Assembly: GCA_000991135.1 (NCBI GenBank)
Contig: LBST01000001.1
Span: 1-64,000, forward strand
Source: Candidatus Roizmanbacteria bacterium GW2011_GWC1_37_12
Lineage (GTDB): Bacteria; Patescibacteriota; Microgenomatia; UBA1406; GWC2-37-13
Length of the DNA stretch: 64,000 nucleotides
Reading direction: 5' to 3'
Of this stretch, positions 1-64,000 are shown piece by piece (positions within the stretch are counted from its first letter, which is position 1; each line of letters starts with the position of its first letter). Position numbers and translations under genes: made by a program. The notes beneath the pieces were generated by a model that had not been told where the DNA came from, did no database searches, and was given only the letters and a program-made list of their open reading frames with translations.

Positions 1-43
1 ACTCGATAATGTCTTCAAAATACACGATGATATCTTTTTTCAT
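1..43 (-). CDS. HEPN (DUF86-like) protein, 5' end only
   Basis: Only the first 14 codons (MKKDIIVYFEDIIE) are in the window; the gene continues past the left edge. Its ATG shares one base with the TAA of the upstream nucleotidyltransferase gene (TAATG), the tight coupling usual in MNT-HEPN modules, where the HEPN protein is the RNase-type toxin. Identification rests on this context and the N-terminal sequence; the catalytic RxxxxH motif is not visible. Confidence 0.55.
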   Translation of the reverse strand, partial: MKKDIIVYFEDIIE

Positions 44-318
44 TATAGAATTTTAACTTGTTCACCGAGAATATGTGACTTGAGTCGTGGTTTTATATAA
101 TCATATTCAACTAAATCAACTTTTTTTTTCAACACGTCTTCTAATTCAAATTGAATATCCATCATATCGAATAAACTTTTGTCTTTCGGTACTTCAACCA
201 AAATATCTACGTCACTATTTTTATGAGTGTCGCCACGGACGACTGACCCAAACAAAGAGGCGCGGCTGACGCCGTATTTCTTCAAAATTGGAATTATTTT
301 CAGAGTTATTTTATCCAT
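43..318 (-). CDS. MNT-type minimal nucleotidyltransferase (antitoxin)
   Basis: A 91-aa single-domain protein of the minimal nucleotidyltransferase family. The signature GSVVRG at about residues 24-29, followed by SDVDILV at about 35-41, supplies the G-S and D-x-D residues of the polymerase-beta fold. In MNT-HEPN modules this protein neutralises the HEPN toxin, in studied cases by AMPylating it. The next gene starts inside its stop codon, which supports a two-gene toxin-antitoxin operon. The adjacent gene at 366 is divergent, so the pair is an independent unit. Confidence 0.8.
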   Translation of the reverse strand: MDKITLKIIPILKKYGVSRASLFGSVVRGDTHKNSDVDILVEVPKDKSLFDMMDIQFELEDVLKKKVDLVEYDYIKPRLKSHILGEQVKIL

Positions 319-353
319 AACAAATAAATTATAACATTTTTGCCAAAATCAAG

Positions 354-359
354 TAAAAT
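354..359 (+). promoter_or_regulatory. -10 box of the VirD4-like gene (leaderless)
   Basis: TAAAAT ends exactly 6 nt before the ATG at 366, which would place transcription start at or next to the start codon. A weak ATAACA lies 17 nt upstream at 331-336. No Shine-Dalgarno sequence is present. Confidence 0.5.
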
Positions 360-365
360 GAAACT

Positions 366-2543
366 ATGTCAACCCTTTCCCACCTGCAAATCCGTAATCC
401 AAAAGACGACGAGACGCCGATTGAGGCGGCGACGCAAATCTTTGCCTCACTCCTCCCCCAGCCTTTCGTCCCTCTTTGGAAAAGATGGCTCATCAAACCA
501 AAAACCTATTCTTTCGAAATTTATTTGATTTCACAAACCATCTATCTCTATGTTACCGTTCCTAAACAGGCAGAAACTTTTGTCAGCAGCTTAGTTTCCT
601 CTTCGTTCCCCACTTCGACTGCCAAAAAAACTTCAGACCCGATGGATCTTGTTTTCAAGTCAAAAAAATTGAGTTTTGGCGAAGTCGCCCTTAATTCTTA
701 TACATTTTTACCGACAAAAACCTATTTTGACTTCAAAGACGTCGATCCATTGTCAGCTCTTTTGGGCTTCCTGTCAAAACAGCCGGCCAATTTAAAAATC
801 GCTATTCAGATTGCCATCACGCCCGCGTATTTTCCCTGGGCAGACAATGCTGTCAATGCCGCTCATAAGCTCTCCTATGATGAAACCGCTGCCAAGTACG
901 GACAGAATCCGCAAAGACAATTAATCATGAAAAAAGCTTCTTTTCAAGGAGGCAAAACAGTCATAAGGCTTCTTGCCGGTACGACCGACGGAAACGATCC
1001 TTATTCTTATCTGACTCAACTTGCAGGTACTTTCGGCAGTTTTTCTTTGGGCGAAGGCAACCAGTACGTTTTTAAAAGACGGATATTTTTTCCAGACTGG
1101 TTTTTAAAAAGAACTAAGGAAAGAAAGATCACCTATTTTGAAAGACAGTATCAGATATTGAATGCTCAAGAACTGGCAACCATCTGGCACCCACCAGGCT
1201 ATTTACTGGCTGGAATCAAAAACATCGCCTGGGGGAAAACCTTACTTGGTGAACCGCCGGAAAATCTGCCGGTTGCTCCAACCGTAGGGACAATTCATGA
1301 ATTGTCCCTACAAAAAAACGAAATAAATTTCTTCGCCAAGACAGAATTCAAAAACAAAGACCAAATTTTTGGAATCAAAACCGAAGACCGCCGGAAACAC
1401 GTCTATATCATTGGTAAGACCGGCGTCGGAAAATCGACTCTTATTGCCAACATGGCAATCGATGATATAAGAAAAGACCGCGGCGTCGGTATCATCGATC
1501 CCCACGGCGATCTTTCCGAAACAATTCTCGACTTTATACCAAAAAGAAGACTTAATGACGTTGTCTATCTTGAACCTTTTGACACGGAAAGACCTTTTTC
1601 CTTGAATGTTCTCGAAATAAAAAACAAACAGCAAAAAGACCTGGTTGCCTCTGGAATCGTATCTATTTTTTACAAGCTTTATAAAGACAGTTGGGGGCCA
1701 AGACTCGAATATATTTTGAGAAACGTTATTCTCACTTTGCTTGAAGCTCCCGGAGCCACCCTGGTTGATATATTGGCGCTTTTATCCAATGCCGACTACC
1801 GGAAAAAGGTCGTTTCGACTCTTCAGGACCCGGTTTTGAAAAACTTCTGGGAAAAAGAATATGCAAAAATGCCTGATAGATTAAAAGCCGAAGCAATTTC
1901 CCCGATTCAAAACAAAGTCGGCCAGTTTGTCACCTCGAAAATGATAAGGAATATTATTGGCAAAACAAAATCGTCAATCGATCTGGAACAGATAATGAAT
2001 GACGGGAAAATTCTTATCCTCAATCTTTCCCAAGGAAAACTGGGCGAAGACAATACTGCGCTTCTTGGAGCCATGTTAATTACACAAATCCAATTGGCGG
2101 CTATGAATCGAAGCTTTATCAAAGAACATGATCGAAAAGATTTTTTTATGTATGTCGACGAATTCCAGAACTTTGCTACTCAATCTTTTATCAAAATTTT
2201 ATCGGAAGCGAGAAAGTATCGACTGTCTCTAACTCTGGCCAATCAATATATCGAACAGTTAGATGAGGAAGTAAGACGGGCGATTTTCGGAAATGTGGGA
2301 ACTTTAGTTTCTTTTGTCGTCGGTGCCCGCGACGCCTATGTTTTATCGAAAGAATACGGAGAAATCTATACTGAAAATGATTTAGTTTCGCTTGGAAAAT
2401 ACGAAGTCGTCATGAAACTGTCAATCGATGGCATGATGTCAGCTCCTTTTCCGGCAACAACTCTACCTCTTCCCGCCCTCAAGAACGACAACCGAGAAAA
2501 AATCATCCGCCTCTCCAAAGAAAAATACGGAAGAAAAGCATGA
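366..2543 (+). CDS. VirD4/TraG-like P-loop ATPase
   Basis: A 725-aa protein of the type IV secretion/conjugation coupling ATPase superfamily (VirD4/TraG/HerA-like). Walker A GKTGVGKST is at about residues 350-358, and a Walker B-type strand MYVDEFQNF is at about 594-602. IIDPHGD after the P-loop and the motif GNVGTLVSFVVGARDA in the C-terminal half fit TraG-type enzymes. The first ~300 residues are a family-specific N-terminal region with no obvious membrane helices. A 28-nt palindrome (1284-1311) lies in frame just before the ATPase domain. The protein probably pumps DNA or protein across the envelope; no relaxase or other T4SS genes are nearby. Confidence 0.75.
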   Translation: MSTLSHLQIRNPKDDETPIEAATQIFASLLPQPFVPLWKRWLIKPKTYSFEIYLISQTIYLYVTVPKQAETFVSSLVSSSFPTSTAKKTSDPMDLVFKSKKLSFGEVALNSYTFLPTKTYFDFKDVDPLSALLGFLSKQPANLKIAIQIAITPAYFPWADNAVNAAHKLSYDETAAKYGQNPQRQLIMKKASFQGGKTVIRLLAGTTDGNDPYSYLTQLAGTFGSFSLGEGNQYVFKRRIFFPDWFLKRTKERKITYFERQYQILNAQELATIWHPPGYLLAGIKNIAWGKTLLGEPPENLPVAPTVGTIHELSLQKNEINFFAKTEFKNKDQIFGIKTEDRRKHVYIIGKTGVGKSTLIANMAIDDIRKDRGVGIIDPHGDLSETILDFIPKRRLNDVVYLEPFDTERPFSLNVLEIKNKQQKDLVASGIVSIFYKLYKDSWGPRLEYILRNVILTLLEAPGATLVDILALLSNADYRKKVVSTLQDPVLKNFWEKEYAKMPDRLKAEAISPIQNKVGQFVTSKMIRNIIGKTKSSIDLEQIMNDGKILILNLSQGKLGEDNTALLGAMLITQIQLAAMNRSFIKEHDRKDFFMYVDEFQNFATQSFIKILSEARKYRLSLTLANQYIEQLDEEVRRAIFGNVGTLVSFVVGARDAYVLSKEYGEIYTENDLVSLGKYEVVMKLSIDGMMSAPFPATTLPLPALKNDNREKIIRLSKEKYGRKA
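1284..1311. repeat. GTAGGGACA palindrome inside the ATPase gene
   Basis: A perfect 28-nt palindrome with outer arms GTAGGGACA/TGTCCCTAC, in frame (encoding about VGTIHELSL). The same outer arms with a different core occur at 3372, 4882, 8347, 13246, 15097, 19386 and 58965. Confidence 0.85.
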
Positions 2544-2546
2544 TTA

Positions 2547-2647
2547 AATTGACCTAATTAACCTAATTTCTAATTTGTCTAAATAATTTCCCAATTACCC
2601 AATTGGAACTTGGACATTTTTTAGGTCAATTAGGTTAATTAGAAATT
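2547..2647. repeat. AT-rich inverted repeat between genes
   Basis: Intergenic segment between the ATPase and ychF. The words GACCTAA, TTAACCTAA and TTTCTAA occur in the left arm and their complements in the right arm, in permuted order. It could fold into a long weak hairpin and serve as a terminator for the upstream gene. Confidence 0.55.
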
Positions 2648-2654
2648 ATCTTCC

Positions 2655-2663
2655 TGCTATAAT
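2655..2663 (+). promoter_or_regulatory. Extended -10 promoter of ychF (leaderless)
   Basis: TGCTATAAT is a perfect extended -10 element. It ends 6 nt before the ATG at 2670, leaving no room for a ribosome binding site. Confidence 0.7.
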
Positions 2664-2669
2664 ATTCGA

Positions 2670-3788
2670 ATGAAACTATCAATAGGCATCGTCGGATTAC
2701 CAAATGTAGGAAAAAGTACATTATTCAACGCCCTTCTTAAAAAACAGGTTGCCAATGTGGCTAACTATCCTTTTTGCACGATCGAACCGAACGTCGGCAT
2801 CATCGAAGTGCCGGACGAACGGTTACCGGTGTTGGCAAAAATTGTTAATACGACAAAAATCGTTCCGGCTGTTGTTGAATTTTACGACATCGCCGGACTG
2901 GTCAAAGGAGCTTCAACCGGCGCCGGACTCGGTAATAAATTCCTTTCCCACATCCGTGAAGTCGCTGCGATTGTCCACGTCGTCCGCCTTTTTGAAGACG
3001 CCAACGTCGCCCACGTATCAGACAAAATTAATCCTACAGACGACTTACAAACGATTGAAAACGAATTAATACTCGCAGATCTCGAAACGTTGGAAAAAGT
3101 CAAAAGTCAAAAGTCAAAAGTCCTGCCTGCCGGCAGGCAAGGCAAAATTGAAAGTGAAAAATTAAAAGTTGAAACGGCAGAAATTCTGTCAGAAAGCTTA
3201 AATAAAGGGATTCCTGTCAGAAACAATAACTTGACAGATGAACAAAAAGAAATTATTAAAACCTTAAATCTGTTAACCATAAAACCGGTTATTTATGTTT
3301 TCAATGTTTCCGAGGAGCAGTTGCAAAACAAAGATGAAACAGAGGAAAAAATAAAAGAAATATTAAATTCCGTAGGGAACAAAAATTTTTGTTCCCTACA
3401 TTTATGTGCAAAAATGGAGGCGGAAATCGTTGCTTTCAGCCCTGAAGAACAGAAAGAATATTTAAAACAATTTGATTTGATGGAATCAGGTTTAAATCGC
3501 CTTATCAAAAAATCTTACGAAATCCTGGGATTAATTTCTTTTTTAACAGCCGGTTCTCTTGAGGCTCGAGCTTGGACTATCGTTAAAGAAACACTTGCTC
3601 CTCAAGCTGCCGGGACGATCCATACAGATTTTGAAAAAGGATTTATCAAGGCCGACGTTATCCCCTACCAAAAGTTCGTTGATGCCGGCGGCTGGACAAA
3701 AGCTAGAGAACAAGGAATGGTTTCAACTGTAGGAAAAGATTATGTGATGAAAGACGGAGAAGTAGTGGAATTCAAAGTGAACGCCTGA
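2670..3788 (+). CDS. ychF: Ribosome-binding GTPase/ATPase YchF
   Basis: A 372-aa Obg-family P-loop NTPase; YchF (EngD) binds ribosomes and hydrolyses ATP or GTP. The G1 loop GLPNVGKST is at residues 9-17, the G3 region [11 protein letters not shown] at about 73-83, and the C-terminal TGS domain is at about 285-370. It is slightly longer than the E. coli protein because residues ~145-190 contain a low-complexity Lys/Ser/Glu linker with the peptide LPAGRQG, encoded by a GC palindrome (3124-3139). A second palindrome (3372-3399) is translated as about VGNKNFCSL. The 3' end overlaps the convergent glycosyltransferase gene by 17 nt. Family assignment is secure. Confidence 0.95.
3124..3139. repeat. 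GC-rich palindrome in ychF
   Basis: TGCCTGCCGGCAGGCA is a perfect 16-nt palindrome, translated in frame as part of LPAGRQG. An extended copy of the same sequence is intergenic at 54096-54117. Confidence 0.85.
3372..3399. repeat. GTAGGGAAC palindrome in ychF
   Basis: A perfect 28-nt palindrome with arms GTAGGGAAC/GTTCCCTAC around an A5T5 core. A near-identical copy is intergenic at 8347-8374. Confidence 0.85.
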
Positions 3789-4620
3789 CTCTCCATTTTA
3801 CGTAGATCACAATAAACCTCAAAGAAGAAAATAAAGCAAAAACAAAGCCTGGAAATCCATCCATAAAGCCTTTGTGACGGAAGTACATCGAAAAGAACGT
3901 TAAATAAGGTTTGACAATTAAATAATTAAAAAATTGCGGATTACGAATTACGGATTTATTTGAGAACATTCTTTCGACTTCAAGAGTTGTGTACCGATCC
4001 CAACGCATTAGATATCGCGAAAAATCTGGATCAGCATAGTGCAAGAGAGGATTTTTCAGATAACCAACCTCACCTTTAACTTCAACATTCTCATGCACAT
4101 CCTTACAGGGAAATCTGGCCACGCCATTTTTGTAGAGGCGAATTGTGTAATCCGGATATTGTCCGCCTTTTTCAAGAAATCTCGTAAGAAACCAATTTTT
4201 TCTAGGCAACCAATACGCAACGAATCTAGAATTATGAATGTATAATTCAGAATTGAATTTAGAATTTAGAATTTTTTTATTTGATTCTGAATTCTTAATT
4301 CTAGATTCTAGATTATTGTTAATAATTTTTTTAATCTCTAATTTTAGTTCATCACTTAAAGACTCATCGGCATCCAATTGTAATATCCACTCCCCCTTAG
4401 CCGCCTCAATCGCCTTTTGTTTATTTTTATGAAACATTTTCTCGTATTTGGCATGAATTACTCGAACTTTGGGTCCGTAAGATTCAGCTACTTCGACTGT
4501 CTTATCGGTTGACGCGCCATCAATAATCACTACTTCATCAGCTAAATCATAAGTGCTATCTAAAGGATAATGGATATTCTTTTCTTCGTTAAAAACAGCA
4601 ATACAAAGTGATAGTTTCAT
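3772..4620 (-). CDS. Family 2 glycosyltransferase
   Basis: A 282-aa GT2 enzyme. It opens with MKLSLCIAVFNEEKNI, the usual GT-A nucleotide-sugar binding start, has DEVVIIDGASTDKT at about 29-42 and the metal-binding LQLDADES at about 78-85. The C-terminal end has hydrophobic segments typical of membrane-associated members. The ATG at 4620 is chosen because a -10 box ends 6 nt upstream; a longer reading to 4689 would run through the divergent promoter. Residues ~95-125 are a low-complexity stretch of repeated LESRIKNSES-like words encoded by AT-rich repeats. Sugar donor and acceptor are unknown. Confidence 0.85.
   Translation of the reverse strand: MKLSLCIAVFNEEKNIHYPLDSTYDLADEVVIIDGASTDKTVEVAESYGPKVRVIHAKYEKMFHKNKQKAIEAAKGEWILQLDADESLSDELKLEIKKIINNNLESRIKNSESNKKILNSKFNSELYIHNSRFVAYWLPRKNWFLTRFLEKGGQYPDYTIRLYKNGVARFPCKDVHENVEVKGEVGYLKNPLLHYADPDFSRYLMRWDRYTTLEVERMFSNKSVIRNPQFFNYLIVKPYLTFFSMYFRHKGFMDGFPGFVFALFSSLRFIVIYVKWRVRRSL
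4220..4325. repeat. AT-rich word repeat within the GT2 gene
   Basis: Reiterated AGAATT/GAATTC/TCTAGA words form weak inverted repeats and are translated as an Asn/Ser/Lys-rich insert. A very similar tract lies in the nucleotidyltransferase gene at 49230-49325. Confidence 0.6.
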
Positions 4621-4626
4621 CACTAT

Positions 4627-4636
4627 ATTATATAAT
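4627..4636. promoter_or_regulatory. Bidirectional -10 element between GT2 and def
   Basis: The 22-nt gap between divergent start codons contains TATAAT on the plus strand (4631-4636) and TATAAT on the minus strand (4627-4632). Each ends exactly 6 nt from its own ATG (4643 and 4620), so both genes appear to be transcribed leaderless from overlapping -10 boxes. Confidence 0.7.
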
Positions 4637-4642
4637 ATTTCC

Positions 4643-5197
4643 ATGTTAAAAATCGTTACCGTTCCCAACAAAGTTCTTTCATCTTCCACCCGTCGGGTGG
4701 AAAAGATCGATGAGAAAATAAAACAGTTAATAATTGATATGGAAAAAACTTTGTCAGCTCAAAAAGATCCCAAGGGAGTCGGTCTGGCCGCCAATCAACT
4801 CGGAGAAAATTTGTCGCTTTTTATCATCAAGGCGTCAGAAAGAGCAAAAATTAAGGCGTTTATAAATCCAAGGATTATTTCAAGGACTGTCCTTGGTACC
4901 AAGGACAGTCCTTATAAAAAACAAAAGAAAAAAAGGCGTCAATCCGTCAAACTAGAAGGCTGCCTTTCAATTCCTCGAATCTGGGGCTCTGTCAATCGGG
5001 CTAAGAAAATCCTTTTAGAATATCAAGACCTCACACCGGGAGTGAGGAAAAAATCGTTCCAAGGCTTCGAAGCTACAATAATTCAACACGAAATCGACCA
5101 CCTCAATGGCATTGTTTTTACCCAAAGGTCTCTCGAACAAAAACAGCCGGTTTATAAAGAAGAAGGTGAAGAATTAGTCAAAGTAGACTTGAGCTGA
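4643..5197 (+). CDS. def: Peptide deformylase
   Basis: A 184-aa metalloenzyme that removes the formyl group from nascent N-terminal fMet. All three family motifs are present: GVGLAANQ at about 45-52, EGCLSIP at about 106-112 (metal-binding Cys) and QHEIDH at about 149-154 (two His ligands and catalytic Glu). Two palindromic elements lie in frame: 4684-4702, giving STRRVE near the N-terminus, and 4882-4913, giving about RTVLGTKDSP between motifs 1 and 2. Both fall where the family tolerates loops. The 3' end overlaps rpmB by 46 nt (convergent). Confidence 0.95.
   Translation: MLKIVTVPNKVLSSSTRRVEKIDEKIKQLIIDMEKTLSAQKDPKGVGLAANQLGENLSLFIIKASERAKIKAFINPRIISRTVLGTKDSPYKKQKKKRRQSVKLEGCLSIPRIWGSVNRAKKILLEYQDLTPGVRKKSFQGFEATIIQHEIDHLNGIVFTQRSLEQKQPVYKEEGEELVKVDLS
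4684..4702. repeat. CACCC/GGGTG palindrome in def
   Basis: TTCCACCCGTCGGGTGGAA, an 8-bp stem with a 3-nt centre. Related copies are at 19615-19627 (in galT), 27879-27895 and 39882-39894. Confidence 0.75.
4882..4913. repeat. GGACTGTCC palindrome in def
   Basis: A perfect 32-nt palindrome with arms AAGGACTGTCCTTGG and its complement, in frame in def. It belongs to the GGACA/TGTCC family with a variable core. Confidence 0.85.
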
Positions 5198-5433
5198 ACA
5201 AACGGCTTTTTTCCGTCCTTCATATCTTTTCTTACCCTTTTCAGACAGTTAGCACATAACTTAATCCTCTTTTGCTTGCCTTTTTCGATGATTGACAAAC
5301 GGACAAAATTGACTTTAAAAATCCTCTGGGTTTTTGGCGCTCTTTTTTTCCAACGGCCTCCGGCAACACCCCGATGATGGGTATGAGATCTACCAAAAAG
5401 AATTGTTTTTCCGCAATGATAACAAGCGTTCAT
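5152..5433 (-). CDS. rpmB: Ribosomal protein bL28
   Basis: A 93-aa bL28 of the 50S subunit. The N-terminus carries CYHC (Cys4, Cys7) followed by GRSHTHHRG, and CANC (Cys60, Cys63) completes a zinc-ribbon set. The C-terminal tail, rich in Ser and Thr, overlaps def on the opposite strand by 46 nt and is probably a recent extension. It stands alone rather than beside rpmG. Confidence 0.93.
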   Translation of the reverse strand: MNACYHCGKTILFGRSHTHHRGVAGGRWKKRAPKTQRIFKVNFVRLSIIEKGKQKRIKLCANCLKRVRKDMKDGKKPFVQLKSTLTNSSPSSL

Positions 5434-5457
5434 AAGAAATTTATGATATCATATCAT

Positions 5458-5570
5458 TGAACAATTTACAATTACCAATTTACAATTTTCATTGAATTTT
5501 CAATGTATTAATTTTAAAACATTGATAATTGAGTCATTCATTGTAAATTGAAAAAGGGAAATTGAAAATT
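5458..5570. repeat. AATTTTCAATT long hairpin repeat
   Basis: About 110 nt of AT-rich inverted repeat built from CAATTTACAATT and CATTGAATTTTCAATG words, between rpmB and the protease gene. Similar elements are at 14070-14188, 50705-50760 and 58339-58457. Confidence 0.65.
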
Positions 5571-6227
5571 ATGTTGTCCTATTTATTCACCAATCCTCTT
5601 CTTTTTGCTATTTATATTATTTCTTTATTAATAGCCATTGCCATCCATGAATTCTCCCACGCTTATGCTGCCGATTACCTTGGCGATCCAACTCCCAGGC
5701 TCCAGGGCCGTCTGAAACTCGATCCAAGGGTCCATATCGATGGTATGGGAATGTTATTTTTGCTCTTGTTTGGCTTTGGCTGGGGCAAGCCTGTTGAATT
5801 CGATCCCTATAACCTAAAAAATCCCCACAAAGACGCTGCCTTGATCTCAATTGCCGGCCCGATATCAAACTTTATCTTGGCTATCATACTTTCTATAGTC
5901 TTAAGATTGTTAATATTATTTAAACTAAATATTTTAATCACTATAGGACTTTTTATTTTTCTTCCAATGATACAAATGAATTTGGTTTTGGGAGTTTTTA
6001 ATTTATTACCGATTCATCCTTTGGACGGATTTAAAATTGTTGGCGGTCTGCTAAATAAGGAAAAAGCTCAAGAATGGTATTCGCTACAAAGATATGGATT
6101 CATCTTTCTTCTCCTTCTTATAATTCCCCTTGGAGGCTCATCGATGCTCGATGGTATCTTAAGACCTACAATAACCTTCTTATTTAGGCTACTTATACCT
6201 GTTAATATCAGTGGAAGCTTAATATAA
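5571..6227 (+). CDS. Site-2 protease family (M50) membrane metalloprotease
   Basis: A 218-aa integral membrane protease of the S2P/M50 family, small-core type. The zinc motif HEFSH is at residues 26-30 in the first membrane helix, and NLLPIHPLDG at about 144-153 provides the third metal ligand (Asp). Four hydrophobic segments are visible. The ATG at 5571 is preferred; a TTG at 5562 would add three residues inside the upstream hairpin repeat. The family cleaves substrates within the membrane in regulated proteolysis; the substrate is unknown. Confidence 0.85.
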   Translation: MLSYLFTNPLLFAIYIISLLIAIAIHEFSHAYAADYLGDPTPRLQGRLKLDPRVHIDGMGMLFLLLFGFGWGKPVEFDPYNLKNPHKDAALISIAGPISNFILAIILSIVLRLLILFKLNILITIGLFIFLPMIQMNLVLGVFNLLPIHPLDGFKIVGGLLNKEKAQEWYSLQRYGFIFLLLLIIPLGGSSMLDGILRPTITFLFRLLIPVNISGSLI

Positions 6228-6229
6228 AA

Positions 6230-6354
6230 AAATCTTAAAGATTAAATCGTAAACGTTAAAGAAACTATTAAATATTAAACTATTAAACAAATAAAATGTT
6301 TAATCTTTAACTGTTTAATATTTTTTTAACCTTTAATATTTGAGACTTAACAGT
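6230..6354. repeat. TTAAAC/GTTTAA long AT hairpin
   Basis: About 125 nt intergenic element made of AACTATTAAA, TTAAACTATT and TTTAATAT words in inverted order, ending in AACAGTTTACGG. Related elements are at 6931-7074, 12965-13106 and 20366-20505. It separates two convergent genes and may terminate both. Confidence 0.65.
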
Positions 6355-6930
6355 TTACGGAGTTGGGGTTAATTTCTTTACACACAAAAAGTAGTCCTGC
6401 GTCGAGCAGCCTTTGCCGAGTTTGGCCTTAATCGCTTCACAGTCAGTCTCGGTACAACCTGATGTTCCATCAGGAATCTCTAATGTCTGTATCGGCGTCG
6501 GTTGAGTAGCGGCACTTGAAGTCGGGCTAGGCGAAGGGACCACAGAATTCTCAACTCCTTTGGTCGTGAATGTCCAAGGCACCCCGCCGTTGTCATATTT
6601 TTTGTCGCCGACTCTAATGTCAAAATAGTAAGTCGTTGAGGGCGACAGCAAAGTCAAATCAAGCGAATGGGTTTTTCCTTTGGTTGCCTCGGGAGCAAAG
6701 AAATTTAAAGCCGTCGGGCTGGTCCCGTATTCAACAACTGCCTGGGTATCGGTTCCAGTCGCCCAAGATAGCTGGGCGGAATTTTTCTCAATGTTGGAAA
6801 CGACAACATCAACTGGCTCTAAATCTGCCGCTTGAGTACCAAAAATACGAAAAGCGGCAAAAACTAGAATTATAAATAGAATTATGCCTATTACAATCGC
6901 AAGAATTTTTTTTAGAGCCGGATTATTCAT
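6355..6930 (-). CDS. Membrane-anchored fibronectin type III protein
   Basis: A 191-aa surface protein. Residues ~8-30 form an N-terminal membrane anchor, residues ~38-127 a fibronectin type III fold (EPVDVVVSNIEKNSAQLSW, then a YYFDIRV strand and PWTFTT), then a Pro/Ser/Thr linker and a small C-terminal region with four Cys (about residues 158-182) that probably forms disulfides. It is the last gene of the surface cluster and likely mediates extracellular protein or carbohydrate contact. The precise role is unknown. Confidence 0.75.
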   Translation of the reverse strand: MNNPALKKILAIVIGIILFIILVFAAFRIFGTQAADLEPVDVVVSNIEKNSAQLSWATGTDTQAVVEYGTSPTALNFFAPEATKGKTHSLDLTLLSPSTTYYFDIRVGDKKYDNGGVPWTFTTKGVENSVVPSPSPTSSAATQPTPIQTLEIPDGTSGCTETDCEAIKAKLGKGCSTQDYFLCVKKLTPTP

Positions 6931-7074
6931 AAAATTAAACCTTAAACGGTTAAACTATTAAAACTTAAACAAACCTTTAAACTTCAAAACTTATAAACAT
7001 TTAAACTTATTATTTGTTTAATACTTAACAGTTTAATAGTTTTTTTAACTGTTTAGGTTTTAAGGTTTAATTGT
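6931..7074. repeat. TTAAAC/GTTTAA long AT hairpin
   Basis: About 140 nt imperfect inverted repeat between two surface-protein genes. Left-arm words ACGGTTAAACTATTAAAAC are answered by GTTTAATAGTTTTTTTAAC in the right arm. Same family as 6230, 12965 and 20366. Confidence 0.65.
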
Positions 7075-7698
7075 TTAAAGAACTAGTCTCAAAGCACTCC
7101 CCAATATCAATAGTATCATTCCTGGTACGGCAAATCTTACTAAATTATCCAGTATCCCGCTCTGCGGCAGCTGGGCTGGTGGAGCAGTTGTTGGCGCGGC
7201 TGCCCCGCCGGCGCCGACCGTCACCGACGACGTTCCGTTTTGCGAACAGTTGATGACGTTAGTCGCATTGATGTCGTTTTTTATGATCTTGGAAGTTGCG
7301 CAGTCAAAAGCCAATGTCCCCGACCCGTCTTTTAATCCTTGAAAAGTAATCGTCGCTAATGTCCCTGAAGTCGATACAGATGTGGCCGGATCATTGACCA
7401 TTCCGGCTATATAGACTTTTCCCGATGTCGAAATGTCATTGGTGACGGTTGGAAAAAGGCTACCGGCGGCGACTGAATTAGCCTTAAGAAGAGTTGAATC
7501 AAAAGTGACGTAGACGTCAGTCGAGCTCAAATTGTCTCCGGCTGGATCAACTGTAACTGAAATTTGAAAAGTACCGCCGTTGGTTGTTGTTGCCGTAGTT
7601 TTATCAAATTTTAAAGAAGCCGCCTCGGCACTAAACACAAAAGGAGCGACTAGGAAAAAAAATGCCAATAACAGAAATGTTTTCTTTATATTTATCAT
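7075..7698 (-). CDS. Cohesin-domain surface protein with LPQSG sortase-type tail
   Basis: A 207-aa exported protein. The signal peptide is residues 1-26 (ends SAEAA). A cohesin-like beta-sandwich spans ~27-155 (FQISVTVDPAG, VYVTFDSTLLKA, LATITFQGLKDGSGTLAF). A Gly/Ala/Pro linker leads to LPQSG at 177-181, a hydrophobic helix and a basic end. That C-terminal layout matches sortase sorting signals; a sortase gene lies at 53323-54069. In cellulosome-type systems cohesins bind dockerins, and two dockerin proteins are encoded just upstream. Binding to them is inference. Confidence 0.8.
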   Translation of the reverse strand: MINIKKTFLLLAFFFLVAPFVFSAEAASLKFDKTTATTTNGGTFQISVTVDPAGDNLSSTDVYVTFDSTLLKANSVAAGSLFPTVTNDISTSGKVYIAGMVNDPATSVSTSGTLATITFQGLKDGSGTLAFDCATSKIIKNDINATNVINCSQNGTSSVTVGAGGAAAPTTAPPAQLPQSGILDNLVRFAVPGMILLILGSALRLVL

Positions 7699-7713
7699 TC
7701 ATTTGTCAATTAT

Positions 7714-8331
7714 TTATTTAACCTCAACCGTCAATTCATTCAAAGCCGGGCTCAAGACCTCGGTGTTTTCGGTGACAAAATCGGTCTTAACCTTGTCGTA
7801 TTCCGGAAGCAGTGAAAAGTTATATCGGCCTTTTTGTTTGGCTTGAAAAACCAGTCTTACTAGCCTTGCCTGATTCAGGGGCGAAGCCGGGCTTTGCAGA
7901 TCTTTCAAGGCCGTCAAGGTCAGATAGTTATCTCTTTTGTAATCATAGATCCTGTAATCAGTTTGCAGTGATTCTGCTTTGACAAAATCAAAAGCCAAAG
8001 GATCAAAGTACAAAACCGTATCATAGCCGACGATGTTTTTTTCTCCTGTTTCCGCAGTAAGATAAAAAATTACTTGGTCTCCGACTTTATAACTATTAGT
8101 TGTCGATTCAGAAACGATAGTTTGACTTGTCTCCTTGGGAGTGAGAGTCGGAATAACCAGGTTGTCTCTTTTAATCGTTGTTTCCGACTCTTCTTCTGTT
8201 TTTATAGAATCAACTACTTCGGGTTTAGTTTTTGAACTTGTCATCAAAAAAATCCCTGTCCCAACAAAGACGGCAAAAAAAACCACTAATAAATATTTAA
8301 AAATTTTATTTTTATTTTCTGTATTTTCCAT
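7714..8331 (-). CDS. Membrane-anchored cohesin-like protein
   Basis: A 205-aa protein with a cytoplasmic N-tail and one membrane helix (~11-31), an acidic/Thr-rich linker, and a C-terminal beta domain (~80-205). The pattern YKVGDQVIFYLTAETG, then YDTVLYFDPLAFDFVKA, then VRLVFQAKQKGRYNFSLLP is typical of cohesin folds. It lies 15 nt upstream of the LPQSG protein on the same strand. It lacks a sorting signal, so it is probably held by the N-terminal helix. Confidence 0.65.
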   Translation of the reverse strand: MENTENKNKIFKYLLVVFFAVFVGTGIFLMTSSKTKPEVVDSIKTEEESETTIKRDNLVIPTLTPKETSQTIVSESTTNSYKVGDQVIFYLTAETGEKNIVGYDTVLYFDPLAFDFVKAESLQTDYRIYDYKRDNYLTLTALKDLQSPASPLNQARLVRLVFQAKQKGRYNFSLLPEYDKVKTDFVTENTEVLSPALNELTVEVK

Positions 8332-8346
8332 GATTTTATTCTCATT

Positions 8347-8374
8347 GTACGGAACAAAAATTTTTGTTCCCTAC
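8347..8374. repeat. GGAACAAAAATTTTTGTTCC palindrome
   Basis: Intergenic 28-nt near-perfect palindrome between two surface genes, matching the copy inside ychF (3372-3399) except for one outer base. Confidence 0.8.
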
Positions 8375-8379
8375 AATTA

Positions 8380-9546
8380 TTATTCGTCCGCCCTGACTGA
8401 CAAGGCCGCGATGATCAATGAATAATCCTGGGTATCTATTCTGCCGTCGAGATTGACATCTGATTTGGCCAGCGAATCAGCGTCGGTCTTTCCTAAATTG
8501 TTTCTGACAAGCGACGTATCATAGGAAGTAACAGCTCCATCCTGGACAGGTAGATCTCCGGCAAGCATGATTATGCCGGAAAAATCTAGAGCATTGGCTC
8601 CGGCAGTCAACGCTATTTTTCCTGTATCACAGCGGTAGGTTCCGCCTGCAGTCTCGGTCGGAGTCTTGTCACAGACTTTTTTCTGGATATGCTTTGGTCC
8701 TTTGACATAGACCGTATAATTATTTCCAGCAAGAACATCGAACTTGACGCTCCCCGACCAGATGCCTTTATCATCGGCCACGAAATCAGCTGATTTATAG
8801 TCTGTAGCCGCGTTGGTTGATTCATTTAACAATTTGATCCTAACTGCCATTTTATTGTAGGCGTCAGCCGGCTTTGAGGAAATCCCTTGGAATTTTACTT
8901 TAAGATTAAGAGTAGCATTGCCGCTTGTTCCTCCCGGCGTGACTGTCCCGGTTGGTAGGATGATCGGTCCGCCGCCGTTTATATCAAACTTTACTTGGGC
9001 TGCCAAAGGCACCTCAAACAAAGTGGCGTCTGATTTGATGGCGTAAAGCTTGGCCGAAGTTGAATCAAAGGCCAAAGTCGCTCCTGATGAAGCATTGGGG
9101 CTTGTTAATGTCAAAGATAAAAGATCAGTCGTTCCTCCGCCAGTGACGGTGATTCCAGTTGCGCTCGTTGATTCGCCGAGCAATTTCATCGTCCCGTTTT
9201 GGTTAACTGTCGAGACAGAAGCTGTCGTATCGGCCAAATCAGCTACGGCGCTGCCTGCTTTGTAGTCTATTGATTTTACCTTTAATTTAGCCTTATCAAA
9301 AGGCAGGATTAGAGAATATCCGCGTAAAACCAGATCGACCGACGGCTTGACTTTTAGAGTGACAGTAAAGTCTTGATTATCTGTAGTGGTTGTCATGGTT
9401 GCCGGTTCAAAAGTTAAATCAAATGTCTCACCGCTGGCTTTTGACGATGGTGCTTTTCCTTGGAAAAAGACAAAGTTCAAAGCCCAAAAAACCACGGCGA
9501 CTGTGATCAAAAATATTGCCCCGATTTTTAGAATTTCCGTTTTCAT
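8380..9546 (-). CDS. Cohesin plus dockerin membrane-anchored protein
   Basis: A 388-aa protein. It has an N-terminal membrane anchor (~8-30), a cohesin-like domain (~40-190: DFTVTLKVKPSVDLVLRGYS, TTDLLSLTLTSPN, GATLAFDSTSAKL), a second beta domain (~205-320), and a C-terminal dockerin type I region (~325-388). The dockerin contains two EF-hand-like repeats; the second has DVNLDGRIDTQDYSLI. Dockerins bind calcium and dock into cohesins, so one protein carries both halves of the interaction. It begins 1 nt after the end of the next upstream gene, so the two are co-transcribed. Confidence 0.8.
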   Translation of the reverse strand: MKTEILKIGAIFLITVAVVFWALNFVFFQGKAPSSKASGETFDLTFEPATMTTTTDNQDFTVTLKVKPSVDLVLRGYSLILPFDKAKLKVKSIDYKAGSAVADLADTTASVSTVNQNGTMKLLGESTSATGITVTGGGTTDLLSLTLTSPNASSGATLAFDSTSAKLYAIKSDATLFEVPLAAQVKFDINGGGPIILPTGTVTPGGTSGNATLNLKVKFQGISSKPADAYNKMAVRIKLLNESTNAATDYKSADFVADDKGIWSGSVKFDVLAGNNYTVYVKGPKHIQKKVCDKTPTETAGGTYRCDTGKIALTAGANALDFSGIIMLAGDLPVQDGAVTSYDTSLVRNNLGKTDADSLAKSDVNLDGRIDTQDYSLIIAALSVRADE

Positions 9547-9547
9547 T

Positions 9548-10555
9548 TTATTTTAATGATTTGATGATAATTGCCCTATCACTATCGTCTATTTTGTCAT
9601 CACCGCTAAAATCCGGGTTGACCGAAGTCGGGATCTTTGCCCCTGATTTGACGGAAACAAAGTAAAAATAGTCTAAGAAATTGACAGTTCCGTTTCCATC
9701 AGCATCTCCTTTAGTACGCTTACTGGCTTGGCACCATTTTTGTTTGTCATCGGCAGTCGGGCTACTTTGGAAAATATTATTGTCCAAAGTACAACCTATC
9801 TGACTTGCATAGGTGACATCGCCGTATCTGTCAAAACTACACTCTTTTGAACATGAAGACCCTTGTTGATTATTTGTCCCTAAAATCCCATCAAGCCTCG
9901 AGCCTGAACATTTACAATTAGGATTGACAGTCGGGGCCGGGGTCGTCCCTGTTCCACCTGGAGTGACAGTCGGCGCACCGGTGCAGGACTGAACAAGGTA
10001 AAGAGATGTGCCGACTTTGTAGTTGCATCTATCCCTGCCCAAGATATCCCTTTTGCATTCTTTGTATTGGTTGTTGGTCAGTCCGAAATAATTTCCGCAG
10101 GCATTGAAGTCACCGCTACATTTACACCTGACATTAACCTCTGTACCTGTACCGCTGGTTGTTCCTGACGGCGACGCCGTACCTGATCCTGCCTGCCAAC
10201 CGCCACTACCCGGCAAATTCCCTCCGCCTCCACCACCATAGTTATTTTCTTCTCCTGGACAGGCAGTCCCTTTTGGATAACAACAAGCAGCGCTACCATA
10301 AGCGCCACCAGTTGAATTACAAGGAACATTGTCACATTTGTGATAATCGGTACCGCAAACAACATTTTCATCCTTTATAGTAGTAGGTTCAGGTTCAGGA
10401 GGACTAGTTGGAAAAGGATTATAGTCTTTTAATCCTGTTGGTGTTTGGGCCGATACTTTAAGAGGCTTTATGAAAACTATGACCCCAGCTAAAACTATAA
10501 AAACAAAAAGCGTTCTAAATAATTTAAATTTGATATTTGATCTTTCTTTTCTCAT
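9548..10555 (-). CDS. Cys-rich dockerin surface protein
   Basis: A 335-aa protein. The signal/anchor helix is ~13-32. The middle is Gly/Thr/Pro-rich with many Cys pairs (KCSGDFNACG, CKCSGS) suggesting a disulfide-stabilised exported protein. The C-terminus (~270-335) is a dockerin type I pair with DADGNGTVNFLDYFYF and a final DFSGDDKIDDSDRAI. Its start overlaps the stop of the small membrane protein upstream (4 nt, ATGA). Confidence 0.75.
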   Translation of the reverse strand: MRKERSNIKFKLFRTLFVFIVLAGVIVFIKPLKVSAQTPTGLKDYNPFPTSPPEPEPTTIKDENVVCGTDYHKCDNVPCNSTGGAYGSAACCYPKGTACPGEENNYGGGGGGNLPGSGGWQAGSGTASPSGTTSGTGTEVNVRCKCSGDFNACGNYFGLTNNQYKECKRDILGRDRCNYKVGTSLYLVQSCTGAPTVTPGGTGTTPAPTVNPNCKCSGSRLDGILGTNNQQGSSCSKECSFDRYGDVTYASQIGCTLDNNIFQSSPTADDKQKWCQASKRTKGDADGNGTVNFLDYFYFVSVKSGAKIPTSVNPDFSGDDKIDDSDRAIIIKSLK

Positions 10556-10848
10556 ATTACTTTTAACAACCTAAACATCAAAAAACTTACAAAGTAAAAT
10601 AATACTACCTGAAATATCGGTAAATATAAAGAGATAAAGATTGTAACAATGGCTAAGATAAAGAATGCTTCGTTATGAATAGAAGGAAGAAGACCTTTGG
10701 TCATTAACATGAGGATTGCAAGTGTTAAAAGCGCCCGCTTGTCAAACCACCACAAACTCCAACCGAAAAACATCGCCAGTCCAAGCAAAATTGCCGCTAA
10801 TATTAGGAAGATTTCTTTAGTGTCGAAGTAGAATGGACCAATGTACAT
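10552..10848 (-). CDS. Small integral membrane protein
   Basis: A 98-aa hydrophobic protein with three probable membrane helices (about 12-30, 38-55 and 62-95). It carries no recognised motif. It overlaps the dockerin gene by 4 nt (ATGA), so it belongs to the surface-protein operon and may help export or anchor its products. Function unknown. Confidence 0.6.
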   Translation of the reverse strand: MYIGPFYFDTKEIFLILAAILLGLAMFFGWSLWWFDKRALLTLAILMLMTKGLLPSIHNEAFFILAIVTIFISLYLPIFQVVLFYFVSFLMFRLLKVI

Positions 10849-10889
10849 AATAAAACTATAAAATATTAAAAATTAAAATGCAAATAAAT

Positions 10890-11369
10890 TTATTGATAAA
10901 GTTGCTCAATTACTTTCTGCGTCGGCGGAGCCTGACCTTCAGGCACTCTTATTTTTATTTCCTTACCGTCAACATTAAATATATATTCCAGATAATCGAA
11001 CTCATTAATCCTTACTTCATAGACCTGGATTCCTTCTGTTTCGCCGGCATATACTCCTTTACTAACTTGTTTCAACGGCGTTTTCAATATCCTGTCGATC
11101 TGATCTCTGGAAAGTGTAACCTTGCCGGGCTGTTCATTATTTTGACTATCGCCAAAATTTGTCAATCTTGGAAAGAAATTAAGCGAAGCGATAAAATCTC
11201 CTGTTTTTGACCAGAGACTATTTATTTTGGCAATTGTATTTGAGACAAATAAAGGATTGACCTTCGGAGACCGGGCTATAAAAAGATTGTCAAGGCTAAT
11301 TTTGCTTATCAAAAATGCGGCTAACAAAACTATAAGGATTTTTATTTTTTTATCGAGAAAAGTATTCAT
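10890..11369 (-). CDS. Exported protein of unknown function
   Basis: A 159-aa protein with an N-terminal membrane segment (~9-25) and a folded C-terminal half with alternating beta segments (KVTLSRDQIDRIL, YAGETEGIQVYEVRINEFDYLEYIFNV). I do not recognise the family. It overlaps the upstream Cys-rich gene by 4 nt (ATGA) and is probably translated with it. Confidence 0.6.
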   Translation of the reverse strand: MNTFLDKKIKILIVLLAAFLISKISLDNLFIARSPKVNPLFVSNTIAKINSLWSKTGDFIASLNFFPRLTNFGDSQNNEQPGKVTLSRDQIDRILKTPLKQVSKGVYAGETEGIQVYEVRINEFDYLEYIFNVDGKEIKIRVPEGQAPPTQKVIEQLYQ

Positions 11370-12892
11370 TCGGTTATATTAAATAAAATTTTAACACCAC
11401 CGCCGCAACCATCTGACCCTGTTAAAACAGGTCCAAAAGTATCACCAACTTTATACTCATTTATTATTGCCTCCATGGAATTAAAGCTGACAGCATCACA
11501 TGTAAAATCAAGATTATTAAGATCATAAGTGTAGGATTCTCCTGGATTTATTTCTAAGGGATCATCTGGTTTAGTAAGAATTTTAGGTATTTCACTTCCG
11601 ACACGGTGTTTTCTCACTTCCGCACTAATTATTGTCAATATTTGACTCGTATTATTTACGATATGAATGACATCATGGTTAGCATTTGGATCGTTAGCTC
11701 CAAGACAGTTGTATTTTTTGTTATTTTGATAGCATTCATATTTACAAGTATTTCCACTCGAAGGACAGATGCGGTAGATAACGCATCCTATGTCATTATT
11801 TAATATGATATAATCCTTGCCACACGGGTAAGAACCTTCGTCAGTAATGGACAAACTACATTGATTTGAATTGTAATTAATTACAGTACTTTTAACATCA
11901 CATGTACCCTCAGGAACTGCTGTTGGGGTTTGCATCTCATCAACAAAAACTCTTAACTCATCAGTACACTGAAAATTATTTGCTCTTTCCATAAGACTAC
12001 ATCTGCTTTTAATTGTATTAACTGTATTTGAAGGACAACAATAATAATAAGTTATATTAGTTGTTCCACCATATATAGCTTCTATTTTTGTCAATCCGGC
12101 GCTACAATTATCTGTAGGACTACGCGAAGAACAGCTTCTAAATAAATCTTCTGTATCAGGAGAAGGCGTTAAGGTTGGAGTAGGTGTGTATAACGGACTT
12201 TGGGTTGCCTCTAATCCTGGTGTTAAAGAACCTGATTGTCTACAACATTTAGGTTTTTGTGGGTATGTTTCTTTGCATGAATTTTTTTCTTCATCTGTTG
12301 CTTGATTAGAATTACAAGGAGTTCTATTAGCTACACAGACTCCGCCATTTACTTCGCAAAGAGACAGTTCTGGAGTAAAATCAGCTTCTTCCGTTGGCAT
12401 AGGAGTTGGCGCATCATATGTCTGATGATATTCATTAGAATCCATCCCTGTATATGCCGCACCTTCGCAAACAAATGCACCAGGAGGTATTTCAATCGGG
12501 CCATAACTTTTATTAATACCTGCTTCTTGTCTTTTACAATCAAGCGGCATTTCATTCGCTACCATAGAATCATAGGTAGAATAAACATATATTTTTCCCT
12601 TTTTTTGAAAACAACACGATTGGCCTTCACCAACAATTGTGTCATCTTGACTTCCGACTGTTGGAGCCGGATTCATACTTGGTATTAAGCTTGGTGCTGA
12701 ATCTCTTATTCCCATAGGAGTTACGATTGGCGAAGGAACCGGGGGTGGAGACTCTGTCTTTGGTGACGCTCTGGAGTTATAAGCTATTCTGTTGTTTTTT
12801 ACAAAAAAAGATGAAGCCATTGTGATTATCGCGCCGATTAACACTAAGCCTAAAGTAAGAAGGGTCGCTATTTCGCCTTTTTTGTTTTTCAT
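11366..12892 (-). CDS. Large membrane-anchored Cys-rich surface protein
   Basis: A 508-aa protein. It has an N-terminal helix (~8-31) after a short basic tail, a Pro/Ser-rich stalk (~38-75), then extended regions with more than 25 Cys, often in CC pairs (CCFQKK, KCCRQSG, YYCCPSN), separated by Thr/Pro-rich linkers. The last ~110 residues form a beta-rich domain that may be the functional head. First gene of the minus-strand surface operon running to 6355. The many Cys imply an oxidising, extracellular location. Confidence 0.65.
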   Translation of the reverse strand: MKNKKGEIATLLTLGLVLIGAIITMASSFFVKNNRIAYNSRASPKTESPPPVPSPIVTPMGIRDSAPSLIPSMNPAPTVGSQDDTIVGEGQSCCFQKKGKIYVYSTYDSMVANEMPLDCKRQEAGINKSYGPIEIPPGAFVCEGAAYTGMDSNEYHQTYDAPTPMPTEEADFTPELSLCEVNGGVCVANRTPCNSNQATDEEKNSCKETYPQKPKCCRQSGSLTPGLEATQSPLYTPTPTLTPSPDTEDLFRSCSSRSPTDNCSAGLTKIEAIYGGTTNITYYYCCPSNTVNTIKSRCSLMERANNFQCTDELRVFVDEMQTPTAVPEGTCDVKSTVINYNSNQCSLSITDEGSYPCGKDYIILNNDIGCVIYRICPSSGNTCKYECYQNNKKYNCLGANDPNANHDVIHIVNNTSQILTIISAEVRKHRVGSEIPKILTKPDDPLEINPGESYTYDLNNLDFTCDAVSFNSMEAIINEYKVGDTFGPVLTGSDGCGGGVKILFNITE

Positions 12893-12964
12893 TGAAAATT
12901 GAGAATTGAAAAATGAAAATTGTCTTACTATATAATGTATATTAATAATAAGAGCAAATCAAGA

Positions 12965-13106
12965 GGGATAAAACAGTTAAACTGTTAAACGGTTAAAACT
13001 TAAAAAAACTTATAAAACATTAAACTTTTAAACATTTTTTTCTCTGTTTAATACTTAACCGTTTAATAGTTTTTTTAACAGTTTAGGTTTTAAGGTTTAA
13101 CAGTTT
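12965..13106. repeat. TTAAAC/GTTTAA long AT hairpin
   Basis: About 140 nt AT-rich imperfect inverted repeat between divergent genes, ending in AACAGTTT directly at the ATG of the next gene. It is most similar to the 20366 and 6931 copies. The preceding 70 nt hold a short AATTTTCAATT element and a TATAAT-like stretch. Confidence 0.65.
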
Positions 13107-14069
13107 ATGCTAAGCCATCGCCTTCGCATCATCATTTCTTTAGCCGTTGCTCTTCTTGTGGTCAATCTTTACGGACGTCTATCAACCACACCTTTTGTTA
13201 AAAAAAATCTTTTTTTTAACTTCAAATTTCCTACTTTAAATTTATGGACAGGTCAAGACCTGTCCCTACAAAATAAATTAAATAATCAAAATAATTCTTT
13301 TAATCTTCCCACCTCAAAAATCTCTTCATTTTCCCCTACTTTAGCCCCATCCAACAAGCCATCCGCAACCTCCGAGGTTGCGAACGGCTTGTCAATAACT
13401 CCTAAACCAACTCTTTTTAGTACAGGTTTTGTAAATAAAACCCCTACACCAAAGCCTACGTCAAAACCCAAGCCGACGGCAACGCCAAAACTTCCGGCAG
13501 TAACATCAGCTCAAAGACCAGGATCAACACTGACGGAGATTTTCAATGAAGTTCAGAAAAGAGAGTGTATTCCAGCTGCCCTGCTTTATGCTTTTCAGAC
13601 CCAGGAAACCGGGCCTTGGTGGCCGTTTGACAGTCCTTCATCAAAAGTCAAAATCTACAATAAATACGGCTGGTGGTTGGACGGAACCGGAAGCTCCTGC
13701 ACCGGTATGGGATATCATACACAGACCGGAATCGTTCCCGCCGATGCGGTTGATGCCGGCACGGTCTGTCAAAACGCCCTCGGAGGCTATGATCAAGCCA
13801 TCATGGGAATTCTTCAAATAAATCAAGATGAAGAAAATGCCGCAAAAAAATATATTACCAACGTCATAAAAGGAAGTATTGACAGACGGGTTCTTTTTGA
13901 TAACGCGGTAATTTTTGCGATCATCACCAAAAACCGTCTTGGCACTCCTCCCTCAAACTGCACCGACTGGCCCGATGATGCCGTCCGGGAAGCTGCTGAA
14001 AAGCATTATGGTAGTTGTGGAGATAATTATTGCACGAATATTTTGAAATATTATAAGCAATATAAATAA
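13107..14069 (+). CDS. Membrane-anchored lysozyme-like protein
   Basis: A 320-aa protein. Residues ~7-24 are a membrane anchor; ~25-135 form a low-complexity Ser/Thr/Pro/Lys stalk; ~138-320 are a globular domain. Its start (LTEIFNEVQKRECIPAALLY, then QTQETG with a candidate catalytic Glu near 166) and IMGILQINQ resemble lytic transglycosylase/lysozyme folds. Six or more Cys suggest disulfides. The stalk contains two palindromic elements (13246-13269 and 13356-13390, encoding TSEV). A convergent paralogue follows. Probable role: peptidoglycan remodelling at the surface; catalysis is unproven. Confidence 0.65.
   Translation: MLSHRLRIIISLAVALLVVNLYGRLSTTPFVKKNLFFNFKFPTLNLWTGQDLSLQNKLNNQNNSFNLPTSKISSFSPTLAPSNKPSATSEVANGLSITPKPTLFSTGFVNKTPTPKPTSKPKPTATPKLPAVTSAQRPGSTLTEIFNEVQKRECIPAALLYAFQTQETGPWWPFDSPSSKVKIYNKYGWWLDGTGSSCTGMGYHTQTGIVPADAVDAGTVCQNALGGYDQAIMGILQINQDEENAAKKYITNVIKGSIDRRVLFDNAVIFAIITKNRLGTPPSNCTDWPDDAVREAAEKHYGSCGDNYCTNILKYYKQYK
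13246..13269. repeat. GGACAGGTC palindrome in the lysozyme-like gene
   Basis: A 9-bp stem, GGACAGGTC/GACCTGTCC, followed by CTAC, translated as TGQDLSL. The paralogue carries the same element at the same protein position (15097-15120). Confidence 0.8.
13356..13390. repeat. AACCTCCGAGGTT REP copy in the lysozyme-like gene
   Basis: A 35-nt imperfect palindrome with core GCAACCTCCGAGGTTGC and outer AAGCC/GGCTT arms. It shares its core with the REPs flanking the RAYT gene and is translated to include TSEV. Confidence 0.8.
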
Positions 14070-14188
14070 TAGCAATTTTCAATTTACATTTTTCAATTTT
14101 CATTGAATTTTCAATGAATCAATTTTTAAATATTTGAAACATTAATAATTGAATCATTTATTGTAAATTGAAAATGGAAAATTGTTTT
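14070..14188. repeat. AATTTTCAATT long hairpin repeat
   Basis: AT-rich inverted repeat of about 115 nt between two convergent paralogous genes, strongly similar to 5458-5570. It is likely to act as a bidirectional terminator. Confidence 0.65.
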
Positions 14189-15256
14189 CTATTGTCCCCA
14201 GCAATTATCCTGCATCTGATTAACAGCTCCCTGACAATCTGTTTTTCCTCCGTAAGTTTTATAGTTTCTGCAAAAAGTATTGCAGTAGTAAGTGCCATCT
14301 TTAAATCCACAACTTCCGTAATATCCGCAAGCCGCTTTAGCTACTTGTTGGGCTGTCCAATTAGTACAGCTCGTTGGGTTGACGTTTTGTTTACTGACAA
14401 ATCCAACAATTAAAATTGCGTCCAAAATTATCCGTCTGTCTATTTTTTTACTGCCGCCACCAACGGCACTTTTCACCTGTGAAGCAAATTTTGTCTGTTC
14501 CGTCCCGGTTACCTGCATCGGTCCCCAGATATATGAATTAGGTCCAGTTGAACCGTCGGAATGACAGTTGTGTCCGGCATACTTACTGTCTGAAGGAATG
14601 ATGCCACTGCCATTATCATAATCGTACCCACTGCAAGCCCGTCTTTCCTCTGTCAAAAATTGACTGTTCCACCAATTTTCGGAATTATAAAGTAAAAAAT
14701 ATTTTGGATCAACAACATCGAAAAATCCCCCGCTTTCAATTGCGGCAATTGACCGCAAGACTTCTTTAGGAACACAGGTTTTCTGCGAAGCATAAGTAAA
14801 TACCTCATCGGTCGTTTTTCCATAGCGGGCAAGAGATGGATCGATAGGAAAGACATCGGGCGGGCGGGTAGGTTTAGGGATTTTTGTTGGTTGAATAAAT
14901 TTTGTAGGTGTTGGACCCGCCTTCATCAAGACTCCCCCCGTCGCTGAAGCTTTGGGGGGCGAGACGGCAGGCGTTGGCGAAAATCTCGAAATAATTTGAT
15001 TTGGAATCTCTCGAAAATCATCGGTAACAATATCTATTGGCCTGACAAAACCTGTTGGTAAATTAAAAGAATTATTTCCATTATTTAATTGACTTTGTAG
15101 GGACAGGTCTTGACCTGTCCAAAGATTAGAAAGATTCGATAAAATTCTTGTCATTTTTCCCGGTGTCATGAAAAAAGGAACGACGAAAAAAACAAGAATA
15201 AAAGAAGAAAATATTGAAAGAAAAATTTTGTAATTTCTCAAAAAATATTTCCTCAT
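14189..15256 (-). CDS. Membrane-anchored lysozyme-like protein, paralogue
   Basis: A 355-aa paralogue of the 13107 protein. It has the same layout: anchor helix ~10-32, the shared segment LWTGQDLSLQ near 46-55, a Pro/Lys/Thr stalk, and a C-terminal Cys-rich globular domain with IAAIESGGFF (candidate catalytic Glu), YIWGPMQVTG and a final Cys-rich tail. The stalk includes a CCCCCC/GGGGGG hairpin element (14934-14959) translated as ATGGV. The tail-to-tail pairing of the two genes suggests an old inverted duplication followed by divergence. Confidence 0.65.
   Translation of the reverse strand: MRKYFLRNYKIFLSIFSSFILVFFVVPFFMTPGKMTRILSNLSNLWTGQDLSLQSQLNNGNNSFNLPTGFVRPIDIVTDDFREIPNQIISRFSPTPAVSPPKASATGGVLMKAGPTPTKFIQPTKIPKPTRPPDVFPIDPSLARYGKTTDEVFTYASQKTCVPKEVLRSIAAIESGGFFDVVDPKYFLLYNSENWWNSQFLTEERRACSGYDYDNGSGIIPSDSKYAGHNCHSDGSTGPNSYIWGPMQVTGTEQTKFASQVKSAVGGGSKKIDRRIILDAILIVGFVSKQNVNPTSCTNWTAQQVAKAACGYYGSCGFKDGTYYCNTFCRNYKTYGGKTDCQGAVNQMQDNCWGQ
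14934..14959. repeat. CCCCCC-GGGGGG hairpin element in gene
   Basis: CCCCCC, then GTCGCTGAAGCTTT, then GGGGGG. It has the same layout as the CCCGCC-GTAGTC-GGCGGG element in pth (20899-20924) and the composite element at 34275-34302. Confidence 0.65.
15097..15120. repeat. GTAGGGACAGGTC palindrome
   Basis: Counterpart of 13246-13269 on the opposite strand, in frame in the paralogous gene. Confidence 0.8.
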
Positions 15257-15273
15257 ATTATTAGTATATCAAC

Positions 15274-15302
15274 TTGACAAACTCTAAACGAGTTTTTATA
15301 AT
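15274..15302 (+). promoter_or_regulatory. Consensus promoter of the excisionase-like gene
   Basis: TTGACA (15274-15279), 17-nt spacer, TATAAT (15297-15302): a perfect sigma-70 consensus. The -10 box ends 7 nt before the ATG at 15310, so the transcript should be essentially leaderless. Confidence 0.85.
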
Positions 15303-15309
15303 TCAAACC

Positions 15310-15528
15310 ATGTCGTCCTCTATCAAATCATCTACAAAAATATCACTTTCTGATTTGCCCGATCTGATGACCATTCGCGAAGTCGCCGAACTCTTGAGAA
15401 TTTCTCCCTTGACGATCAAACGCTGGGGTAAAAAAGGAAAATTACCGGCAATAAGAATTAACTCAAGAGGAGACAGAAGATATCGAAAAGAAGTCGTCCT
15501 TCGACTGCTTGGGGTAGAACCTGCCTGA
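15310..15528 (+). CDS. Excisionase/MerR-type helix-turn-helix DNA-binding protein
   Basis: A 72-aa protein of the helix_turn_helix 17/excisionase family. Residues ~20-62 contain MTIREVAELLRISPLTIKRW (HTH) and the wing GKLPAIRINSRGDRRYRKE. It starts at the ATG next to the consensus promoter; an upstream TTG at 15274 lies inside the -35 box and cannot be used. The last codons run into a GC-rich hairpin (about 15517-15540). Such proteins bind DNA as small transcription or recombination factors; no integrase is nearby. Confidence 0.8.
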   Translation: MSSSIKSSTKISLSDLPDLMTIREVAELLRISPLTIKRWGKKGKLPAIRINSRGDRRYRKEVVLRLLGVEPA

Positions 15529-15554
15529 CGGCAGTCAGGGAGGAAAAATAATCT

Positions 15555-15875
15555 TTATCTTAATAAGTTATTGAAAAAATTCTTTATCGAATCCCAAATC
15601 CTTGCCAAAAAACTTTGTGATTTTTTTTCAGATTTAATTTCCGGCCCAATTTTTACTTCTTCTAAAGAATCTGGCTTTTCTCCAGCCGCTGCTCTTATCA
15701 TCTGCTCCAACTCTCGTTGAGCTTCTTTTGCTCCAGGATTTGTTCCTTCAAGCGGCGTCGCCCGATCTTTCATATCGGGATGAATTGCAGACAGAGGTGA
15801 TTCATGAATAGCTTGCGATGGTTCTTGCATTGAAACTGCCGTTGGAGATTTTCCCTCTACAGCACTATCTAACAT
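15555..15875 (-). CDS. Hypothetical protein with C-terminal amphipathic helix
   Basis: A 106-aa protein, not recognised. The first ~45 residues are polar and disordered-looking, ~47-66 form a helix (AKEAQRELEQMIRAAAGEK), and the end has ARIWDSIKNFFNNLL, an amphipathic, possibly membrane-associated helix. It stands alone on the minus strand downstream of the toxin gene. Confidence 0.5.
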   Translation of the reverse strand: MLDSAVEGKSPTAVSMQEPSQAIHESPLSAIHPDMKDRATPLEGTNPGAKEAQRELEQMIRAAAGEKPDSLEEVKIGPEIKSEKKSQSFLARIWDSIKNFFNNLLR

Positions 15876-15911
15876 ATACCTTCATCTTATCATAACCTCT
15901 CAATTTCTTTT

Positions 15912-16178
15912 TTATTTATACACTTCATCATGACTACCTATATCGACGAGAAGTACTCCATCATCAACATAAGTCAAAACTATCCGCAGATTGCCTTCAA
16001 CGGAAAAACTCCAATCCTCAACCATTTTTCCTTTTAATTTATGAAGCTTTAACGACGGATGATGAGGATTTTCTTGAAAAAGAGTGATTTTCTCTTTTAT
16101 TTTTTCTTTAAGAGAAGGGTTATTTTTTGTTAGTTTCTTAAAAAACTTATCAAAATTTTTCGAAAGATAGACATTCAT
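15912..16178 (-). CDS. RelE/YafQ-type mRNA interferase toxin
   Basis: An 88-aa toxin of the RelE/ParE superfamily, closest in pattern to YafQ/YoeB. It shows LSKNFDKFFKKLTK, then FQENPHHPSLKLHKLKG, VEGNLRIVLTYVDDG and a final DIGSHDEVYK with the C-terminal His expected for ribosome-dependent mRNA cleavage. Its ATG overlaps the stop of the antitoxin gene (ATGA), as usual for translationally coupled pairs. Confidence 0.85.
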   Translation of the reverse strand: MNVYLSKNFDKFFKKLTKNNPSLKEKIKEKITLFQENPHHPSLKLHKLKGKMVEDWSFSVEGNLRIVLTYVDDGVLLVDIGSHDEVYK

Positions 16179-16423
16179 AGATCACTAACAGATAAAAGCT
16201 TCCGGGATTTACCTTTTTTATATTCTTTTATTGCTTTTAAAGTCTTTTTTTCTAAGAGAGCACCCATTCTTATAGTCGGGTATGACTCGACCGCCTCATA
16301 AGCTTCGCGGCTGACAATAAATTTAATGTATCTGGTGACATTATAACCCAAGGTCTTACCTCTTAAAGCTAAGGCTATGACTTCTTCCGGCGTTAGAGTT
16401 ATCTGAATTTTTTGAGTTTGCAT
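16175..16423 (-). CDS. Antitoxin partner of the RelE/YafQ-type toxin
   Basis: An 82-aa protein. The N-terminal strand KIQITLTPEEVIALALRG followed by helices suggests a ribbon-helix-helix-like DNA-binding half; the C-terminal basic segment probably wraps the toxin. It sits directly before the toxin with a 4-nt overlap, and the pair is likely autoregulated. Confidence 0.7.
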   Translation of the reverse strand: MQTQKIQITLTPEEVIALALRGKTLGYNVTRYIKFIVSREAYEAVESYPTIRMGALLEKKTLKAIKEYKKGKSRKLLSVSDL

Positions 16424-16582
16424 ATAGTTAGATATTACTACTTCCTAACGACTTTGTCAATGACCAAATTTCCCTGTTTCATGTTTCTTGTTCTATGTTT
16501 TATTTCAACGTATTTCTTACCTCAATCTTTACACCTGAAGAGGTGGGAATAAGAGGTAGGAATACTTATCAAAAAAAGTAGA

Positions 16583-18412
16583 TTACTTATTCATTGTTAA
16601 AAATATTATCAAAGCTAGTATCCCTATTCCCCACATCCACCAGCTTTTCTTTAAGAATTCAGCAAATTTTGTTCCTTTATCTAATACGCCTTTTCCAAAC
16701 TGATCTTTATATTTTTGTATTGCTTCATCAGCTTTAGTCCTAGCTTCAGATAATAGACCTCTTCCAAATTCAGTCGTCGCTAAACTTTTTACTAAGTCCC
16801 CATTCAATCTTCCGCCAGCTATCAAATAATCACATAAGGCTTGTTTTGCTATGCCTTCTGATTGGACTTTTCTAAATTCAGGGTCTTTTAACTTTTCCTT
16901 TAATGCAACATGTTCATCTACTGTAATTCCTAATTCTACAGGAGTTTTTGTTTCTAAATAAACTGCTATATTTTCTCCTCCACCAGCTTTAAACGCTTCA
17001 TTTAATATTGTCTGAGCTTTGTTTTTATCGGGAGTGTAGAATGTTAACTTTCCTTTAGTTTTTGCTGTTTTCCAAAGATGATTTTGAGCTTTTTCAATTG
17101 CCAAAGCAGCTGTTTTTCCTTGATCTGTTTTATCTTTTTCAGCCTGCTTCGTTGCTTCTTCTTTCCAAATTGTCTTAACTCCATTTAGACTATCTGTAAT
17201 AAATTTTTCCATCGCGTCCTCACCAATATGAGTAACTTCTCTGTAAAATTTCATTTGTTCTGCTTCAAGCAAAGTTTTTGCGTCGGCTAGTTGCCCTTGT
17301 TTTTGTTTAATCTGAGCCTCTATTTCAGCTTTTTTTTGAGGTGTATTATTTGTCTTTTGTTTTTCCAATAATGCATCTAAAGCGTTCTGTTTTTTAATTA
17401 TTTGTTTTTGCAACGGTTCAACAGTTATTTGTAAAGCAGCTATTTCTGCTGGAAGTGCATTATATTCTGCTATATCTGCTTGTGCCTTAATATAATTAGC
17501 ATAAGCAGGTGTTGCATCAATTTTTTTAATTTGTTGATCGATAATGTCTATTTGATCTTGTTGAGTAGTTGCATCTAATCCTCCCCTTCGTAATAACAAA
17601 TCATTTTTTTGAGCTTCTAAAGCACCTCCAACTCCTTTGTTTTTATTAAACATTTCTTTAGTAGTTTTCATTTCGTCTTCTAAATCCTTGAGTTTATCAG
17701 TCTTACTTTTTATTTTTATAAGTTCGGCAGTTTTTGGCGTTAATGCTGTATTAGCGTTATCTAATTCTGTTTCTGCTGCGTCAATTTGGATTTGAGTTAC
17801 TTCAGTTCCTAATTGGGCTGATAATTTAGCTATTTCTAATTCTAGATTTTGAACTGCTGCTTCTTGGGTTAATCTTTTAGTTGGATCCCATCGCGCAGTA
17901 TGAAATTCCATAGCAAGTTTTTTAAAACCAGGCATCTTCATAAGTCCATCAACAAAATTATCAACATTGCCTCCAGATGCTCTCATTTCTTCAATTACTT
18001 TTCCTACAATTGGACTATTTGTTTCTAAAAAAGTGGTTATTTTTGTTCTAAATGCAGCATCAATTGTTCCCTCTTCAACTAAAGACCTCACCGCTTCATC
18101 CTCACTTTTACTTTCATCAAATCTTCTACTTTCATCAGTATTAGTGGGGTTAGTTTTTTCTTGAGTAGTTAAATCTCTTGCTGAACTAAGATTCCAAAGA
18201 GCAACCCGATCAACATCTTCTTTCTTATGAGGTAGGGTTTTTCTAGCAATCACTTCTAGAGAAGCTTCTGATTGACCTACTTGATATCTTGATCTAGCCG
18301 CTTCTAATATTTTATCTGCTGTCGTCGTTCCAGTCACAGCAGTTTCCGGATGAGCCATAACTCCAACTACTGCTTTTGCTGCTTCTGGTGTAAATTGCTG
18401 TTCTCCTGCCAT
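16583..18412 (-). CDS. Large coiled-coil protein with C-terminal membrane anchor
   Basis: A 609-aa protein. Residues ~200-390 form long coiled coils rich in Glu, Lys and Gln (ETELDNANTALTPKTAELIK, KKAEIEAQIKQKQGQLADAK). The C-terminus is a single membrane helix (~588-606, WWMWGIGILALIIFLTM), so the bulk is tethered to the membrane by its tail. No family recognised. The 104-aa gene upstream overlaps its start by one base (TAATG), so the two probably act together. Its codon and residue use (polar, Ala/Lys-rich) differ from neighbouring enzymes. Confidence 0.7.
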   Translation of the reverse strand: MAGEQQFTPEAAKAVVGVMAHPETAVTGTTTADKILEAARSRYQVGQSEASLEVIARKTLPHKKEDVDRVALWNLSSARDLTTQEKTNPTNTDESRRFDESKSEDEAVRSLVEEGTIDAAFRTKITTFLETNSPIVGKVIEEMRASGGNVDNFVDGLMKMPGFKKLAMEFHTARWDPTKRLTQEAAVQNLELEIAKLSAQLGTEVTQIQIDAAETELDNANTALTPKTAELIKIKSKTDKLKDLEDEMKTTKEMFNKNKGVGGALEAQKNDLLLRRGGLDATTQQDQIDIIDQQIKKIDATPAYANYIKAQADIAEYNALPAEIAALQITVEPLQKQIIKKQNALDALLEKQKTNNTPQKKAEIEAQIKQKQGQLADAKTLLEAEQMKFYREVTHIGEDAMEKFITDSLNGVKTIWKEEATKQAEKDKTDQGKTAALAIEKAQNHLWKTAKTKGKLTFYTPDKNKAQTILNEAFKAGGGENIAVYLETKTPVELGITVDEHVALKEKLKDPEFRKVQSEGIAKQALCDYLIAGGRLNGDLVKSLATTEFGRGLLSEARTKADEAIQKYKDQFGKGVLDKGTKFAEFLKKSWWMWGIGILALIIFLTMNK

Positions 18413-18726
18413 TATTTGGTTTTAAAATTTGCTAATTCAGAAAGTTGATCTTTTATTGAGTTTATTTTTTCTGCATCAGTTTGTTCTATATGTTTTTCAA
18501 GCGTTTTATTGACATAATAAGGTTTGAAAATAGAATATTTATCTGCTAATGATTTTAAAAAATTGTTTATATCTTTATCTTCTTTAATATTTTTGCTTTG
18601 ATCTAGAATATAAGCAGCGATTTCCTGACCAAGCTCCGGACTAACATTTTTTCTCGACATTTCGTCTAATAGAATACCTGTGACTTTATTTATAATATGC
18701 TTCTTTTTCTCATCCATACTTTTCAT
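18412..18726 (-). CDS. Small helical hypothetical protein
   Basis: A 104-aa predicted all-helical, charged protein without recognised motif; a second ATG four codons in (MDEKKKHI) is an alternative start. It is coupled to the coiled-coil gene by a TAATG stop-start overlap, suggesting stoichiometric production of both. Function unknown. Confidence 0.6.
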   Translation of the reverse strand: MKSMDEKKKHIINKVTGILLDEMSRKNVSPELGQEIAAYILDQSKNIKEDKDINNFLKSLADKYSIFKPYYVNKTLEKHIEQTDAEKINSIKDQLSELANFKTK

Positions 18727-18804
18727 TATATCAATAATAAAAACATAAAATCAAGGGCAATCGTAGGAGAAAAATTTACGACAGTAGATTTTTAACAGTA
18801 ATTA

Positions 18805-19083
18805 CTATAAATTTGCCTTAGTTTGTGTAAGTTTTTCAATCAACCACATTCGAGAAAGAGTCGTCGGATTAATTCCTTTGGCTTTGGCGATTTCTTCAAT
18901 CTTTTTCTTTATTGACTTTTGAATCCTAATTACAAGTACTTCTTTTTTTTCTTTTTCAATTAACTCTAAGTCTTCCAGAGCAACCTTTTCACCTCTCATT
19001 AACGGAGATGTGTCGTGAGTATCCCAGAAATCAGCTTCCTCGTCTAGCGTTTTAAATGGTGGCATTGGTTTTGGTTTGTACAT
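18805..19083 (-). CDS. brnA: BrnA-type antitoxin
   Basis: A 92-aa protein. It contains MPPFKTLDEEADFWDTHDTS near the start, the hallmark of BrnA/CopG antitoxins, and a ribbon-helix-helix segment (~48-80: VLVIRIQKSIKKKIEEIA, then GINPTTLSRMWLIEKL). BrnA dimers bind the operon promoter and neutralise BrnT. Its 5' end overlaps brnT by 32 nt, so the two are co-translated. Confidence 0.85.
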   Translation of the reverse strand: MYKPKPMPPFKTLDEEADFWDTHDTSPLMRGEKVALEDLELIEKEKKEVLVIRIQKSIKKKIEEIAKAKGINPTTLSRMWLIEKLTQTKANL

Positions 19084-19330
19084 AATATTCTCTCCTTTCT
19101 TTTCGACTCATGTCACGAGCCGAAAAAACATATAAATTTTTGTTATTTTCTTTAGAAACAATTACAATCATCATTCTGCCCTTATTAGTTAAACCATACA
19201 ATTTTTTTCTATCCGAATAAGAATCTATCTCAAATTTCTTATTTTTATAAGCTTCCTCAACCTCATTAACTGTCACATTGTGTTTTCTGATATGGTCTAT
19301 GTTCCATTCATTCCAAATTAGCTTTTTCAT
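19052..19330 (-). CDS. brnT: BrnT-type ribonuclease toxin
   Basis: A 92-aa RelE-fold toxin. The order KLIWNEWNIDHIRKHNV, VNEVEEAYKNK, GRMMIVIVSKE and VFSARDMSRKERREYY matches BrnT, an endoribonuclease that halts translation. The start at 19330 is chosen because residues before it would be encoded by a palindromic promoter region. Toxin-first gene order is typical of brnTA. A second pair lies at 43576-44110. Confidence 0.85.
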   Translation of the reverse strand: MKKLIWNEWNIDHIRKHNVTVNEVEEAYKNKKFEIDSYSDRKKLYGLTNKGRMMIVIVSKENNKNLYVFSARDMSRKERREYYVQTKTNATI

Positions 19331-19360
19331 ATTGTAATACAATGTAATACATAAAGTCAA
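19331..19360 (-). promoter_or_regulatory. brnTA promoter/operator
   Basis: The perfect palindrome ATTGTAATACAAT (19331-19343), followed by a partial second copy GTAATAC, sits directly upstream of brnT. TTGACT on the minus strand (19355-19360) is a candidate -35. Autoregulation by BrnA through this site is inferred from the family. Confidence 0.6.
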
Positions 19361-19385
19361 GTCCATATTATTTTATGAACTTTAA

Positions 19386-19410
19386 GGACAGGATAATATC
19401 CTGTCCCTAC
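19386..19410. repeat. GGACAGGAT palindrome
   Basis: GGACAGGAT/ATCCTGTCC arms followed by CTAC; an intergenic member of the variable-core family. Confidence 0.75.
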
Positions 19411-19434
19411 ATTGTCTATAGACAATACGCTACA
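19411..19434 (-). promoter_or_regulatory. TTGTCTATAGACAA palindromic site (site B)
   Basis: The perfect palindrome ATTGTCTATAGACAAT (19411-19426) plus the flank TGTAGCGTA read on the minus strand. The same composite precedes the RAYT gene (21174-21198), and the palindrome alone precedes a mini-operon (57692-57705). Here it lies about 80 nt upstream of brnT. Confidence 0.6.
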
Positions 19435-19480
19435 AAACTATAGTTTCAGAAGATTACAAAAGCATAAAATTTGCGAAGTC

Positions 19481-20365
19481 TCACTTTATATTTTTCAGCT
19501 CTTCTGCTGCTTTTTCCGGGTCAACGGAATTGACCATAATCCCGGTTGAGAGTTCAAACCCCGCCCTCTCCATGAATCTGGGAATGATTCGTAGATACCA
19601 ATCTTGTGCCTGGACACCCGTAGGGTGACGAGGCTGGAAGATGTAATAATTATAGCCGAAGGGTTTTTTTGAATAATGAGGATTTTCGTTGTGGATTTTT
19701 TTAAGTTTCTGAATCGAAGACTGAAGAATTCCCGCCAGATTTTTTATTTGCGTTTCGTTTAAATTTTCGAATTTGAAATTTAGAATTTGTTTCGGATTTC
19801 GGATTTCGGATTTCGGATTTTCTGCAATCCACATCTCATAACTCCACTCACTATATTCTGGACAATAACTGACAAACTCTCCCTTTTGTTCAACTATATT
19901 GACTATCGGTTGAACTGCTAAAGTATTCGTTGGGATATCGTTTGGAACGACGGAAATCTGTGAGTGAGGATGTATTAATGAAGCCCCGCTTGATAAAGAA
20001 TAGTTATGAAAGATGAAAACTTTGCCTTTTTCTTTTAATACATTAAATCGGTCAATGTATGTTTTTATTATATTTTCTAACTGTTCCAATGAAAAATCTT
20101 CGATGTTTTTTTCATGATCAGGCGAATGGATTATCACTTCGTGAATATCTGTAATAGGATAAAGATTGGGAACTACGCGAACTTGCCAACCTGGTTTATC
20201 GACTTCTCCTCCGCCTATTCGATAGACTTCAGGCGGGGTATCCCCTTCATTTCCTTCGCAAAAAGGACAACGGAATGGTTTGCCATCCATTCCTGTACGG
20301 ACTAAGCGTTTGGGGTTACTCACCATCCAACGATTTTTGGTAACGTCAGAAATGTAATTAGGCAT
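19481..20365 (-). CDS. galT: Galactose-1-phosphate uridylyltransferase family (HIT-like)
   Basis: A 294-aa enzyme of the GalT branch of the HIT superfamily. CPFC (Cys33, Cys36) is the zinc pair, and HPHSQ at 132-136 includes the nucleotidylated His. In GalT this exchanges UMP between UDP-glucose and galactose-1-phosphate; related archaeal/CPR enzymes may use other sugar phosphates or act as ADP/UDP-sugar phosphorylases. The C-terminal half carries an Asn/Lys-rich insert from ATTTCGG repeats (~19790-19822) and an in-frame CACCCGTAGGGTG palindrome at 19615. It stands alone, without galK or galE. Confidence 0.85.
   Translation of the reverse strand: MPNYISDVTKNRWMVSNPKRLVRTGMDGKPFRCPFCEGNEGDTPPEVYRIGGGEVDKPGWQVRVVPNLYPITDIHEVIIHSPDHEKNIEDFSLEQLENIIKTYIDRFNVLKEKGKVFIFHNYSLSSGASLIHPHSQISVVPNDIPTNTLAVQPIVNIVEQKGEFVSYCPEYSEWSYEMWIAENPKSEIRNPKQILNFKFENLNETQIKNLAGILQSSIQKLKKIHNENPHYSKKPFGYNYYIFQPRHPTGVQAQDWYLRIIPRFMERAGFELSTGIMVNSVDPEKAAEELKNIK
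19615..19627. repeat. CACCCGTAGGGTG palindrome in galT
   Basis: 5-bp arms CACCC/GGGTG, translated as part of RHPTGV. Same family as 4684, 27879 and 39882. Confidence 0.6.
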
Positions 20366-20505
20366 AATTATTAAACAGTTAAACGGTTAAAACTTAAACA
20401 GTTAAAAAAACTATTAAACTGTTAAAGATTAAACTTCTTATGTTTAATAATTTAATGTTTAAAAAGTTTTTTTAGGTTTTAACAGTTTAGTACTTAACAG
20501 TTTCA
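20366..20505. repeat. TTAAAC/GTTTAA long AT hairpin
   Basis: About 140 nt AT-rich inverted repeat between divergent galT and pth. The arms contain CAGTTAAACGGTTAAAACTT and their answers AGGTTTTAACAGTTTAG. Confidence 0.65.
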
Positions 20506-20534
20506 TAATAGCAAAAATCTATTATAATTTCCTT

Positions 20535-21071
20535 ATGATCTTAATCGTAGGCCTCGGAAATCCGGGAAAAAAATATCAGAACAATCGCCATAATGTCGGA
20601 CACATGTTTGTTGATTACTCGATTAAAGAATTACGGATTACGGATTACGGATTAAAATTGATTAGAACAGATTGTTTTATGAATAATTCTGGATTATTTG
20701 TTAGTAAATTAATCAGAAATCAGAAATCAGAAATTAATAATTCAATAATTGCGCATGATGATTTAGACATACCATTTGGTAAATTCCATATTCAACAGGG
20801 CGTCGGACCCAAGCTTCACAACGGCCTCGAGTCTATCGAACAAAACTTGAAATCAAAAGACTTTTGGCGGATTAGAATCGGCGTCGACAATAGACCTGCC
20901 CGCCGTAGTCTTGACGAAGGCGGGACTCTCGAAAGGTGGACCGACGGCATTAAATACGTACTCCACGATTTTCTCCCTGAAGAAAAAATCCAGTTAGAAA
21001 AAGAAGTTTTTCCCAAGCTCTACACCCAACTGCAAACCTTCCTAAAAACCCAGTTTTTTCTATCTCTTTAG
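20535..21071 (+). CDS. pth: Peptidyl-tRNA hydrolase
   Basis: A 178-aa Pth that recycles peptidyl-tRNA. GLGNPGKKY (Asn9) and NRHNVG (His19) form the active site with the Asp of AHDDLDIP (~74-81). The family's usual core is shortened: ~35 residues after NVGHMFVDY are replaced by a low-complexity segment encoded by ATTACGG repeats (20630-20657). An in-frame GC hairpin (20899-20924) adds RPARRSLDEGG after the GVDN segment. Both changes are unusual for an essential enzyme, but the catalytic residues are kept. TATAAT at about 20521-20526 precedes the start. Confidence 0.88.
   Translation: MILIVGLGNPGKKYQNNRHNVGHMFVDYSIKELRITDYGLKLIRTDCFMNNSGLFVSKLIRNQKSEINNSIIAHDDLDIPFGKFHIQQGVGPKLHNGLESIEQNLKSKDFWRIRIGVDNRPARRSLDEGGTLERWTDGIKYVLHDFLPEEKIQLEKEVFPKLYTQLQTFLKTQFFLSL
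20899..20924. repeat. CCCGCC-GTAGTC-GGCGGG hairpin element in pth
   Basis: 6-bp GC arms around GTAGTCTTGACGAA. In frame, encoding the peptide PARRSLDEGG. A related element is at 34275-34302. Confidence 0.8.
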
Positions 21072-21081
21072 AGCCTTTTAT

Positions 21082-21116
21082 CAGGCCGATCGGCAACCTC
21101 CGAGGTTGCGGAGGCA
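21082..21116 (+). repeat. REP repeat, left copy
   Basis: 35 nt containing two palindromes: GCCGATCGGC and GCAACCTCCGAGGTTGC. Identical in sequence and orientation to the right copy. Confidence 0.9.
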
Positions 21117-21184
21117 ATGATTCGATAGATATCGAACAAATTTAATTGTTTTGATCTTCTAAATTATTATTGATGTAGCGTATA

Positions 21185-21218
21185 GTCTATAGACAAAACT
21201 AAAAAAACAGAGAATAAT
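21185..21218 (+). promoter_or_regulatory. RAYT promoter with site B at the -35
   Basis: GTCTATAGAC (21185-21194) supplies TAGACA (21190-21195) as the -35 box. After 17 nt, AATAAT (21213-21218) is the -10, ending 6 nt before the ATG at 21225. The upstream flank TGTAGCGTA matches the site at 19411-19434. Confidence 0.6.
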
Positions 21219-21224
21219 TTCTTT

Positions 21225-21875
21225 ATGAAAAGAAAAGAAAAATTTTGTCAAGGAGAAATTTATCACGTCTTCAATAAAAGCATCGCTAATTACGGAATTT
21301 TTAGCAAGATTGATAACGGCCAACAATTTATTAATCGACTTTTTTATTACAATAGCAGTTTAGAACTAGAAGCTTTTTCAAAATTCTTAGAAAAAAATGA
21401 TGATTTTACTTGTGAGAATTTGCTTTTGCCAACAGAATGTTCTTACATAAAATTTTTAGCTTTTAATATTATGCCCGATCACTATCATCTTTTAATAAAA
21501 ATTTTTAAAGATAATATTTTATCTAAATATATGAGCGATTCAGAAAATAGTTTTAGTAAGTTTTTCAATACTAAATATGAACGAAAAGGACCGTTATGGC
21601 AATCAAGTTTCAAAGCAGTCAAGGTCAAAAATAATGAACAATTGCTGCACGTTTCTCGCTATATACATCTTAATCCCACTACAAATAATTTAGTTAATAA
21701 ACCTGAGGATTGGGAATTATCTTCTTACCGCGATTTTATTAACAATCCAAAGATTCTAAAAGAAATTATCACAGAAATTTCTATTAAAGATCCTGAAATT
21801 TACAGGAAATTTGTTGAAAATAGAATTGATTACCAAAAAAAATTAAGAATGATAAAAAGGCTCATTTTAGAGTAG
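21225..21875 (+). CDS. REP-associated tyrosine transposase (Y1/HUH)
   Basis: A 216-aa single-strand DNA transposase of the IS200-like RAYT group. The HUH pair is H86-Y-H88 in MPDHYHLLIK, and the probable catalytic Tyr is Y146 in SRYIHLNP. KGPLWQSSFKAV and the C-terminal EDWELSSYRDF are group hallmarks. RAYTs cut and move REP hairpins rather than classic IS ends. Full length and intact. Identical REP copies bracket the gene, and its promoter carries a palindrome shared with other accessory genes. Confidence 0.9.
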   Translation: MKRKEKFCQGEIYHVFNKSIANYGIFSKIDNGQQFINRLFYYNSSLELEAFSKFLEKNDDFTCENLLLPTECSYIKFLAFNIMPDHYHLLIKIFKDNILSKYMSDSENSFSKFFNTKYERKGPLWQSSFKAVKVKNNEQLLHVSRYIHLNPTTNNLVNKPEDWELSSYRDFINNPKILKEIITEISIKDPEIYRKFVENRIDYQKKLRMIKRLILE

Positions 21876-21892
21876 ATTTTAGGTCTTTGCCA

Positions 21893-21927
21893 CAGGCCGA
21901 TCGGCAACCTCCGAGGTTGCGGAGGCA
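21893..21927 (+). repeat. REP repeat, right copy
   Basis: Identical to 21082-21116 and in the same orientation, 17 nt after the transposase stop codon. Confidence 0.9.
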
Positions 21928-22001
21928 TGTAATAATTTTTGGGATATAGTCAATGTAGTATATCGAGGTAAAAATAGCCTTATAAAAGTCCAAAATAATC
22001 A

Positions 22002-22025
22002 TTTTGTAGGTTATAACCGACTGAC
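22002..22025 (+). promoter_or_regulatory. TAGGTTATAACC site (site A) before the XRE gene
   Basis: TTTTGTAGGTTATAACCGACTGAC, reported as positions 22002-22025 with core TAGGTTATAACC. The final CTGACT acts as -35 box for TATTAT at 22044-22049 (17-nt spacing). Two further copies precede mini-operons at 34148-34171 and 42086-42109. Confidence 0.7.
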
Positions 22026-22048
22026 TAGAAAGAATTATTAGAATATTA

Positions 22049-22068
22049 TACCCCTTATATGAGGGGTA
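22049..22068. promoter_or_regulatory. Palindrome over the XRE start codon
   Basis: TACCCCT (22049-22055) and AGGGGTA (22062-22068) flank the ATG at 22059. This is a candidate autorepression operator, or a hairpin masking the start. Confidence 0.5.
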
Positions 22069-22277
22069 ATTTTTATTACAAAAGACTCGGGGAAAATATT
22101 GTTAGCGCCCGTAAAAAAATTAAGCTTTCCCAATACAAAGTGGCAACTTTATCTGATATTGATCGCAGTTATCTCGCCGAAGTTGAAGAAGGTAAGGCTA
22201 ATCCGTCGGTAAAATTTCTCCTTCGAATTGCAAAAATTCTAAAAATAAAAGTCGGCGACCTTCTAAAAGATTTGTAA
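22059..22277 (+). CDS. XRE-family regulator resembling controller (C) proteins
   Basis: A 72-aa single-domain HTH_3 protein. GENIVSARKKIKLSQYKVAT and DRSYLAEVEEGKANPS, then LLRIAKILKIKVGDLL, match the five-helix fold of phage repressors and of C proteins that time restriction-modification genes. C proteins bind palindromes next to their own -35 box; here a palindromic site lies exactly there and recurs before two small-membrane-protein operons, so it may regulate all three. It is about 130 nt after the RAYT unit. No R-M genes are adjacent. Confidence 0.82.
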   Translation: MRGNFYYKRLGENIVSARKKIKLSQYKVATLSDIDRSYLAEVEEGKANPSVKFLLRIAKILKIKVGDLLKDL

Positions 22278-22315
22278 ACTTCACTTTTTTAATTTAATGA
22301 TATAATTCATTTACG

Positions 22316-23518
22316 ATGAAAGTTCTTTATCTTTACATGTTTCCGCTTTGGGGCAATGGATCGGGTAACTGGTTGAGAAGACTCGTCTACCGCCTTGATG
22401 AACACTATGGTCAAGATTTTGAAGCGATGATCGTCGCGCCGGAGCGAAGAAAAGTCCCGGGAGCAAAAATAAGAACTCTCAAACCTCCGATGATGGGAGT
22501 CTTTGTCGGTAACCCAGAACTTCCCAACGAAAGAAGATATTCAAAAATGTCCAATCTAGACCATGTAAAAATATTTAACTACTATCTCCTTCAAACAGCC
22601 AAAGTAATCGAAAAGTTCAAACCAAATTTAATCCACGTTTTTCATACGGCTTTTTTACCTCCCGTGGCCCGTTCGCTTGCCAACTTATATAAAATCCCAT
22701 TCATTATTACAACCCACGGCAGCGATCTTTATTATTTCAAAGAAGATAACCGTTGGAAAGCCAATGTCCGCGACGCCTCTGTCCGGGCAAAATATATCAC
22801 CGCTAATTCCAACTTCACCCGCGAGTGGTACTTGGATATGTTCGGTCACGATCTTTATAAAAAAATGAAAACTATTCCCTCTGGTATCGGTTATAAAACC
22901 GACTTCAACAAAGACGTCTCCTGGATTGATAAAAAATATAATTTTAAATACGATAAGATGGTTCTCTTTACCGGAAGACTGACCCAACACAAAGGCGTTG
23001 AGTACCTTATTAAGGCCGCCCGCCAAATAAAAGCCGAAGTCGTCATTGCCGGCGACGGACCGGAAAAAAAATATCTGGAAAGTCTGATTGTCAAATATAA
23101 ACTCGTCAATGTCCACATGGTCGGTTACTTTTCTTCCCGCCTAGAAACGATCAATGACTTTTATCTACGTGCCGATGTCTACGTCGCCCCTTCAGTCTGG
23201 AATGAACCGTTAGGACTGGTAATACTTGAGGCCATGTCTCATAATACTCCTGTCGTCGTCTCCAGAAAAGGCGGAGTGACGACAATTGTCAAAGACGGCA
23301 TCAATGGTTTTTTAATCAGACCCCGCTCTCCGGCTCTTATCGTCGAAAAAGTCAATTTACTTTTGAACGACGATAAGTTAAGGTGGAAAATGGGAAACAA
23401 GGCCTACAAAACAGTAATGGAAAAATTCAACTGGACAAAAATTGCCGCCAAATTTTATCACCTTTACGAAAAATCTCTGCAAAAACCAAGGCCTAACGGA
23501 AAAAATCATGTAAAATGA
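22316..23518 (+). CDS. GT4-family glycosyltransferase
   Basis: A 400-aa GT-B fold enzyme of family 4. The N-terminal half has GNGSGNWLRRLV and THGSDLYYF; the C-terminal half has FTGRLTQHKGVEYLI, VIAGDGPEKKYL and the E-x7-E motif NEPLGLVILEAM that contacts the donor nucleotide sugar. TATAAT (22301-22306) precedes the ATG. First of four consecutive GT4 genes, probably building one surface glycan or glycolipid in steps. Confidence 0.85.
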   Translation: MKVLYLYMFPLWGNGSGNWLRRLVYRLDEHYGQDFEAMIVAPERRKVPGAKIRTLKPPMMGVFVGNPELPNERRYSKMSNLDHVKIFNYYLLQTAKVIEKFKPNLIHVFHTAFLPPVARSLANLYKIPFIITTHGSDLYYFKEDNRWKANVRDASVRAKYITANSNFTREWYLDMFGHDLYKKMKTIPSGIGYKTDFNKDVSWIDKKYNFKYDKMVLFTGRLTQHKGVEYLIKAARQIKAEVVIAGDGPEKKYLESLIVKYKLVNVHMVGYFSSRLETINDFYLRADVYVAPSVWNEPLGLVILEAMSHNTPVVVSRKGGVTTIVKDGINGFLIRPRSPALIVEKVNLLLNDDKLRWKMGNKAYKTVMEKFNWTKIAAKFYHLYEKSLQKPRPNGKNHVK

Positions 23519-23522
23519 ATTT

Positions 23523-24614
23523 ATGAAGATCTTAGTGGTTTCTCTTTTAAAAAGGAAGGTCACTCCGGAAATTCCTGCGGCCAGACCACGTATCATTTTC
23601 GAAATCTCTCAAGGATTGGTAAAGAAAGGCCACCAAGTAAGCTTATTAGGTACAGCCGATAGTTATATTCCTGGTGTGGAAATTATCCCTGTCATTGAGA
23701 AAAGTTTTGTCGATATGCCGGCTTTTGAAAATCCTTTTTATGCCGAGACCGCCTATTTAGTAAAGTTGGCAAAAAAAATTGAGGAGATCGGGAACAATTT
23801 TGACATCATCCATAATCATACTTATCCTGAATTCATTAATCTTTTTTCCGCTAAAAATATCAAAACGCCAATCATTTCAACTATCCATGCCCAGGCTTTT
23901 CCCGAATATGACGAAGCTCTTAGTCTTTTCCCCGAATGCTACCATATTTCAATTTCGGAAGCTCATAAAAAATTATTTAAAAAAGCAAAAATTTATAAGG
24001 TGGTTTATAACGGAGTTGATACAAATATTTACTCTTTCAGTCAAAAAAAAGACGACTATCTCCTATGGCTCGGCCGGCTGTCAAAAGCAAAAAATCCTGA
24101 CGGGAGTTTTATGGATCCAAAAGGAATCAAATGGGCAATAAAACTGGCGCAGGAAACAGGTTCGCGCCTTATGCTAGGCGGCAACGTCGAGGATATGGAG
24201 TTTTATAACCGCGATGTCAAACCTCATCTGTCTGATAAAATAAAATGGATCGGACCGGTTTCAGCAGAGTTAACTTTAACTAAACCTGAAATTGCCACCC
24301 TTATGCAAAAAGCTAAAGCATTTCTTATGACAATAAATTGGTATGAGCCGTTTGGCCTTGTGATGGCTGAAGCAATGAGTTGCGGAACACCGGTCATCGG
24401 ATTTGACCGCGGATCAGTCAAGGAATTAGTTATTAATGGGAAAACCGGATTTGTTGTTTCGCCTGATAAAGGAATTGAAGGATTAAAAGAAGCATTAAAA
24501 AAAATTGATACAATTAAACCACAAGACTGCCGCGATCACGCCGTTGCCAATTTTTCAACCGAAACCATGGTTAACAACTACGAAAAAACCTATTTAGAAA
24601 TTTTAAAACTATGA
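23523..24614 (+). CDS. GT4-family glycosyltransferase
   Basis: A 363-aa GT-B enzyme: KRKVTPEIPAARPRIIFEIS at the start, NGVDTNIYSF, LLWLGRLSKAKNPDG and YEPFGLVMAEAMSCGTPVIG (E-x7-E). It starts 4 nt after the preceding gene. TAAAAT overlapping the previous stop region ends 6 nt before this ATG, so an internal leaderless promoter is possible. Its 3' end overlaps the next gene by 4 nt (ATGA). It is more like the fourth enzyme of the cluster than the first. Confidence 0.85.
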   Translation: MKILVVSLLKRKVTPEIPAARPRIIFEISQGLVKKGHQVSLLGTADSYIPGVEIIPVIEKSFVDMPAFENPFYAETAYLVKLAKKIEEIGNNFDIIHNHTYPEFINLFSAKNIKTPIISTIHAQAFPEYDEALSLFPECYHISISEAHKKLFKKAKIYKVVYNGVDTNIYSFSQKKDDYLLWLGRLSKAKNPDGSFMDPKGIKWAIKLAQETGSRLMLGGNVEDMEFYNRDVKPHLSDKIKWIGPVSAELTLTKPEIATLMQKAKAFLMTINWYEPFGLVMAEAMSCGTPVIGFDRGSVKELVINGKTGFVVSPDKGIEGLKEALKKIDTIKPQDCRDHAVANFSTETMVNNYEKTYLEILKL

Positions 24615-25840
24615 AAAAAATTGCTTTAATGCATTTTGCCTATCCTCCAAATATCGGTGGAGTCGAAGGAATGGTTAAAGAGCACGCTGAAATTCTCACT
24701 AACCTAGGTTATGACGTGACGATTATTACCGGGTCGGGCGAGGAAAAAAATCCGGCAATTAAACTGGTTGTCATCCCCGAACTCCAATCGGTATTAAGTT
24801 TTAATCCGTTTTTACAAGAGAAAATTTTAGATAAGGGTGTAATTGACGATGATTTTTATAAACTGGCAGACACAATTGACCAAGGATTGGAAAGGGCTCT
24901 CGAGAAAACTGACGTTATTATCGTGCATAATATGATAACGATTGTAAGGAATCTTCCTTTTGTCTATGTTTTCAAAAATTTTGTCAAAAAATACCCGAAA
25001 AAAAAGTACTTTGGCTGGATTCATGATCATTCATATATCAATGAGTTTCAAATCAAAGATCTCGATAAAATTGTCAACTCAAAGTTTGAAAGAGAATTAT
25101 TAACAACTCCGATAAAAAATCTTAAATATATTCTTATTTCCGAAAGTTTTAGAGAACCTTTCATACAGTTAATGGGGCTTCATGACGGTGAGACTGTCGT
25201 CATCCCCAACGGCATCGACATTAACCATTTTTTGGAAATTGACGATTTGATCTGGGGGATCATAGATAAATACCAATTACTAAAAAAATTCCCACTTATT
25301 CTCTCTCCTGTAAATATACTGGAGCGAAAAAATATTGACTACTGCCTTGATATTATCCATGAATTGAAAAAAACCTATCCGGAAATCGGTTATGTTATTA
25401 CTGGCAAACCTTCAAGCCATCGTTCTACAGTCGAATACTATGATCGCCTGAAAAAAAAGATTGACGACCTTGGATTAAAAGACAACGTCATGTTTTTCAA
25501 CGATTTTCTCAACCGGGCGCTGATGCGGTCGGAAATACACGACCTCTACCAGATCTCTGATATAGTTTTTTTCTTGTCCAAAAGCGAAAACTTTGGCCTG
25601 CCTTTACTTGAGGCGGCTCTAACCAAAACTGCCATTCTCGTTTCCGACCTAAAAGTTTTTCGAGAAGTAGGCGGTGAATTTGTCAAATATCTGGATTACA
25701 GAACTGTCAGCCCGGAAAAAGCCGCCGAAATAGTAAAAAACTTTATCGAACAAAGCTTGAGAGTAAAGTTGAACTACCGCAGCCGGACTCAATACGACTT
25801 AAAGACTATACTTAAAGAAAAATTCATTCCCCTTTTATGA
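24611..25840 (+). CDS. GT4-family glycosyltransferase
   Basis: A 409-aa GT-B enzyme: [20 protein letters not shown] near the N-terminus (the Gly-rich acceptor-side loop), [11 protein letters not shown] mid-protein, and [20 protein letters not shown] as the E-x7-E region. ATGA overlaps join it to both neighbours, so the cluster is translated in series. The E-x7-E region lacks the usual Pro and Cys-Gly-Thr-Pro, so it may use a different donor. Confidence 0.82.
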
Positions 25841-26949
25841 GAATTGCCATTTTAGGGTCAAACAAGTTAAAAATCAGCCAAAATGTGGCAGCCGGGCCGG
25901 AAACCTTTATCTATACTTTTGTCAATAAATTTCTGTCAAGAAGCGACGGCTACCAACTGACTGTCTTTGCTTCCGGCGATTCTGACCTGCCGGTTAAAAT
26001 CGAAAGCATCAACGAAATATCTTCGATGGAAGATAAAGATATCGGCGAAAATTGGCACAAGCTTTATGAATTTTCCCTGCTTTCAAAAGCTTTTTCGAAG
26101 CCGGATAATTTTGATTTATATCACGTTAATATCGGTAACGGAGAAATCGCTCTGCCTTTTGCTAACTTTGTCAAAAAACCGATTCTTATTACCCTTCATA
26201 GCAGATTAGACGATAGCAAAACCAAAAAATATTTATCGCTTTTTAAAAATAAAAATATTTATTTCGTCCCTATCAGCAACTACCAAAGAAATACATTAAA
26301 AGACTTAAATTACGTTCAAACTATCTATCATGGAATTGATCTCAACGAATTTGAATTTAGCCAAGAACAAAGCGGGGAAATATTCTGGATCGGCAGAGGA
26401 ATCCCGGAAAAAGGCCTGGACGTCGCTTTTGAAGCCGTGAAAAGTTGTAAAAAACCGGCGACATTCTTTATTTCACCAAGGCTTAGCCACGAAATTTGGC
26501 TCAACGATCTTCTCAGTAAAAAGCCTGACCTAGCTCAAATCCATTACTATAACGCTCCAAGAAACGAGGTCATCGATCAATATAAAAAATCCAAACTGTT
26601 TCTTTTCCCAATCTGTTGGGAAGAACCGTTTGGACTGGTAATGCTTGAGGCGATGGCCTGCGGCACGCCTGTCGTTGCATATGCTCGCGGATCTATCCCT
26701 GAAGTAGTTGAAGATGGAAAAACCGGTTTTTTGATTAACAACTCTCAAAACGATATTAGAGGTAATTGGATCGTCAAAAAAACCGGTGTTGAAGGTATTA
26801 AAGAAGCCATTGATAAAATTTATTCAATGAGTGAAGTTGAATATCAAAAAATGCGTTCTTCCTGTCGAAATCATATAGAAAAAAATTTTTCCGTTGGTAA
26901 AATGGTAAATGAGTATAAAAAAGTTTATCAACAAATAGTTTCCCAGTGA
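25837..26949 (+). CDS. GT4-family glycosyltransferase
   Basis: A 370-aa GT-B enzyme: [18 protein letters not shown] at ~18-35, [30 protein letters not shown] and [20 protein letters not shown] (E-x7-E). Fourth and last glycosyltransferase of the operon, joined by an ATGA overlap upstream. The short 98-aa gene follows after 4 nt. Confidence 0.85.
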
Positions 26950-26953
26950 CAAA

Positions 26954-27250
26954 ATGCAGTCAGTAAAAGACATCTTAAAAAAATTCAACCCCCTCGAAGA
27001 CCGCTATGTTTCCCGTGAATTTCAGGCGTTTGGCGTTCACTTAACGAAAAAACTTCAAGATGAACGGCGAAAAAGCCTCTATATTAAACTGTCAAAGACC
27101 ATTCCCCGCCCGGTACTCGAGGAAGCTTTACGCTACGTCATCGATTCAAACGCCAGGAACAAGGCGGCTCTTTTTATGTGGAAACTGAAAAAGCTAAACG
27201 CTTTTTCTAGTCCAAAAGTTCTTAAAGTTCCTAAAGTTCATAAAGAATAA
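26954..27250 (+). CDS. Small conserved-looking hypothetical protein
   Basis: A 98-aa basic protein without recognised domain; mostly helical (YVSREFQAFGVHLTKKLQDE, VLEEALRYVIDSNARNKAAL). It follows the glycosyltransferase operon by 4 nt. The final residues (SPKVLKVPKVHKE) are encoded by an AAAGTTC tandem word that continues into an AT-rich hairpin (27225-27290), so the tail may be repeat-derived. Confidence 0.6.
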   Translation: MQSVKDILKKFNPLEDRYVSREFQAFGVHLTKKLQDERRKSLYIKLSKTIPRPVLEEALRYVIDSNARNKAALFMWKLKKLNAFSSPKVLKVPKVHKE

Positions 27251-27290
27251 TAACTTTAAAAACTTTATAACTTTATGAACTTTATAAACT
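27225..27290. repeat. AAGTTC/GAACTTT hairpin
   Basis: AAAGTTCTTAAAGTTCCTAAAG on the left is answered by CTTTATAACTTTATGAACTTT on the right. Similar word repeats are at 35070-35115 and 57651-57690. It probably terminates the glycosyltransferase operon. Confidence 0.55.
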
Positions 27291-27299
27291 AAATTGTTA

Positions 27300-27328
27300 T
27301 TGACTTTTGTTTTTTTATTGTTGATAAT
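27300..27328 (+). promoter_or_regulatory. Promoter of the glutaredoxin-like gene
   Basis: TTGACT (27300-27305), 17-nt spacer, GATAAT (27323-27328). The ATG at 27341 is 12 nt downstream of the -10. Confidence 0.7.
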
Positions 27329-27340
27329 GAAAATAAGTTC

Positions 27341-27868
27341 ATGAAAATTACAGTTTACACAACTACCGATTGTCAGTTCTCAAAACAGGAACGGGAATAT
27401 CTCACAAACCATAATCTTACTTACGAAGAAAAGAATCTGGAAACCAACAAGGATTTCTTAACGGAAATGCTCGCCGTTTCTAACAACTTTGCCGGAACTC
27501 CTGTAACAAGAGTCGAAAAAGATGATGGCACAATCGCAGTCTTAAAAGGATTTACACCTGCAGAATTCGACACGACGTTCGGATTTACCAGTGAAACTCC
27601 AAAAACAGAAGAGACTAAACTGACTGAACCAACAAGCACCGAAGTCAAACCGTCAGAAGAACCAGTAAAACCAGTAGAAGCTACTCCTGCAGAAACTCCA
27701 ACAGCTCCTCCACCCGCCCAAATCACTCCAACTCCAGCGGATGAAAAACTCAACTCCGTCTTGGACAAACTCGAAGAAAAAACCGAAACACCACCAACAA
27801 CGCCTCCTCCAACTAGTTCTCCTTCCGTTCCCGATTTTCCAACCGGAGACACCAAAGTGACTGCTTAA
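27341..27868 (+). CDS. Glutaredoxin-like protein with Pro/Thr-rich tail
   Basis: A 175-aa protein. Residues 1-85 form a thioredoxin/glutaredoxin fold (KITVYTTTDCQFSKQEREYL) with CQFS (Cys11, Ser14), a monothiol-type site, and cis-Pro in GTPVTRVE. Residues ~86-175 are a disordered tail rich in Pro, Thr and Glu, unusual for glutaredoxin. It may be a redox or Fe-S handling protein extended for interaction with partners. Own promoter. Confidence 0.75.
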   Translation: MKITVYTTTDCQFSKQEREYLTNHNLTYEEKNLETNKDFLTEMLAVSNNFAGTPVTRVEKDDGTIAVLKGFTPAEFDTTFGFTSETPKTEETKLTEPTSTEVKPSEEPVKPVEATPAETPTAPPPAQITPTPADEKLNSVLDKLEEKTETPPTTPPPTSSPSVPDFPTGDTKVTA

Positions 27869-27878
27869 TTTTAGCCTC

Positions 27879-27895
27879 GTCACCCTACGGGTGAC
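27879..27895. repeat. GTCACCCTACGGGTGAC palindrome
   Basis: 7-bp arms with a 3-nt centre, between two convergent genes; a possible terminator and a member of the CACCC/GGGTG family. Confidence 0.7.
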
Positions 27896-27907
27896 GGATA
27901 GATTAAA

Positions 27908-28375
27908 CTAGAACCATCTCGGTATTTCTTTTAAATATTTTTTGTAGCTTTTTCCGAACCGTTTTTTTAAAACCGGCTCTTCGTGATAAATGATTAAAGT
28001 ATTTATAGCGGTAATTATCAAAAAAAGATAAAAGAGTTGGAATAAACGACCGAAATACATAAACTCACCCAATAAAATCATAAAATAGCCTATGTAAATC
28101 GGGTTTCTTGTATACTTGTAAAGCCCTGAAACAACCAATTTCTTCGGCGGCTCAATCGGCGCTGGTGTACCTTTACCAACGATTAAAAACAATCCCGAAC
28201 AATAGGCCACTAATCCCAATCCCAGCAACCCTAAAATTCCCCCCATAACCATAGCCGTATCATTGGCAAAGACCGGCAAGGAAAAATAATCGTTTAAAAG
28301 AATAAAAAGATAAGGAAAAAGAACAAAAAATATTAGACCAACAAAAATCGCAAGAAGTATTGAGGTTAGTTTCAT
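27908..28375 (-). CDS. Isoprenylcysteine/phospholipid methyltransferase-family membrane protein
   Basis: A 155-aa protein with four or five membrane helices. The C-terminal core, LVVSGLYKYTRNPIYIGYF followed by EEPVLKKRFGKSYKKYL, is the conserved SAM-binding region of the ICMT/PEMT-like family. In bacteria such proteins methylate lipids or small molecules; the substrate here is unknown. The gene ends tail-to-tail with the glutaredoxin gene and starts next to tRNA-Arg. Confidence 0.75.
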   Translation of the reverse strand: MKLTSILLAIFVGLIFFVLFPYLFILLNDYFSLPVFANDTAMVMGGILGLLGLGLVAYCSGLFLIVGKGTPAPIEPPKKLVVSGLYKYTRNPIYIGYFMILLGEFMYFGRLFQLFYLFLIITAINTLIIYHEEPVLKKRFGKSYKKYLKEIPRWF

Positions 28376-28379
28376 GTTG

Positions 28380-28451
28380 TGCTCCCGGGCAGAATTGAAC
28401 TGCCATCAGAGGTTCCGCAAACCTCTATTCTATCCGTTAAACTACAGGAGC
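28380..28451 (-). tRNA. tRNA-Arg(GCG)
   Basis: Cloverleaf on the minus strand: acceptor GCTCCTG/CGGGAGC with discriminator A, anticodon stem GAGGT/ACCTC, loop TTGCGGA giving anticodon GCG (CGC and CGU codons), and TTCAATT in the T loop. CCA is not encoded. Most bacteria use ACG (edited to inosine) for this box. Confidence 0.9.
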
Positions 28452-28487
28452 TAATAACTATTCTAACAGATTTTTACATTATAAAAT

Positions 28488-28515
28488 TGCTTTAGAGCTC
28501 AGTTTTGTCTATAAT
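28488..28515 (+). promoter_or_regulatory. Promoter of tRNA-Trp
   Basis: TTGCTT (28488-28493), 16-nt spacer, TATAAT (28510-28515), about 30 nt upstream of the tRNA. Confidence 0.55.
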
Positions 28516-28545
28516 TGGTTTGCGGAAAAATTGGCAAAATAAATA

Positions 28546-28616
28546 GGGGATGTGGTGAAATGGTATCACATTAGTCTCCAAAACTAATTTTCCAGGTTCA
28601 AGTCCTGGCATCCCTG
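28546..28616 (+). tRNA. tRNA-Trp(CCA)
   Basis: Acceptor GGGGATG/CATCCCT with discriminator G (as in bacterial tRNA-Trp), anticodon stem TTAGT/ACTAA, loop CTCCAAA giving anticodon CCA, T loop GTTCAAG. No encoded CCA end. A CCA anticodon reads only TGG, in line with TGA being a stop here. Confidence 0.92.
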
Positions 28617-28648
28617 CTTAGAGCTTCAAAACAATATTTATCCACATA

Positions 28649-28709
28649 GGGTTGGCTTACCCTGAATCTTTCGGCTTTGCTCAGGATAAACTTATCGAAG
28701 GGGTGAGGA
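28649..28709. repeat. ACCCTGA/CTTATCGAAGGGGT dispersed repeat
   Basis: Segment with TCTTTCGGCTTTGCTCAGGA and CTTATCGAAGGGGTGAGG, resembling the widespread CCCTTCGACAAGCTCAGGG-type palindromic repeats of many genomes. One copy seen, intergenic. Confidence 0.5.
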
Positions 28710-28747
28710 GACGTTTCTGAAATTATATATTTAACTTCCTTCGCTTC

Positions 28748-28776
28748 TTGACAAGGAAAAACAGAACAATTAAAAT
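28748..28776 (+). promoter_or_regulatory. Strong promoter of the interrupted small gene
   Basis: TTGACA (28748-28753), 17-nt spacer, TAAAAT (28771-28776); the ATG at 28786 is 9 nt downstream. Confidence 0.75.
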
Positions 28777-28785
28777 TGGAACAAT

Positions 28786-29061
28786 ATGTATAGTAAGAAA
28801 AAAGTAGTAGCGAGAGTTCAAGGAATACCTGATGGTAAAAAAGTATATTGTTTTCAAGATAAAGGTGAACAAAAACAAGTAGTAATAGAAACAGGTATTT
28901 AAAAATGTTCCATAAGTAGTCCTGACGTTGTTGAAATAAAATATTCTGATGCTGAATTTCTTCATCCAATTGGAATTATTGCTCAAGTTTGTGCTTATTG
29001 TAAAGCTAAACCAGGTAATGAAGAAGGTGGATGTAAAGCATATTACCAAGAAAAAAAATAA
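28786..29061 (+). pseudogene. Small gene split by an in-frame TAA
   Basis: The frame opens MYSKKKVVARVQGIPDGKKV and reaches TAA at 28900-28902 after 38 codons. It then continues in the same frame for 52 more codons to TAA at 29059-29061, with VCAYCKAKPGNEEGGC near its end, a four-Cys cluster like a small metal site. A single base substitution would explain the stop. A near-consensus promoter is still in place, so the lesion is recent, or only the 38-aa peptide is made, or the stop is a sequencing error. I do not recognise the family. Confidence 0.55.
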
Positions 29062-29128
29062 ACAAAATTCTTAAACAATGTCTATCCTTATGGGGTTGGG
29101 TTGTGTTTGTTTAGATTGCTATATCAAC

Positions 29129-29156
29129 TTGAATTTATAGAACGTTTTTGTATACT
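29129..29156 (+). promoter_or_regulatory. Promoter of the gene at 29163 (leaderless)
   Basis: TTGAAT (29129-29134), 16-nt spacer, TATACT (29151-29156), ending 6 nt before the ATG at 29163. Confidence 0.65.
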
Positions 29157-29162
29157 ATTATC

Positions 29163-29783
29163 ATGCCTGACCCAAGACCCATAAGACGAGAAGAAATAAA
29201 AACCCCAAAAGATTTTATTACAAGACTTAATCGGCCAGATGCAATTACTGTTGGAGCAGTGATAAAAAATATTAGGATACTTGCCAATCAACACAAGATA
29301 AACGAATCTCAAGGAAGGGTATTTTTTGCTGTTTATGGTATAGCAGGAAATATCTCCAAATCTGGAGAAAGACCAGACGTAGATTTACTTATTGTAACTA
29401 ATGCCAGGTGGAGTCAGGGACATATCGCTGAAGATTGGAATACTTATCTAAGTAGAGACAATAATGCTTTTAGTGGAGATTGGGTAGCAGGGACATTGCG
29501 AGACAGATTCTCAACTGAAGGTTATAAAGTTATACTAGTAAAAAAAATACCAAATCAATATAGTAAGGTCGGAGTTAGACAAAAAGGAATAGTAAGACTT
29601 GAACCACAATCTGAGGGAAGAAAGCCGATTGATATAGTTATTGTTAATCATATATGTTTGATAAACCAAGATATTACTACTTTAAAACAATTTGAAGAAG
29701 TTGGAGATGTTAATAAAAAAGGGAAACCTCTACCTAGAGTTTTATTGTTTAAAACAGAACACGAGACTGCTTCTGATTATTAA
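29163..29783 (+). CDS. Putative nucleotidyltransferase-fold protein
   Basis: A 206-aa protein. GIAGNISKSGERPDVDLLIV at about 52-71 resembles the G-S...D-x-D core of polymerase-beta-type nucleotidyltransferases, and IDIVIVNH further on could supply the third acid. It has no close family that I recognise. The start at 29163 is taken because the -10 box lies over an alternative upstream start at 29148. It stands alone with its own promoter in an accessory region. Confidence 0.5.
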   Translation: MPDPRPIRREEIKTPKDFITRLNRPDAITVGAVIKNIRILANQHKINESQGRVFFAVYGIAGNISKSGERPDVDLLIVTNARWSQGHIAEDWNTYLSRDNNAFSGDWVAGTLRDRFSTEGYKVILVKKIPNQYSKVGVRQKGIVRLEPQSEGRKPIDIVIVNHICLINQDITTLKQFEEVGDVNKKGKPLPRVLLFKTEHETASDY

Positions 29784-29971
29784 ACAATGTCTAACCGAAC
29801 GGACAGGAGTTTATTTAGTTATTTGTTCGTTAAGATTCAAAAACATCATTGATTTTTGATATACTAATTTTGGATACGGGACAATTTCTAACCAATTAAC
29901 AGTTCGGAAGTCGTCCACGAGAGCCTGCCAATTCTAACTAAACTCTCCTTAACTCTTGTTATAATTTCAGA
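29784..29971. other. Intergenic segment with repeated TTAAACAATGTCTA word
   Basis: The word TAAACAATGTCTA that follows the gene at 29783 also follows the interrupted gene (about 29070), suggesting a duplicated 3' flank. TATAAT at 29960-29965 ends 6 nt before the next ATG. Nothing else is clear in this stretch. Confidence 0.45.
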
Positions 29972-30394
29972 ATGAAACTTCCATGGTATGTTATTTCTAA
30001 AGGATCGCTATTACATCACTTGCCATTAATTGGTAAATCAACTGCGCAGAGCTTAGGACCAATAATTTTAATCCCAGATAATATATATCGTGACTTGAAA
30101 TCAGAAAAACCAAATCCAAGACATATTGCCCTTCTTATACACGAAGAAACACACAGAAAAAGGCAAAAGAAAATAGGATATTTGAAGTTTGCCTATAAAT
30201 ATCTTTTTGATTCTAAGTTCCGTTTCCAAGAAGAATTGTTAGCCGTAAAAGAAGCCATGAGATACCTAAAGTCAATGAAGATAGCTTTTGATTTTGAAAA
30301 AAAAGCAAAGTTTCTCTCAAGTTATGTTTATCTATGGCCAGTCTCCAAAGAATATGCAGAAAAAGAACTTCATAAAGTTTGGGATGAAATATAA
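29972..30394 (+). CDS. Small putative zinc metallopeptidase (HEETH)
   Basis: A 140-aa protein with LLIHEETHRKRQKKIGYLKF at about 55-74; HEETH is a zincin HExxH motif, and downstream EEL/KEA segments could give a third ligand (Glu). No signal peptide or membrane helix is clear. The leaderless promoter TATAAT is at 29960-29965. It is the first of three unrelated HExxH genes within 4 kb. Confidence 0.55.
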   Translation: MKLPWYVISKGSLLHHLPLIGKSTAQSLGPIILIPDNIYRDLKSEKPNPRHIALLIHEETHRKRQKKIGYLKFAYKYLFDSKFRFQEELLAVKEAMRYLKSMKIAFDFEKKAKFLSSYVYLWPVSKEYAEKELHKVWDEI

Positions 30395-30420
30395 AATTTG
30401 CTAAGACCTCGGAATTTTTC

Positions 30421-32160
30421 TCACCAACTCCCCCCTCCTCCCCCGCCGCCACCCCCACCTGATGAACCACCGCTGAAGCCTGAAGAAAAGCCAGAAGAAC
30501 TCCTGGTTGGCGTTGCCGCCGACCGGAAACTCTTCATCGAAGAGTTAAGAGAGTTGACAAACAGATAACTGTTGAAGTAGCCGCTCGAATACCCTTGATA
30601 CCAATCCGGCTGTTTTAAGTTTAAATCTTCAAATCGCCTCGCCCAAATCTTTTCAACGCCAAATGCGACTGCAAACGGCAAAAGGCGTTCAAACATCATC
30701 TGTTTATCAGCTTGGAATTTTAACTGCCTTTCCTGCGATGTCAGGAAATTTTTAAGGGACTTAGCTTCATTAAAGGCATTAACGCCTTCTATGGTTTTTC
30801 TCGGCATGACCCGGCCAAAAACAAAAGTAATAAACGCCAAAAATAAATTAAAGGTAAACAAAGCGATTCCTGCCAAAACATAATATCCCGTCCGTATACT
30901 TTGTGGATTTTTCGGAAACAATCCCCCAGCAACAATTTGTTCATAAAGACTTGTCTTGATTTTTTCCACTTCTTCATAAAGATACTCGTCTTTTAGTCTG
31001 ATTTCTTTTTTTGATTTAAAAAATTTATCAAGCAATAATTTTTCATATTCTAACAACGATTCTGGACGCGTCCCGCTAAGCGGGACTTGCCAGAATGACG
31101 TCATTCTGGCTTGTTTACCCTGTAAGGGTCCAGAATCTGCTTTCTGGGAATCCAGTTTTATCAACCAAAAATCTCCTTTCTTCCTCTCCTCTATTTTCAA
31201 ATATCCCCGTCTGGCTAAATCAATAATCGTCGCCGAGATGTCTTTTAGGTCAACTGTTTCATCGCCCAATGCCCCGACTTCACCAGGAGTTAAGAATCTT
31301 TTTCCTTCAGACGTCTTTGGTGGATTGTACCATGCAGTCGTCACCCCAGTTGTTCCTTTTGGATCTCGCCCTCCTGACCACCACTTATACACTATGAAAA
31401 AGGGTAAAAAAACATACCAACTTAATGCCAATAACCCAAGTAGTAATCCAACTAGTTTTCCAATAAAAGTATCCCAAAAACTAATAATTTCTTTTGGTTC
31501 TAATCTGGTAACGATGTCAATCGGAAAGCCAACAACGACCGTCAATCCTTCTCCCGAACTTAACTCTCTTGTTGAACTAATACCAACTTTATCACGATCG
31601 TGAAAAAAGTTGCACGCTGTTTCCGTACTGCCAGTAATTCCCGTATAGCAAGCAACTTTTATTTCTGATTCTTGTATTTCTTGAGGCCAAACAACCTGCG
31701 CGGTTGATTGGGTGATTGGTACCTCCCAGTCGTTTCCTGTCGCGTTCCAATAGAGCTCATCGTGATCTGAATAATAAGTCAAGGCTCCTCTTACTTTATA
31801 TTGAATAATATAAGTATGAATTCCGGAAATTGTTCTGTCTGGATCACCGATCTTCAATTTAATACTCTCATCAACTGTAGATCGTGAATATTTGTAAGCA
31901 AAATTATTTTCATCAGTGACAGAAAAATTCGAAAAGTCTAATTTAAATTTTTTGCCATCCTTGTTGGTTTTTATGTAAGGTATGTTTCTAAATATACCAT
32001 GTCGATCAAGCTCTCCAAAATCATATTCAATTGTTTCTTTGACATCAATCGTCCCGTCTTTATTAATCTTAACCCTCGAATCAAAACTTTTTATTTCTTC
32101 GGCGTTAACTGTAAAAACTAAAGCAAAAAACAAAAGAAGACAAATTAAAATCTTTTTCAT
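30421..32160 (-). CDS. DUF2207-family membrane protein
   Basis: A 579-aa protein. The signal peptide is ~1-20, an extracellular beta domain ~21-230 (DSRVKINKDGTIDVKETIEY is the DUF2207 hallmark), a membrane helix lies at ~245-268, a cytoplasmic middle at ~280-420, a second pair of helices at ~428-465, and the tail ends in a run of Gly with Ser and Trp, as in TPM/DUF2207 proteins. An in-frame REP-like element (31058-31137) adds about 26 residues in the cytoplasmic part. The start at 32160 follows TACTAT; readings further upstream would lack a signal peptide. Function unknown. Confidence 0.8.
   Translation of the reverse strand: MKKILICLLLFFALVFTVNAEEIKSFDSRVKINKDGTIDVKETIEYDFGELDRHGIFRNIPYIKTNKDGKKFKLDFSNFSVTDENNFAYKYSRSTVDESIKLKIGDPDRTISGIHTYIIQYKVRGALTYYSDHDELYWNATGNDWEVPITQSTAQVVWPQEIQESEIKVACYTGITGSTETACNFFHDRDKVGISSTRELSSGEGLTVVVGFPIDIVTRLEPKEIISFWDTFIGKLVGLLLGLLALSWYVFLPFFIVYKWWSGGRDPKGTTGVTTAWYNPPKTSEGKRFLTPGEVGALGDETVDLKDISATIIDLARRGYLKIEERKKGDFWLIKLDSQKADSGPLQGKQARMTSFWQVPLSGTRPESLLEYEKLLLDKFFKSKKEIRLKDEYLYEEVEKIKTSLYEQIVAGGLFPKNPQSIRTGYYVLAGIALFTFNLFLAFITFVFGRVMPRKTIEGVNAFNEAKSLKNFLTSQERQLKFQADKQMMFERLLPFAVAFGVEKIWARRFEDLNLKQPDWYQGYSSGYFNSYLFVNSLNSSMKSFRSAATPTRSSSGFSSGFSGGSSGGGGGGGGGGSW
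31058..31137. repeat. CATTCTGG/CCAGAAT element in the DUF2207 gene
   Basis: 80-nt double hairpin: GATTCTGG...CCAGAATGAC then GTCATTCTGG...CCAGAATC, with internal TCCCGCTAAGCGGGA. Translated in frame. Related elements are at 54913, 56171 and 58770. Confidence 0.8.
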
Positions 32161-32223
32161 CAATAATATAGTATCATATTTGGAAAGCGAAGATACCAAA
32201 AATTTCGATATCGAGCTTATCAT

Positions 32224-32592
32224 ATGAATTACAAAGCTGCTCCGGAAATCAAAAGACAAATTCGAGTCTTAGTCAAACAACTGAATTTTAATCACATCAA
32301 ACTTAATAACGTCCATTGTATCCGCAGCTTTGACGCCAAGACCAGGGCTTATGCAAGAATATGGGGAATGGCAAAATTATTCAAGGAAGTCGCCGGACTT
32401 GAGCCGAATTACATTATCGAGGTAAACGCTAGGCGTTTTGATAAATTAAACGAACGGGAGAAAATAAAGACATTAATTCACGAACTTATGCATATCCCGA
32501 AGACTTTTTCAGGAGCTCTTCTCTCCCACCGAGGTCCGTATCATGAGATCAACGATCGGGAAGTGGAGAAAATCCTGAGAAACTTAAAATAA
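32224..32592 (+). CDS. Putative metallopeptidase (HELMH)
   Basis: A 122-aa protein that matches the pattern of the small putative phage-type metallopeptidase family: DAKTRAYARIWGMAKLF, YIIEVNARRFDKL and TLIHELMHIPKTFSG with HELMH at about 82-86, then a late GPYHEINDREVEK with a candidate third His ligand. It is divergent from the DUF2207 gene. Substrate unknown. Confidence 0.7.
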   Translation: MNYKAAPEIKRQIRVLVKQLNFNHIKLNNVHCIRSFDAKTRAYARIWGMAKLFKEVAGLEPNYIIEVNARRFDKLNEREKIKTLIHELMHIPKTFSGALLSHRGPYHEINDREVEKILRNLK

Positions 32593-32616
32593 CTCGGGAA
32601 TTAGTTTTTTTTACGT

Positions 32617-32645
32617 TTGAAAATTAACCTATAGCAATATATAAT
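32617..32645 (+). promoter_or_regulatory. Promoter of the HEWFH protein gene
   Basis: TTGAAA (32617-32622), 17-nt spacer, TATAAT (32640-32645). A GAAGGA sequence at 32661-32666 could be a ribosome binding site, one of few in the window. Confidence 0.65.
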
Positions 32646-32668
32646 AATTATGTGAAATTAGAAGGAAA

Positions 32669-33811
32669 TTGCCAAACAAAAATAGAATTAGTCTAACAAA
32701 GTTAGTCCCTCTGAGTATTCTTGCACTTTTAGCTGGATATGGAATAGGAGAACTTAATCATTTAATTAATCCGGAAATTATGACAACACCTATTTCCGGA
32801 ACCCCCAAACCAGGTACAAGTGCGAGAAATGATATGTCAACGTGCTTGGATTTTCACACTGAAGTCGACTGTGTTCAACCAATGTCATTAGAAACAACTT
32901 TAAATCAAATTGTCTATTCCTCACAGATGCTTTTGGAAAGTAAAGATCAAATGTCAAACAATTCATTTAGTACTCTTTTTAATTCCGCCAACATTCTTTA
33001 CTATGCTATTACTGATTTTTTGAATAATGATCCAAATGCGATTGATTTTTTTACTAATGAGTCGCTATTTAGAGAAGCTTCTGGCGGATCGACAATTAAC
33101 AACTGGCAACGAGCAACGACAACACCTGACAATAGAACAGCAATACCATATCAAACTCCAGGAACTATTTCTATATCGCCCGAACAACATCTTTATCTTC
33201 CTCAAATAAGAGTTGACAAACAAGGTTTTCCCATTATTGACATAGAAAATATTGAAGCAATAAGTACGCATTTCCATGAGTGGTTTCATGGCGCACAAGC
33301 CATCCAAGACTGGAAAAACTACGGAACATTTTTCAAAGATAATCAACCTTATATTAATTCAAAATATACGGGTTTATATAGCCAAGAAGAATATCAAGCT
33401 GAATTTTATGGTGACATAGCAAAAATAGCGATGTTAAAAAGATATGGATTAATCGATCAGTATTATAAACAATTAAAAGATGATATCGGAATGAAAAACA
33501 ATGGGACAGATCTATCATCAATTGCCTATTTCCTAGATCAAAACGGTATCACACCTGAAAATCCCTTATGGCCTTTATTATATGACGTGAGCAGCATTGA
33601 ATCGTTAAAATATCATAGAGAAATGTATAGATTAACTGGTGATCAACAATATCAAGATAAAATTAATGAAACTATTGCTAAATGGCAAAACTATCCCTGG
33701 TCAGCTGAAGAAATAGAATTAGTTCAAAGACTGATCGATCAAGGCTTATTAGAAGGCTGGATACTACCAGACTCCATTCCTTCTCTACCCGAAACAAGTT
33801 CCACTATTTGA
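32669..33811 (+). CDS. Membrane-anchored protein with HEWFH motif
   Basis: A 380-aa protein. Starting from TTG at 32669, it has an N-terminal membrane anchor (~10-27), a Thr/Pro-rich linker and a large extracellular domain. STHFHEWFHGAQAIQDWKNY at about 199-218 contains the zincin HExxH motif, and YQAEFYGDIAK about 35 residues on offers a Glu third ligand. It is not a family I can name. The TTG start is supported by GAAGGA just upstream and by the lack of any in-frame ATG before the anchor. Confidence 0.65.
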   Translation: MPNKNRISLTKLVPLSILALLAGYGIGELNHLINPEIMTTPISGTPKPGTSARNDMSTCLDFHTEVDCVQPMSLETTLNQIVYSSQMLLESKDQMSNNSFSTLFNSANILYYAITDFLNNDPNAIDFFTNESLFREASGGSTINNWQRATTTPDNRTAIPYQTPGTISISPEQHLYLPQIRVDKQGFPIIDIENIEAISTHFHEWFHGAQAIQDWKNYGTFFKDNQPYINSKYTGLYSQEEYQAEFYGDIAKIAMLKRYGLIDQYYKQLKDDIGMKNNGTDLSSIAYFLDQNGITPENPLWPLLYDVSSIESLKYHREMYRLTGDQQYQDKINETIAKWQNYPWSAEEIELVQRLIDQGLLEGWILPDSIPSLPETSSTI

Positions 33812-33818
33812 ATAGACA

Positions 33819-33932
33819 TTAATGTTTATTTGATTGCACTTTCATGGCAATAAAAAGAAGTAAACTAATTATCATTATTAGACTCCAAGATAAAGATGCA
33901 TTATTCGCAATTTGTTCCCAATTCCAATTCAT
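33819..33932 (-). CDS. 37-aa single-pass membrane protein (mini-operon 1, second gene)
   Basis: MNWNWEQIANNASLSWSLIM begins the protein; one membrane helix (~14-30) and a short basic tail. Its ATG overlaps the TGA of the 60-aa gene before it (ATGA), so it is translationally coupled. Same position and size class as the second genes at 42326 and 57445. Confidence 0.6.
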   Translation of the reverse strand: MNWNWEQIANNASLSWSLIMIISLLLFIAMKVQSNKH

Positions 33933-34111
33933 ATTTTTTTCACCCCTTTAACAGATATCATAGCAAATATTAATGAAAAAATCCCATATATTAAAAACTT
34001 AAAGGTTGAGACTATCCCAATTGGATTAATAAAAGCTGCCCCAAACCAAAGAACTGCCATATTCGAATAGAAATCTGCAAATAATTTTAACTGTAAATTG
34101 GTTAATTTCAT
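33929..34111 (-). CDS. 60-aa two-helix membrane protein (mini-operon 1, first gene)
   Basis: The protein starts MKLTNLQLKLFADFYSNMAV, then LWFGAAFINP, followed by a second helix (~38-55) and a basic end (GVKKI). LxxxxDFxxNxAxxWFxA is shared with the first genes at 57448-57648 (LVAEFFSNIGVAWFTA) and 42141-42320 (LISDFCLDISKAYFIA), so the three are paralogues. Both termini probably face the cytoplasm. Function unknown. The promoter carries site A at its -35. Confidence 0.65.
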   Translation of the reverse strand: MKLTNLQLKLFADFYSNMAVLWFGAAFINPIGIVSTFKFLIYGIFSLIFAMISVKGVKKI

Positions 34112-34147
34112 TCTTCAAGCAAAGAATAATATTTTTTCTTTTGTTTC

Positions 34148-34171
34148 GTCAATAGGTTATAACCTACAAAA
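34148..34171 (-). promoter_or_regulatory. Site A at the promoter of mini-operon 1
   Basis: Read on the minus strand: TTTTGTAGGTTATAACC, then TATTGAC; the TTGACG at its end serves as -35, with a TATTAT/TTATTC -10 region 15-17 nt on. The core TAGGTTATAACCTA is a perfect palindrome. Confidence 0.65.
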
Positions 34172-34242
34172 ATTGAAGTTTAGACTACCAGAACAATTTA
34201 AAATTCTTAATATATGACTTCATTATTAAATCATTACCACTC

Positions 34243-34312
34243 TATCCTAACCGCCGCGGTTGAGACACTGATTGACCCACCTTCGTAGAGACTACAGTGG
34301 GTAAACAGGATA
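34243..34312. repeat. Composite REP-like element
   Basis: 70-nt nested hairpin: outer TATCCT/AGGATA, then AACCGCCGCGGTT, then ACCCACCTTCGTAGAGACTACAGTGGGT (34275-34302, cited by position). The inner part has the GTAGTC...ACGAAGG layout of the element inside pth. Intergenic. Confidence 0.65.
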
Positions 34313-34345
34313 AGATAAAATCTAAATTTAGGATTAAATTAAAAT

Positions 34346-35320
34346 TTATATTCTGTCAATGACTTCTTTTATTTTTTTTATTATTTGATCAATATTTCCA
34401 TGAACGGTTGCGCCGGCGGCATTTTTGTGCCCTCCTCCGCCGAATAATTTTGCAAACTTTGTCACGTCCGTGTTTTTTTTGCTTCGAAAACTTAAAATTA
34501 TTAATCCTTTTTTCGATTCAAGCAAAACTACGCCAAAATCTGTCTCACTGATTCCTCGAAAAAAAAGATCGGCCACCATCTCTCTTGCCCCTTCAGGAAA
34601 ACTGTATTTTTTGTAAGTTTTATAGTCAACTGCCGACCAGACGAATCCCTTTTCTTTTTGCATTCTTGCCAAAAACTCCCCTACTAATTTTATGTAGCTA
34701 AAATCATATCTTTCGTAAAAATTCTCGCTGATAAAATCCATGTCCGCGCCATTATTGATTAAGTCCGTAACCGCCTTCATTGTTTTTTTCCGATTCTCGC
34801 AGTATCGTAAAAACACCGTGTCTCCCAAAATTCCCGTCAAAAGTAATGTGGCTAAATTTTGATCAATCTTGATATTCCAGTCGGAAAATAAACTATAGAG
34901 GACTTCTGTCGTTGAACCTGCCTGCTCGTCGATAAGTTTGAGCGGGTGAGAAAAACTATTGGTCTTATGGTGATCAATCACTATATAATCTATCGCTTCC
35001 GGCAGGGCTATCTCTTTACTTCCTGTCACCCGGTCGAAATTACCCGTATCTGGAATAATAAATAGATCATAGTTTATAAAGTTTTTAAAGCTCTTAAAGT
35101 TTATAAAGTTAATTTCCTCTGCTCCTTCTAAAAAGAAAAAATGCTCGTTGATTTTCTGACAGGAAACTATCTTGACATTTTTGCCAAGCGTTTTAAGGAC
35201 ATATTGCAAAGACAGAGCGCTCGCGATCGAATCATAATCGGGGTTTTTATGGGTGTTAACTAAGATATTTTTTGCCGTTTTTACTGATTTTAATAAATTT
35301 GCCGATAATTGATAATTCAT
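34346..35320 (-). CDS. nrnA: DHH-family phosphoesterase, NrnA-like
   Basis: A 324-aa DHH-DHHA1 protein. HKNPDYDSIAS (~24-34) gives the DxD metal ligands, IIPDTG the second Asp, VIDHHKTN the DHH motif and FGGGGHKNAAGAT (~297-309) the DHHA1 substrate loop. NrnA-type enzymes degrade 2-5 nt RNAs and dephosphorylate pAp. An AAAGTTT/TTTATAAAG word repeat (35075-35115) adds a Phe/Lys/Asn-rich stretch just before the DTG motif. It is divergent from the gene at 35337, with overlapping -10 boxes. Confidence 0.85.
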   Translation of the reverse strand: MNYQLSANLLKSVKTAKNILVNTHKNPDYDSIASALSLQYVLKTLGKNVKIVSCQKINEHFFFLEGAEEINFINFKSFKNFINYDLFIIPDTGNFDRVTGSKEIALPEAIDYIVIDHHKTNSFSHPLKLIDEQAGSTTEVLYSLFSDWNIKIDQNLATLLLTGILGDTVFLRYCENRKKTMKAVTDLINNGADMDFISENFYERYDFSYIKLVGEFLARMQKEKGFVWSAVDYKTYKKYSFPEGAREMVADLFFRGISETDFGVVLLESKKGLIILSFRSKKNTDVTKFAKLFGGGGHKNAAGATVHGNIDQIIKKIKEVIDRI

Positions 35321-35336
35321 GTTATAATTTTAACAG
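35321..35336. promoter_or_regulatory. Shared divergent -10 region
   Basis: The 16-nt gap holds TATAAT (35323-35328) for the plus gene and TAAAAT on the minus strand, which ends 6 nt before the nrnA-like ATG at 35320. Both transcripts would have almost no leader. Confidence 0.6.
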
Positions 35337-35963
35337 ATGTCAAAACTAATTGTCATCGCCGGTCCGCAGTCTTCGGGAAAAACCAGTCTCCTCAATAATC
35401 TTAAAAAGAAATATTCAAATTGGCACTTTATAGATGAGATTAACCCCGCCACCGTTACAGGTAAAAAAGATTTTGGAGCTGTTAATACCGGAACCGAACT
35501 AGAGAAAAAAATTATCGAGAGAGATATAAATAATATTCGAAATATTAGTCGAGATCATCAAATTGTCGTTCTAGAATGCGGTATATTTCACTATGTGTAT
35601 GCGAGACATTTTATTTATAGAGAACAGGCGAATTTTTATTTTAAAGAATATCTGAAGGCTCATAAGGGATTAGATACTCATGTCATTTTTATTAAAACCA
35701 TTCCCGAAGTCAGCTTGGAAAGAAGAAAAGAAAAATACCTCAAAAGGATAATGGATAAAGGTATTACAGATAAAAAAATTATAGACGAATATCTCGAACA
35801 ATATCGAAAAGTCATTGACGACCTTTATCCTTTATGGCTCGAATGCTACAAAAAAGTCCCTTTTCCGAAAATAATGATCGAAAATTCCTACAAAGAAAAA
35901 AGTGTCTTTCTCAAAGAGGCCGATGAAATTATCCAATCTTTGCTACCCCAAAAGTCTCCTTGA
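35337..35963 (+). CDS. P-loop NTPase/kinase-like protein
   Basis: A 208-aa AAA_28-like nucleoside-kinase fold protein. Walker A GPQSSGKTSLL is at 8-18, VVLECGIFHYVYARHF in the second strand region, and the lid-like RRKEKYLKRIMDKG later on. Length and layout fit small-molecule kinases or dNK-like enzymes; the substrate cannot be told. Its 3' end overlaps the convergent phosphatase gene by 35 nt. Confidence 0.65.
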   Translation: MSKLIVIAGPQSSGKTSLLNNLKKKYSNWHFIDEINPATVTGKKDFGAVNTGTELEKKIIERDINNIRNISRDHQIVVLECGIFHYVYARHFIYREQANFYFKEYLKAHKGLDTHVIFIKTIPEVSLERRKEKYLKRIMDKGITDKKIIDEYLEQYRKVIDDLYPLWLECYKKVPFPKIMIENSYKEKSVFLKEADEIIQSLLPQKSP

Positions 35964-36537
35964 TTGTAAATTTTTTACCGTCTGACAATAATTTCACGTA
36001 CGCGAGATTATCAATACAGCCATCTATTAGGCTTTCATACGTCCCCCATCCAAGACTTACAAGCAAGGCCCTGATTGTTCCGGCATGAGTTGCTACCAAA
36101 ATTATTTTGCCTAGATTATTTTTAGATATTTTTTTTATATAACCTGCAAACCGTTTTAATAAATTTTTGTCGTTTTCTATCCGGCTGTCTTCTTTTGTTG
36201 ATTTTTGAAGTGTTTTAATTAATTTAATCAGATTTTTTTCACCAACAAAAGTCCGGCCCACAAAGATCCCAAAATCCCTTTCTCTCAAATTCGAAGATGT
36301 AATCACTTTTAGATTTCTTTCTTGGGCGATAATTTCTGCTGTTTGGCTGGCTCTTTTTAAATCAGACGAATAGATCTTATCAAAATCGATGCCTTTTAAC
36401 TCATCTGCCAGCTTTTTTGCCTGGACCCTACCTTTTTCATTCAAAGGAATATCCTTGTGTCCTTGGATTAGTTTTCTCGCATTCCAGTCTGTTTCGCCGT
36501 GACGAACAAGATATAAAGTACAGAATTTTTTCATCAA
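35929..36537 (-). CDS. Histidine phosphatase-family protein
   Basis: A 202-aa phosphoglycerate mutase-like enzyme. LVRHGETDWN (catalytic His13 in RHG), IQGHKDIPLNEKG, YSSDLKRASQTAEI (second Arg) and the C-terminal ATHAGTIRALL (second His) are all present. Members act as phosphatases on sugar phosphates, nucleotides or cobalamin precursors; the short form here gives no further hint. Confidence 0.85.
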   Translation of the reverse strand: MMKKFCTLYLVRHGETDWNARKLIQGHKDIPLNEKGRVQAKKLADELKGIDFDKIYSSDLKRASQTAEIIAQERNLKVITSSNLRERDFGIFVGRTFVGEKNLIKLIKTLQKSTKEDSRIENDKNLLKRFAGYIKKISKNNLGKIILVATHAGTIRALLVSLGWGTYESLIDGCIDNLAYVKLLSDGKKFTIKETFGVAKIG

Positions 36538-36553
36538 ATCTTATTTTATCACT

Positions 36554-38812
36554 TTATTGAGGAGGAGATGACGTCGGTTGTGGCTCTGATGGTGGAGCTG
36601 AAGTTGGCGGTGGCGGTTGTGATTCAGGAGGAGGCGACGTCGGTTGTGACTCTGGTGGCGGTGAAGAGGGTGGTGGAGATGGTTCTGACGGTTGAGAACT
36701 AGGAGAAGGAGAGGAAGAACCAGAAGATGAAGGAGCACAGTAGCTACCGGTCCAGTAATATCCGGATCCGCAGCTTCCTCCTCCGGAGTAGTTCCCGTAA
36801 TTTGTCCCGCCAGGCCTTTCGCAACCGCAAGCATTATTAACCCAAGAGACGCAAGTTCCTCCTCCGGCACGGCAGGCCGCTTCTTGTTCTTGAAGAGAAG
36901 GCCCTTGGTAATTTCCCGAACCTCCAGATTCTGGCCGATTATTAAAGTCGCTGGTTTTACAGCTGCAGCTTTCCATATCCCAATACCCGCCTCCACAGCC
37001 TCCAGGCGGCATTGGCCGGTCAGCGCATTTTGTTTTATATCTTTCATAATCTTGGCTGCTCGATCTACACTCGCCCGATGAATCCTGATAATATCCGGAT
37101 CCGCAATTTTTAGGAGTAATACATTTTTCTCCGTTCCAAAAACTTCCTCCCTGACAACCTTCTTTTGGCGGCGGATTATACTGTTCGCATTTGCCTTCGC
37201 GAAAGACCTGGCCGGGCGGGCAATAAGCAGGAACAGAAAAAGCTCCCGGATAACCGCCGTTACTTGAGGTCGTATAGTCTGGCATACAATAACCGCCGCG
37301 GGAAGATGACGACTCTGTCTTCCAGCTATAGCCGGCAGGACAGCTACCGGGCGCCGGCAAATAATTATTTATTCCAGATCCATTTGGATTATCAGGGATG
37401 CATGGTCCGCCAGGATAACCGCGATGATAGGCTGGCGGACAAGACGACTCTTTAATCTCGCCACCAGTATTTACTGAATAATTATAGTTTGGAGCGCAGT
37501 ATCCGCCTTCAGGCATAAAAGGAATACCTACCCAGTGGCTTCCAGTCGAACAATTTCTTGCTGTTGGCGGTTGATATGCTGACGGGTCAGCCGGCCCAAA
37601 CCTATCTCCGATCGCCTTGATCCTGGCAAAAGAAGGATCATTGAGTAAATTGGGATTTTGCTGGACGAGTTGGTTGATATATTCGACGTCTTCTTTTCTT
37701 GGCTTCATCCGCTCGACCACCTCTTGATATTTTTGTTTTTCTTCTGGTCGGTATTTAAAAAAATCCTCCGAAATAAGATCCGGCCTAACTGTATTTTGCA
37801 GTTCTTCCAACCTAACCATTGGCACCCAAAAACGGCGAAGCTCGGTAGGAACAATCTCCCCTGGTTTGTAACTACTCGCAAACTCCTGCAGTTTTTTTAT
37901 TGTTTCCGTATCGGGTTTTTGCGTCTCGAGTTGCCTCAATTCATTGAATTTTTTTACCTCGACGATGGTCATGTAATTAAAGGGAAAGTAATTTCTGGCC
38001 GCTTCGTCCATCTTCTTAAAATCGGCTTGGGGGATAAAACCAGCTTGAGTATATTTACGCATTTCCTCACGCGCCTTTTGCCGTGAGTCAACGTTAATTA
38101 ACTTGGCTACCTCTTCGGGGCTCAAGAGCCCTTGAGCCTTTAATGACTGGAGGCGCTGGACAACTTCTTCGGGAACAGCCGGCTTGCCCAAAACATCGGC
38201 AGTCGTATCCATCGCCTGTTCGCTGGCAGAAAGTGCAATCCTTATCCCGCCTTCAGCCTGCGCTGGAAGTCTCAAAGCCAGCTCTTCCAAAATCAAACTG
38301 TGGCGAGCCGCCTCAACGTCAACTACCGAAACGAGCTTGTTGACGTCTCGGCCTTGTTTTTTTAGACTGACGATATTTTGAGAAACTTCGTTGAGTAAAT
38401 CTTGATAGTCGTCTGTCAGGCCGGAAACCAAATTAGTTTTTCCCTTTTCTGCCAAGACGCGCATTTCGGCCAAGCGCTCGGCCGCATAACCAAGTCTTTT
38501 TTGTTCACGGCTTTCAGGATTGAAAGTAAAAGTAACATTAATCCCCTCTTCCATCTTTTTTAGGAAATATAGAGGATTGTCAGAAGCGACGTTGGTGAAA
38601 AAACCAAAGAAATAGGTCGGCCGAGTAAGATTTTTGTAATCGCCGTCTGCCCGAGGCGATGATGAAGCAGTCGTTTCGCCCAAGACTCTGTCATCGGTAA
38701 TCGGATAACGGTTCCAGTCAAAGTATTGATGGGGTTTTTCCAATCCATAGACTGTAGGGTTTAAAAAAGTAGTTAGGATCAAAAAGGCTAAAACTATAAA
38801 AAACCGCCTCAT
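36554..38812 (-). CDS. DUF5667 surface protein with Cys- and Pro-rich C-terminus
   Basis: A 752-aa protein. The signal peptide is ~1-23. YFFGFFTNVASDNPLYFLKK (~68-87) and the following long helices (~88-200, EQKRLGYAAERLAEMRVLAE) form a DUF5667 domain, and more helical repeats run to ~400. Residues ~415-690 are Gly/Cys/Tyr-rich repeats with recurrent CPPGY, GGYC and CGSGYYW words, each with Cys pairs. The last ~55 residues are SPPPE-type Pro repeats, suited to cell-wall contact. No sorting signal or membrane helix at the end. Probably a major exported envelope protein. Confidence 0.75.
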   Translation of the reverse strand: MRRFFIVLAFLILTTFLNPTVYGLEKPHQYFDWNRYPITDDRVLGETTASSSPRADGDYKNLTRPTYFFGFFTNVASDNPLYFLKKMEEGINVTFTFNPESREQKRLGYAAERLAEMRVLAEKGKTNLVSGLTDDYQDLLNEVSQNIVSLKKQGRDVNKLVSVVDVEAARHSLILEELALRLPAQAEGGIRIALSASEQAMDTTADVLGKPAVPEEVVQRLQSLKAQGLLSPEEVAKLINVDSRQKAREEMRKYTQAGFIPQADFKKMDEAARNYFPFNYMTIVEVKKFNELRQLETQKPDTETIKKLQEFASSYKPGEIVPTELRRFWVPMVRLEELQNTVRPDLISEDFFKYRPEEKQKYQEVVERMKPRKEDVEYINQLVQQNPNLLNDPSFARIKAIGDRFGPADPSAYQPPTARNCSTGSHWVGIPFMPEGGYCAPNYNYSVNTGGEIKESSCPPAYHRGYPGGPCIPDNPNGSGINNYLPAPGSCPAGYSWKTESSSSRGGYCMPDYTTSSNGGYPGAFSVPAYCPPGQVFREGKCEQYNPPPKEGCQGGSFWNGEKCITPKNCGSGYYQDSSGECRSSSQDYERYKTKCADRPMPPGGCGGGYWDMESCSCKTSDFNNRPESGGSGNYQGPSLQEQEAACRAGGGTCVSWVNNACGCERPGGTNYGNYSGGGSCGSGYYWTGSYCAPSSSGSSSPSPSSQPSEPSPPPSSPPPESQPTSPPPESQPPPPTSAPPSEPQPTSSPPQ

Positions 38813-38891
38813 TAATAATGATTAAAGACTATTTTTCATTCTATGTCAAGAGCAAAAATTCTATATTATTTGATGATATAATTTAGAAGCT

Positions 38892-38973
38892 GCCGCAGTG
38901 GCGGAATTGGCATACGCGCACGGTTCAGAACCGTGTCTCGCAAGAGATAGAGGTTCAACTCCTCTCTGCGGCA
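38892..38973 (+). tRNA. tRNA-Leu(CAG)
   Basis: Class II tRNA: acceptor GCCGCAG/CTGCGGC, anticodon stem CACGG/CCGTG, loop TTCAGAA giving anticodon CAG, long variable arm TCTCGCAAGAGA, and discriminator A. TATAAT at 38877-38882 is its likely -10. CCA is not encoded. Confidence 0.93.
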
Positions 38974-38979
38974 CAAAAA

Positions 38980-39258
38980 GTGTATAATTTATTTTTAAGG
39001 AAAGGTTTTGATATAAATGAAGAAAAAATAAGAGTTAGATTACAGTTACATTCTACCCATAATGAAAAAAAAGAGAAGTTATTTTGGAGCAAAATGTTAA
39101 ATATCCCTTTAAATCAATTTAGTAAGTCAACAATAACAAATCCAAATAATAAGAGAAAACGCTTAGAATATCGAGGCACGTGCACAATCAAGTATTATGA
39201 TGTAAAATTACTATTACAGATAACGGGAATTTATAGTTTTTTTGGTAAGTTATTTTAA
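38980..39258 (+). pseudogene. Fragment between tRNA genes, possibly C-terminal part of an HTH/endonuclease-like protein
   Basis: A 92-aa frame opening with GTG 6 nt after tRNA-Leu. RVRLQLHSTHNEKKEKLFWS, LNIPLNQFSKSTITN and YRGTCTIKYYDVKLLLQITG resemble, from memory, the C-terminal portion of HTH/LAGLIDADG-like proteins common in archaea and CPR. The N-terminal DNA-binding half is missing, so this is probably a remnant. It fills exactly the space between two tRNA genes. Low certainty on family. Confidence 0.4.
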
Positions 39259-39260
39259 AA

Positions 39261-39348
39261 GGAGGGTTGCCAGAGTGGTAATGGAGCGGCTTGCTAAGCC
39301 GTGACGATGAATAGTCGTCCACAGGTTCAAATCCTGTACCCTCCGCCA
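39261..39348 (+). tRNA. tRNA-Ser(GCT)
   Basis: Class II tRNA: acceptor GGAGGGT/ACCCTCC, anticodon stem GCGGC/GCCGT, loop TTGCTAA giving anticodon GCT, long variable arm, discriminator G and an encoded CCA end, unlike the other four tRNAs here. Confidence 0.93.
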
Positions 39349-39413
39349 GTTGGAAAAATAAAATGATTAAAAACGTTAATTCTCACTAGTATTGTCCTGT
39401 TCATTTTCGACTT

Positions 39414-39794
39414 ATGAATACAAAGCTTATAAAATGGGTTTTGAGGATAGCCGTTGCCGGCGAGTTTTTCGGCCATGGAATCCTTGCTTTACAAGGCAAA
39501 AAAGCATGGGTTGATTGGTTTGCTACTTTCGGTATTTCTGATCCTACTTTAGCTATAAAAATCTTATTTCTTATTGGTCTTATAGATACTACTTTAGCAA
39601 TCATCGTCCTTATAAAACCAATCAGGCTAGCACTTTTGTGGATGACGTTCTGGGGATTTTGGACGGCACTCCTCCGGCTGATTGTCGGTGAACCGATCTG
39701 GGATTTCGTAGAGCGCTGGACTAATTGGGGCGCACCACTAGCATTGCTTCTCATAATCGGCTGGCCAAAAAACTGGAAAGATTGGTTTAGATAA
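39414..39794 (+). CDS. DoxX-like small membrane protein
   Basis: A 126-aa protein with four probable helices. The first helix GEFFGHGILALQGKKAWVDW and the second FLIGLIDTTLAIIVLIKP fit the DoxX/DUF417 layout. Family members are linked to quinone or redox processes, but evidence is weak. It stands alone, 65 nt after tRNA-Ser. Confidence 0.55.
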   Translation: MNTKLIKWVLRIAVAGEFFGHGILALQGKKAWVDWFATFGISDPTLAIKILFLIGLIDTTLAIIVLIKPIRLALLWMTFWGFWTALLRLIVGEPIWDFVERWTNWGAPLALLLIIGWPKNWKDWFR

Positions 39795-39881
39795 AAAACT
39801 TTGATATATTAATTTTATCTGGGTGTCATTTGCATCTCTACTTAACTTTTACATTTTTATTTTAAATAATTAACCTCATTA

Positions 39882-39894
39882 CACCCGTAGGGTG
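39882..39894. repeat. CACCCGTAGGGTG palindrome
   Basis: Intergenic copy of the element found in galT and def. Confidence 0.6.
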
Positions 39895-39906
39895 AGAAGT
39901 CTTATG

Positions 39907-39935
39907 TTGACTTTTAGTAAGCAAATGGATATAAT
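39907..39935 (+). promoter_or_regulatory. Promoter of the HTH/PEP-utiliser gene
   Basis: TTGACT (39907-39912), 17-nt spacer, TATAAT (39930-39935); ATG 8 nt after the -10. Confidence 0.75.
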
Positions 39936-39943
39936 AAGTAATC

Positions 39944-41461
39944 ATGTCACAAACAGATGTGATCGCCAAACTCTTCGGAAGTCGTTCGCGCGTCTCCATA
40001 CTTAAATTATTTTTGATTGATTACAGACAACAATATCGCGTCAATGAGGTCGCGCGAAAAGCTAAGGTGAATAAGCGTCTGGCTTCGACTGAACTCAAAA
40101 AATTAGTTGATATTGGTATCGTTTTACCAAATAAAATCGGAAAAACAGTTTTCTTTCATATTAATCAGTCGTCTTTTCTCGTTCAACCTCTCAAAGAAAT
40201 CTTTTCTGACCATGATTGGCATGAATGGGAACGCCCTTCAAGAATTCATCACCTCATAATGACTCTTGAGGCAGGATTAAAACCGATGAAAGATTACTAT
40301 GGCATCTGTCTTCCGAATCTATATAACGTATTTGACTACGACAATGTAACAATTTTTTTAAAAATTAGTGAATTTAGAGATGTTGGAAAACGGCTCATAC
40401 CTATCTATCTAAAAAATAAAAAGAAGGTCTGGGATGATTTTCATAAATTCGCCGCAACGTTTAGTCACTGCAAAGATTACTCTTCATTTTATGAACAATA
40501 CATAGAGTTCTGGAAAGTTGCCTATATAACTGAACCCGTATCTTTTTATATAGACAGCTTGCTCAAACCAGGAGAACATATCACTATTCAAGAGAAATCA
40601 TTTACAGATGAATACGAAAATCTTTTATGGAAGTATGCAAAGGAAGCCGAAAAAAAAGGTATCAGAAACATAGATGTAGAGCCAATCTTAATAAATTATT
40701 TTTGGATCAGAAACAGCTATTACGGTGTCCATCAATTAACTGAAGAGGAAATAATTACTGAAATCAAGGCTAAAATGCATAAAGTCAAAAAAAAAGCAGT
40801 AATCATTCCTAGTCCGATATCTCTATCATCTGAATTAATACAGATCGGAAGAGATATGATTCTTATGCAAGATATTAGGAAAAAATATATGATGAAAGCT
40901 GCTTATTATCTCCATAAACATCTAAAATCAATCGGTAATGAATATGGGATCTCTCCTTTACTTATGGAACAAACTGTACCAAGTGAAGTACTTAATTACA
41001 AAAAAATTTTGCCAAAATTAAAAGAAGAGCTATCTCTTCGTCTGCGTTCTTGCACAGTAATAACTAGTTTAAAAAAGGGCGTACAGGTTTTTTCTGGTCA
41101 AAAAATGTTTCCTAAGGGCATTAGTAAAACCAGTCAAATTGAAGTAAGAGGAACAGTTGCTTGCGGAGGAAAAGGCGTCGGACGTGCAAAAATTGTCAAA
41201 AACATTGACGAAATGTATAAAGTTAACCATGGGGATATCATTGTTTCGCCAATGACTTCACCTGATATTATGCCGGCAATCCGAAGGTGTGTCGCTATTG
41301 TTACTGATTTTGGCGGAATCACTTGTCATGCATCTATCGTCGCCAGAGAATTTAATATTCCTTGTATCGTCGGAACAAATAACGCTACCCAAAAAATTAA
41401 AGATGATGACCTTATCGAAGTTGACGCAAATAACGGAGTCGTAAGAATACTTAAACAATGA
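39944..41461 (+). CDS. Fusion of winged-helix domain and PEP-utilising mobile domain
   Basis: A 505-aa protein. Residues ~1-85 are a winged helix (RVNEVARKAKVNKRLASTEL, VLPNKIGKTVFFHIN) as in ArsR-type regulators. ~90-390 form a helical region of unknown family. ~400-505 are the swivelling phosphohistidine domain of PEP-utilising enzymes (GTVACGGKGVGRAKIV, then TDFGGITCHASIVAREF, His near 462, then IPCIVGTNNAT). PEP synthase/PPDK use that His to carry phosphate, but no ATP-grasp or PEP-binding barrel is encoded here. It could be a regulator read out by phosphorylation. The HD gene follows after 6 nt. Confidence 0.75.
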   Translation: MSQTDVIAKLFGSRSRVSILKLFLIDYRQQYRVNEVARKAKVNKRLASTELKKLVDIGIVLPNKIGKTVFFHINQSSFLVQPLKEIFSDHDWHEWERPSRIHHLIMTLEAGLKPMKDYYGICLPNLYNVFDYDNVTIFLKISEFRDVGKRLIPIYLKNKKKVWDDFHKFAATFSHCKDYSSFYEQYIEFWKVAYITEPVSFYIDSLLKPGEHITIQEKSFTDEYENLLWKYAKEAEKKGIRNIDVEPILINYFWIRNSYYGVHQLTEEEIITEIKAKMHKVKKKAVIIPSPISLSSELIQIGRDMILMQDIRKKYMMKAAYYLHKHLKSIGNEYGISPLLMEQTVPSEVLNYKKILPKLKEELSLRLRSCTVITSLKKGVQVFSGQKMFPKGISKTSQIEVRGTVACGGKGVGRAKIVKNIDEMYKVNHGDIIVSPMTSPDIMPAIRRCVAIVTDFGGITCHASIVAREFNIPCIVGTNNATQKIKDDDLIEVDANNGVVRILKQ

Positions 41462-41467
41462 TCTTTT

Positions 41468-42037
41468 ATGAGTAGTAAACGATATCATCATTTTAAAGGG
41501 AATAATCTCACTCCCTCTGAAAACGTTGAAAGAAAGGTTGTGGAACTATTATTAATATCAAAGATTCCGGATAATAAAAGAGATAGTTCTATTGTTTTTG
41601 AATTAAAGCATTCGAGCGAATGCGCTTTTATGTCTCGGATATTAGCCCAAAAAAGGGGTTTGAATCTTGAAATAGCTGAAGTCGCAGCTGTTCTACACGA
41701 CATTTATGTAATTTTGAAAGGATCGTACAAAAACCATGCTAAACTCGGTGGGCCAATTGCAAAAAAATTACTTCAAGAAGTTGGAGGATTTTCCAAAAAC
41801 GAAATGAATATAGTCTGTGAAGCAATTCTTCATCATAGTGAAAAAGATATCTTTTCGGATAAACCATACAACGAGTTAGTCAAGGACGTTGATGTTTTCG
41901 TCTGTTCGCTCTTAAAAAATTCTGAATCTAGTTATCGATTTATAAAATCAGAGACTTTATTCAAAAACTATAAAAAAAGAGTAGAAAAAGTGAGAACGGA
42001 ACTAAATCTTCCTAAAAAACCAGCCTTTAGAAAATAG
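41468..42037 (+). CDS. HD-domain protein
   Basis: A 189-aa protein with HSSECAFMSRILAQ (first His), AAVLHDIY (HD pair) and AILHHSEKD (further His and Asp), the metal-site order of HD phosphohydrolases. Members hydrolyse nucleotides or nucleotide second messengers. It lies 6 nt after the HTH/PEP-mobile gene in the same direction, so the two probably form one operon. Confidence 0.75.
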   Translation: MSSKRYHHFKGNNLTPSENVERKVVELLLISKIPDNKRDSSIVFELKHSSECAFMSRILAQKRGLNLEIAEVAAVLHDIYVILKGSYKNHAKLGGPIAKKLLQEVGGFSKNEMNIVCEAILHHSEKDIFSDKPYNELVKDVDVFVCSLLKNSESSYRFIKSETLFKNYKKRVEKVRTELNLPKKPAFRK

Positions 42038-42085
42038 AGTGATACTTCATAAAAAATATCTTTTCATTATGATACGAAAGCATGG

Positions 42086-42134
42086 TTTTGTAGGTTATAA
42101 CCTATTGACAATAGGATTTGATTTTGAATAAATT
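42086..42134 (+). promoter_or_regulatory. Site A and promoter of mini-operon 2
   Basis: Site A (42086-42109) ends in TTGACA (42105-42110), which is also the -35. TAAATT (42129-42134) after 18 nt is the -10 and ends 6 nt before the ATG at 42141. CCTATTGACAATAGG forms a second palindrome over the -35. Confidence 0.7.
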
Positions 42135-42140
42135 ATTCTC

Positions 42141-42320
42141 ATGATTTTTAATAGAAGAACAAGGTCGTTGATTTCAGATTTTTGCTTAGATATAAGCAAG
42201 GCTTACTTTATAGCATTATTCGTCACTCAAAAAGCTGCCAACTTGAATTTGATTGACTTGTCTATTGGCATATTTAATGTTATTATTTTCTTGTACTTTT
42301 CTAGAAAAATTTTAACTTGA
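42141..42320 (+). CDS. 59-aa membrane protein (mini-operon 2, first gene)
   Basis: Paralogue of the 60-aa and 66-aa proteins at 33929 and 57448. It begins MIFNRRTRSLISDFCLDISK, then AYFIALFVTQ, with a second helix (~41-54) and a basic end (SRKILT). Leaderless start behind a -10 box. Function unknown. Confidence 0.6.
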   Translation: MIFNRRTRSLISDFCLDISKAYFIALFVTQKAANLNLIDLSIGIFNVIIFLYFSRKILT

Positions 42321-42325
42321 TTTAT

Positions 42326-42445
42326 ATGGATCAAACATCTTACAGGCTATTTATTTTAATGGGACTCATTTTTGTAATAATTATTAGTTTGCTAATGATA
42401 ATTGATAAAAAACGTGAGCAACGATCAGCTAGTCGCCATAGTTAA
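42326..42445 (+). CDS. 39-aa single-pass membrane protein (mini-operon 2, second gene)
   Basis: MDQTSYRLFILMGLIFVIII opens the protein: one membrane helix (~8-26) then a strongly basic tail (DKKREQRSASRHS). It starts 5 nt after the first gene and overlaps the third gene by 32 nt. Confidence 0.55.
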   Translation: MDQTSYRLFILMGLIFVIIISLLMIIDKKREQRSASRHS

Positions 42446-42518
42446 TTCTCCTTATACGTACTTGATTCTCCTCATCATCGCTATTTCCCTTATGTATCTT
42501 GCTGGAAAAAAGAAATAA
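42414..42518 (+). CDS. 34-aa single-pass membrane protein (mini-operon 2, third gene)
   Basis: Starts at GTG within the second gene. It has a short polar head, NSPYTYLILLIIAISLMYLA and a GKKK end. The NxPY-helix-basic layout matches the 30-aa protein at 57258-57350 (NPNPYVLAIISLITFLAAF). Confidence 0.5.
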   Translation: MSNDQLVAIVNSPYTYLILLIIAISLMYLAGKKK

Positions 42519-42552
42519 AATACCATAACTACTGTCTAATATTACGGTGTAG

Positions 42553-42558
42553 TATAAT
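42553..42558 (+). promoter_or_regulatory. -10 box of the APH-like gene (leaderless)
   Basis: TATAAT ends 6 nt before the ATG at 42565. Confidence 0.65.
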
Positions 42559-42564
42559 TTTTTA

Positions 42565-43595
42565 ATGTCAGATATTCATTACGGAGGAGGCGGAGCATAT
42601 TTTTCTCAAGACGAAGTCATTAAGGCTAAAAAAAGATACGAACTTTTTGATACTTCAGTTATTCCTAAGATCTTCAAAGATGTTTTGAATCTTGAAGTAG
42701 TTTCTTTTGAAAAACCAAAAAGCTGGGGACTTCCCCATGTTATTTACATTGTTAAATTTAATAATCATCGTGATTTAGTATTACGCGCCAATCTTGGGCC
42801 AAAAAAACCAGAAATCTCCCTCTTAGGTGAAAAACTAATTACTGAAAAAGCCTCTAAAGCAGGTATAAAAACAAATAAAATAATTTATGTTGATATTTCA
42901 AGAAAAAAATATCCTTTTGATTTTCAAATCCAGGAAAAATTTGAAGGACTTGATCCGGAAGTTGTCTTTAAAGGCAGTCAAAAAGACTACGATCGGATAT
43001 CTTTTCAATTGGGGCAAACCACTGCGAAAATGTCTAAGATTACCTTTGAAAAATTTGGTCGATTTGACGAAAAGTCAGCTCTGGAAAACAAGCTTTTCGG
43101 AACAAAAAATCAAAACTACGACTATATCGTAGTCGAATTAATTGATAATTTAAAATTTATCTCTGAATCTGGATACTTGTCTATCAAACAAACCGATCGG
43201 ATAATGAAAGTTTTTGAACAATCAAAAGATTTAATTAATATAGAAAAAGGCTGCCTTGTCCACTATGATCTGGCTGACCATAACTTAAGATATGATCCAA
43301 AAACATTTGATCTCCAATTGATTTTTGACTGGGAGTCGGCAGTTTCCTCTGACGCTCTACTTGACCTTGGATCGTGTCCTACCTGGACTACATTGTACGA
43401 ACGTGAAAAAAAGTTGCTCGAAGGATATTCTTCAATCAAAAAACTTCCGGACAACTATCAGAATAAATCAATATCTATCGATTAAGGACAATGATCTGGA
43501 AGCTCGTTCACAACATTAAATTTGACATCTTAAACACTAAGAGATTAAAGAATTTCCAAAATGCTTTTTTACCTTTTAAAGTCCTTGAGCAATAA
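42565..43595 (+). pseudogene. APH-family kinase gene with a frameshift near its 3' end
   Basis: The open frame to 43485 encodes 306 aa of an aminoglycoside/choline phosphotransferase-like kinase: the catalytic loop LVHYDLADHNLRYD (HxDxxxxN) and LIFDWESA (the DWE metal site) are intact. It ends abruptly in YQNKSISID. In another frame from about 43455 the natural continuation appears: IYRLRTMIWKLVHNIKFDIL, then NTKRLKNFQNAFLPF, ending at TAA 43593-43595. One indel near 43460-43475 therefore separates the last ~40 residues. It may be a real lesion or a sequencing error; the enzyme core could still work. Confidence 0.75.
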
Positions 43596-43830
43596 GTTGT
43601 TTTATGTAAGATTGATAGGGAATATCCATTTGATTGGCTTTGACTTTGACCCTTTCTAATAAAGATATTGGCAATCGAATAGTAATTGGCTTACTGGTCA
43701 ATTTCAGGTTAGGAAATCTGGCTCTCTGTAATTTAGAAAAATCTACATATTCAGTCGCATCGACTGTCTGCCAAAAATTTCTTTCTTCTTTTTCCGTCTT
43801 AAAATATGGTATTTTTTTAAGTTTTTTCAT
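43576..43830 (-). CDS. brnA: BrnA/CopG-type antitoxin
   Basis: An 84-aa protein with KIPYFKTEKEERNFWQTVDA near the start, as in BrnA antitoxins, and a ribbon-helix-helix end (PITIRLPISLLERVKVKANQ, then YQSYIKQLIAQGL). It overlaps brnT by 14 nt. Second BrnTA-like pair in the window. Confidence 0.8.
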   Translation of the reverse strand: MKKLKKIPYFKTEKEERNFWQTVDATEYVDFSKLQRARFPNLKLTSKPITIRLPISLLERVKVKANQMDIPYQSYIKQLIAQGL

Positions 43831-44110
43831 AATAGTTTTTTTGTTTTTTGTTCATCAATCGAGCGGAAATTATTCTAATTTTCTCTGCTCGAACCGTATA
43901 AACAATAAATAATTTTTTACCGTTCAATGTTACTCCTAAAGCAATTAGTCTTTCTTCTTTCTGTGAATGCTTGACGTCTCTTGATATTTTTAAATTCTCA
44001 TCCAAAAATATCTCTTCGGCCTCATTCGGCGTTATTCCGTGCTTCTGATAACTCTTATCAATATTTCCTTTATCCCACTCGAACGCTTTATACTTCCCCG
44101 TATCACCCAT
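43817..44110 (-). CDS. brnT: BrnT-type ribonuclease toxin
   Basis: A 97-aa protein: KAFEWDKGNIDKSYQKHGI, PNEAEEIFLDEN, KLFIVYTVRAEKIRIISARL and MNKKQKNYYEK follow the BrnT order. The ATG at 44110 is chosen because it lies 7 nt after a -10 box; longer readings would run through the promoter. Sequence identity with the pair at 19 kb is low, so this is not a recent duplication. Confidence 0.83.
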   Translation of the reverse strand: MGDTGKYKAFEWDKGNIDKSYQKHGITPNEAEEIFLDENLKISRDVKHSQKEERLIALGVTLNGKKLFIVYTVRAEKIRIISARLMNKKQKNYYEKT

Positions 44111-44117
44111 TGTACAT

Positions 44118-44146
44118 ATCTTATACATACAATTATTAGATGTCAA
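44118..44146 (-). promoter_or_regulatory. Promoter of the second brnTA pair
   Basis: On the minus strand: TTGACA (44141-44146), 17-nt spacer, TAAGAT (44118-44123), ATG 7 nt on. ACAATTATTAGAT and TTGTATGTATAAG within the spacer are candidate BrnA sites. Confidence 0.7.
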
Positions 44147-44190
44147 GTACTAAATTTGGCCTTATTACATCGTAGGATGGGAAATGAATC

Positions 44191-45006
44191 TTATGCTTTA
44201 AACCTCTGACCAAAATTGTCGATCGCCTTTGCTTTATCCCATATCGATTCAAAGATTTGTTTCATCATATCAGCATAGTCTTTATTTTTAATTTCAATAG
44301 CCATCTCGTCATTTTTTTCCACACCCCAGAAAATTAAGGAATCTGGCATGATAAAAATGTCCTGTTTCATCTTCATTATTTTCTCTGATATTATGCGATG
44401 GCGGTAGTGTTTTGTTGTATATTCTTTATTCGTTGTCCACGATGTAGTTCCATCAGGCATGATCACACCTTCATTATTCGAAATAGATCTTATCCTATTA
44501 TTTTTTTCAACAACCTGTTGCCGTAGCTCTTCGGCAAATTTATTTCCAACCACATTGGCCCATAATTCAGAATCAAACACTAGGAGTTCAATATTTGTCT
44601 TACTGGCTCTAATCATCCATTCTGCTTGTTTTAATCCACTGATCCCTTTGTAATAAAAAAGAGAGGTCTCGTCAAGTTTGCTTGTTATTAATTTTTGAGT
44701 ATATTCATTTATTTTTTCAATTGATAGCTTCATTTTTTTGATTTTCTCTTCTAACTCAAAAATTGTCGTCTTAAAAGAATTAACCGGCGGAGCAATGTTA
44801 TAAAAAGTCGTTTTTTCACCAATTTGAGTATTAAGATATCCTTTATCTACCATTGACTCAATAATTCGGTACAAAGTTGTCCGTTTAATTTGACAATGTT
44901 TTGATATTTGTAATACTGTACTCCAACCTTTTCGTGCTAAAAGAATGTAAAGAAGCTGTTCAGCTTCATTTAAACCAAATAATTGTAAATCTTTGTCAAT
45001 AGGCAT
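44191..45006 (-). CDS. TrmB-like transcriptional regulator
   Basis: A 271-aa protein. Residues ~1-75 are a TrmB-type winged helix (LNEAEQLLYILLARKGWSTV, ISKHCQIKRTTLYRII), ~85-110 a coiled coil for dimerisation, and ~115-260 a ligand-sensing domain with SLFYYKGISGLKQAEWMI, as in HTH-PLD-like regulators. TrmB proteins usually sense sugars or small metabolites. It is divergent from the 2-hydroxyacid dehydrogenase gene, its most likely target besides itself. Confidence 0.8.
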   Translation of the reverse strand: MPIDKDLQLFGLNEAEQLLYILLARKGWSTVLQISKHCQIKRTTLYRIIESMVDKGYLNTQIGEKTTFYNIAPPVNSFKTTIFELEEKIKKMKLSIEKINEYTQKLITSKLDETSLFYYKGISGLKQAEWMIRASKTNIELLVFDSELWANVVGNKFAEELRQQVVEKNNRIRSISNNEGVIMPDGTTSWTTNKEYTTKHYRHRIISEKIMKMKQDIFIMPDSLIFWGVEKNDEMAIEIKNKDYADMMKQIFESIWDKAKAIDNFGQRFKA

Positions 45007-45018
45007 ACCTTGTCCAAT

Positions 45019-45062
45019 ATTATGGACAACATTTTGACAGATGTCAAGGTCATATATATACT
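45019..45062. promoter_or_regulatory. Divergent promoters with interlocked -35 boxes
   Basis: TTGACA-GA-TGTCAA (45034-45047) is one palindrome that supplies the -35 for both directions. Plus -10: TATACT (45057-45062) after 17 nt. Minus -10: CATAAT (45019-45024) after 17 nt. GTCCA/TGGAC arms (45012-45027) cover the minus -10, a plausible TrmB operator. Confidence 0.7.
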
Positions 45063-45074
45063 ACAGGATATATT

Positions 45075-46001
45075 ATGAAAAAAATCGAACCTAAAATACT
45101 TGTCACTAATCCGATGAGTTTCTCAAAGGAGCAAATAGCGCGTCTGAAAAAACTAGGAAAGGTAAAATTCCACAACAGTCATCCGGAGACAGCCGATGAA
45201 TGGCTAAAACGATGCCAGGGCTATAAAATTATTTGTTCTTGGATGTTTGGCCTTCGTGAGAAATATCATCAATTAAAAGATGCTTTTATCACGGTTCCGT
45301 TTGTAGGAGTAGGTAGTTTTGCCGACCCTTCGGTATTGAAAACTAATAATATTACTCTCTGCAATGCTCCTGGGTCAAACCGACATGCTGTCTCTGAATG
45401 GATTATTTTTATGATCTTGATGGCGATGAGAAAATTAGGAAAATATACCAATACAGAGGAAACTCTTAGTTTCCCATTGTCCGATCCGACAATTGGATTA
45501 GCCGGAAAGAATATAACTATACTAGGGAAAGGTAATGTCGGAAAGAGAGTTGGTCAGATCTGCAGCGCTTTTGAAATGAATGTTACCTATTTTAAAAGGG
45601 GTGATGACTTGAAAACAGCTGTCAAGAATGCTTATATTGTTGTCAATGTTTTGAGTTCAAACCCTGATTCAAAAGGATTGCTCGACAAGAAATTTTTTAA
45701 CTCTCTCAAAAAAGGTAGTGTTTTTATTACGGTTACGGCTGACGAGATTATCGATATAGAAGCGATGCTTAAAGCTGTCAACACGGGCAGACTATCTTAT
45801 ATAGCCCATGACGTCATGAGCGCCCGACCGGCTGACAGCAACAATCCTTTTTATATCAAACTTCAAAAACACCCCAAGATATTTGCTACACCTCACATCG
45901 CTGGATTTTCCGATGTCACCAACAAGATTGGTAACGACATGATGATCGATAATCTGGAAGCTTATCTAAAAGGCAAACCTATTAATGTTTTTGGAAGATA
46001 G
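45075..46001 (+). CDS. D-isomer-specific 2-hydroxyacid dehydrogenase
   Basis: A 308-aa NAD(P)-dependent enzyme. The Rossmann motif ITILGKGNVGKRVGQ is at about 152-166, and the catalytic-side residues appear in the region with VNVLSSNP, TVTADEIID and the late His in KIFATPHIAGFSD. Members reduce 2-keto acids or oxidise 3-phosphoglycerate; the substrate is not evident. Probably controlled by the divergent TrmB regulator. Confidence 0.82.
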   Translation: MKKIEPKILVTNPMSFSKEQIARLKKLGKVKFHNSHPETADEWLKRCQGYKIICSWMFGLREKYHQLKDAFITVPFVGVGSFADPSVLKTNNITLCNAPGSNRHAVSEWIIFMILMAMRKLGKYTNTEETLSFPLSDPTIGLAGKNITILGKGNVGKRVGQICSAFEMNVTYFKRGDDLKTAVKNAYIVVNVLSSNPDSKGLLDKKFFNSLKKGSVFITVTADEIIDIEAMLKAVNTGRLSYIAHDVMSARPADSNNPFYIKLQKHPKIFATPHIAGFSDVTNKIGNDMMIDNLEAYLKGKPINVFGR

Positions 46002-46012
46002 ATTGAGCCTCG

Positions 46013-46105
46013 TCAAGACAACAACACTCCTCCGTCAACGACAACCTGCGTGCCGGTCATATAGGATGACATTTCGCTGGCTAAAAATGAAACGGCCTTG
46101 CTGAA
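46013..46105 (-). pseudogene. Duplicated 3' end of an SDR gene
   Basis: The minus strand encodes the last ~31 residues of a short-chain dehydrogenase (SFLASEMSSYMTGTQVVVDG, then GVLLS and a stop). These match the end of the intact SDR at 47932-48738 almost base for base over about 80 nt. Upstream coding sequence is absent. The fragment and the intact gene flank the radical-SAM gene. Confidence 0.8.
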
Positions 46106-46172
46106 GTAATAAGATATACAAGCATAGCCATAGATAGCCATAGCCTGCTGATATGATATAATCTGATACTAA
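46106..46172 (+). other. Spacer with CATAGC short repeats and a promoter
   Basis: The words CATAGCC and ATAGC recur between 46122 and 46145. TATAAT at 46157-46162 lies 10 nt before the ATG at 46173. Confidence 0.5.
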
Positions 46173-47888
46173 ATGATGGCTAAAGAAGTTAATACTCTAA
46201 CAAACCTTAGTCAACTGGCAGAAAAATCATCAAATAATCCAAGTTTAACCGAACAATTAAGATTACTCCCTGAAGAAGCCTTTACAAGAATGAGAATCCT
46301 TCAACCAGAAATCGGCTGTGGTAATGTTTGCGCTGATTGTAGTCAACTTGCTAATCCATCAATCTGGAGTTTAACAACAGAAGGTTTAAACCATTTAATG
46401 ACATCTATAGCAACCGTGGCTGATGAATCTGCAATAAAACTGGGTTATAAACGCGAACGCCATCCTGATACTATATTCCCTTATTTGGACAATGATATTG
46501 GATCTTACCCTTTTCTTTCGGAGTTTTTACAACGTCTTAGCCAAAACTTCGGAATCAAAGCCAAGATGACAACAATTGGATGGTCTAGACATAATCAACA
46601 ACTTCAAGAAATGCATGAACGTATTAATCAAAAAAACCTTGATGCCCTTACTGCTGTCAGTTTTTCTTTAACCTCTTATACAAGGGCGTTAAGATTTGGT
46701 CAAAAACTAACAAACCCCGAGGATTATATTGCTGATTTGGCAAACGCATTAAAAACTTATCAACCAGCAATAAATTCACTTGGGACAGGGAAAGAGTCGG
46801 GTTGCGTAACATTAAGATTTAAACCACTCGTTAATAGTTATGAAGACGGATTAGACGATAATTATATTGATGAATTTCATGTTATCCATTCGGGTCCATA
46901 TCTGTTAATCAGCAAAAAGAAACAAAAACCCCCAGAGACATCAATAATTTTTTCAAGAGATGGACTAGTCTTTGATCAACCTGGTTTAGATTATTTTGTA
47001 ATTATTTCTGATAATTTAACAGGTAAGCATAAATGGAAAGAGGTTGCACGTAGTGCTGTACATTCTCTATCAAATGGAGATTCTTTAAATCTTGACGGAA
47101 CAGTTAAAGAATCAAAATTATTTCTATTATCAAACTCTGAGGGACAATATTATGCACTAGACCCTGACTTTCAAGAAGATGGTTCTTTTAAAGGTAAATT
47201 TTTTTATCCTAAAACCGAAAAAAGACCAAGAAGTGGTTATAATGATTCGGAAAGATATTTTTTAAATTCGCTCATTAAGTATAAAAAGTCTCTGGGTTTG
47301 AGATCTTATGATTTATTACCTAATGCAAAATGGGAGGATGTTAATGGAGTTATAGAGATTTTAGAAAAAAAGGTTGATGAATTATCAAAATATGATCGTA
47401 AAGCCTCTGAATATATTAGAGATGAAGTGCTTTTGTTGGTTAAAACATTAAAAAATGTGTTACAACTAGCTGGTTACCCACCTTCATATTTTTTTGATCC
47501 AAATTTTACCGTGGATACGGGTCAAGTTTTAAACCAAGGTCGAGCTATTAAAGATTTTAAGGGAATAGTAGTAACTCCAAATCTGCCAACTAATCCACAA
47601 CACGTAAGAGTTATTAATACATGGGAAAAAGAAACGGTATGGCGTTGGGCTGTTGCCCCTTTTTCACGTAATTCAAAGTCTAGCAGTGTTGTTGGAAAAA
47701 ATGTTTTTGCGATAAAGCCAGGGATTGTGATTCAAGAACTAAATCCAGCTACTCTTTTGCCCTTTACTTCTGAAGGAAAAAAATTACGGGAATTTATCGT
47801 TGAGACGGATGAGGTTTATTTTGAACATATTAATGGTAGGCAGGAACTTGTTCAAAAAAAACGAATTCCTGGGATACCTATTAGTTAA
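46173..47888 (+). CDS. Orphan radical-SAM-like protein
   Basis: A 571-aa protein. IGCGNVCADCSQLA carries CxxxCxxC (Cys49, Cys53, Cys56), the radical SAM [4Fe-4S] motif, followed by PYLDNDIGSYPFLSEFLQ and a KAMTTIGWSR-like strand as in radical SAM barrels (about 45-260). Residues ~270-571 are not recognised and include ISKKKQKPPE and a long helical segment (~400-440). ATG at 46173 or 46176. No precursor-peptide gene is obvious beside it. The flanking SDR duplication suggests the gene was inserted here. Function unknown. Confidence 0.6.
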   Translation: MMAKEVNTLTNLSQLAEKSSNNPSLTEQLRLLPEEAFTRMRILQPEIGCGNVCADCSQLANPSIWSLTTEGLNHLMTSIATVADESAIKLGYKRERHPDTIFPYLDNDIGSYPFLSEFLQRLSQNFGIKAKMTTIGWSRHNQQLQEMHERINQKNLDALTAVSFSLTSYTRALRFGQKLTNPEDYIADLANALKTYQPAINSLGTGKESGCVTLRFKPLVNSYEDGLDDNYIDEFHVIHSGPYLLISKKKQKPPETSIIFSRDGLVFDQPGLDYFVIISDNLTGKHKWKEVARSAVHSLSNGDSLNLDGTVKESKLFLLSNSEGQYYALDPDFQEDGSFKGKFFYPKTEKRPRSGYNDSERYFLNSLIKYKKSLGLRSYDLLPNAKWEDVNGVIEILEKKVDELSKYDRKASEYIRDEVLLLVKTLKNVLQLAGYPPSYFFDPNFTVDTGQVLNQGRAIKDFKGIVVTPNLPTNPQHVRVINTWEKETVWRWAVAPFSRNSKSSSVVGKNVFAIKPGIVIQELNPATLLPFTSEGKKLREFIVETDEVYFEHINGRQELVQKKRIPGIPIS

Positions 47889-47931
47889 AGGTAAAAAAAC
47901 TCAGGTCACCCTTAAGATATCCAAAACTAGA

Positions 47932-48738
47932 CTATGACAACAACACCCCTCCGTCAACGACAACCTGCGTGCCGGTCATGTAGGATGACATTTCGCTGGC
48001 TAAGAATAAGACGACTTTGCCGATGTCGTCGGGCTCGCCCATCCTGTGCATGGGAATTTTTCCCATAAAAGCCTCAAGGACTTTTGCCATATCCACTCCT
48101 GCTGGGACCTTCATGCCAGACTGCATTTTTTGCACACCTGGAGTAACAATTCCGCCTGGAGCAACGGCATTGACCCAGATTTTGTGAGGTGCTAACTCCA
48201 GTGCTAAATTTTTTGTGAATCCCCAGACTCCGTGTTTTGAAGCGTCATAATGAGCTAATCCAACCATCGACGGATGAAGAGCGTCGATTGAGGTAATGTT
48301 GATTATTTTTCCGCCTCTACCCTGCTTGATCATCTGCTCTGATGCGTATTTTGAACAAAGAAAAACACCTTTCAAATTGATTGTTAAAACTTTATCAAAA
48401 TCATCCAAGGTCATCTGATGAACAGGAATATTCGGATAGATTCCGGCATTATTCACCAGAATGTCCAGCCCGCCAAACTCTTTAACTACAACGTCGAGCA
48501 TATTTTTCACGTCCGCCTCGCTCGATACGTCTGCTTTCAAGCCTTTAACCTTAAATTCTTTTCCTGTTAGATCGCTAACAGTTTTGTCTATCTCTTCTTG
48601 ATTACGGCCTGTGACCAAAACATTGGCGCCAGCTTCAGCCAGACGATAAACAATTCCATAACCGATGCCGACCGCTCCGGTGACAATCGCCGTCTTTCCT
48701 GTTATATCCAAAAGTTTATTTCCTGGAATCATTTCCAT
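47932..48738 (-). CDS. Short-chain dehydrogenase/reductase
   Basis: A 268-aa classical SDR: the TGAVGIGYGIVYRL cofactor loop at ~18-31 (TGxxxGxG-type), NNAG, the Ser of NITSIDA, YDASK (catalytic Tyr and Lys) and a C-terminal GTQVVVDGG. Oxidoreductase on an unknown alcohol or keto substrate, probably a sugar or fatty-acid derivative. It is convergent with the radical-SAM gene and has a partial copy at 46013. Confidence 0.87.
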   Translation of the reverse strand: MEMIPGNKLLDITGKTAIVTGAVGIGYGIVYRLAEAGANVLVTGRNQEEIDKTVSDLTGKEFKVKGLKADVSSEADVKNMLDVVVKEFGGLDILVNNAGIYPNIPVHQMTLDDFDKVLTINLKGVFLCSKYASEQMIKQGRGGKIINITSIDALHPSMVGLAHYDASKHGVWGFTKNLALELAPHKIWVNAVAPGGIVTPGVQKMQSGMKVPAGVDMAKVLEAFMGKIPMHRMGEPDDIGKVVLFLASEMSSYMTGTQVVVDGGVLLS

Positions 48739-48799
48739 ATTATTTTTTTAGAATTATTAATTTCTAATTTAGTTATAACATATTTTTTCTAAGCAATGA

Positions 48800-48805
48800 T
48801 ATAAT
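48800..48805 (+). promoter_or_regulatory. -10 box of the 48813 gene (leaderless)
   Basis: TATAAT ends 7 nt before the ATG at 48813. Confidence 0.6.
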
Positions 48806-48812
48806 AAAGTTT

Positions 48813-49106
48813 ATGGATGAATCGGTAAAAGTAATTTTGAAAAAATTGGATGATATTGATAGTAGATTAAAAAGTATCGAAAATCCCAAAAATCAGCCTC
48901 ATTCCACCTCCGAGGTGGATGGTGGCGAAAAAAAGGTGGAACGTGACCCGTTGTTTTCAAAAGCTTTAGAAGTGATGGACAAATACGATGAAATATCCTC
49001 AAAACAGTTGTCTGATAGCCTAAAAATCGACGTCAAGCGCACCGAAGTCATCATGGACCAGATGGAAGCTGCGGGAATAGGAACATGCTACACTAAAGAA
49101 ACTTAA
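48813..49106 (+). CDS. Small protein with FtsK-gamma-like winged helix
   Basis: A 97-aa protein. The N-terminal coiled coil is ~3-25, followed by an STSEV peptide encoded by a REP palindrome (48903-48919). Residues ~48-92 (ALEVMDKYDEISSKQLSDSL, KRTEVIMDQMEAAGIG) follow the pattern of the FtsK gamma domain, which binds chromosomal polarity sequences. An FtsK-gamma domain detached from the motor would be unusual; a generic winged helix is the alternative. Confidence 0.5.
   Translation: MDESVKVILKKLDDIDSRLKSIENPKNQPHSTSEVDGGEKKVERDPLFSKALEVMDKYDEISSKQLSDSLKIDVKRTEVIMDQMEAAGIGTCYTKET
48903..48919. repeat. CCACCTCCGAGGTGG palindrome in gene
   Basis: Short palindrome with the CCTCCGAGG core of the RAYT-associated REPs, encoding STSEV. 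Confidence 0.65.
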
Positions 49107-49962
49107 TCTTCTTTTCGAAGTCGTCGGGGTGAAACCAAAGCTGGGAGGATGTAATGATTTCAGTAGTTTTGTGACGATTGATCAATAACAATTGTATTTT
49201 TTTAAAAAATAACTCAAGAATCCGACCAAAATTTAGAATTATGAATTTAGAATTATGAATCAACTTAGAATTTGAAATTTTATTTTTTAATTCTGAATTC
49301 TGAATTCTAGATTCTAAATTCTCTATGGCGTTCGGAAAAAGCTTGAATATCCAACCGTTCGCTACTAAGAACCGTTCGTAAACGTAATCTTTATTAATAA
49401 TCGGCTTCATCTGCAGGACTTCGTGGCCGACAAAAAGAGTTTGCTTGAATTTCGGGACTTTTAGATTGCTTTCATCAAAGAAAAGATTGAGACAGACTTT
49501 ATCCGAGGCTTTTTTTAGCCCTAGAGGTCTTTTCAACCCCATAATAAAAGCTATCATCGTGGCTAAAAATCTTCCGGTGAATAAACGGTTTTTTTTGGTA
49601 ATAATGAATAAATCTATATCATCGTCCAAATCCGCATTCATCATCGAGATTGATCCAGATAGACCGACTAATTTTATTTGCGGAAATAACAAAACGAGCT
49701 TTATATATAATCTAAACCTCCAATTCCTTAATTTCTTTTTTGAATTCGTAATTCGTAATTCGTAATTAATTAATTGTTTAATTGCGGATTTCGGATTACG
49801 GATTATACTATACTGGGGTGGAGTATCTAAAACAGCTTCATACATCGTTTTTAGCGTTTTTTTTGAAATTTTTCTTGGAAAAAAGGTATAAACTTCCTCA
49901 AAGCGCGGAAAGTAGTCAAAAACGGCGAAATATTTGATTATCGAAGCTAGTTTTTTATCCAT
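49093..49962 (-). CDS. Nucleotidyltransferase-domain protein
   Basis: A 289-aa protein. GLSGSISMMNADLDDDIDLF at about 99-118 is a polymerase-beta-type nucleotidyltransferase core (G-S...D-x-D). Two low-complexity inserts encoded by AT-word repeats (~49740-49805 and 49230-49325) interrupt it: one before the core with IIRNPKSAIK, one near the C-terminus with LESRIQNSELKNKI. It overlaps the WecG-family gene by 16 nt, so a role in glycan metabolism is possible. Confidence 0.65.
   Translation of the reverse strand: MDKKLASIIKYFAVFDYFPRFEEVYTFFPRKISKKTLKTMYEAVLDTPPQYSIIRNPKSAIKQLINYELRITNSKKKLRNWRFRLYIKLVLLFPQIKLVGLSGSISMMNADLDDDIDLFIITKKNRLFTGRFLATMIAFIMGLKRPLGLKKASDKVCLNLFFDESNLKVPKFKQTLFVGHEVLQMKPIINKDYVYERFLVANGWIFKLFPNAIENLESRIQNSELKNKISNSKLIHNSKFIILNFGRILELFFKKIQLLLINRHKTTEIITSSQLWFHPDDFEKKIKFL
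49230..49325. repeat. AATTTAGAATTATGA word repeat in gene
   Basis: AT-rich direct and inverted words (GAATTTAGAATTATGAA, TTCTGAATTCTAGATTCTA) translated in frame; closely related to 4220-4325. Confidence 0.6.
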
Positions 49963-50690
49963 TTTTCCTTAAAAACTAGGTATATAAATTTAAGCAGTCT
50001 CAATTGTCTTTTTGATCGCCAAGGTTGGTTTATTAAGCGAAACAACCATTCTAGTCCTAGCTTTTGCATAAATAACGGCGCCCGCCTTACACTATTAGAT
50101 AAATAATTAAAGGCTCCACCCACTCCCATTACCACGGATCCGGACAATTCCTTTCTATGACGCTCTATCCATAATTCCTGGTCAGGCGAACCAAAAGCAA
50201 CAAATGTTAATTGTGGCTTAAAAGAGCGCACTATTGAAAAAATCCTTACCTCTTCATCAAACACAGGATTTTTTACATTTCTTAGACCATAAAGTCCTTT
50301 AAATTTAGCCTTGGGAAATTGTTCATTATAGCAATCGCTAAGTTCAAGTGCTAAATTTGGTTGACCACCAATTAGAAGCACTCTTAAGCGCATACTAGAA
50401 GCCAAATTTATTAAATCTTTCATAAGGTCAACTCCTGTTAATCTTTTTAGGCTTAAATTTAATAAACGGCCCGCCATAACAATCCCCGCTCCATCAATAA
50501 TCTTGATTTGGGCTGTCTCAACAATCTTTTTAAATTTTTGATTCTTTTGAGCAATCACCAAATTCTCCGGGTTAAGAGAGATGATATGAAAAAAACCCTT
50601 AGGAGATGATAGGTACTTTATAATTTTCTCTAGGATATCCTGTTTAGACTGTAATGGAATCGTTATGCCTAATATCTTATTTTTATCCAT
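49947..50690 (-). CDS. WecG/TagA/CpsF-family glycosyltransferase
   Basis: A 247-aa GT26 enzyme: DGAGIVMAGRLLNLSLKRLT (catalytic Asp and acceptor loop), RVLLIGGQPNLALELSDCY, FVAFGSPDQELWIERH and VMGVGGAFNYLSNSVRRAP. Such enzymes transfer ManNAc(A)-type sugars to lipid-linked GlcNAc in surface polymer synthesis. The C-terminal basic helix region probably binds the membrane. Confidence 0.88.
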   Translation of the reverse strand: MDKNKILGITIPLQSKQDILEKIIKYLSSPKGFFHIISLNPENLVIAQKNQKFKKIVETAQIKIIDGAGIVMAGRLLNLSLKRLTGVDLMKDLINLASSMRLRVLLIGGQPNLALELSDCYNEQFPKAKFKGLYGLRNVKNPVFDEEVRIFSIVRSFKPQLTFVAFGSPDQELWIERHRKELSGSVVMGVGGAFNYLSNSVRRAPLFMQKLGLEWLFRLINQPWRSKRQLRLLKFIYLVFKEKWIKN

Positions 50691-50915
50691 ATTTTATCTA
50701 TTTGTTATAGGTTCAATTTTAAATTTTCAATTTTCAATTTTCATTGAATTTTGTTCAAATTATTTTTTGAACGTTTTTATTATTTTAACAAAGTAAAAAT
50801 CTATTTGATATAAAAAATTGTTTTATAACAATAAATTATACTATAAGTTTTATGTTTTAAGATTTATAAAGTTTTTTTAATATTTAATGTTTAATTTTTA
50901 ATATTTCATTAATTA
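50691..50915. other. AT-rich spacer between mreB and the WecG-family gene
   Basis: 225 nt that hold a partial AATTTTCAATTTTCATTG hairpin element (50709-50745) and poly-T stretches, with several TATAAT-like words. No supported gene. Confidence 0.55.
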
Positions 50916-51959
50916 CTATCGGATAGCTTCCTTAAAACTATCCAAATTTTCAATCGCCATTCCGACCCCTCTTATGACACAAAACAACGGATCATCAACG
51001 ACAAAAGATGAAACGCCAGTAAAGTAGGTGATATAACGATCGATATTAGTCAACAGCGAAGTACCACCTGACAAAACTATGCCTTTATCAACGATATCGG
51101 AAGCCAACTCCGGCGGAGTTTGAGACAATACTTCTTTAATGCCTTCAAGAATTAGTTTTAAAGGTTTAGTAATAGCTTCGTTAATCGATATTTCGTCAAC
51201 TTCAAAGATCTTTGGCAATCCTGATTGAAAATCCCGCCCCTTGACCTCCATTTTTCTAACCTCCGAGGTTTTCCCGCTTCGCTCCTCAACCTCGGAGGTT
51301 GATCGAGTCGGTTCGATAAAAGCATTAGCTAGCTTTATTTTTATATCTTCGGCGGTTCTTTCTCCAACAATGATATTGTGATTTTTGCGTAAGTGTTGGA
51401 TAATCGCTTCATCAAGCTTTGTCCCTGCCACTCTGACGGTCTTATAAACCACTAGCTGTCCTAGTGAAATCACCGCCACTTCGGTCGTCCCGCCTCCCAA
51501 ATTAACAATCATGTGACCAGAGGCCTGGGAAATCGGAATTTTGGCGCCGATTGCGGCCGCCAAAGGCTCTTCGATCAAATAAACATTGGAGGCTCCCGCC
51601 TGTTTACAAGCCGCCACCACGGCCCTTTTTTCCACCTGGGAAGAACCGCCTGGAATAGAGATCATTACTTCGGGCCAAAAGACACCTCCTTTTAAGGCTT
51701 TTTTTAAAAAATAGGTGATCATCGCCGAGGTAGTAGTATAGTCGGCAATTACCCCTTCCTTCATCGGCCGGCTGGCAATAATTGACCCCGGTGTCCGACC
51801 AAGCATGTCACGGGCATCGTCGCCAACAGCCAAAATCCTCTTGTCTTCAATAGAATAAGCGACTACGGTTGGCTCATTCAAAACTATTCCCTCGCCTTCA
51901 ACATAAACAAGAGTATTGGCTGTTCCAAGGTCGATTCCTATTTTTTTACGGAAGAACAT
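50916..51959 (-). CDS. mreB: Rod-shape actin homologue MreB
   Basis: A 347-aa actin-fold ATPase that organises cell-wall synthesis. GIDLGTANTLVYVEGEG (phosphate 1, ~7-23), MISIPGGSSQVEKRA, MIVNLGGGTTEVAVIS (phosphate 2) and VLSGGTSLLTNIDRYI (adenosine) are all present. Where other MreBs carry a short loop before MEVKGRD, this one has STSEVEERSGKTSEV, encoded by a double REP palindrome (51258-51300). No mreC or mreD follows. TATACT lies 12 nt before the start. Confidence 0.95.
   Translation of the reverse strand: MFFRKKIGIDLGTANTLVYVEGEGIVLNEPTVVAYSIEDKRILAVGDDARDMLGRTPGSIIASRPMKEGVIADYTTTSAMITYFLKKALKGGVFWPEVMISIPGGSSQVEKRAVVAACKQAGASNVYLIEEPLAAAIGAKIPISQASGHMIVNLGGGTTEVAVISLGQLVVYKTVRVAGTKLDEAIIQHLRKNHNIIVGERTAEDIKIKLANAFIEPTRSTSEVEERSGKTSEVRKMEVKGRDFQSGLPKIFEVDEISINEAITKPLKLILEGIKEVLSQTPPELASDIVDKGIVLSGGTSLLTNIDRYITYFTGVSSFVVDDPLFCVIRGVGMAIENLDSFKEAIR
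51258..51300. repeat. Double AACCTCCGAGGTT element in mreB
   Basis: AACCTCCGAGGTT (51258-51270) and AACCTCGGAGGTT (51288-51300) separated by 17 nt; in frame. Core shared with the REPs around the RAYT gene. Confidence 0.85.
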
Positions 51960-51987
51960 AATATTCTATAGTATAATACAGTTGAAT

Positions 51988-53148
51988 ATGAAATTTCTTT
52001 CTAAGTTTATATTTTTTCTCCTGTTTTTGACGATATTAGTCTCGGTTATCGCTTATGCGCGCGGTTACCGATTTGACTATAAAAATAAATCTTTGAGCTC
52101 AACTGGTATTATTGCTGTCACTTCTTATCCAAAAACCGCCAAAATCTATCTCAACGGCCTCCTTCACGGCGTCACCGATAACAACCTTACTCTTTCTCCA
52201 GGAGACTATCAGATCGATATAAAAAAGGAAGGATTTACCAGCTGGAGTAAAAAAGTCAATCTCAAAGGCGAACTGGTAGTCAATATCGACGCTGTTCTCT
52301 ACCCGGCGAACCCGTCATTATCTCCTCTGACTAATCTGGGCATTGTCAAAGCAGTTCCTTTGGAAGATACTGATAAAATCGTAGTTTTTGCAGAGGAAGG
52401 TGTCTATCTTTTTGAAGCCGCCAGAAGACCTCTATCTTTTTTCCCACCCTTAAAAACCATTGTCAAAAAAGAACTCTTTACAACTCCCATTGATTTCTCA
52501 ACCGTCGAAGTCGAGATTTCGCCAGACCAAAAACAGGCTATCGTTGATAACTATCTTATTTCTCTCGAGGAAGAGAATCAATCCATCCTCGACCTATCAC
52601 TGTCTGCGGAGTCTAAACAAGCGCTTATTACGGCTTGGGAAGAACAAAAACAAGCCAACTTTTTGAAAATTCTCGAAACCTACCCGCCTGAATTTTCTAA
52701 AATCGCCTCTGATTCTTTTAAGGTTATTTCCTTCTCTCCAAATGAAACAAAGGTATTGTATCAATCATTAGACAATGTTAGCCTTTCGCAGATGATCACT
52801 CCGCCCTTGATCGCTACCAATCAAGCCATAGAGACCCGCAGTTTGAAAAAAGGCGGATTTTATATCTACGATAAAAAAGAAGATAAAAATTATTTTATTT
52901 CGAATTTCGAATTTCGAATTTCGAATTTTAATATCCAATGGTATTTTGATTCGCGCCACCTTGTCATTGAAGAGGATAAAAAGATTTCGATTGCCGACTA
53001 CGATAATACCAATCGTCAACCGGTTTACTCCGGTCCTTTCGAGGCTAAATTCTTCACAACTTCTTCTGACGGAAAAATACTAATTCTGGCAAATCTGAAT
53101 CCAGAAGCCAATAAACTCCCTGATCTTTATTTGGTTGGAATTCGCTAA
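51988..53148 (+). CDS. Membrane-anchored PEGA-domain protein
   Basis: A 386-aa protein. The N-terminal anchor is ~7-24. TSYPKTAKIYLNGLLHGVTD (~43-62) and KKEGFTSWSKKVNL define a PEGA domain (~38-105). The rest is a WD/beta-propeller-like beta repeat region. A short direct repeat of AATTTCG (52898-52926) adds SNFEFRISNFNI. PEGA domains occur in surface proteins and may bind wall polymers. It is divergent from mreB with TATAAT 10 nt before the start (51972-51977). Confidence 0.75.
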   Translation: MKFLSKFIFFLLFLTILVSVIAYARGYRFDYKNKSLSSTGIIAVTSYPKTAKIYLNGLLHGVTDNNLTLSPGDYQIDIKKEGFTSWSKKVNLKGELVVNIDAVLYPANPSLSPLTNLGIVKAVPLEDTDKIVVFAEEGVYLFEAARRPLSFFPPLKTIVKKELFTTPIDFSTVEVEISPDQKQAIVDNYLISLEEENQSILDLSLSAESKQALITAWEEQKQANFLKILETYPPEFSKIASDSFKVISFSPNETKVLYQSLDNVSLSQMITPPLIATNQAIETRSLKKGGFYIYDKKEDKNYFISNFEFRISNFNIQWYFDSRHLVIEEDKKISIADYDNTNRQPVYSGPFEAKFFTTSSDGKILILANLNPEANKLPDLYLVGIR

Positions 53149-53257
53149 GACTCAGCGGTAGTATTTTTTATCACACGAGAGTCTCACCACTTCGTGGTCC
53201 CCTCGAAAGTGAAAAAAATCCTCCCGCTTCGTCTTTGGAAAAAAGCGAAGACACCTG

Positions 53258-53307
53258 TTTTTGAGTCAATGACTTAGGGCCCCTTTGGGGTGAAGTCGAC
53301 TCAAAAA
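53258..53307. terminator. Large hairpin between convergent genes
   Basis: TTTTTGAGTC ... GACTCAAAAA outer stem with inner GACTT/AAGTC and GGCCCC/GGGGT pairing. The A/T flanks give a U tract in both directions, so it may end both the PEGA and the sortase transcripts. Confidence 0.65.
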
Positions 53308-53322
53308 TACGGTGTCGAGCTT

Positions 53323-54069
53323 TTACTCTGCAACACGAACGGCAAACACGAGTAAGCGCTTAAGCGTAGTTCCCGGAGGCCAGCAGGTTTGGAGCGTAAG
53401 AAACTCACGATTGGTCTTTCGGGTAAGATACTCAACTTGCGACGGATCAACGACCTGATTGCCAATGATGCGATAGACGTATCTTTGCCCTTTATAAAAA
53501 AGATTGACTTCGTCACCCTTCTCCAGTTTGTAAAGAAGATAAAAAACCGCGTTATAGTTACCGACGTTCCAGAAATAGTCGGTCGAATGGGCAAAAAGGA
53601 AGATGTGTCCACCCTCTCCAGGAAAAGCCGTCCCGAGAGTATGGGCGACGCCTTTTTCCAAAACGTCTAAGTACTCTTTTTCGTTTCCGGCATTAGTATT
53701 AGAAAAAATCTTTGCATTGGCACCAATTTTGGGAACGACAATCGAAAATTCCGGATCGCTCGGAGCTAAAACTTCAACCTGTTTAAAGTTGAAGGCTCTG
53801 GCTAATAATCCTTTGCTTTCGACAGCCGGAGGAGGAATTGTAATTGTATCAGCCACAATATATTGCTTGTTGAGCTTGCTATTAATAAAATATTTAATTT
53901 CTTCACGGACGGGAGAATATAGAGTCTTTCCTATCATAAAAAGCGACGAAAACAGTAAAAAATTCCCAAGCGTCCTAAGCACAAGTACCCTAAAATATTC
54001 ACTTGAAGTGGCCTTATGGATATGATGACGAATTATGTGTTTACGTGAAAGCTTTGTAGCATTCTTCAT
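53323..54069 (-). CDS. Sortase
   Basis: A 248-aa transpeptidase. It has an N-terminal membrane anchor (~35-52) and a sortase barrel at ~95-245: FSIVVPKIGANAKIF, HIFLFAHSTDYFW (catalytic His), LTLQTCWPPGTTLKRLLVFA (TLxTC Cys and downstream Arg). It lacks class-specific landmarks that I can judge; class D/E-like is plausible. Its probable substrate in this window is the LPQSG cohesin protein at 7075-7698. A GC palindrome lies just upstream. Confidence 0.88.
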   Translation of the reverse strand: MKNATKLSRKHIIRHHIHKATSSEYFRVLVLRTLGNFLLFSSLFMIGKTLYSPVREEIKYFINSKLNKQYIVADTITIPPPAVESKGLLARAFNFKQVEVLAPSDPEFSIVVPKIGANAKIFSNTNAGNEKEYLDVLEKGVAHTLGTAFPGEGGHIFLFAHSTDYFWNVGNYNAVFYLLYKLEKGDEVNLFYKGQRYVYRIIGNQVVDPSQVEYLTRKTNREFLTLQTCWPPGTTLKRLLVFAVRVAE

Positions 54070-54095
54070 TTTTGATATTTGATCTTTAATATTTG

Positions 54096-54117
54096 ACCTG
54101 CCTGCCGGCAGGCAGGT
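54096..54117. repeat. ACCTGCCTGCCGGCAGGCAGGT palindrome upstream of the sortase gene
   Basis: Perfect 22-nt palindrome at this position; its 16-nt core is identical to the element inside ychF (3124-3139). Confidence 0.85.
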
Positions 54118-54128
54118 ATTTCTTACTG

Positions 54129-54200
54129 TGTCCTCAGTAAGAATTGAACTTACATCGCAGGTTTAGGAAACCTGTGCTCTGTCCGTTGAGCTATGAGGAC
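54129..54200 (-). tRNA. tRNA-Arg(CCU)
   Basis: Minus-strand cloverleaf: acceptor GTCCTCA/TGAGGAC with discriminator A, anticodon stem CAGGT/ACCTG, loop TTCCTAA giving anticodon CCT (AGG codon), T loop TTCAATT. CCA not encoded. Confidence 0.9.
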
Positions 54201-54248
54201 TGGCCAAAGCTAATATAAAATTTATAAATATTATAACAGTTATAACGC

Positions 54249-54776
54249 TTATTTTTTGCCCTTACGGTAGTCCATTCGCTTTTTAAAAAGATTCTCTCTA
54301 AATCCACCCTCTTTGACGAACTGCTCTTCCATCCATCGGAGTTTTTGATCAAGAAGCTGATTAGTTTGGTTGATAAGACAAATCATGGCATTGGCGGCAG
54401 ATTCGCCCGAAGAAATATAATCTTTATAATTTTTATAACTGTTATAACGGTTATAAACTAGGGCACGCACTTTCCGTGCTTCCGGTGAATCCTTTTCCCA
54501 AAGTTTAAGATTGTGCTGTCGAAGATAATCCTGATAGTCGTTTAGCAATTCTTCTAGCGATCCACGTGCTACTCCAACTAATTTTATTTTGCTTTCAATA
54601 CTTTTTTGAGTATAGCCCTCAGCAATGTTTTGCTTGCCCGATCGGGCAGATTGTTCCATTTGGTCACGAGTCCGTGAATGATAGTCAATATAAAGTTTGA
54701 CAAATTCTACCGTAAAATCATGAATGATCACCGATTGTTTATAAAACGCCAAACTCTTATAACCTTGGCCATCCAT
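54249..54776 (-). CDS. Four-helix bundle protein
   Basis: A 175-aa protein of the four-helix bundle family related to proteins encoded in 23S rRNA intervening sequences: SLAFYKQSVIIHDFTVEFVK, QMEQSARSGKQNIAEGYTQK and SLEELLNDYQDYLRQ are typical. The long version carries a C-terminal extension with EESFVKEGGF-like residues. The start at 54776 is chosen because upstream residues would come from AT-rich repeats. Role unknown; it is present at single loci in many CPR genomes (from memory). Confidence 0.75.
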   Translation of the reverse strand: MDGQGYKSLAFYKQSVIIHDFTVEFVKLYIDYHSRTRDQMEQSARSGKQNIAEGYTQKSIESKIKLVGVARGSLEELLNDYQDYLRQHNLKLWEKDSPEARKVRALVYNRYNSYKNYKDYISSGESAANAMICLINQTNQLLDQKLRWMEEQFVKEGGFRENLFKKRMDYRKGKK

Positions 54777-54839
54777 AAGTGTTATAATAATTATAATTTT
54801 TATAATCTTTATAAAGATTATAATGTTTTTGTAAACCAT

Positions 54840-55541
54840 ATGTTCATCGTCATCGAAGGAATTGATGGGGCCGGGTGCGAGACGCAGGCAAAAAACCTTT
54901 CCGAGCTTCTTGGTCATTCTGGCAAGCGACCGAGTGATAGCGAGGGAGCGCGTCCAGAATCTGCAAACAACGATTCTGGAGTCGTCGCTCCGCTCCTCCC
55001 CAGAATGACGAATGTTAGCCTGATTAAATACCCTGACTACGACAGAAACGTCGGTAAATTAATCAAAGAATTCCTCTATCAAAACAAGGATTTGACAGCC
55101 GAACAGCAATTTCTCCTCTACACAATGCAGTTTATCATGGACAGCCAAATGATTGCTGAAAAAAGAAAAAACGAAATTGTCATTGCTGATCGTTATTTTA
55201 CCACTACTCTCTGTTATCAGACTCTTGAAGGCGTTGACATGAAAATGGCCTTGGATTATGCTAAAAACTTTAAAATAGAAATCCCTGATATGGTTTTTTA
55301 TCTAAACGTCGACCCAGATATAGCAATCCAAAGAAAGGGCGGCGAAGACAAAGAGAAAAACCGCCGGGAAAAAGACTTTGAGTTTATAAGACGTACACAC
55401 AAACAGTATGACTATCTCGTGAAAAACCAGGTTTGGACGAAGTGGATTAATATTGATGGAAATAAATGTATTGAAGAGATTACAAAAGACATTTATAATA
55501 AAATAATAAATAACAAATTTTTGAATATTTATTATTGGTAA
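54840..55541 (+). CDS. tmk: Thymidylate kinase with a repeat-derived insert
   Basis: A 233-aa dTMP kinase. MFIVIEGIDGAGCETQ begins the P-loop, ADRYFTTTLCYQ holds the DR(Y) substrate motif, and RKGGEDKEKN forms part of the lid. Two oddities: the Walker A Lys is replaced by Cys (GAGCETQ), and residues ~25-57 are an insert encoded by a 97-nt CATTCTGG element (54913-55009), placed right after the P-loop helix. Catalytic competence is uncertain. The following gene is ndk, the next step to dTTP. Confidence 0.82.
   Translation: MFIVIEGIDGAGCETQAKNLSELLGHSGKRPSDSEGARPESANNDSGVVAPLLPRMTNVSLIKYPDYDRNVGKLIKEFLYQNKDLTAEQQFLLYTMQFIMDSQMIAEKRKNEIVIADRYFTTTLCYQTLEGVDMKMALDYAKNFKIEIPDMVFYLNVDPDIAIQRKGGEDKEKNRREKDFEFIRRTHKQYDYLVKNQVWTKWINIDGNKCIEEITKDIYNKIINNKFLNIYYW
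54913..55009. repeat. CATTCTGG/CCAGAAT element in tmk
   Basis: 97-nt element: GTCATTCTGG...CCAGAATC then GATTCTGG...CCAGAATGAC, forming two hairpins, in frame in tmk. Same family as 31058, 56171 and 58770. Confidence 0.85.
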
Positions 55542-55587
55542 TTTGTTATTCAATTGTTATTTGTGTTTTGTTATTTGGTATTTACTT

Positions 55588-56166
55588 ATGGAGCGAACTT
55601 TGATCATAATAAAGCCTGACGCCGTCAAGCGTGGCTTGATTGGTAAAGTCATTGAAACTTTTGAAAACGTCGGACTCAAACTAATGGCCGCCAAGATGCT
55701 CCGACCAAGTTCCGACGTCATTAAAAATCATTACCCTGGAACACCTGTTTGGATAAAGGAAATGGGAGAAAAAACCATTGCTTCTTTTAAACAAAGTGGA
55801 GGAAATGTCAAAGAAAAAATGGGCACAGACGACCCACAGAAACTAGGCCAGTTTGTTTATGACCGGCTAGTCAAATACTGGATGGAAGGACCAATTATCG
55901 TTATGATATGGAGTGGACCAGATGCCATTCAGATCGCCAGAAAACTAAGAGGTCATACTATCCCATTACTATCTCAAACTGGCACACTGCATTCTGACTA
56001 TTCTTTTGATTCCTCTACTCTGTCTTCGAGTCTAGACCGCGTCGTCAAAACTTTTGTTCACGCGTCGGGCAGTAAAGAAGAAGCCGAGAGAGAGATCAAA
56101 TACTGGTTCCCAAAAATGGAATTTAAAAATTATGAAAGAGAAGTTGATTCTTTGTATTTAGTATAA
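55588..56166 (+). CDS. ndk: Nucleoside diphosphate kinase, long form
   Basis: A 192-aa NDK: TLIIIKPDAVKRGLIGKVIE, then IIVMIWSGPDAIQIARKLRG and FVHASGSKEEAEREIKYWF with the phosphorylated His. About 40 residues longer than the usual ~150 aa; the extra lies between the first helices (VKEKMGTDDPQKLGQFVYDR) and after TIPLLSQTG. The start at 55588 is the ATG before the conserved MERTLIIIKPD. Tandem with a second, diverged ndk. Confidence 0.88.
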   Translation: MERTLIIIKPDAVKRGLIGKVIETFENVGLKLMAAKMLRPSSDVIKNHYPGTPVWIKEMGEKTIASFKQSGGNVKEKMGTDDPQKLGQFVYDRLVKYWMEGPIIVMIWSGPDAIQIARKLRGHTIPLLSQTGTLHSDYSFDSSTLSSSLDRVVKTFVHASGSKEEAEREIKYWFPKMEFKNYEREVDSLYLV

Positions 56167-56170
56167 CAAC

Positions 56171-56238
56171 GATTCTGGATGCGGCCTCCGGCCTTACCAG
56201 AATGACGTCATTCTGGGGAGCGAAGCGACTCCAGAATC
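56171..56238. repeat. CATTCTGG/CCAGAAT element between the ndk genes
   Basis: 68-nt double hairpin: GATTCTGG...CCAGAATGAC and GTCATTCTGG...CCAGAATC, with GCGGCCTCCGGCC inside. This copy is intergenic. Confidence 0.85.
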
Positions 56239-56246
56239 TAATAAAT

Positions 56247-56837
56247 ATGAATAAACAAAAAGCATTACTCATAATAAAGCCCGACGGCGTTCAGCGAGGA
56301 ATTATTGGAAAAATTGTCAGCCGTTTTGAAACTGTTGGCCTAAAAATCATCGGACTAAAATTCGAGTGGGCAACTAAAGAAAAAATCATTGCTCATTATC
56401 CGGAAACCGAGGCTTGGTTTGCTAAAGTCGGACAACGGACGTTGACAAATTACGAGAAGAAGGGACTGGACGCAAGAAGCGTGTTTAAAACAAACGATGC
56501 TGTTTCAATCGGAAAAACCGTTAAAGGTTGGCTAATCACCTATTTACAAGAGTCCCCTGTTTTTTTAGCAGTTGTTGAAGGCTACGACGCCATAGAAATT
56601 GTCCGTAAACTATCCGGCAATACCATCCCTGTCCTGGCTGCGCCTGGGACAATCAGAGGTGATTTTAGCCATGACACGATTGACTTGGCTAATGAACAAA
56701 ACAGACCCTTAAGAAATATCATTCATGCTTCAGACACGGTTGAAGACGGAGAAAAGGAAGTCAACCTTTGGTTTAAACCGGAAGAACTATTTTCCTACGA
56801 AACTGCCGGAGAGAAATTTATGTACTCCATGAAATAA
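56247..56837 (+). CDS. ndk: Nucleoside diphosphate kinase, second long form
   Basis: A 196-aa NDK paralogue: ALLIIKPDGVQRGIIGKIVS, VFLAVVEGYDAIEIVRKLSG, GTIRGDFSHD and NIIHASDTVEDGEKEVNLWF (active-site His). It has the same enlarged layout as its neighbour but is strongly diverged, so the duplication is old or the pair was acquired together. The two subunits could form a hetero-oligomer. Confidence 0.88.
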   Translation: MNKQKALLIIKPDGVQRGIIGKIVSRFETVGLKIIGLKFEWATKEKIIAHYPETEAWFAKVGQRTLTNYEKKGLDARSVFKTNDAVSIGKTVKGWLITYLQESPVFLAVVEGYDAIEIVRKLSGNTIPVLAAPGTIRGDFSHDTIDLANEQNRPLRNIIHASDTVEDGEKEVNLWFKPEELFSYETAGEKFMYSMK

Positions 56838-56877
56838 AATAGACTTTAATCTTATAGTGTGTTACAATTAAAAAATT

Positions 56878-57237
56878 ATGCGTAGGGAAAGTCATGCTTT
56901 GCGTAATATTATAGTTTCACTTGGCTTACTTGCTAGTCCATATCTTTGTCGTTGGGCTTCGCCTGAATTCTATACCTCCGTTATTGGATATGCAATTCCT
57001 ATAGCATGTCTCACTATTGGTGTTATAAGTGTTGGCGTAGCTTTAGCGTTAAAAAACCGACCTAATCATTATATTGATGGTCGGGCTGTTGATTCAATAG
57101 AAACTCACATAGATTTCACTGGAAAAATTACTAATATAAAAACGACTGAAAAAACTCCTTTTTGGAGAAGAAATATAAATACCACCAGGTCTGTTTTAGT
57201 GATACACAATCAAGACGGATCAGAAGAAAGAAAATGA
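56878..57237 (+). CDS. Membrane protein of unknown function
   Basis: A 119-aa protein with two helices (~8-28 and ~33-55) and a C-terminal cytoplasmic beta-rich part (HIDFTGKITNIKTTEKTPFW, SVLVIHNQDGSEE). Not recognised. TACAAT ends 8 nt before the ATG. It is convergent with mini-operon 3, from which 20 nt separate it. Confidence 0.55.
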   Translation: MRRESHALRNIIVSLGLLASPYLCRWASPEFYTSVIGYAIPIACLTIGVISVGVALALKNRPNHYIDGRAVDSIETHIDFTGKITNIKTTEKTPFWRRNINTTRSVLVIHNQDGSEERK

Positions 57238-57257
57238 TCTTTCTCTCAAATTTAACC

Positions 57258-57350
57258 TTATTTCTTCGAAAGACCGCGGTAGACGTAGATAAAAGCGGCT
57301 AAAAAAGTAATTAGAGATATTATTGCTAAGACGTATGGATTTGGATTCAT
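57258..57350 (-). CDS. 30-aa single-pass membrane protein (mini-operon 3, third gene)
   Basis: MNPNPYVLAIISLITFLAAF, then a short basic tail RGLSKK. Its ATG overlaps the TGA of the preceding gene (ATGA). Counterpart of the 34-aa protein at 42414-42518. Confidence 0.55.
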   Translation of the reverse strand: MNPNPYVLAIISLITFLAAFIYVYRGLSKK

Positions 57351-57445
57351 ATATTTTTTTTAACGATTAAATAACCAACTACTAATAAAACGGCACTTGC
57401 GATACCTGCTACGCTAAAAACTATAACTAAATATTCAAATGTCAT
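57347..57445 (-). CDS. 32-aa single-pass membrane protein (mini-operon 3, second gene)
   Basis: MTFEYLVIVFSVAGIASAVL, then LLVVGYLIVKKNI: one helix with a basic end. It starts 2 nt after the first gene and is coupled to the third by ATGA. Confidence 0.55.
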   Translation of the reverse strand: MTFEYLVIVFSVAGIASAVLLVVGYLIVKKNI

Positions 57446-57447
57446 AA

Positions 57448-57648
57448 TTATCTTTTAATTAATTTTACACCAACTAACAAAAAAATGGAACTAAAGAAAA
57501 TCCCCCAAATAATAGAATAAAAAATCTCGTTTATATTTCTTCTCTGATCTATAAAAACTCCAATCACTCCAGCTGTAAACCAAGCGACACCGATATTTGA
57601 AAAAAATTCCGCTACTAACTGTCTTTCAGTCTTAATAAAACTGCTCAT
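57448..57648 (-). CDS. 66-aa two-helix membrane protein (mini-operon 3, first gene)
   Basis: MSSFIKTERQLVAEFFSNIG, then VAWFTAGVIGVF, a short loop with DQRRN and a second helix (~44-61) ending GVKLIKR. Paralogue of the proteins at 33929-34111 and 42141-42320. The ATG at 57648 is preferred over readings that pass through the promoter. Function unknown. Confidence 0.65.
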   Translation of the reverse strand: MSSFIKTERQLVAEFFSNIGVAWFTAGVIGVFIDQRRNINEIFYSIIWGIFFSSIFLLVGVKLIKR

Positions 57649-57669
57649 TATCTTTATGAACTTTATAAC

Positions 57670-57705
57670 TTTATAGACTTTATGAACTCTTTTGTCTATA
57701 GACAA
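57670..57705 (-). promoter_or_regulatory. Site B and promoter of mini-operon 3
   Basis: On the minus strand TTGTCTATAGACAA (57692-57705) provides TAGACA as -35. After 17 nt, TATAAA (57670-57675) is the -10. The start codon is 21 nt further on. Confidence 0.65.
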
Positions 57706-57750
57706 TGACCTACCAAATTGCTATTTTAGATCGATGGAGCAGCAAAATTT

Positions 57751-58338
57751 TCACGAAGTGCCATTCAGTTTGAACACCCTTTTCATTAACTCTTTCACTT
57801 TTTTATGAAAATCGGCCGTGTCTTTGTTATTGGTCAACACGTAGTCACAATAGGCTAAACACTTCCCTACTTGTTGTCCTGATTTTTTTTGGCCGACGCC
57901 GAGATCACGTCTGTCGACTTTGACAAAATCATTCCATGTTTTTGGGTCCCATGGCTTGGCCCGTTGTAATAATCTTTTGAATCTAATTTCCCTGCTCGCC
58001 TTAACGCCGATCAAAATAAAAGCCGGGTTTTTTTTCAAAAACTCTATCTCGCCTGGATTACGAATTCCTTCAATGACATATCTTTGGATTTTAGATTTTA
58101 GATTTTTGATTTTAGAAATTGCTCGACGTGCCAAAACGTCGTCGCCGTATCTTTTTCGAAGCTCATCACCCATGTCTTGAAGTGTTTTTCTGGTAAATTC
58201 TTTTGTGCCTTTTTTATTTAATTCGTCATGAAGAATTGAAGAAAGTGAAAAAGAAACAAAATTCAGTTTTTTTATAAGATAATCTACCAAAACTCCTTTA
58301 CCACAGGCAATCTGGCCAACGACGCCGAGAATTAACAT
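57751..58338 (-). CDS. Dephospho-CoA kinase/NMP kinase-like P-loop protein
   Basis: A 195-aa protein: LGVVGQIACGKGVLVDYLIK at 4-23 is the Walker A helix, YVIEGIRNPGEIEFL the second strand, and FKRLLQRAKPWDPKTW a lid-like helix. The pattern resembles archaeal/CPR AAA_18/dephospho-CoA kinase-like proteins. The start at 58338 is taken because upstream codons belong to an AT-rich hairpin. NLKSKIQ near the middle comes from a TTTTAGATT word repeat. Confidence 0.7.
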   Translation of the reverse strand: MLILGVVGQIACGKGVLVDYLIKKLNFVSFSLSSILHDELNKKGTKEFTRKTLQDMGDELRKRYGDDVLARRAISKIKNLKSKIQRYVIEGIRNPGEIEFLKKNPAFILIGVKASREIRFKRLLQRAKPWDPKTWNDFVKVDRRDLGVGQKKSGQQVGKCLAYCDYVLTNNKDTADFHKKVKELMKRVFKLNGTS

Positions 58339-58457
58339 AAAAGCAATTTTCAATTATCAATTTACAATTTTCAATAAATTTACAATGTTACAATTATCAA
58401 TGTTTGAAAATTGATTCATTGAAAATTCAATGTAAATTGAAAAATGAAAATTGAAAA
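58339..58457. repeat. AATTTTCAATT long hairpin repeat
   Basis: About 115-nt AT-rich inverted repeat (CAATTATCAATTTACAATTT ... AATGTAAATTGAAAAATGA). Same family as 5458 and 14070. Confidence 0.65.
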
Positions 58458-59267
58458 TTAAAATCCATACATTCTCTTAATTATCTCCAATATCTTATCA
58501 CCATAAAATAACATCGTCAATGTCCCTGTTACAAGAAAAGGCCCAAAAGGGATTTTGCTTTTGATTTTCTTTTTGTGCAAGATGAGCAACACTATTCCAA
58601 ATACTGCGCCCGTGATAAATGCGATGTATAGAGCCAGGAAACCAGCTTTCCAACCGAGGAGAAGCCCCATAATGGCAGATAGATAGACATCTCCTAAACC
58701 CATCGCTCGTTCGTGAGATATGTAATAGATGAGAAAAATTGGAAGGCCAACGATTAATGCCGCTATAACGTCATTCTGGGGAACGCAGCGACTCCAGAAT
58801 CCGCTTGATAAGATTCTGGACAAGCCAGAATGACAAAGAGGGTTTGAAACAAACTTATATAAAGCAGAAAAAGCAAAAAAAGCTAATAATACCCAATCAG
58901 AAATTAAATGATATTTTAGGTCGGAGAAAAATACCACTATCAAACAAGATAAAATTCCCATTATAAGGACAGAACCTAGTAGGTTCTGTCCTTGAAAAAA
59001 AACAAAAACAAACGCTACCCCAGTTAATATTTCTACAAGCGGATACTGAAAAGACAGTTTTTTATGACAGCACCGGCTTTTTCCCTTCAAAAAAAAGTAA
59101 GACAATATCGGAATCAAATCATACCAAGTAATTTTTTCCTTGCAAAAATCACAATGGGAGCGCCCGGTAATTGATTCATCTTTAGGTAATCGATCGATCA
59201 AAACATTTAAGAAAGATCCTATTGAAGCCCCAAGAATAAAGATTATTAATTTTATGAAAATTTCCAT
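58458..59267 (-). CDS. pilD: Prepilin peptidase (A24 aspartyl protease)
   Basis: A 269-aa polytopic enzyme. The N-terminal domain has GSFLNVLIDRLPKDESI and the CDFC / CCHKK zinc-type Cys pairs, and MGLGDVYLSAIMGLLLGW carries the GxGD active site. It cleaves and N-methylates type IV pilin-like signal peptides. Two palindromic elements are translated within it: 58770-58834 (about CHSGLSRILSSGFWS plus following residues) in a loop, and 58965-58993 (about GQNLLGSV). No pilin gene is recognised in this window. Confidence 0.9.
   Translation of the reverse strand: MEIFIKLIIFILGASIGSFLNVLIDRLPKDESITGRSHCDFCKEKITWYDLIPILSYFFLKGKSRCCHKKLSFQYPLVEILTGVAFVFVFFQGQNLLGSVLIMGILSCLIVVFFSDLKYHLISDWVLLAFFAFSALYKFVSNPLCHSGLSRILSSGFWSRCVPQNDVIAALIVGLPIFLIYYISHERAMGLGDVYLSAIMGLLLGWKAGFLALYIAFITGAVFGIVLLILHKKKIKSKIPFGPFLVTGTLTMLFYGDKILEIIKRMYGF
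58770..58834. repeat. CATTCTGG/CCAGAAT element in the prepilin peptidase gene
   Basis: 65-nt double hairpin (GTCATTCTGG...CCAGAATC, GATTCTGG...CCAGAATGAC), in frame. Confidence 0.85.
58965..58993. repeat. AAGGACAGAACCT palindrome in the prepilin peptidase gene
   Basis: 13-bp arms with a 3-nt loop; in frame; a member of the GGACA/TGTCC family. Confidence 0.85.
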
Positions 59268-59302
59268 TGTTTTAAGTATAACATTAAGCTATGATATTTT
59301 AT

Positions 59303-59830
59303 ATGTTTACCAAACAGATTATTGTCATAATAATTGCTTTTTTGACGGTTCTATTCAGTTATTCTTCTGCAAAAAAATTCCTTCTCAACCGCTTTGATCA
59401 GATTGAAAAAAAACAGGCGGAAATCCTACAAGAACTCAAAAAAAATAGACCAACTACCATATCCTCAACCGGTCAATCTCCTTCTTCAGATTTGATTCAG
59501 GAAGTAGGCAGACTAAAAGCCGAGGTAGCTAAATTAAAAGATCAGGTTGAGGAGCAAGATGATATTTTAGGTTTATCAGAAACTTCCCTAACTCCAATTC
59601 TGTCTTTATCTCCAACAAAATCAGTTAGCATTAATTTTGTTACCATCTCTGATCGAAAATGGCAGTCTGTTGAAGTCTATGAAACCAAAAGCAGTTCGTC
59701 AAAGATCATTGGTCAGGCAGTCTATGGCAAATACTATCCCTACACAGAAAAAGAGAATGGATACTATTTTATCAATCTCAATGACGATATAACCGGTTGG
59801 ATTCACAGTCAGTTTGTCAAAGAATATTAA
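59303..59830 (+). CDS. Membrane-anchored SH3-like protein
   Basis: A 175-aa protein. The membrane anchor is ~4-24, a coiled coil at ~30-95 (RLKAEVAKLKDQVEEQDDIL), and a bacterial SH3 domain at ~112-175 (SVEVYETKSSSSKIIGQAVY, YYFINLNDDITGWIHSQFV). The start at 59303 is chosen because TATGAT (59290-59295), with TTGTTT 17 nt before it, is a good promoter that overlaps the longer reading. SH3b domains often bind peptidoglycan. First of a three-gene run. Confidence 0.75.
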   Translation: MFTKQIIVIIIAFLTVLFSYSSAKKFLLNRFDQIEKKQAEILQELKKNRPTTISSTGQSPSSDLIQEVGRLKAEVAKLKDQVEEQDDILGLSETSLTPILSLSPTKSVSINFVTISDRKWQSVEVYETKSSSSKIIGQAVYGKYYPYTEKENGYYFINLNDDITGWIHSQFVKEY

Positions 59831-59831
59831 A

Positions 59832-60371
59832 ATGACAAAAAAAATACTATTTTACTACTGCTTGCTTGTCTCTCTTTTTATTACAATTTCAGGAGTTATA
59901 TCTAGCCAAAATCCTCAACAACTTCTCTTTCAACTGATATTTATTCCTATTGCAATATATTTTAGCTATACGGCTATTGAAACGTTTTTTAGCAAAAAAA
60001 AATCTCCTAAAAAGAAAGAAGAACACAATAAATCAGCTTTAATTTTAACGTTAGTTTTTTTTATAGTCTTGCTTGTAAATAGTATCCTTAAAATTAGTAA
60101 AAAAAGCACGACTGTTAATAATGTATCTAAAAAAATTGTGTTAACTATAAGCCCTAAACCAACCCCAGCATCATTTGTTACTTTAAAAAATGATTTTATT
60201 AACGATAAAGTAAATGTCCGTGATTCTTCTTCAATAAAAGGAAAAATCATCGGTCAAATGGAAAACAAACCCTATCTTTTTCTCAAAAAAAAGGACTCGT
60301 GGTATGAAATAATATTTAACGGAAAAACTCATGGATTTGTTAATGAAGAATTTGTTGAAATAAAAAAATGA
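59832..60371 (+). CDS. Membrane protein with C-terminal SH3-like domain
   Basis: A 179-aa protein with three helices (~5-24, ~30-50, ~72-92) and a C-terminal SH3b domain (KVNVRDSSSIKGKIIGQMEN, WYEIIFNGKTHGFVNEEFVE) facing outside or in the cytoplasm. It starts 1 nt after the preceding stop. It overlaps the next gene by 4 nt (ATGA). Wall binding is inferred from the domain. Confidence 0.7.
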   Translation: MTKKILFYYCLLVSLFITISGVISSQNPQQLLFQLIFIPIAIYFSYTAIETFFSKKKSPKKKEEHNKSALILTLVFFIVLLVNSILKISKKSTTVNNVSKKIVLTISPKPTPASFVTLKNDFINDKVNVRDSSSIKGKIIGQMENKPYLFLKKKDSWYEIIFNGKTHGFVNEEFVEIKK

Positions 60372-61027
60372 AAAAATTTTTAATCTACTACAGTTTTATC
60401 ATTGTTTCTATTATGACATTGATATCTTTTCTTAAAGTAGAAAATTCTGCTCAATTGATAAGCGCAGTGATTTTTTTTCCATTGTTTGCCTACTTCATGG
60501 AGCTTGTCACACCCAAAAGACAGAAAGCGATTGCCATTATTATACCTGTGAAAAACAGTACTAGAAAACAAGAACTGGTTTTAAAAGATAAGAAAAATAA
60601 ACCAAAAGTAGATAAAACCGAGTCAGGTGAGGTCATTGAAGAAGACGTTGATAATGACCGAAGAGTTTTCTTAAAAATAATCGCTTCAGCTGGTGCTGGT
60701 CTTTTTATGATGTCAGTATTCACTAAAAAAACCCACGCCGCCTTCTTCGGCAGCGTCCCAGGACCTGGAACAATCGCTGTTAAGGATTCAACTGGAGCAG
60801 TTATTGATCCGGCAATAAAAACTCCAACTGATGGATATAAAATCAGCGAAATTGACGACGCCTCATCACCTGCCTATTATGGATTTGTTGACAAAACCGG
60901 CGCTTGGTTTGTCATGAAAGAAGATTCCTCGGGTGCTTACAGATATGTAAAAGGTAACAGCAACTTTTCTTCAAATTGGACCAACCGCGCATCTTTAACA
61001 TACGGATACTTTGATGAAATATTTTAA
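60368..61027 (+). CDS. Exported protein with internal Tat-like segment and tail-like C-terminus
   Basis: A 219-aa protein. Two N-terminal helices (~4-20, ~27-45) like its neighbour, a charged linker, then NDRRVFLKIIASAGAGLFMM at ~96-115 resembling a twin-arginine signal placed inside the chain. The C-terminus (YYGFVDKTGAWFVMKEDSSG, YRYVKGNSNFSSNWTNRASL) resembles short modules of phage-like structural proteins. It may be a fusion of a membrane scaffold and a secreted module. Confidence 0.6.
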   Translation: MKKFLIYYSFIIVSIMTLISFLKVENSAQLISAVIFFPLFAYFMELVTPKRQKAIAIIIPVKNSTRKQELVLKDKKNKPKVDKTESGEVIEEDVDNDRRVFLKIIASAGAGLFMMSVFTKKTHAAFFGSVPGPGTIAVKDSTGAVIDPAIKTPTDGYKISEIDDASSPAYYGFVDKTGAWFVMKEDSSGAYRYVKGNSNFSSNWTNRASLTYGYFDEIF

Positions 61028-61050
61028 AAAGGGTATATAATTAATCTAAA

Positions 61051-61500
61051 ATGAAAAAAGAATATCTCGCCGCTATTATTTTAGGGCTTTTTCTTTTAGC
61101 TTATATCTTCGATACTATTGCTGGTCCGGTTTCTTTCGTTTTAAAATCTCCCTTTGAATTTTTACAAGGTGATCTTTTATCCCGATATCCATTTACGACT
61201 GTATCAATCGTCATTAAAACTATAGCTCTTTTTTCCTCAATTCTTCTTGTCTTTTCTATGTTTGAAAAAAAACAGCTGACCAAAGGATTAGTGATGTTTT
61301 TCATCGCCGCCATGTTTGAGCTCTACTCTATCCAACAGTTGGCAACAGGCTCCAATCTTATCCCGGTAGTCTGGACTATGACTTTGACTGCTACTGGTCT
61401 TTTACTTATTATTCCATCACTTATCTACATTGTGCTTGGTTTAGTTTTTTTGGTTATCGATAAAACAATAAAACCAGTTAGTGATAACGATATCGAATAA
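61051..61500 (+). CDS. Four-helix membrane protein
   Basis: A 149-aa integral membrane protein with helices at about 5-24, 48-70, 80-98 and 108-138. No recognised motif. It lies 23 nt after the Tat-like gene and before the large surface gene, so it may support export or anchoring of these proteins. Confidence 0.6.
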   Translation: MKKEYLAAIILGLFLLAYIFDTIAGPVSFVLKSPFEFLQGDLLSRYPFTTVSIVIKTIALFSSILLVFSMFEKKQLTKGLVMFFIAAMFELYSIQQLATGSNLIPVVWTMTLTATGLLLIIPSLIYIVLGLVFLVIDKTIKPVSDNDIE

Positions 61501-61603
61501 TTACTTTTTTTAAATATTCTTTTCTTTACATCTGCTTTAAAAAAAATTTATTTTTCGTAAAATGAAGTTAGATAAAAAGAAAAATTTTTAAAATAAAAAA
61601 ACT
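61501..61603 (+). other. Spacer before the large fibre-like gene
   Basis: A/T-rich spacer; TAAAAT at 61558-61563 is a candidate -10. No Shine-Dalgarno sequence before the ATG at 61604. Confidence 0.4.
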
Positions 61604-64000
61604 ATGACCGCACCTAATTACACAACTGATCTAACTACTATTAATACTGCCGAAGCAACCACTGGTTATACCGAACCAACAGGAGCTACAGCCGGTGGTA
61701 TCGCCGTTGCCGAAGTAGACTATTTTATTCAAGGAACAGGTTGTATTAGTAAAACATTCAACGCAACAGGTCTTGGAGGTTTACACTATAACAATGGTAG
61801 TGGTATTACCATACCGACGGATGGCGCATATATTGCGTGGATTTACTACTCTGCACCTAATGCTTTAGCCACTGAGGCAAACGGTGGCATGCGCCTATCT
61901 ATTGGAAGTGGTGGAGGCGATTATAAATCGTGGTACGTACGGGGAAACGATACTTATGCTTATGGTGGATGGATCTGTATACCGGTTGATCCAACGGTAA
62001 CAGCCGATGTGACAACAGGGACACCAACAACCACCTATCAGTATTTTGGCTATATTGTAAATTCTATTAATGCAGTAGCCAAAGGTAATCCGTTCGGTTT
62101 TGATGTAATTCGCTATGGTCGATGTGAGGCCCGCATTAACGGGGGCGATTTGGCAAACGGCTACGCAACATTTGCTGGATATGCAACACAGAACGATTCA
62201 ACTACCAATCGTTGGGGTCTAATTCAGGCAGTTTCTGGTGGATATCAAGTGCAAGGGCTTGTTGTATTAGGATACACAAGCGCCGTTGATTTTCGAGATA
62301 ATAATACGTCCATAGTTATTGCTGATACTAAGAAGGTTTCTTCCAATTTTAATGCGTTTGAAGTTCGTCAAGCAACTAGTCGTTTAGATTGGTCAAATAT
62401 TACTTTTCTGGCTCTTGGAACAGTCTCCCGCGGTAATTTTATCACAACTGATAATGCCGATATAAATATAACTAACTGTACTTTCACAAATATGGGCACG
62501 TTTGGTTTTCAATCGAATTCAACAATTTTAACTTCAACTTTCAGAAACTGTAATTTAATAACTCAAAACTCAGCAAATTTTACGGGTTGCACGTTTGATT
62601 CTACTAATGATTCTGTCAAAGCACTTTTATCAAATAATTTGACTAACATTTCAAACTGTTCGTTTATTTCAGGCGGAACAAAACATGCCATTGAATTAAC
62701 AAATGCGTGCGCGGGTAATTCTTATTCATTTGCCGGAAATACTTTTACCGGTTATGCGGCAACCGATGGATCAACAGGCAACGAATGTATTTATAATAAT
62801 TCCGGAGGAGCAGTTACAATAAATATCAGCGAAGGTGATACGCCAAGTATTCGGAACGGATCTGGAGCCTCAACTGTTGTCAACTCCAGCGTCGATGTAA
62901 CAATCCATATTGAAGATACGAATCAAGTTGCAATCGAAAATGCACGTGTGTATGTCACAAAAAATTCTGATTCAAGCGTCATCATAAATGGTCTGCTGAC
63001 AAATTCATCAGGAAATGTTGTTGGAAGCACTGTGTCAGGAGCTGGAGGTATTACCATTCGAGTACGCAAATCATCAGATGGAGCCACAAAATACGTACCG
63101 ACACAGGCAACAGGAACAGTCGGTGGCAGTAATTTGACAATCAATGTGACTATGTCAGAAGATTCAATTGCTGACGTAACGACCAATACAACCATTGCCG
63201 GAGATTTTACTATCAATACAACCACAAAAACTATCAGACATACGGCTGACGCAGTCGTCTATACAGCTAAAGATCTATATACTTGGCTGATGAACTACTT
63301 TGACGATTCCGCTCTCATGGATGACTCAATTCCAATGACAGCCCAAACCCCAACTGAATTTACATTGGTTAATGGTTGGTTTATGAATGATACCAGCATG
63401 CAGTTTATAAATGGAGGCGCTATCCAAACTTCGGGTTGGACTCATCCAACTAATACAACTGGTATTAGAATTTTGACCTTAGCTACTATTTCCGGAGTTG
63501 ACGATACTGATCTTGGGACAACTGTTGCTGGAGTCACAACCGGAGATACGGGAAAATTAGTTGACTACAATACTACTCTTAAAAAATTATGGGTAAGGAC
63601 TGATGCTACAGATGATGACTTTAACAATACTTCGGAAAATATAAATGTCAATGGATCTTTAGCTGGAGCAATGGGCGGATCAACCGCTGTAACTGGCGAA
63701 ACCATTTGGTCAAATATATTCACTCTGGGCACTCTTGTATCTGGCACAACTCTTGATGTCTATCAAAATGATGCTCAAATTGCTCCTTTTTGGTCAAGTG
63801 GTCATATAGACGTCTTAATAAAAGTAAAAGAAGCTAGTGTAGAAACCGATTCTGGAAACTTAACAATTTTAGCTCGTAAATTCTCCACTCTTTACGATCA
63901 TACTGTTATTGATGCCTCAACCGGTCGAAATCCTGTACCTCTGGCAGCATTTAACGATACTAATAACCAAACAGCCGAAGGAACAGTATCAGGCTACAGC
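61604..64000 (+). CDS. Very large fibre/beta-helix surface protein, 5' part
   Basis: The frame is open from ATG 61604 to the window edge (799 codons, no stop). Composition is Thr/Asn/Gly/Ser-rich with few charged residues. Residues ~1-230 include VDYFIQGTGCISKTFN, PNALATEANGGMRLSIGSGG and NPFGFDVIRYGRCEAR, which recall phage tail-associated proteins (from memory). ~240-430 show turn-repeat patterns such as NITNCTFTNMG and STFRNCNLIT, typical of right-handed beta-helices. Later parts contain Ig-like and repeat segments. No signal peptide at the start, so export would need a special route, or it is part of a phage-tail-like particle. Confidence 0.7.
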   Translation, partial: MTAPNYTTDLTTINTAEATTGYTEPTGATAGGIAVAEVDYFIQGTGCISKTFNATGLGGLHYNNGSGITIPTDGAYIAWIYYSAPNALATEANGGMRLSIGSGGGDYKSWYVRGNDTYAYGGWICIPVDPTVTADVTTGTPTTTYQYFGYIVNSINAVAKGNPFGFDVIRYGRCEARINGGDLANGYATFAGYATQNDSTTNRWGLIQAVSGGYQVQGLVVLGYTSAVDFRDNNTSIVIADTKKVSSNFNAFEVRQATSRLDWSNITFLALGTVSRGNFITTDNADINITNCTFTNMGTFGFQSNSTILTSTFRNCNLITQNSANFTGCTFDSTNDSVKALLSNNLTNISNCSFISGGTKHAIELTNACAGNSYSFAGNTFTGYAATDGSTGNECIYNNSGGAVTINISEGDTPSIRNGSGASTVVNSSVDVTIHIEDTNQVAIENARVYVTKNSDSSVIINGLLTNSSGNVVGSTVSGAGGITIRVRKSSDGATKYVPTQATGTVGGSNLTINVTMSEDSIADVTTNTTIAGDFTINTTTKTIRHTADAVVYTAKDLYTWLMNYFDDSALMDDSIPMTAQTPTEFTLVNGWFMNDTSMQFINGGAIQTSGWTHPTNTTGIRILTLATISGVDDTDLGTTVAGVTTGDTGKLVDYNTTLKKLWVRTDATDDDFNNTSENINVNGSLAGAMGGSTAVTGETIWSNIFTLGTLVSGTTLDVYQNDAQIAPFWSSGHIDVLIKVKEASVETDSGNLTILARKFSTLYDHTVIDASTGRNPVPLAAFNDTNNQTAEGTVSGYS

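Follow-up and report, generated by a model that had tools for sequence, protein, structure and literature searches.

What are the clusters of overlapping genes for membrane proteins of only 30-66 residues that recur in the genome of Candidatus Roizmanbacteria bacterium GW2011_GWC1_37_12, and under which condition would their products act? Three such mini-operons, here named loci A, B and C (33819-34111, 42141-42518 and 57258-57648), lie in the window, the stretch of 64,000 nucleotides that was analysed, and all of their reported reading frames were found in the sequence. Each starts with a gene for a helical hairpin of about 60-70 residues, followed by one or two genes for single-pass proteins of about 30-40 residues:

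Locus A, gene 1: 33929..34111, minus strand, 60 aa, two-helix membrane hairpin family.
Locus A, gene 2: 33819..33932, minus strand, 37 aa single-pass protein, ATGA overlap with gene 1.
Locus B, gene 1: 42141..42320, plus strand, 59 aa, hairpin family, DFCLDISKAYF clade.
Locus B, gene 2: 42326..42445, plus strand, 39 aa single-pass protein, ATG start (TTG at 42317 also possible), 5-nt gap after gene 1.
Locus B, third ORF: 42414..42518, plus strand, 34 aa from GTG at 42414, or 38 aa from TTG at 42402.
Locus C, gene 1: 57448..57648, minus strand, 66 aa, helical hairpin, AlphaFold2 mean pLDDT 91.
Locus C, gene 2: 57347..57445, minus strand, 32 aa single-pass protein, 2-nt gap after gene 1.
Locus C, gene 3: 57258..57350, minus strand, 30 aa single-pass protein, 4-nt overlap with gene 2.

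The original prediction described three paralogous mini-operons of tiny membrane proteins with related first genes. All three loci were borne out, and their first genes align pairwise at 25-39% identity and are all recovered by a family profile, but the genome total is five copies rather than three: A, B, C, C3:43646-43819 and C9:9910-10092 (E 3e-20 to 2e-6 with a 52-member family profile of which these five copies are themselves rows). A pattern search became possible with a subset of the family, the initial alignment being too divergent for it. The predicted linkage by overlaps or short gaps was present at each locus (ATGA in A, a 5-nt gap in B, a 2-nt gap and a 4-nt overlap in C), and the genes do fall below annotation limits, as had been said. 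A third gene common to loci B and C, also predicted, is doubtful, since that of locus C is a member of a widespread gene-3 family whereas the third ORF of locus B (NSPYTYLILL...) looks closer to the second gene of the DFCLDISKAYF clade (loci L046 and L047); only 11 columns aligned when the gene 2 and gene 3 profiles were compared. This ORF, overlapping locus B gene 2 by 32-44 nt depending on its start, is the least certain of the eight genes. Locus C gene 1 could also start further upstream, at TTG 57705, but this is the less likely choice. Elsewhere in the window, two adjacent plus-strand genes 35 nt apart (55543-56166 and 56202-56837) both read as nucleoside diphosphate kinases and come after a thymidylate-kinase-like gene.

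AlphaFold2 predicts, with high confidence, that the first gene product of locus C folds as a helical hairpin. In 75 of 78 single-pass partners, the stretch following the helix carries more positive charge than the one preceding it, which predicts an N-out/C-in orientation. Scans of the small proteins against Pfam, PHROGs, NCBIfam and PADLOC gave no match above cut-off, and no defence family was found to fit them. The best match of a PDB profile search had an E value of only 0.32, Foldseek with the gene 1 model returned generic helical hairpins only, none with E <0.001, and Rfam across the 64-kb window found tRNAs only. Phage-derived holin or lysis cassettes, the "holin-like" option of the original prediction, are resembled in size and topology only; relatives were absent from IMG/VR contigs, phage records and plasmids, neither a PHROG family nor phage genes nearby in the window were found, and the operons are conserved in sister species, so that a holin origin is unsupported and barely credible.

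The tiny membrane operons are real, conserved genes. An absence of homologous clusters in related genomes, or an equal accumulation of synonymous and nonsynonymous changes, had been named as signs against a system; instead, homologous operons in relatives were found to keep the gene order and the short overlaps, and pairwise dN/dS was 0.07-0.30 for each of gene 1, gene 2 and gene 3, values to be taken as "well below 1" because several dS values are near saturation. The recurrence of the same gene order in other genomes, together with these ratios, makes the operons more than chance, and codon comparison indicates that all three genes are under purifying selection. The family extends across Microgenomates (Roizman-, Gottesman-, Curtiss-, Beckwith-, Levy-, Collier- and Daviesbacteria) and occurs outside CPR in WOR-1/Saganbacteria. 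Within the genus, matches were found in 15 of 20 genomes at E <= 0.05, with 0-7 copies per genome, and in a sample of the phylum 21 of 381 genomes had a family match at E <= 0.001. The family is thus sporadic, accessory, multicopy and fast-diverging. Orthologues in sister species have flanks that can be aligned, so that inheritance appears mostly vertical; one copy, locus L305, is truncated.

Several copies are of interest in themselves. The full three-gene operon is present in WOR-1 and Saganbacteria (L208, L210), where gene 1 shares 42-51% identity with the Roizmanbacteria query, and a transfer between phyla is possible. A 568-bp stretch with one two-gene copy (L347:2748-3315, compared with L348) is 90% identical between two species with flanks at about 80%, possibly by recent exchange. 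A class-level relative (L243, G072:C8:800-4400) has at least two two-gene sets in tandem on less than 2.5 kb, each with a repeated sequence upstream. In a Beckwithbacteria contig (L211:2852-4580) the gene just downstream of the three-gene mini-operon is radA, which functions in recombination and has a link to transformation.

When the modules would be expressed is suggested by their upstream regions, which lie beyond the coordinates given in the original prediction and hold the most telling evidence, not noticed there. One conserved promoter element, TTTTGTAGSKTATAGTCYATWGACA, whose end is the -35 box, precedes all five mini-operons of the genome; in the window it was located as follows:

Promoter element, locus A: 34146..34171, minus strand, TTTTGTAGGTTATAACCTATTGACGA, ending in the -35 box, with the ATG 34 nt downstream.
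Promoter element, locus B: 42086..42111, plus strand, TTTTGTAGGTTATAACCTATTGACAA, with the ATG 29 nt downstream.
Promoter element, locus C: 57692..57717, minus strand, TTTGGTAGGTCATTGTCTATAGACAA, with the ATG 43 nt downstream.

An identical 20-mer, GTAGGTTATAACCTATTGAC, lies upstream of loci A and B (0 matches in 100 shuffles of the window), and locus C has a variant of it. Genome-wide, the pattern TTTGTAGNNTATNNNCTATNGAC gave 39 matches at <=3 mismatches (32 at <=2) versus 6 for the reversed control, and about 33 element sites were counted in the genome. Alignment of 103 element sites from the loci collected showed a conserved upstream stretch TCTAAA..., then the core TTTTGTAG..TATAgTC with a TTGACA/TAGACA -35 box and, about 17 nt further, a TATAAT-like -10 box; at locus B the promoter reads TTGACA, an 18-nt spacer and TAAATT. 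The boxes look sigma-70-like, with an additional upstream element. Element, -10 box and ATG are regularly spaced, the ATG following the element by 28-30 nt in many cases, and such genes would be leaderless at that distance. Longer distances occur at locus A, at locus C and before recA (about 60 nt or more).

The other genes behind this element define its context. In the same genome it precedes comEA (HHH_3 + SLBB) followed by comEC and a ComEC-type metallo-beta-lactamase gene, as well as comM, dprA, recA, and a GIY-YIG gene followed by radC. Its accessory targets there include genes for Y1/IS200-like transposases, 23S-IVP four-helix proteins, TrpR-like, BrnT-like and LTD proteins, and two XRE regulators; one of the element-bearing Y1/IS200-like transposase genes is followed by those for a membrane-anchored SNase and recG. 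Three further element-bearing genes lie in the window:

BrnT-like toxin gene: region 19052-19436, element 19436-19414, minus strand.
Y1/IS200-like transposase gene: element 21172-21194, gene 21225-21875, plus strand.
72-aa XRE regulator gene: element 22003-22025, gene 22059-22277, plus strand.

A position weight matrix was trained on sites of this genome only, and the genus counts were taken from other genomes, whose orthologues are not independent. The element was found before the comEC operon in 14 of 14 cases (own genome counted), recA in 11 of 12 (one weak), comM in 14 of 17 (two weak), dprA in 7 of 11 and the mini-operons in 27 of 39, while the control genes lon (0/12) and hrcA (0/14, one with almost no upstream sequence) had none. 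The chance of all five own mini-operons lying behind the element is about 5e-8, given about 33 sites and roughly 1000 genes, a gene number that is itself estimated. Based on the cis-element shared with comEA-comEC, comM, dprA and recA, the mini-operons very likely belong to the natural-transformation (competence) regulon of the genus and probably act during the uptake of foreign DNA. Five genomes of the genus, namely the own genome, G001, G011, G013 and G019 (loci L081, L095, L113, L117 and L234), also have, next to dprA and on the other strand, a gene for an XRE regulator of about 72 aa with the element in front; it is a candidate regulator of the regulon and may regulate itself.

This control has its limits in phylogenetic range. 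Among the 12 genus copies lacking the element, seven (L246, L247, L248, L249, L251, L262 and L298) form a distinct three-gene subtype, and another, L061, retains a truncated element, which runs up to the start codon that was chosen. Order- and class-level relatives showed no such element at their com genes, and outside the taxonomic family of this genome no mini-operon copy was seen with it; inspection by eye of operons in other taxonomic families revealed no obvious substitute upstream. The mini-operon family can therefore work without this control, as in the 12 genus copies and all those seen outside the taxonomic family.

The presence of recA among the element-bearing genes raises an alternative, a regulon that responds to DNA damage in an SOS-like way and in which the mini-operons encode damage-induced membrane toxins of the TisB kind. 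The overlap of the element with the -35 box, as repressor sites do, would agree with this. However, comEA-comEC is a consistent target of the element, the genome (94% complete) contains no recognisable LexA, and the element is missing upstream of lexA in six relatives. The sole PF01726 match of the genome is weak, with position and length as in sister-genome matches that read as HrcA. True lexA genes occur in a few relatives (G009, G013, G021, G023, G061 and G071), with other sequences upstream; in G009 a degenerate lookalike of the element does lie close to lexA, but it points to a divergent gene reading like a Fur-family regulator. Membership in a LexA/SOS regulon was consequently rejected, and the damage-response explanation is judged improbable. 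The related suggestion of a stress toxin in the original prediction loses LexA/SOS control, which is disfavoured, and finds no fitting toxin family. For a type I toxin-antitoxin pair of the Fst/Hok/TisB type, one member matched the Fst toxin profile at E 0.16 only and Rfam showed no known antitoxin RNA in the window, where a new antisense RNA may still be encoded.

Membership in the competence regulon could also mean that the small proteins are accessory subunits of the uptake machine, assembling with ComEC/ComEA or the pilus base and helping DNA to cross the membrane. Co-regulation with comEA-comEC through the shared element is expected from such subunits, and so are small membrane proteins with conserved gene order and overlaps, but G005, G010 and G013 keep an element-bearing comEC and have no mini-operon match, and other genomes hold up to 7 divergent copies, whereas a core subunit would be expected near-universal and single-copy. 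The retention of comEC in genomes without mini-operons, and the accessory, multicopy and fast-diverging nature of the family, argue against a core role in uptake and leave this explanation distinctly unlikely. Selfish or hitch-hiking modules, which borrow the competence promoter for expression when DNA arrives and render no service to the cell, are somewhat better placed, though still unlikely. They would account for a promoter common to Y1 transposase, GIY-YIG, 23S-IVP and TrpR-like genes, the sporadic distribution, the truncated copy and the presence in WOR-1/Saganbacteria; the module contains no recombinase, though, its sister-species orthologues in alignable flanks point to mostly vertical descent, and its genes are under strong purifying selection.

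The best overall explanation, which we hold to be moderately probable, is a small membrane module made in the competent state and acting as an effector or gatekeeper. Each mini-operon would encode a very small inner-membrane module of one 2-TM hairpin and one or two single-pass N-out/C-in proteins. For most modules of the genus, transcription would start from a promoter carrying the competence cis-element, often so close to the first gene that the transcript has hardly any leader or none, and the products should accordingly appear in competent cells. From the upstream sequences we infer that the element regulates the mini-operons, and from conserved order, overlaps and topology, which fit the original suggestion of membrane-complex subunits, we infer that the proteins form a complex. 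The hairpin might oligomerize in the membrane, with its one or two partners modulating the oligomer, which could limit further DNA entry, act on sibling cells, or check competent cells that took up the wrong DNA. The specific role of competence-induced membrane effector or gatekeeper is put forward tentatively. It is suggested by modules that are accessory, multicopy and divergent and that share the regulon with other accessory genes, namely those for Y1 transposases, GIY-YIG, 23S-IVP four-helix proteins, TrpR-like, BrnT and XRE proteins; many divergent yet constrained copies with conflict-type neighbours in the regulon fit an effector or gatekeeper. With distribution and company in the regulon as its basis and no family match behind it, the effector role is one we propose with clear reservation, and the original prediction was right to label function as inference. 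A somewhat stronger case, though one short of probable, can be made that these modules are heteromeric membrane machines of a new, minimal class, built from a 2-TM and a 1-TM protein and in some operons a second 1-TM protein. Such a machine would work specifically in the competent state of CPR bacteria, where it would gate the entry of DNA or act on sibling cells, and the modules would count among the most numerous accessory genes of a Microgenomates competence regulon that had not been described before.

DNA-uptake genes are present in most CPR bacteria, with ComEC in 86% of CPR genomes (PMC6744442), but how com genes are regulated there, and which genes are expressed with them, is little known. 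The element links comEA-comEC, comM, dprA and recA to a defined gene set, so that the competence regulon of a largely uncultured lineage becomes readable from genomes. It also gives a first functional context to a membrane protein family small enough to escape annotation, and places transposases, nucleases and the dprA-linked XRE regulator in the same circuit. In the open literature searched, no description was found of a competence regulon element or of such small-protein members in CPR bacteria; the regulon is of a known type, and the element and its small-membrane-protein members are apparently undescribed.

Among known systems, the 2-TM effectors of SLATT / DUF4231 and DUF6722 share the hairpin form with gene 1, with scattered matches; membership was rejected since all of these scored below the curated cut-offs (best E 0.04-0.24), and no SMODS/SLOG partners were noted by eye beside the operons. 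ComI of B. subtilis, a plasmid-encoded single-pass membrane protein of about 30 aa that inhibits competence, offers an analogy for a gatekeeper; it differs in being a single, plasmid-borne gene. The com system itself is already known in CPR (PMC6744442, PMC10633639). In the portions of these reports considered here, ComEC without a fused metallo-beta-lactamase is among the core genes (PMC6744442) and natural transformation was shown in Saccharibacteria (PMC10633639). The same core genes are found here, with ComEC and the MBL protein encoded separately in the own genome, whereas those portions give gene content and function, with no regulatory element or small-protein members described.

The late-competence regulon of streptococci includes cibABC, a two-peptide bacteriocin with its immunity protein (PMC5295010). 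Its very small products, whose promoters are of the class that also drives uptake and recombination genes, and which comprise two peptides plus a partner (CibAB/CibC), resemble those of the mini-operons, but streptococci use the sigma factor ComX where sigma-70-like -35/-10 boxes with an upstream element are found here, and the mini-operons have no visible leader peptide, dedicated exporter or sequence relation to cibABC. A two-peptide bacteriocin of the CibAB type was rejected, as the proteins and the gene list of the window showed no double-glycine leader and no exporter beside the operons. In conclusion, cibABC would serve by analogy as a precedent in regulation, rather than in homology, for very small proteins produced together with the machinery of transformation.
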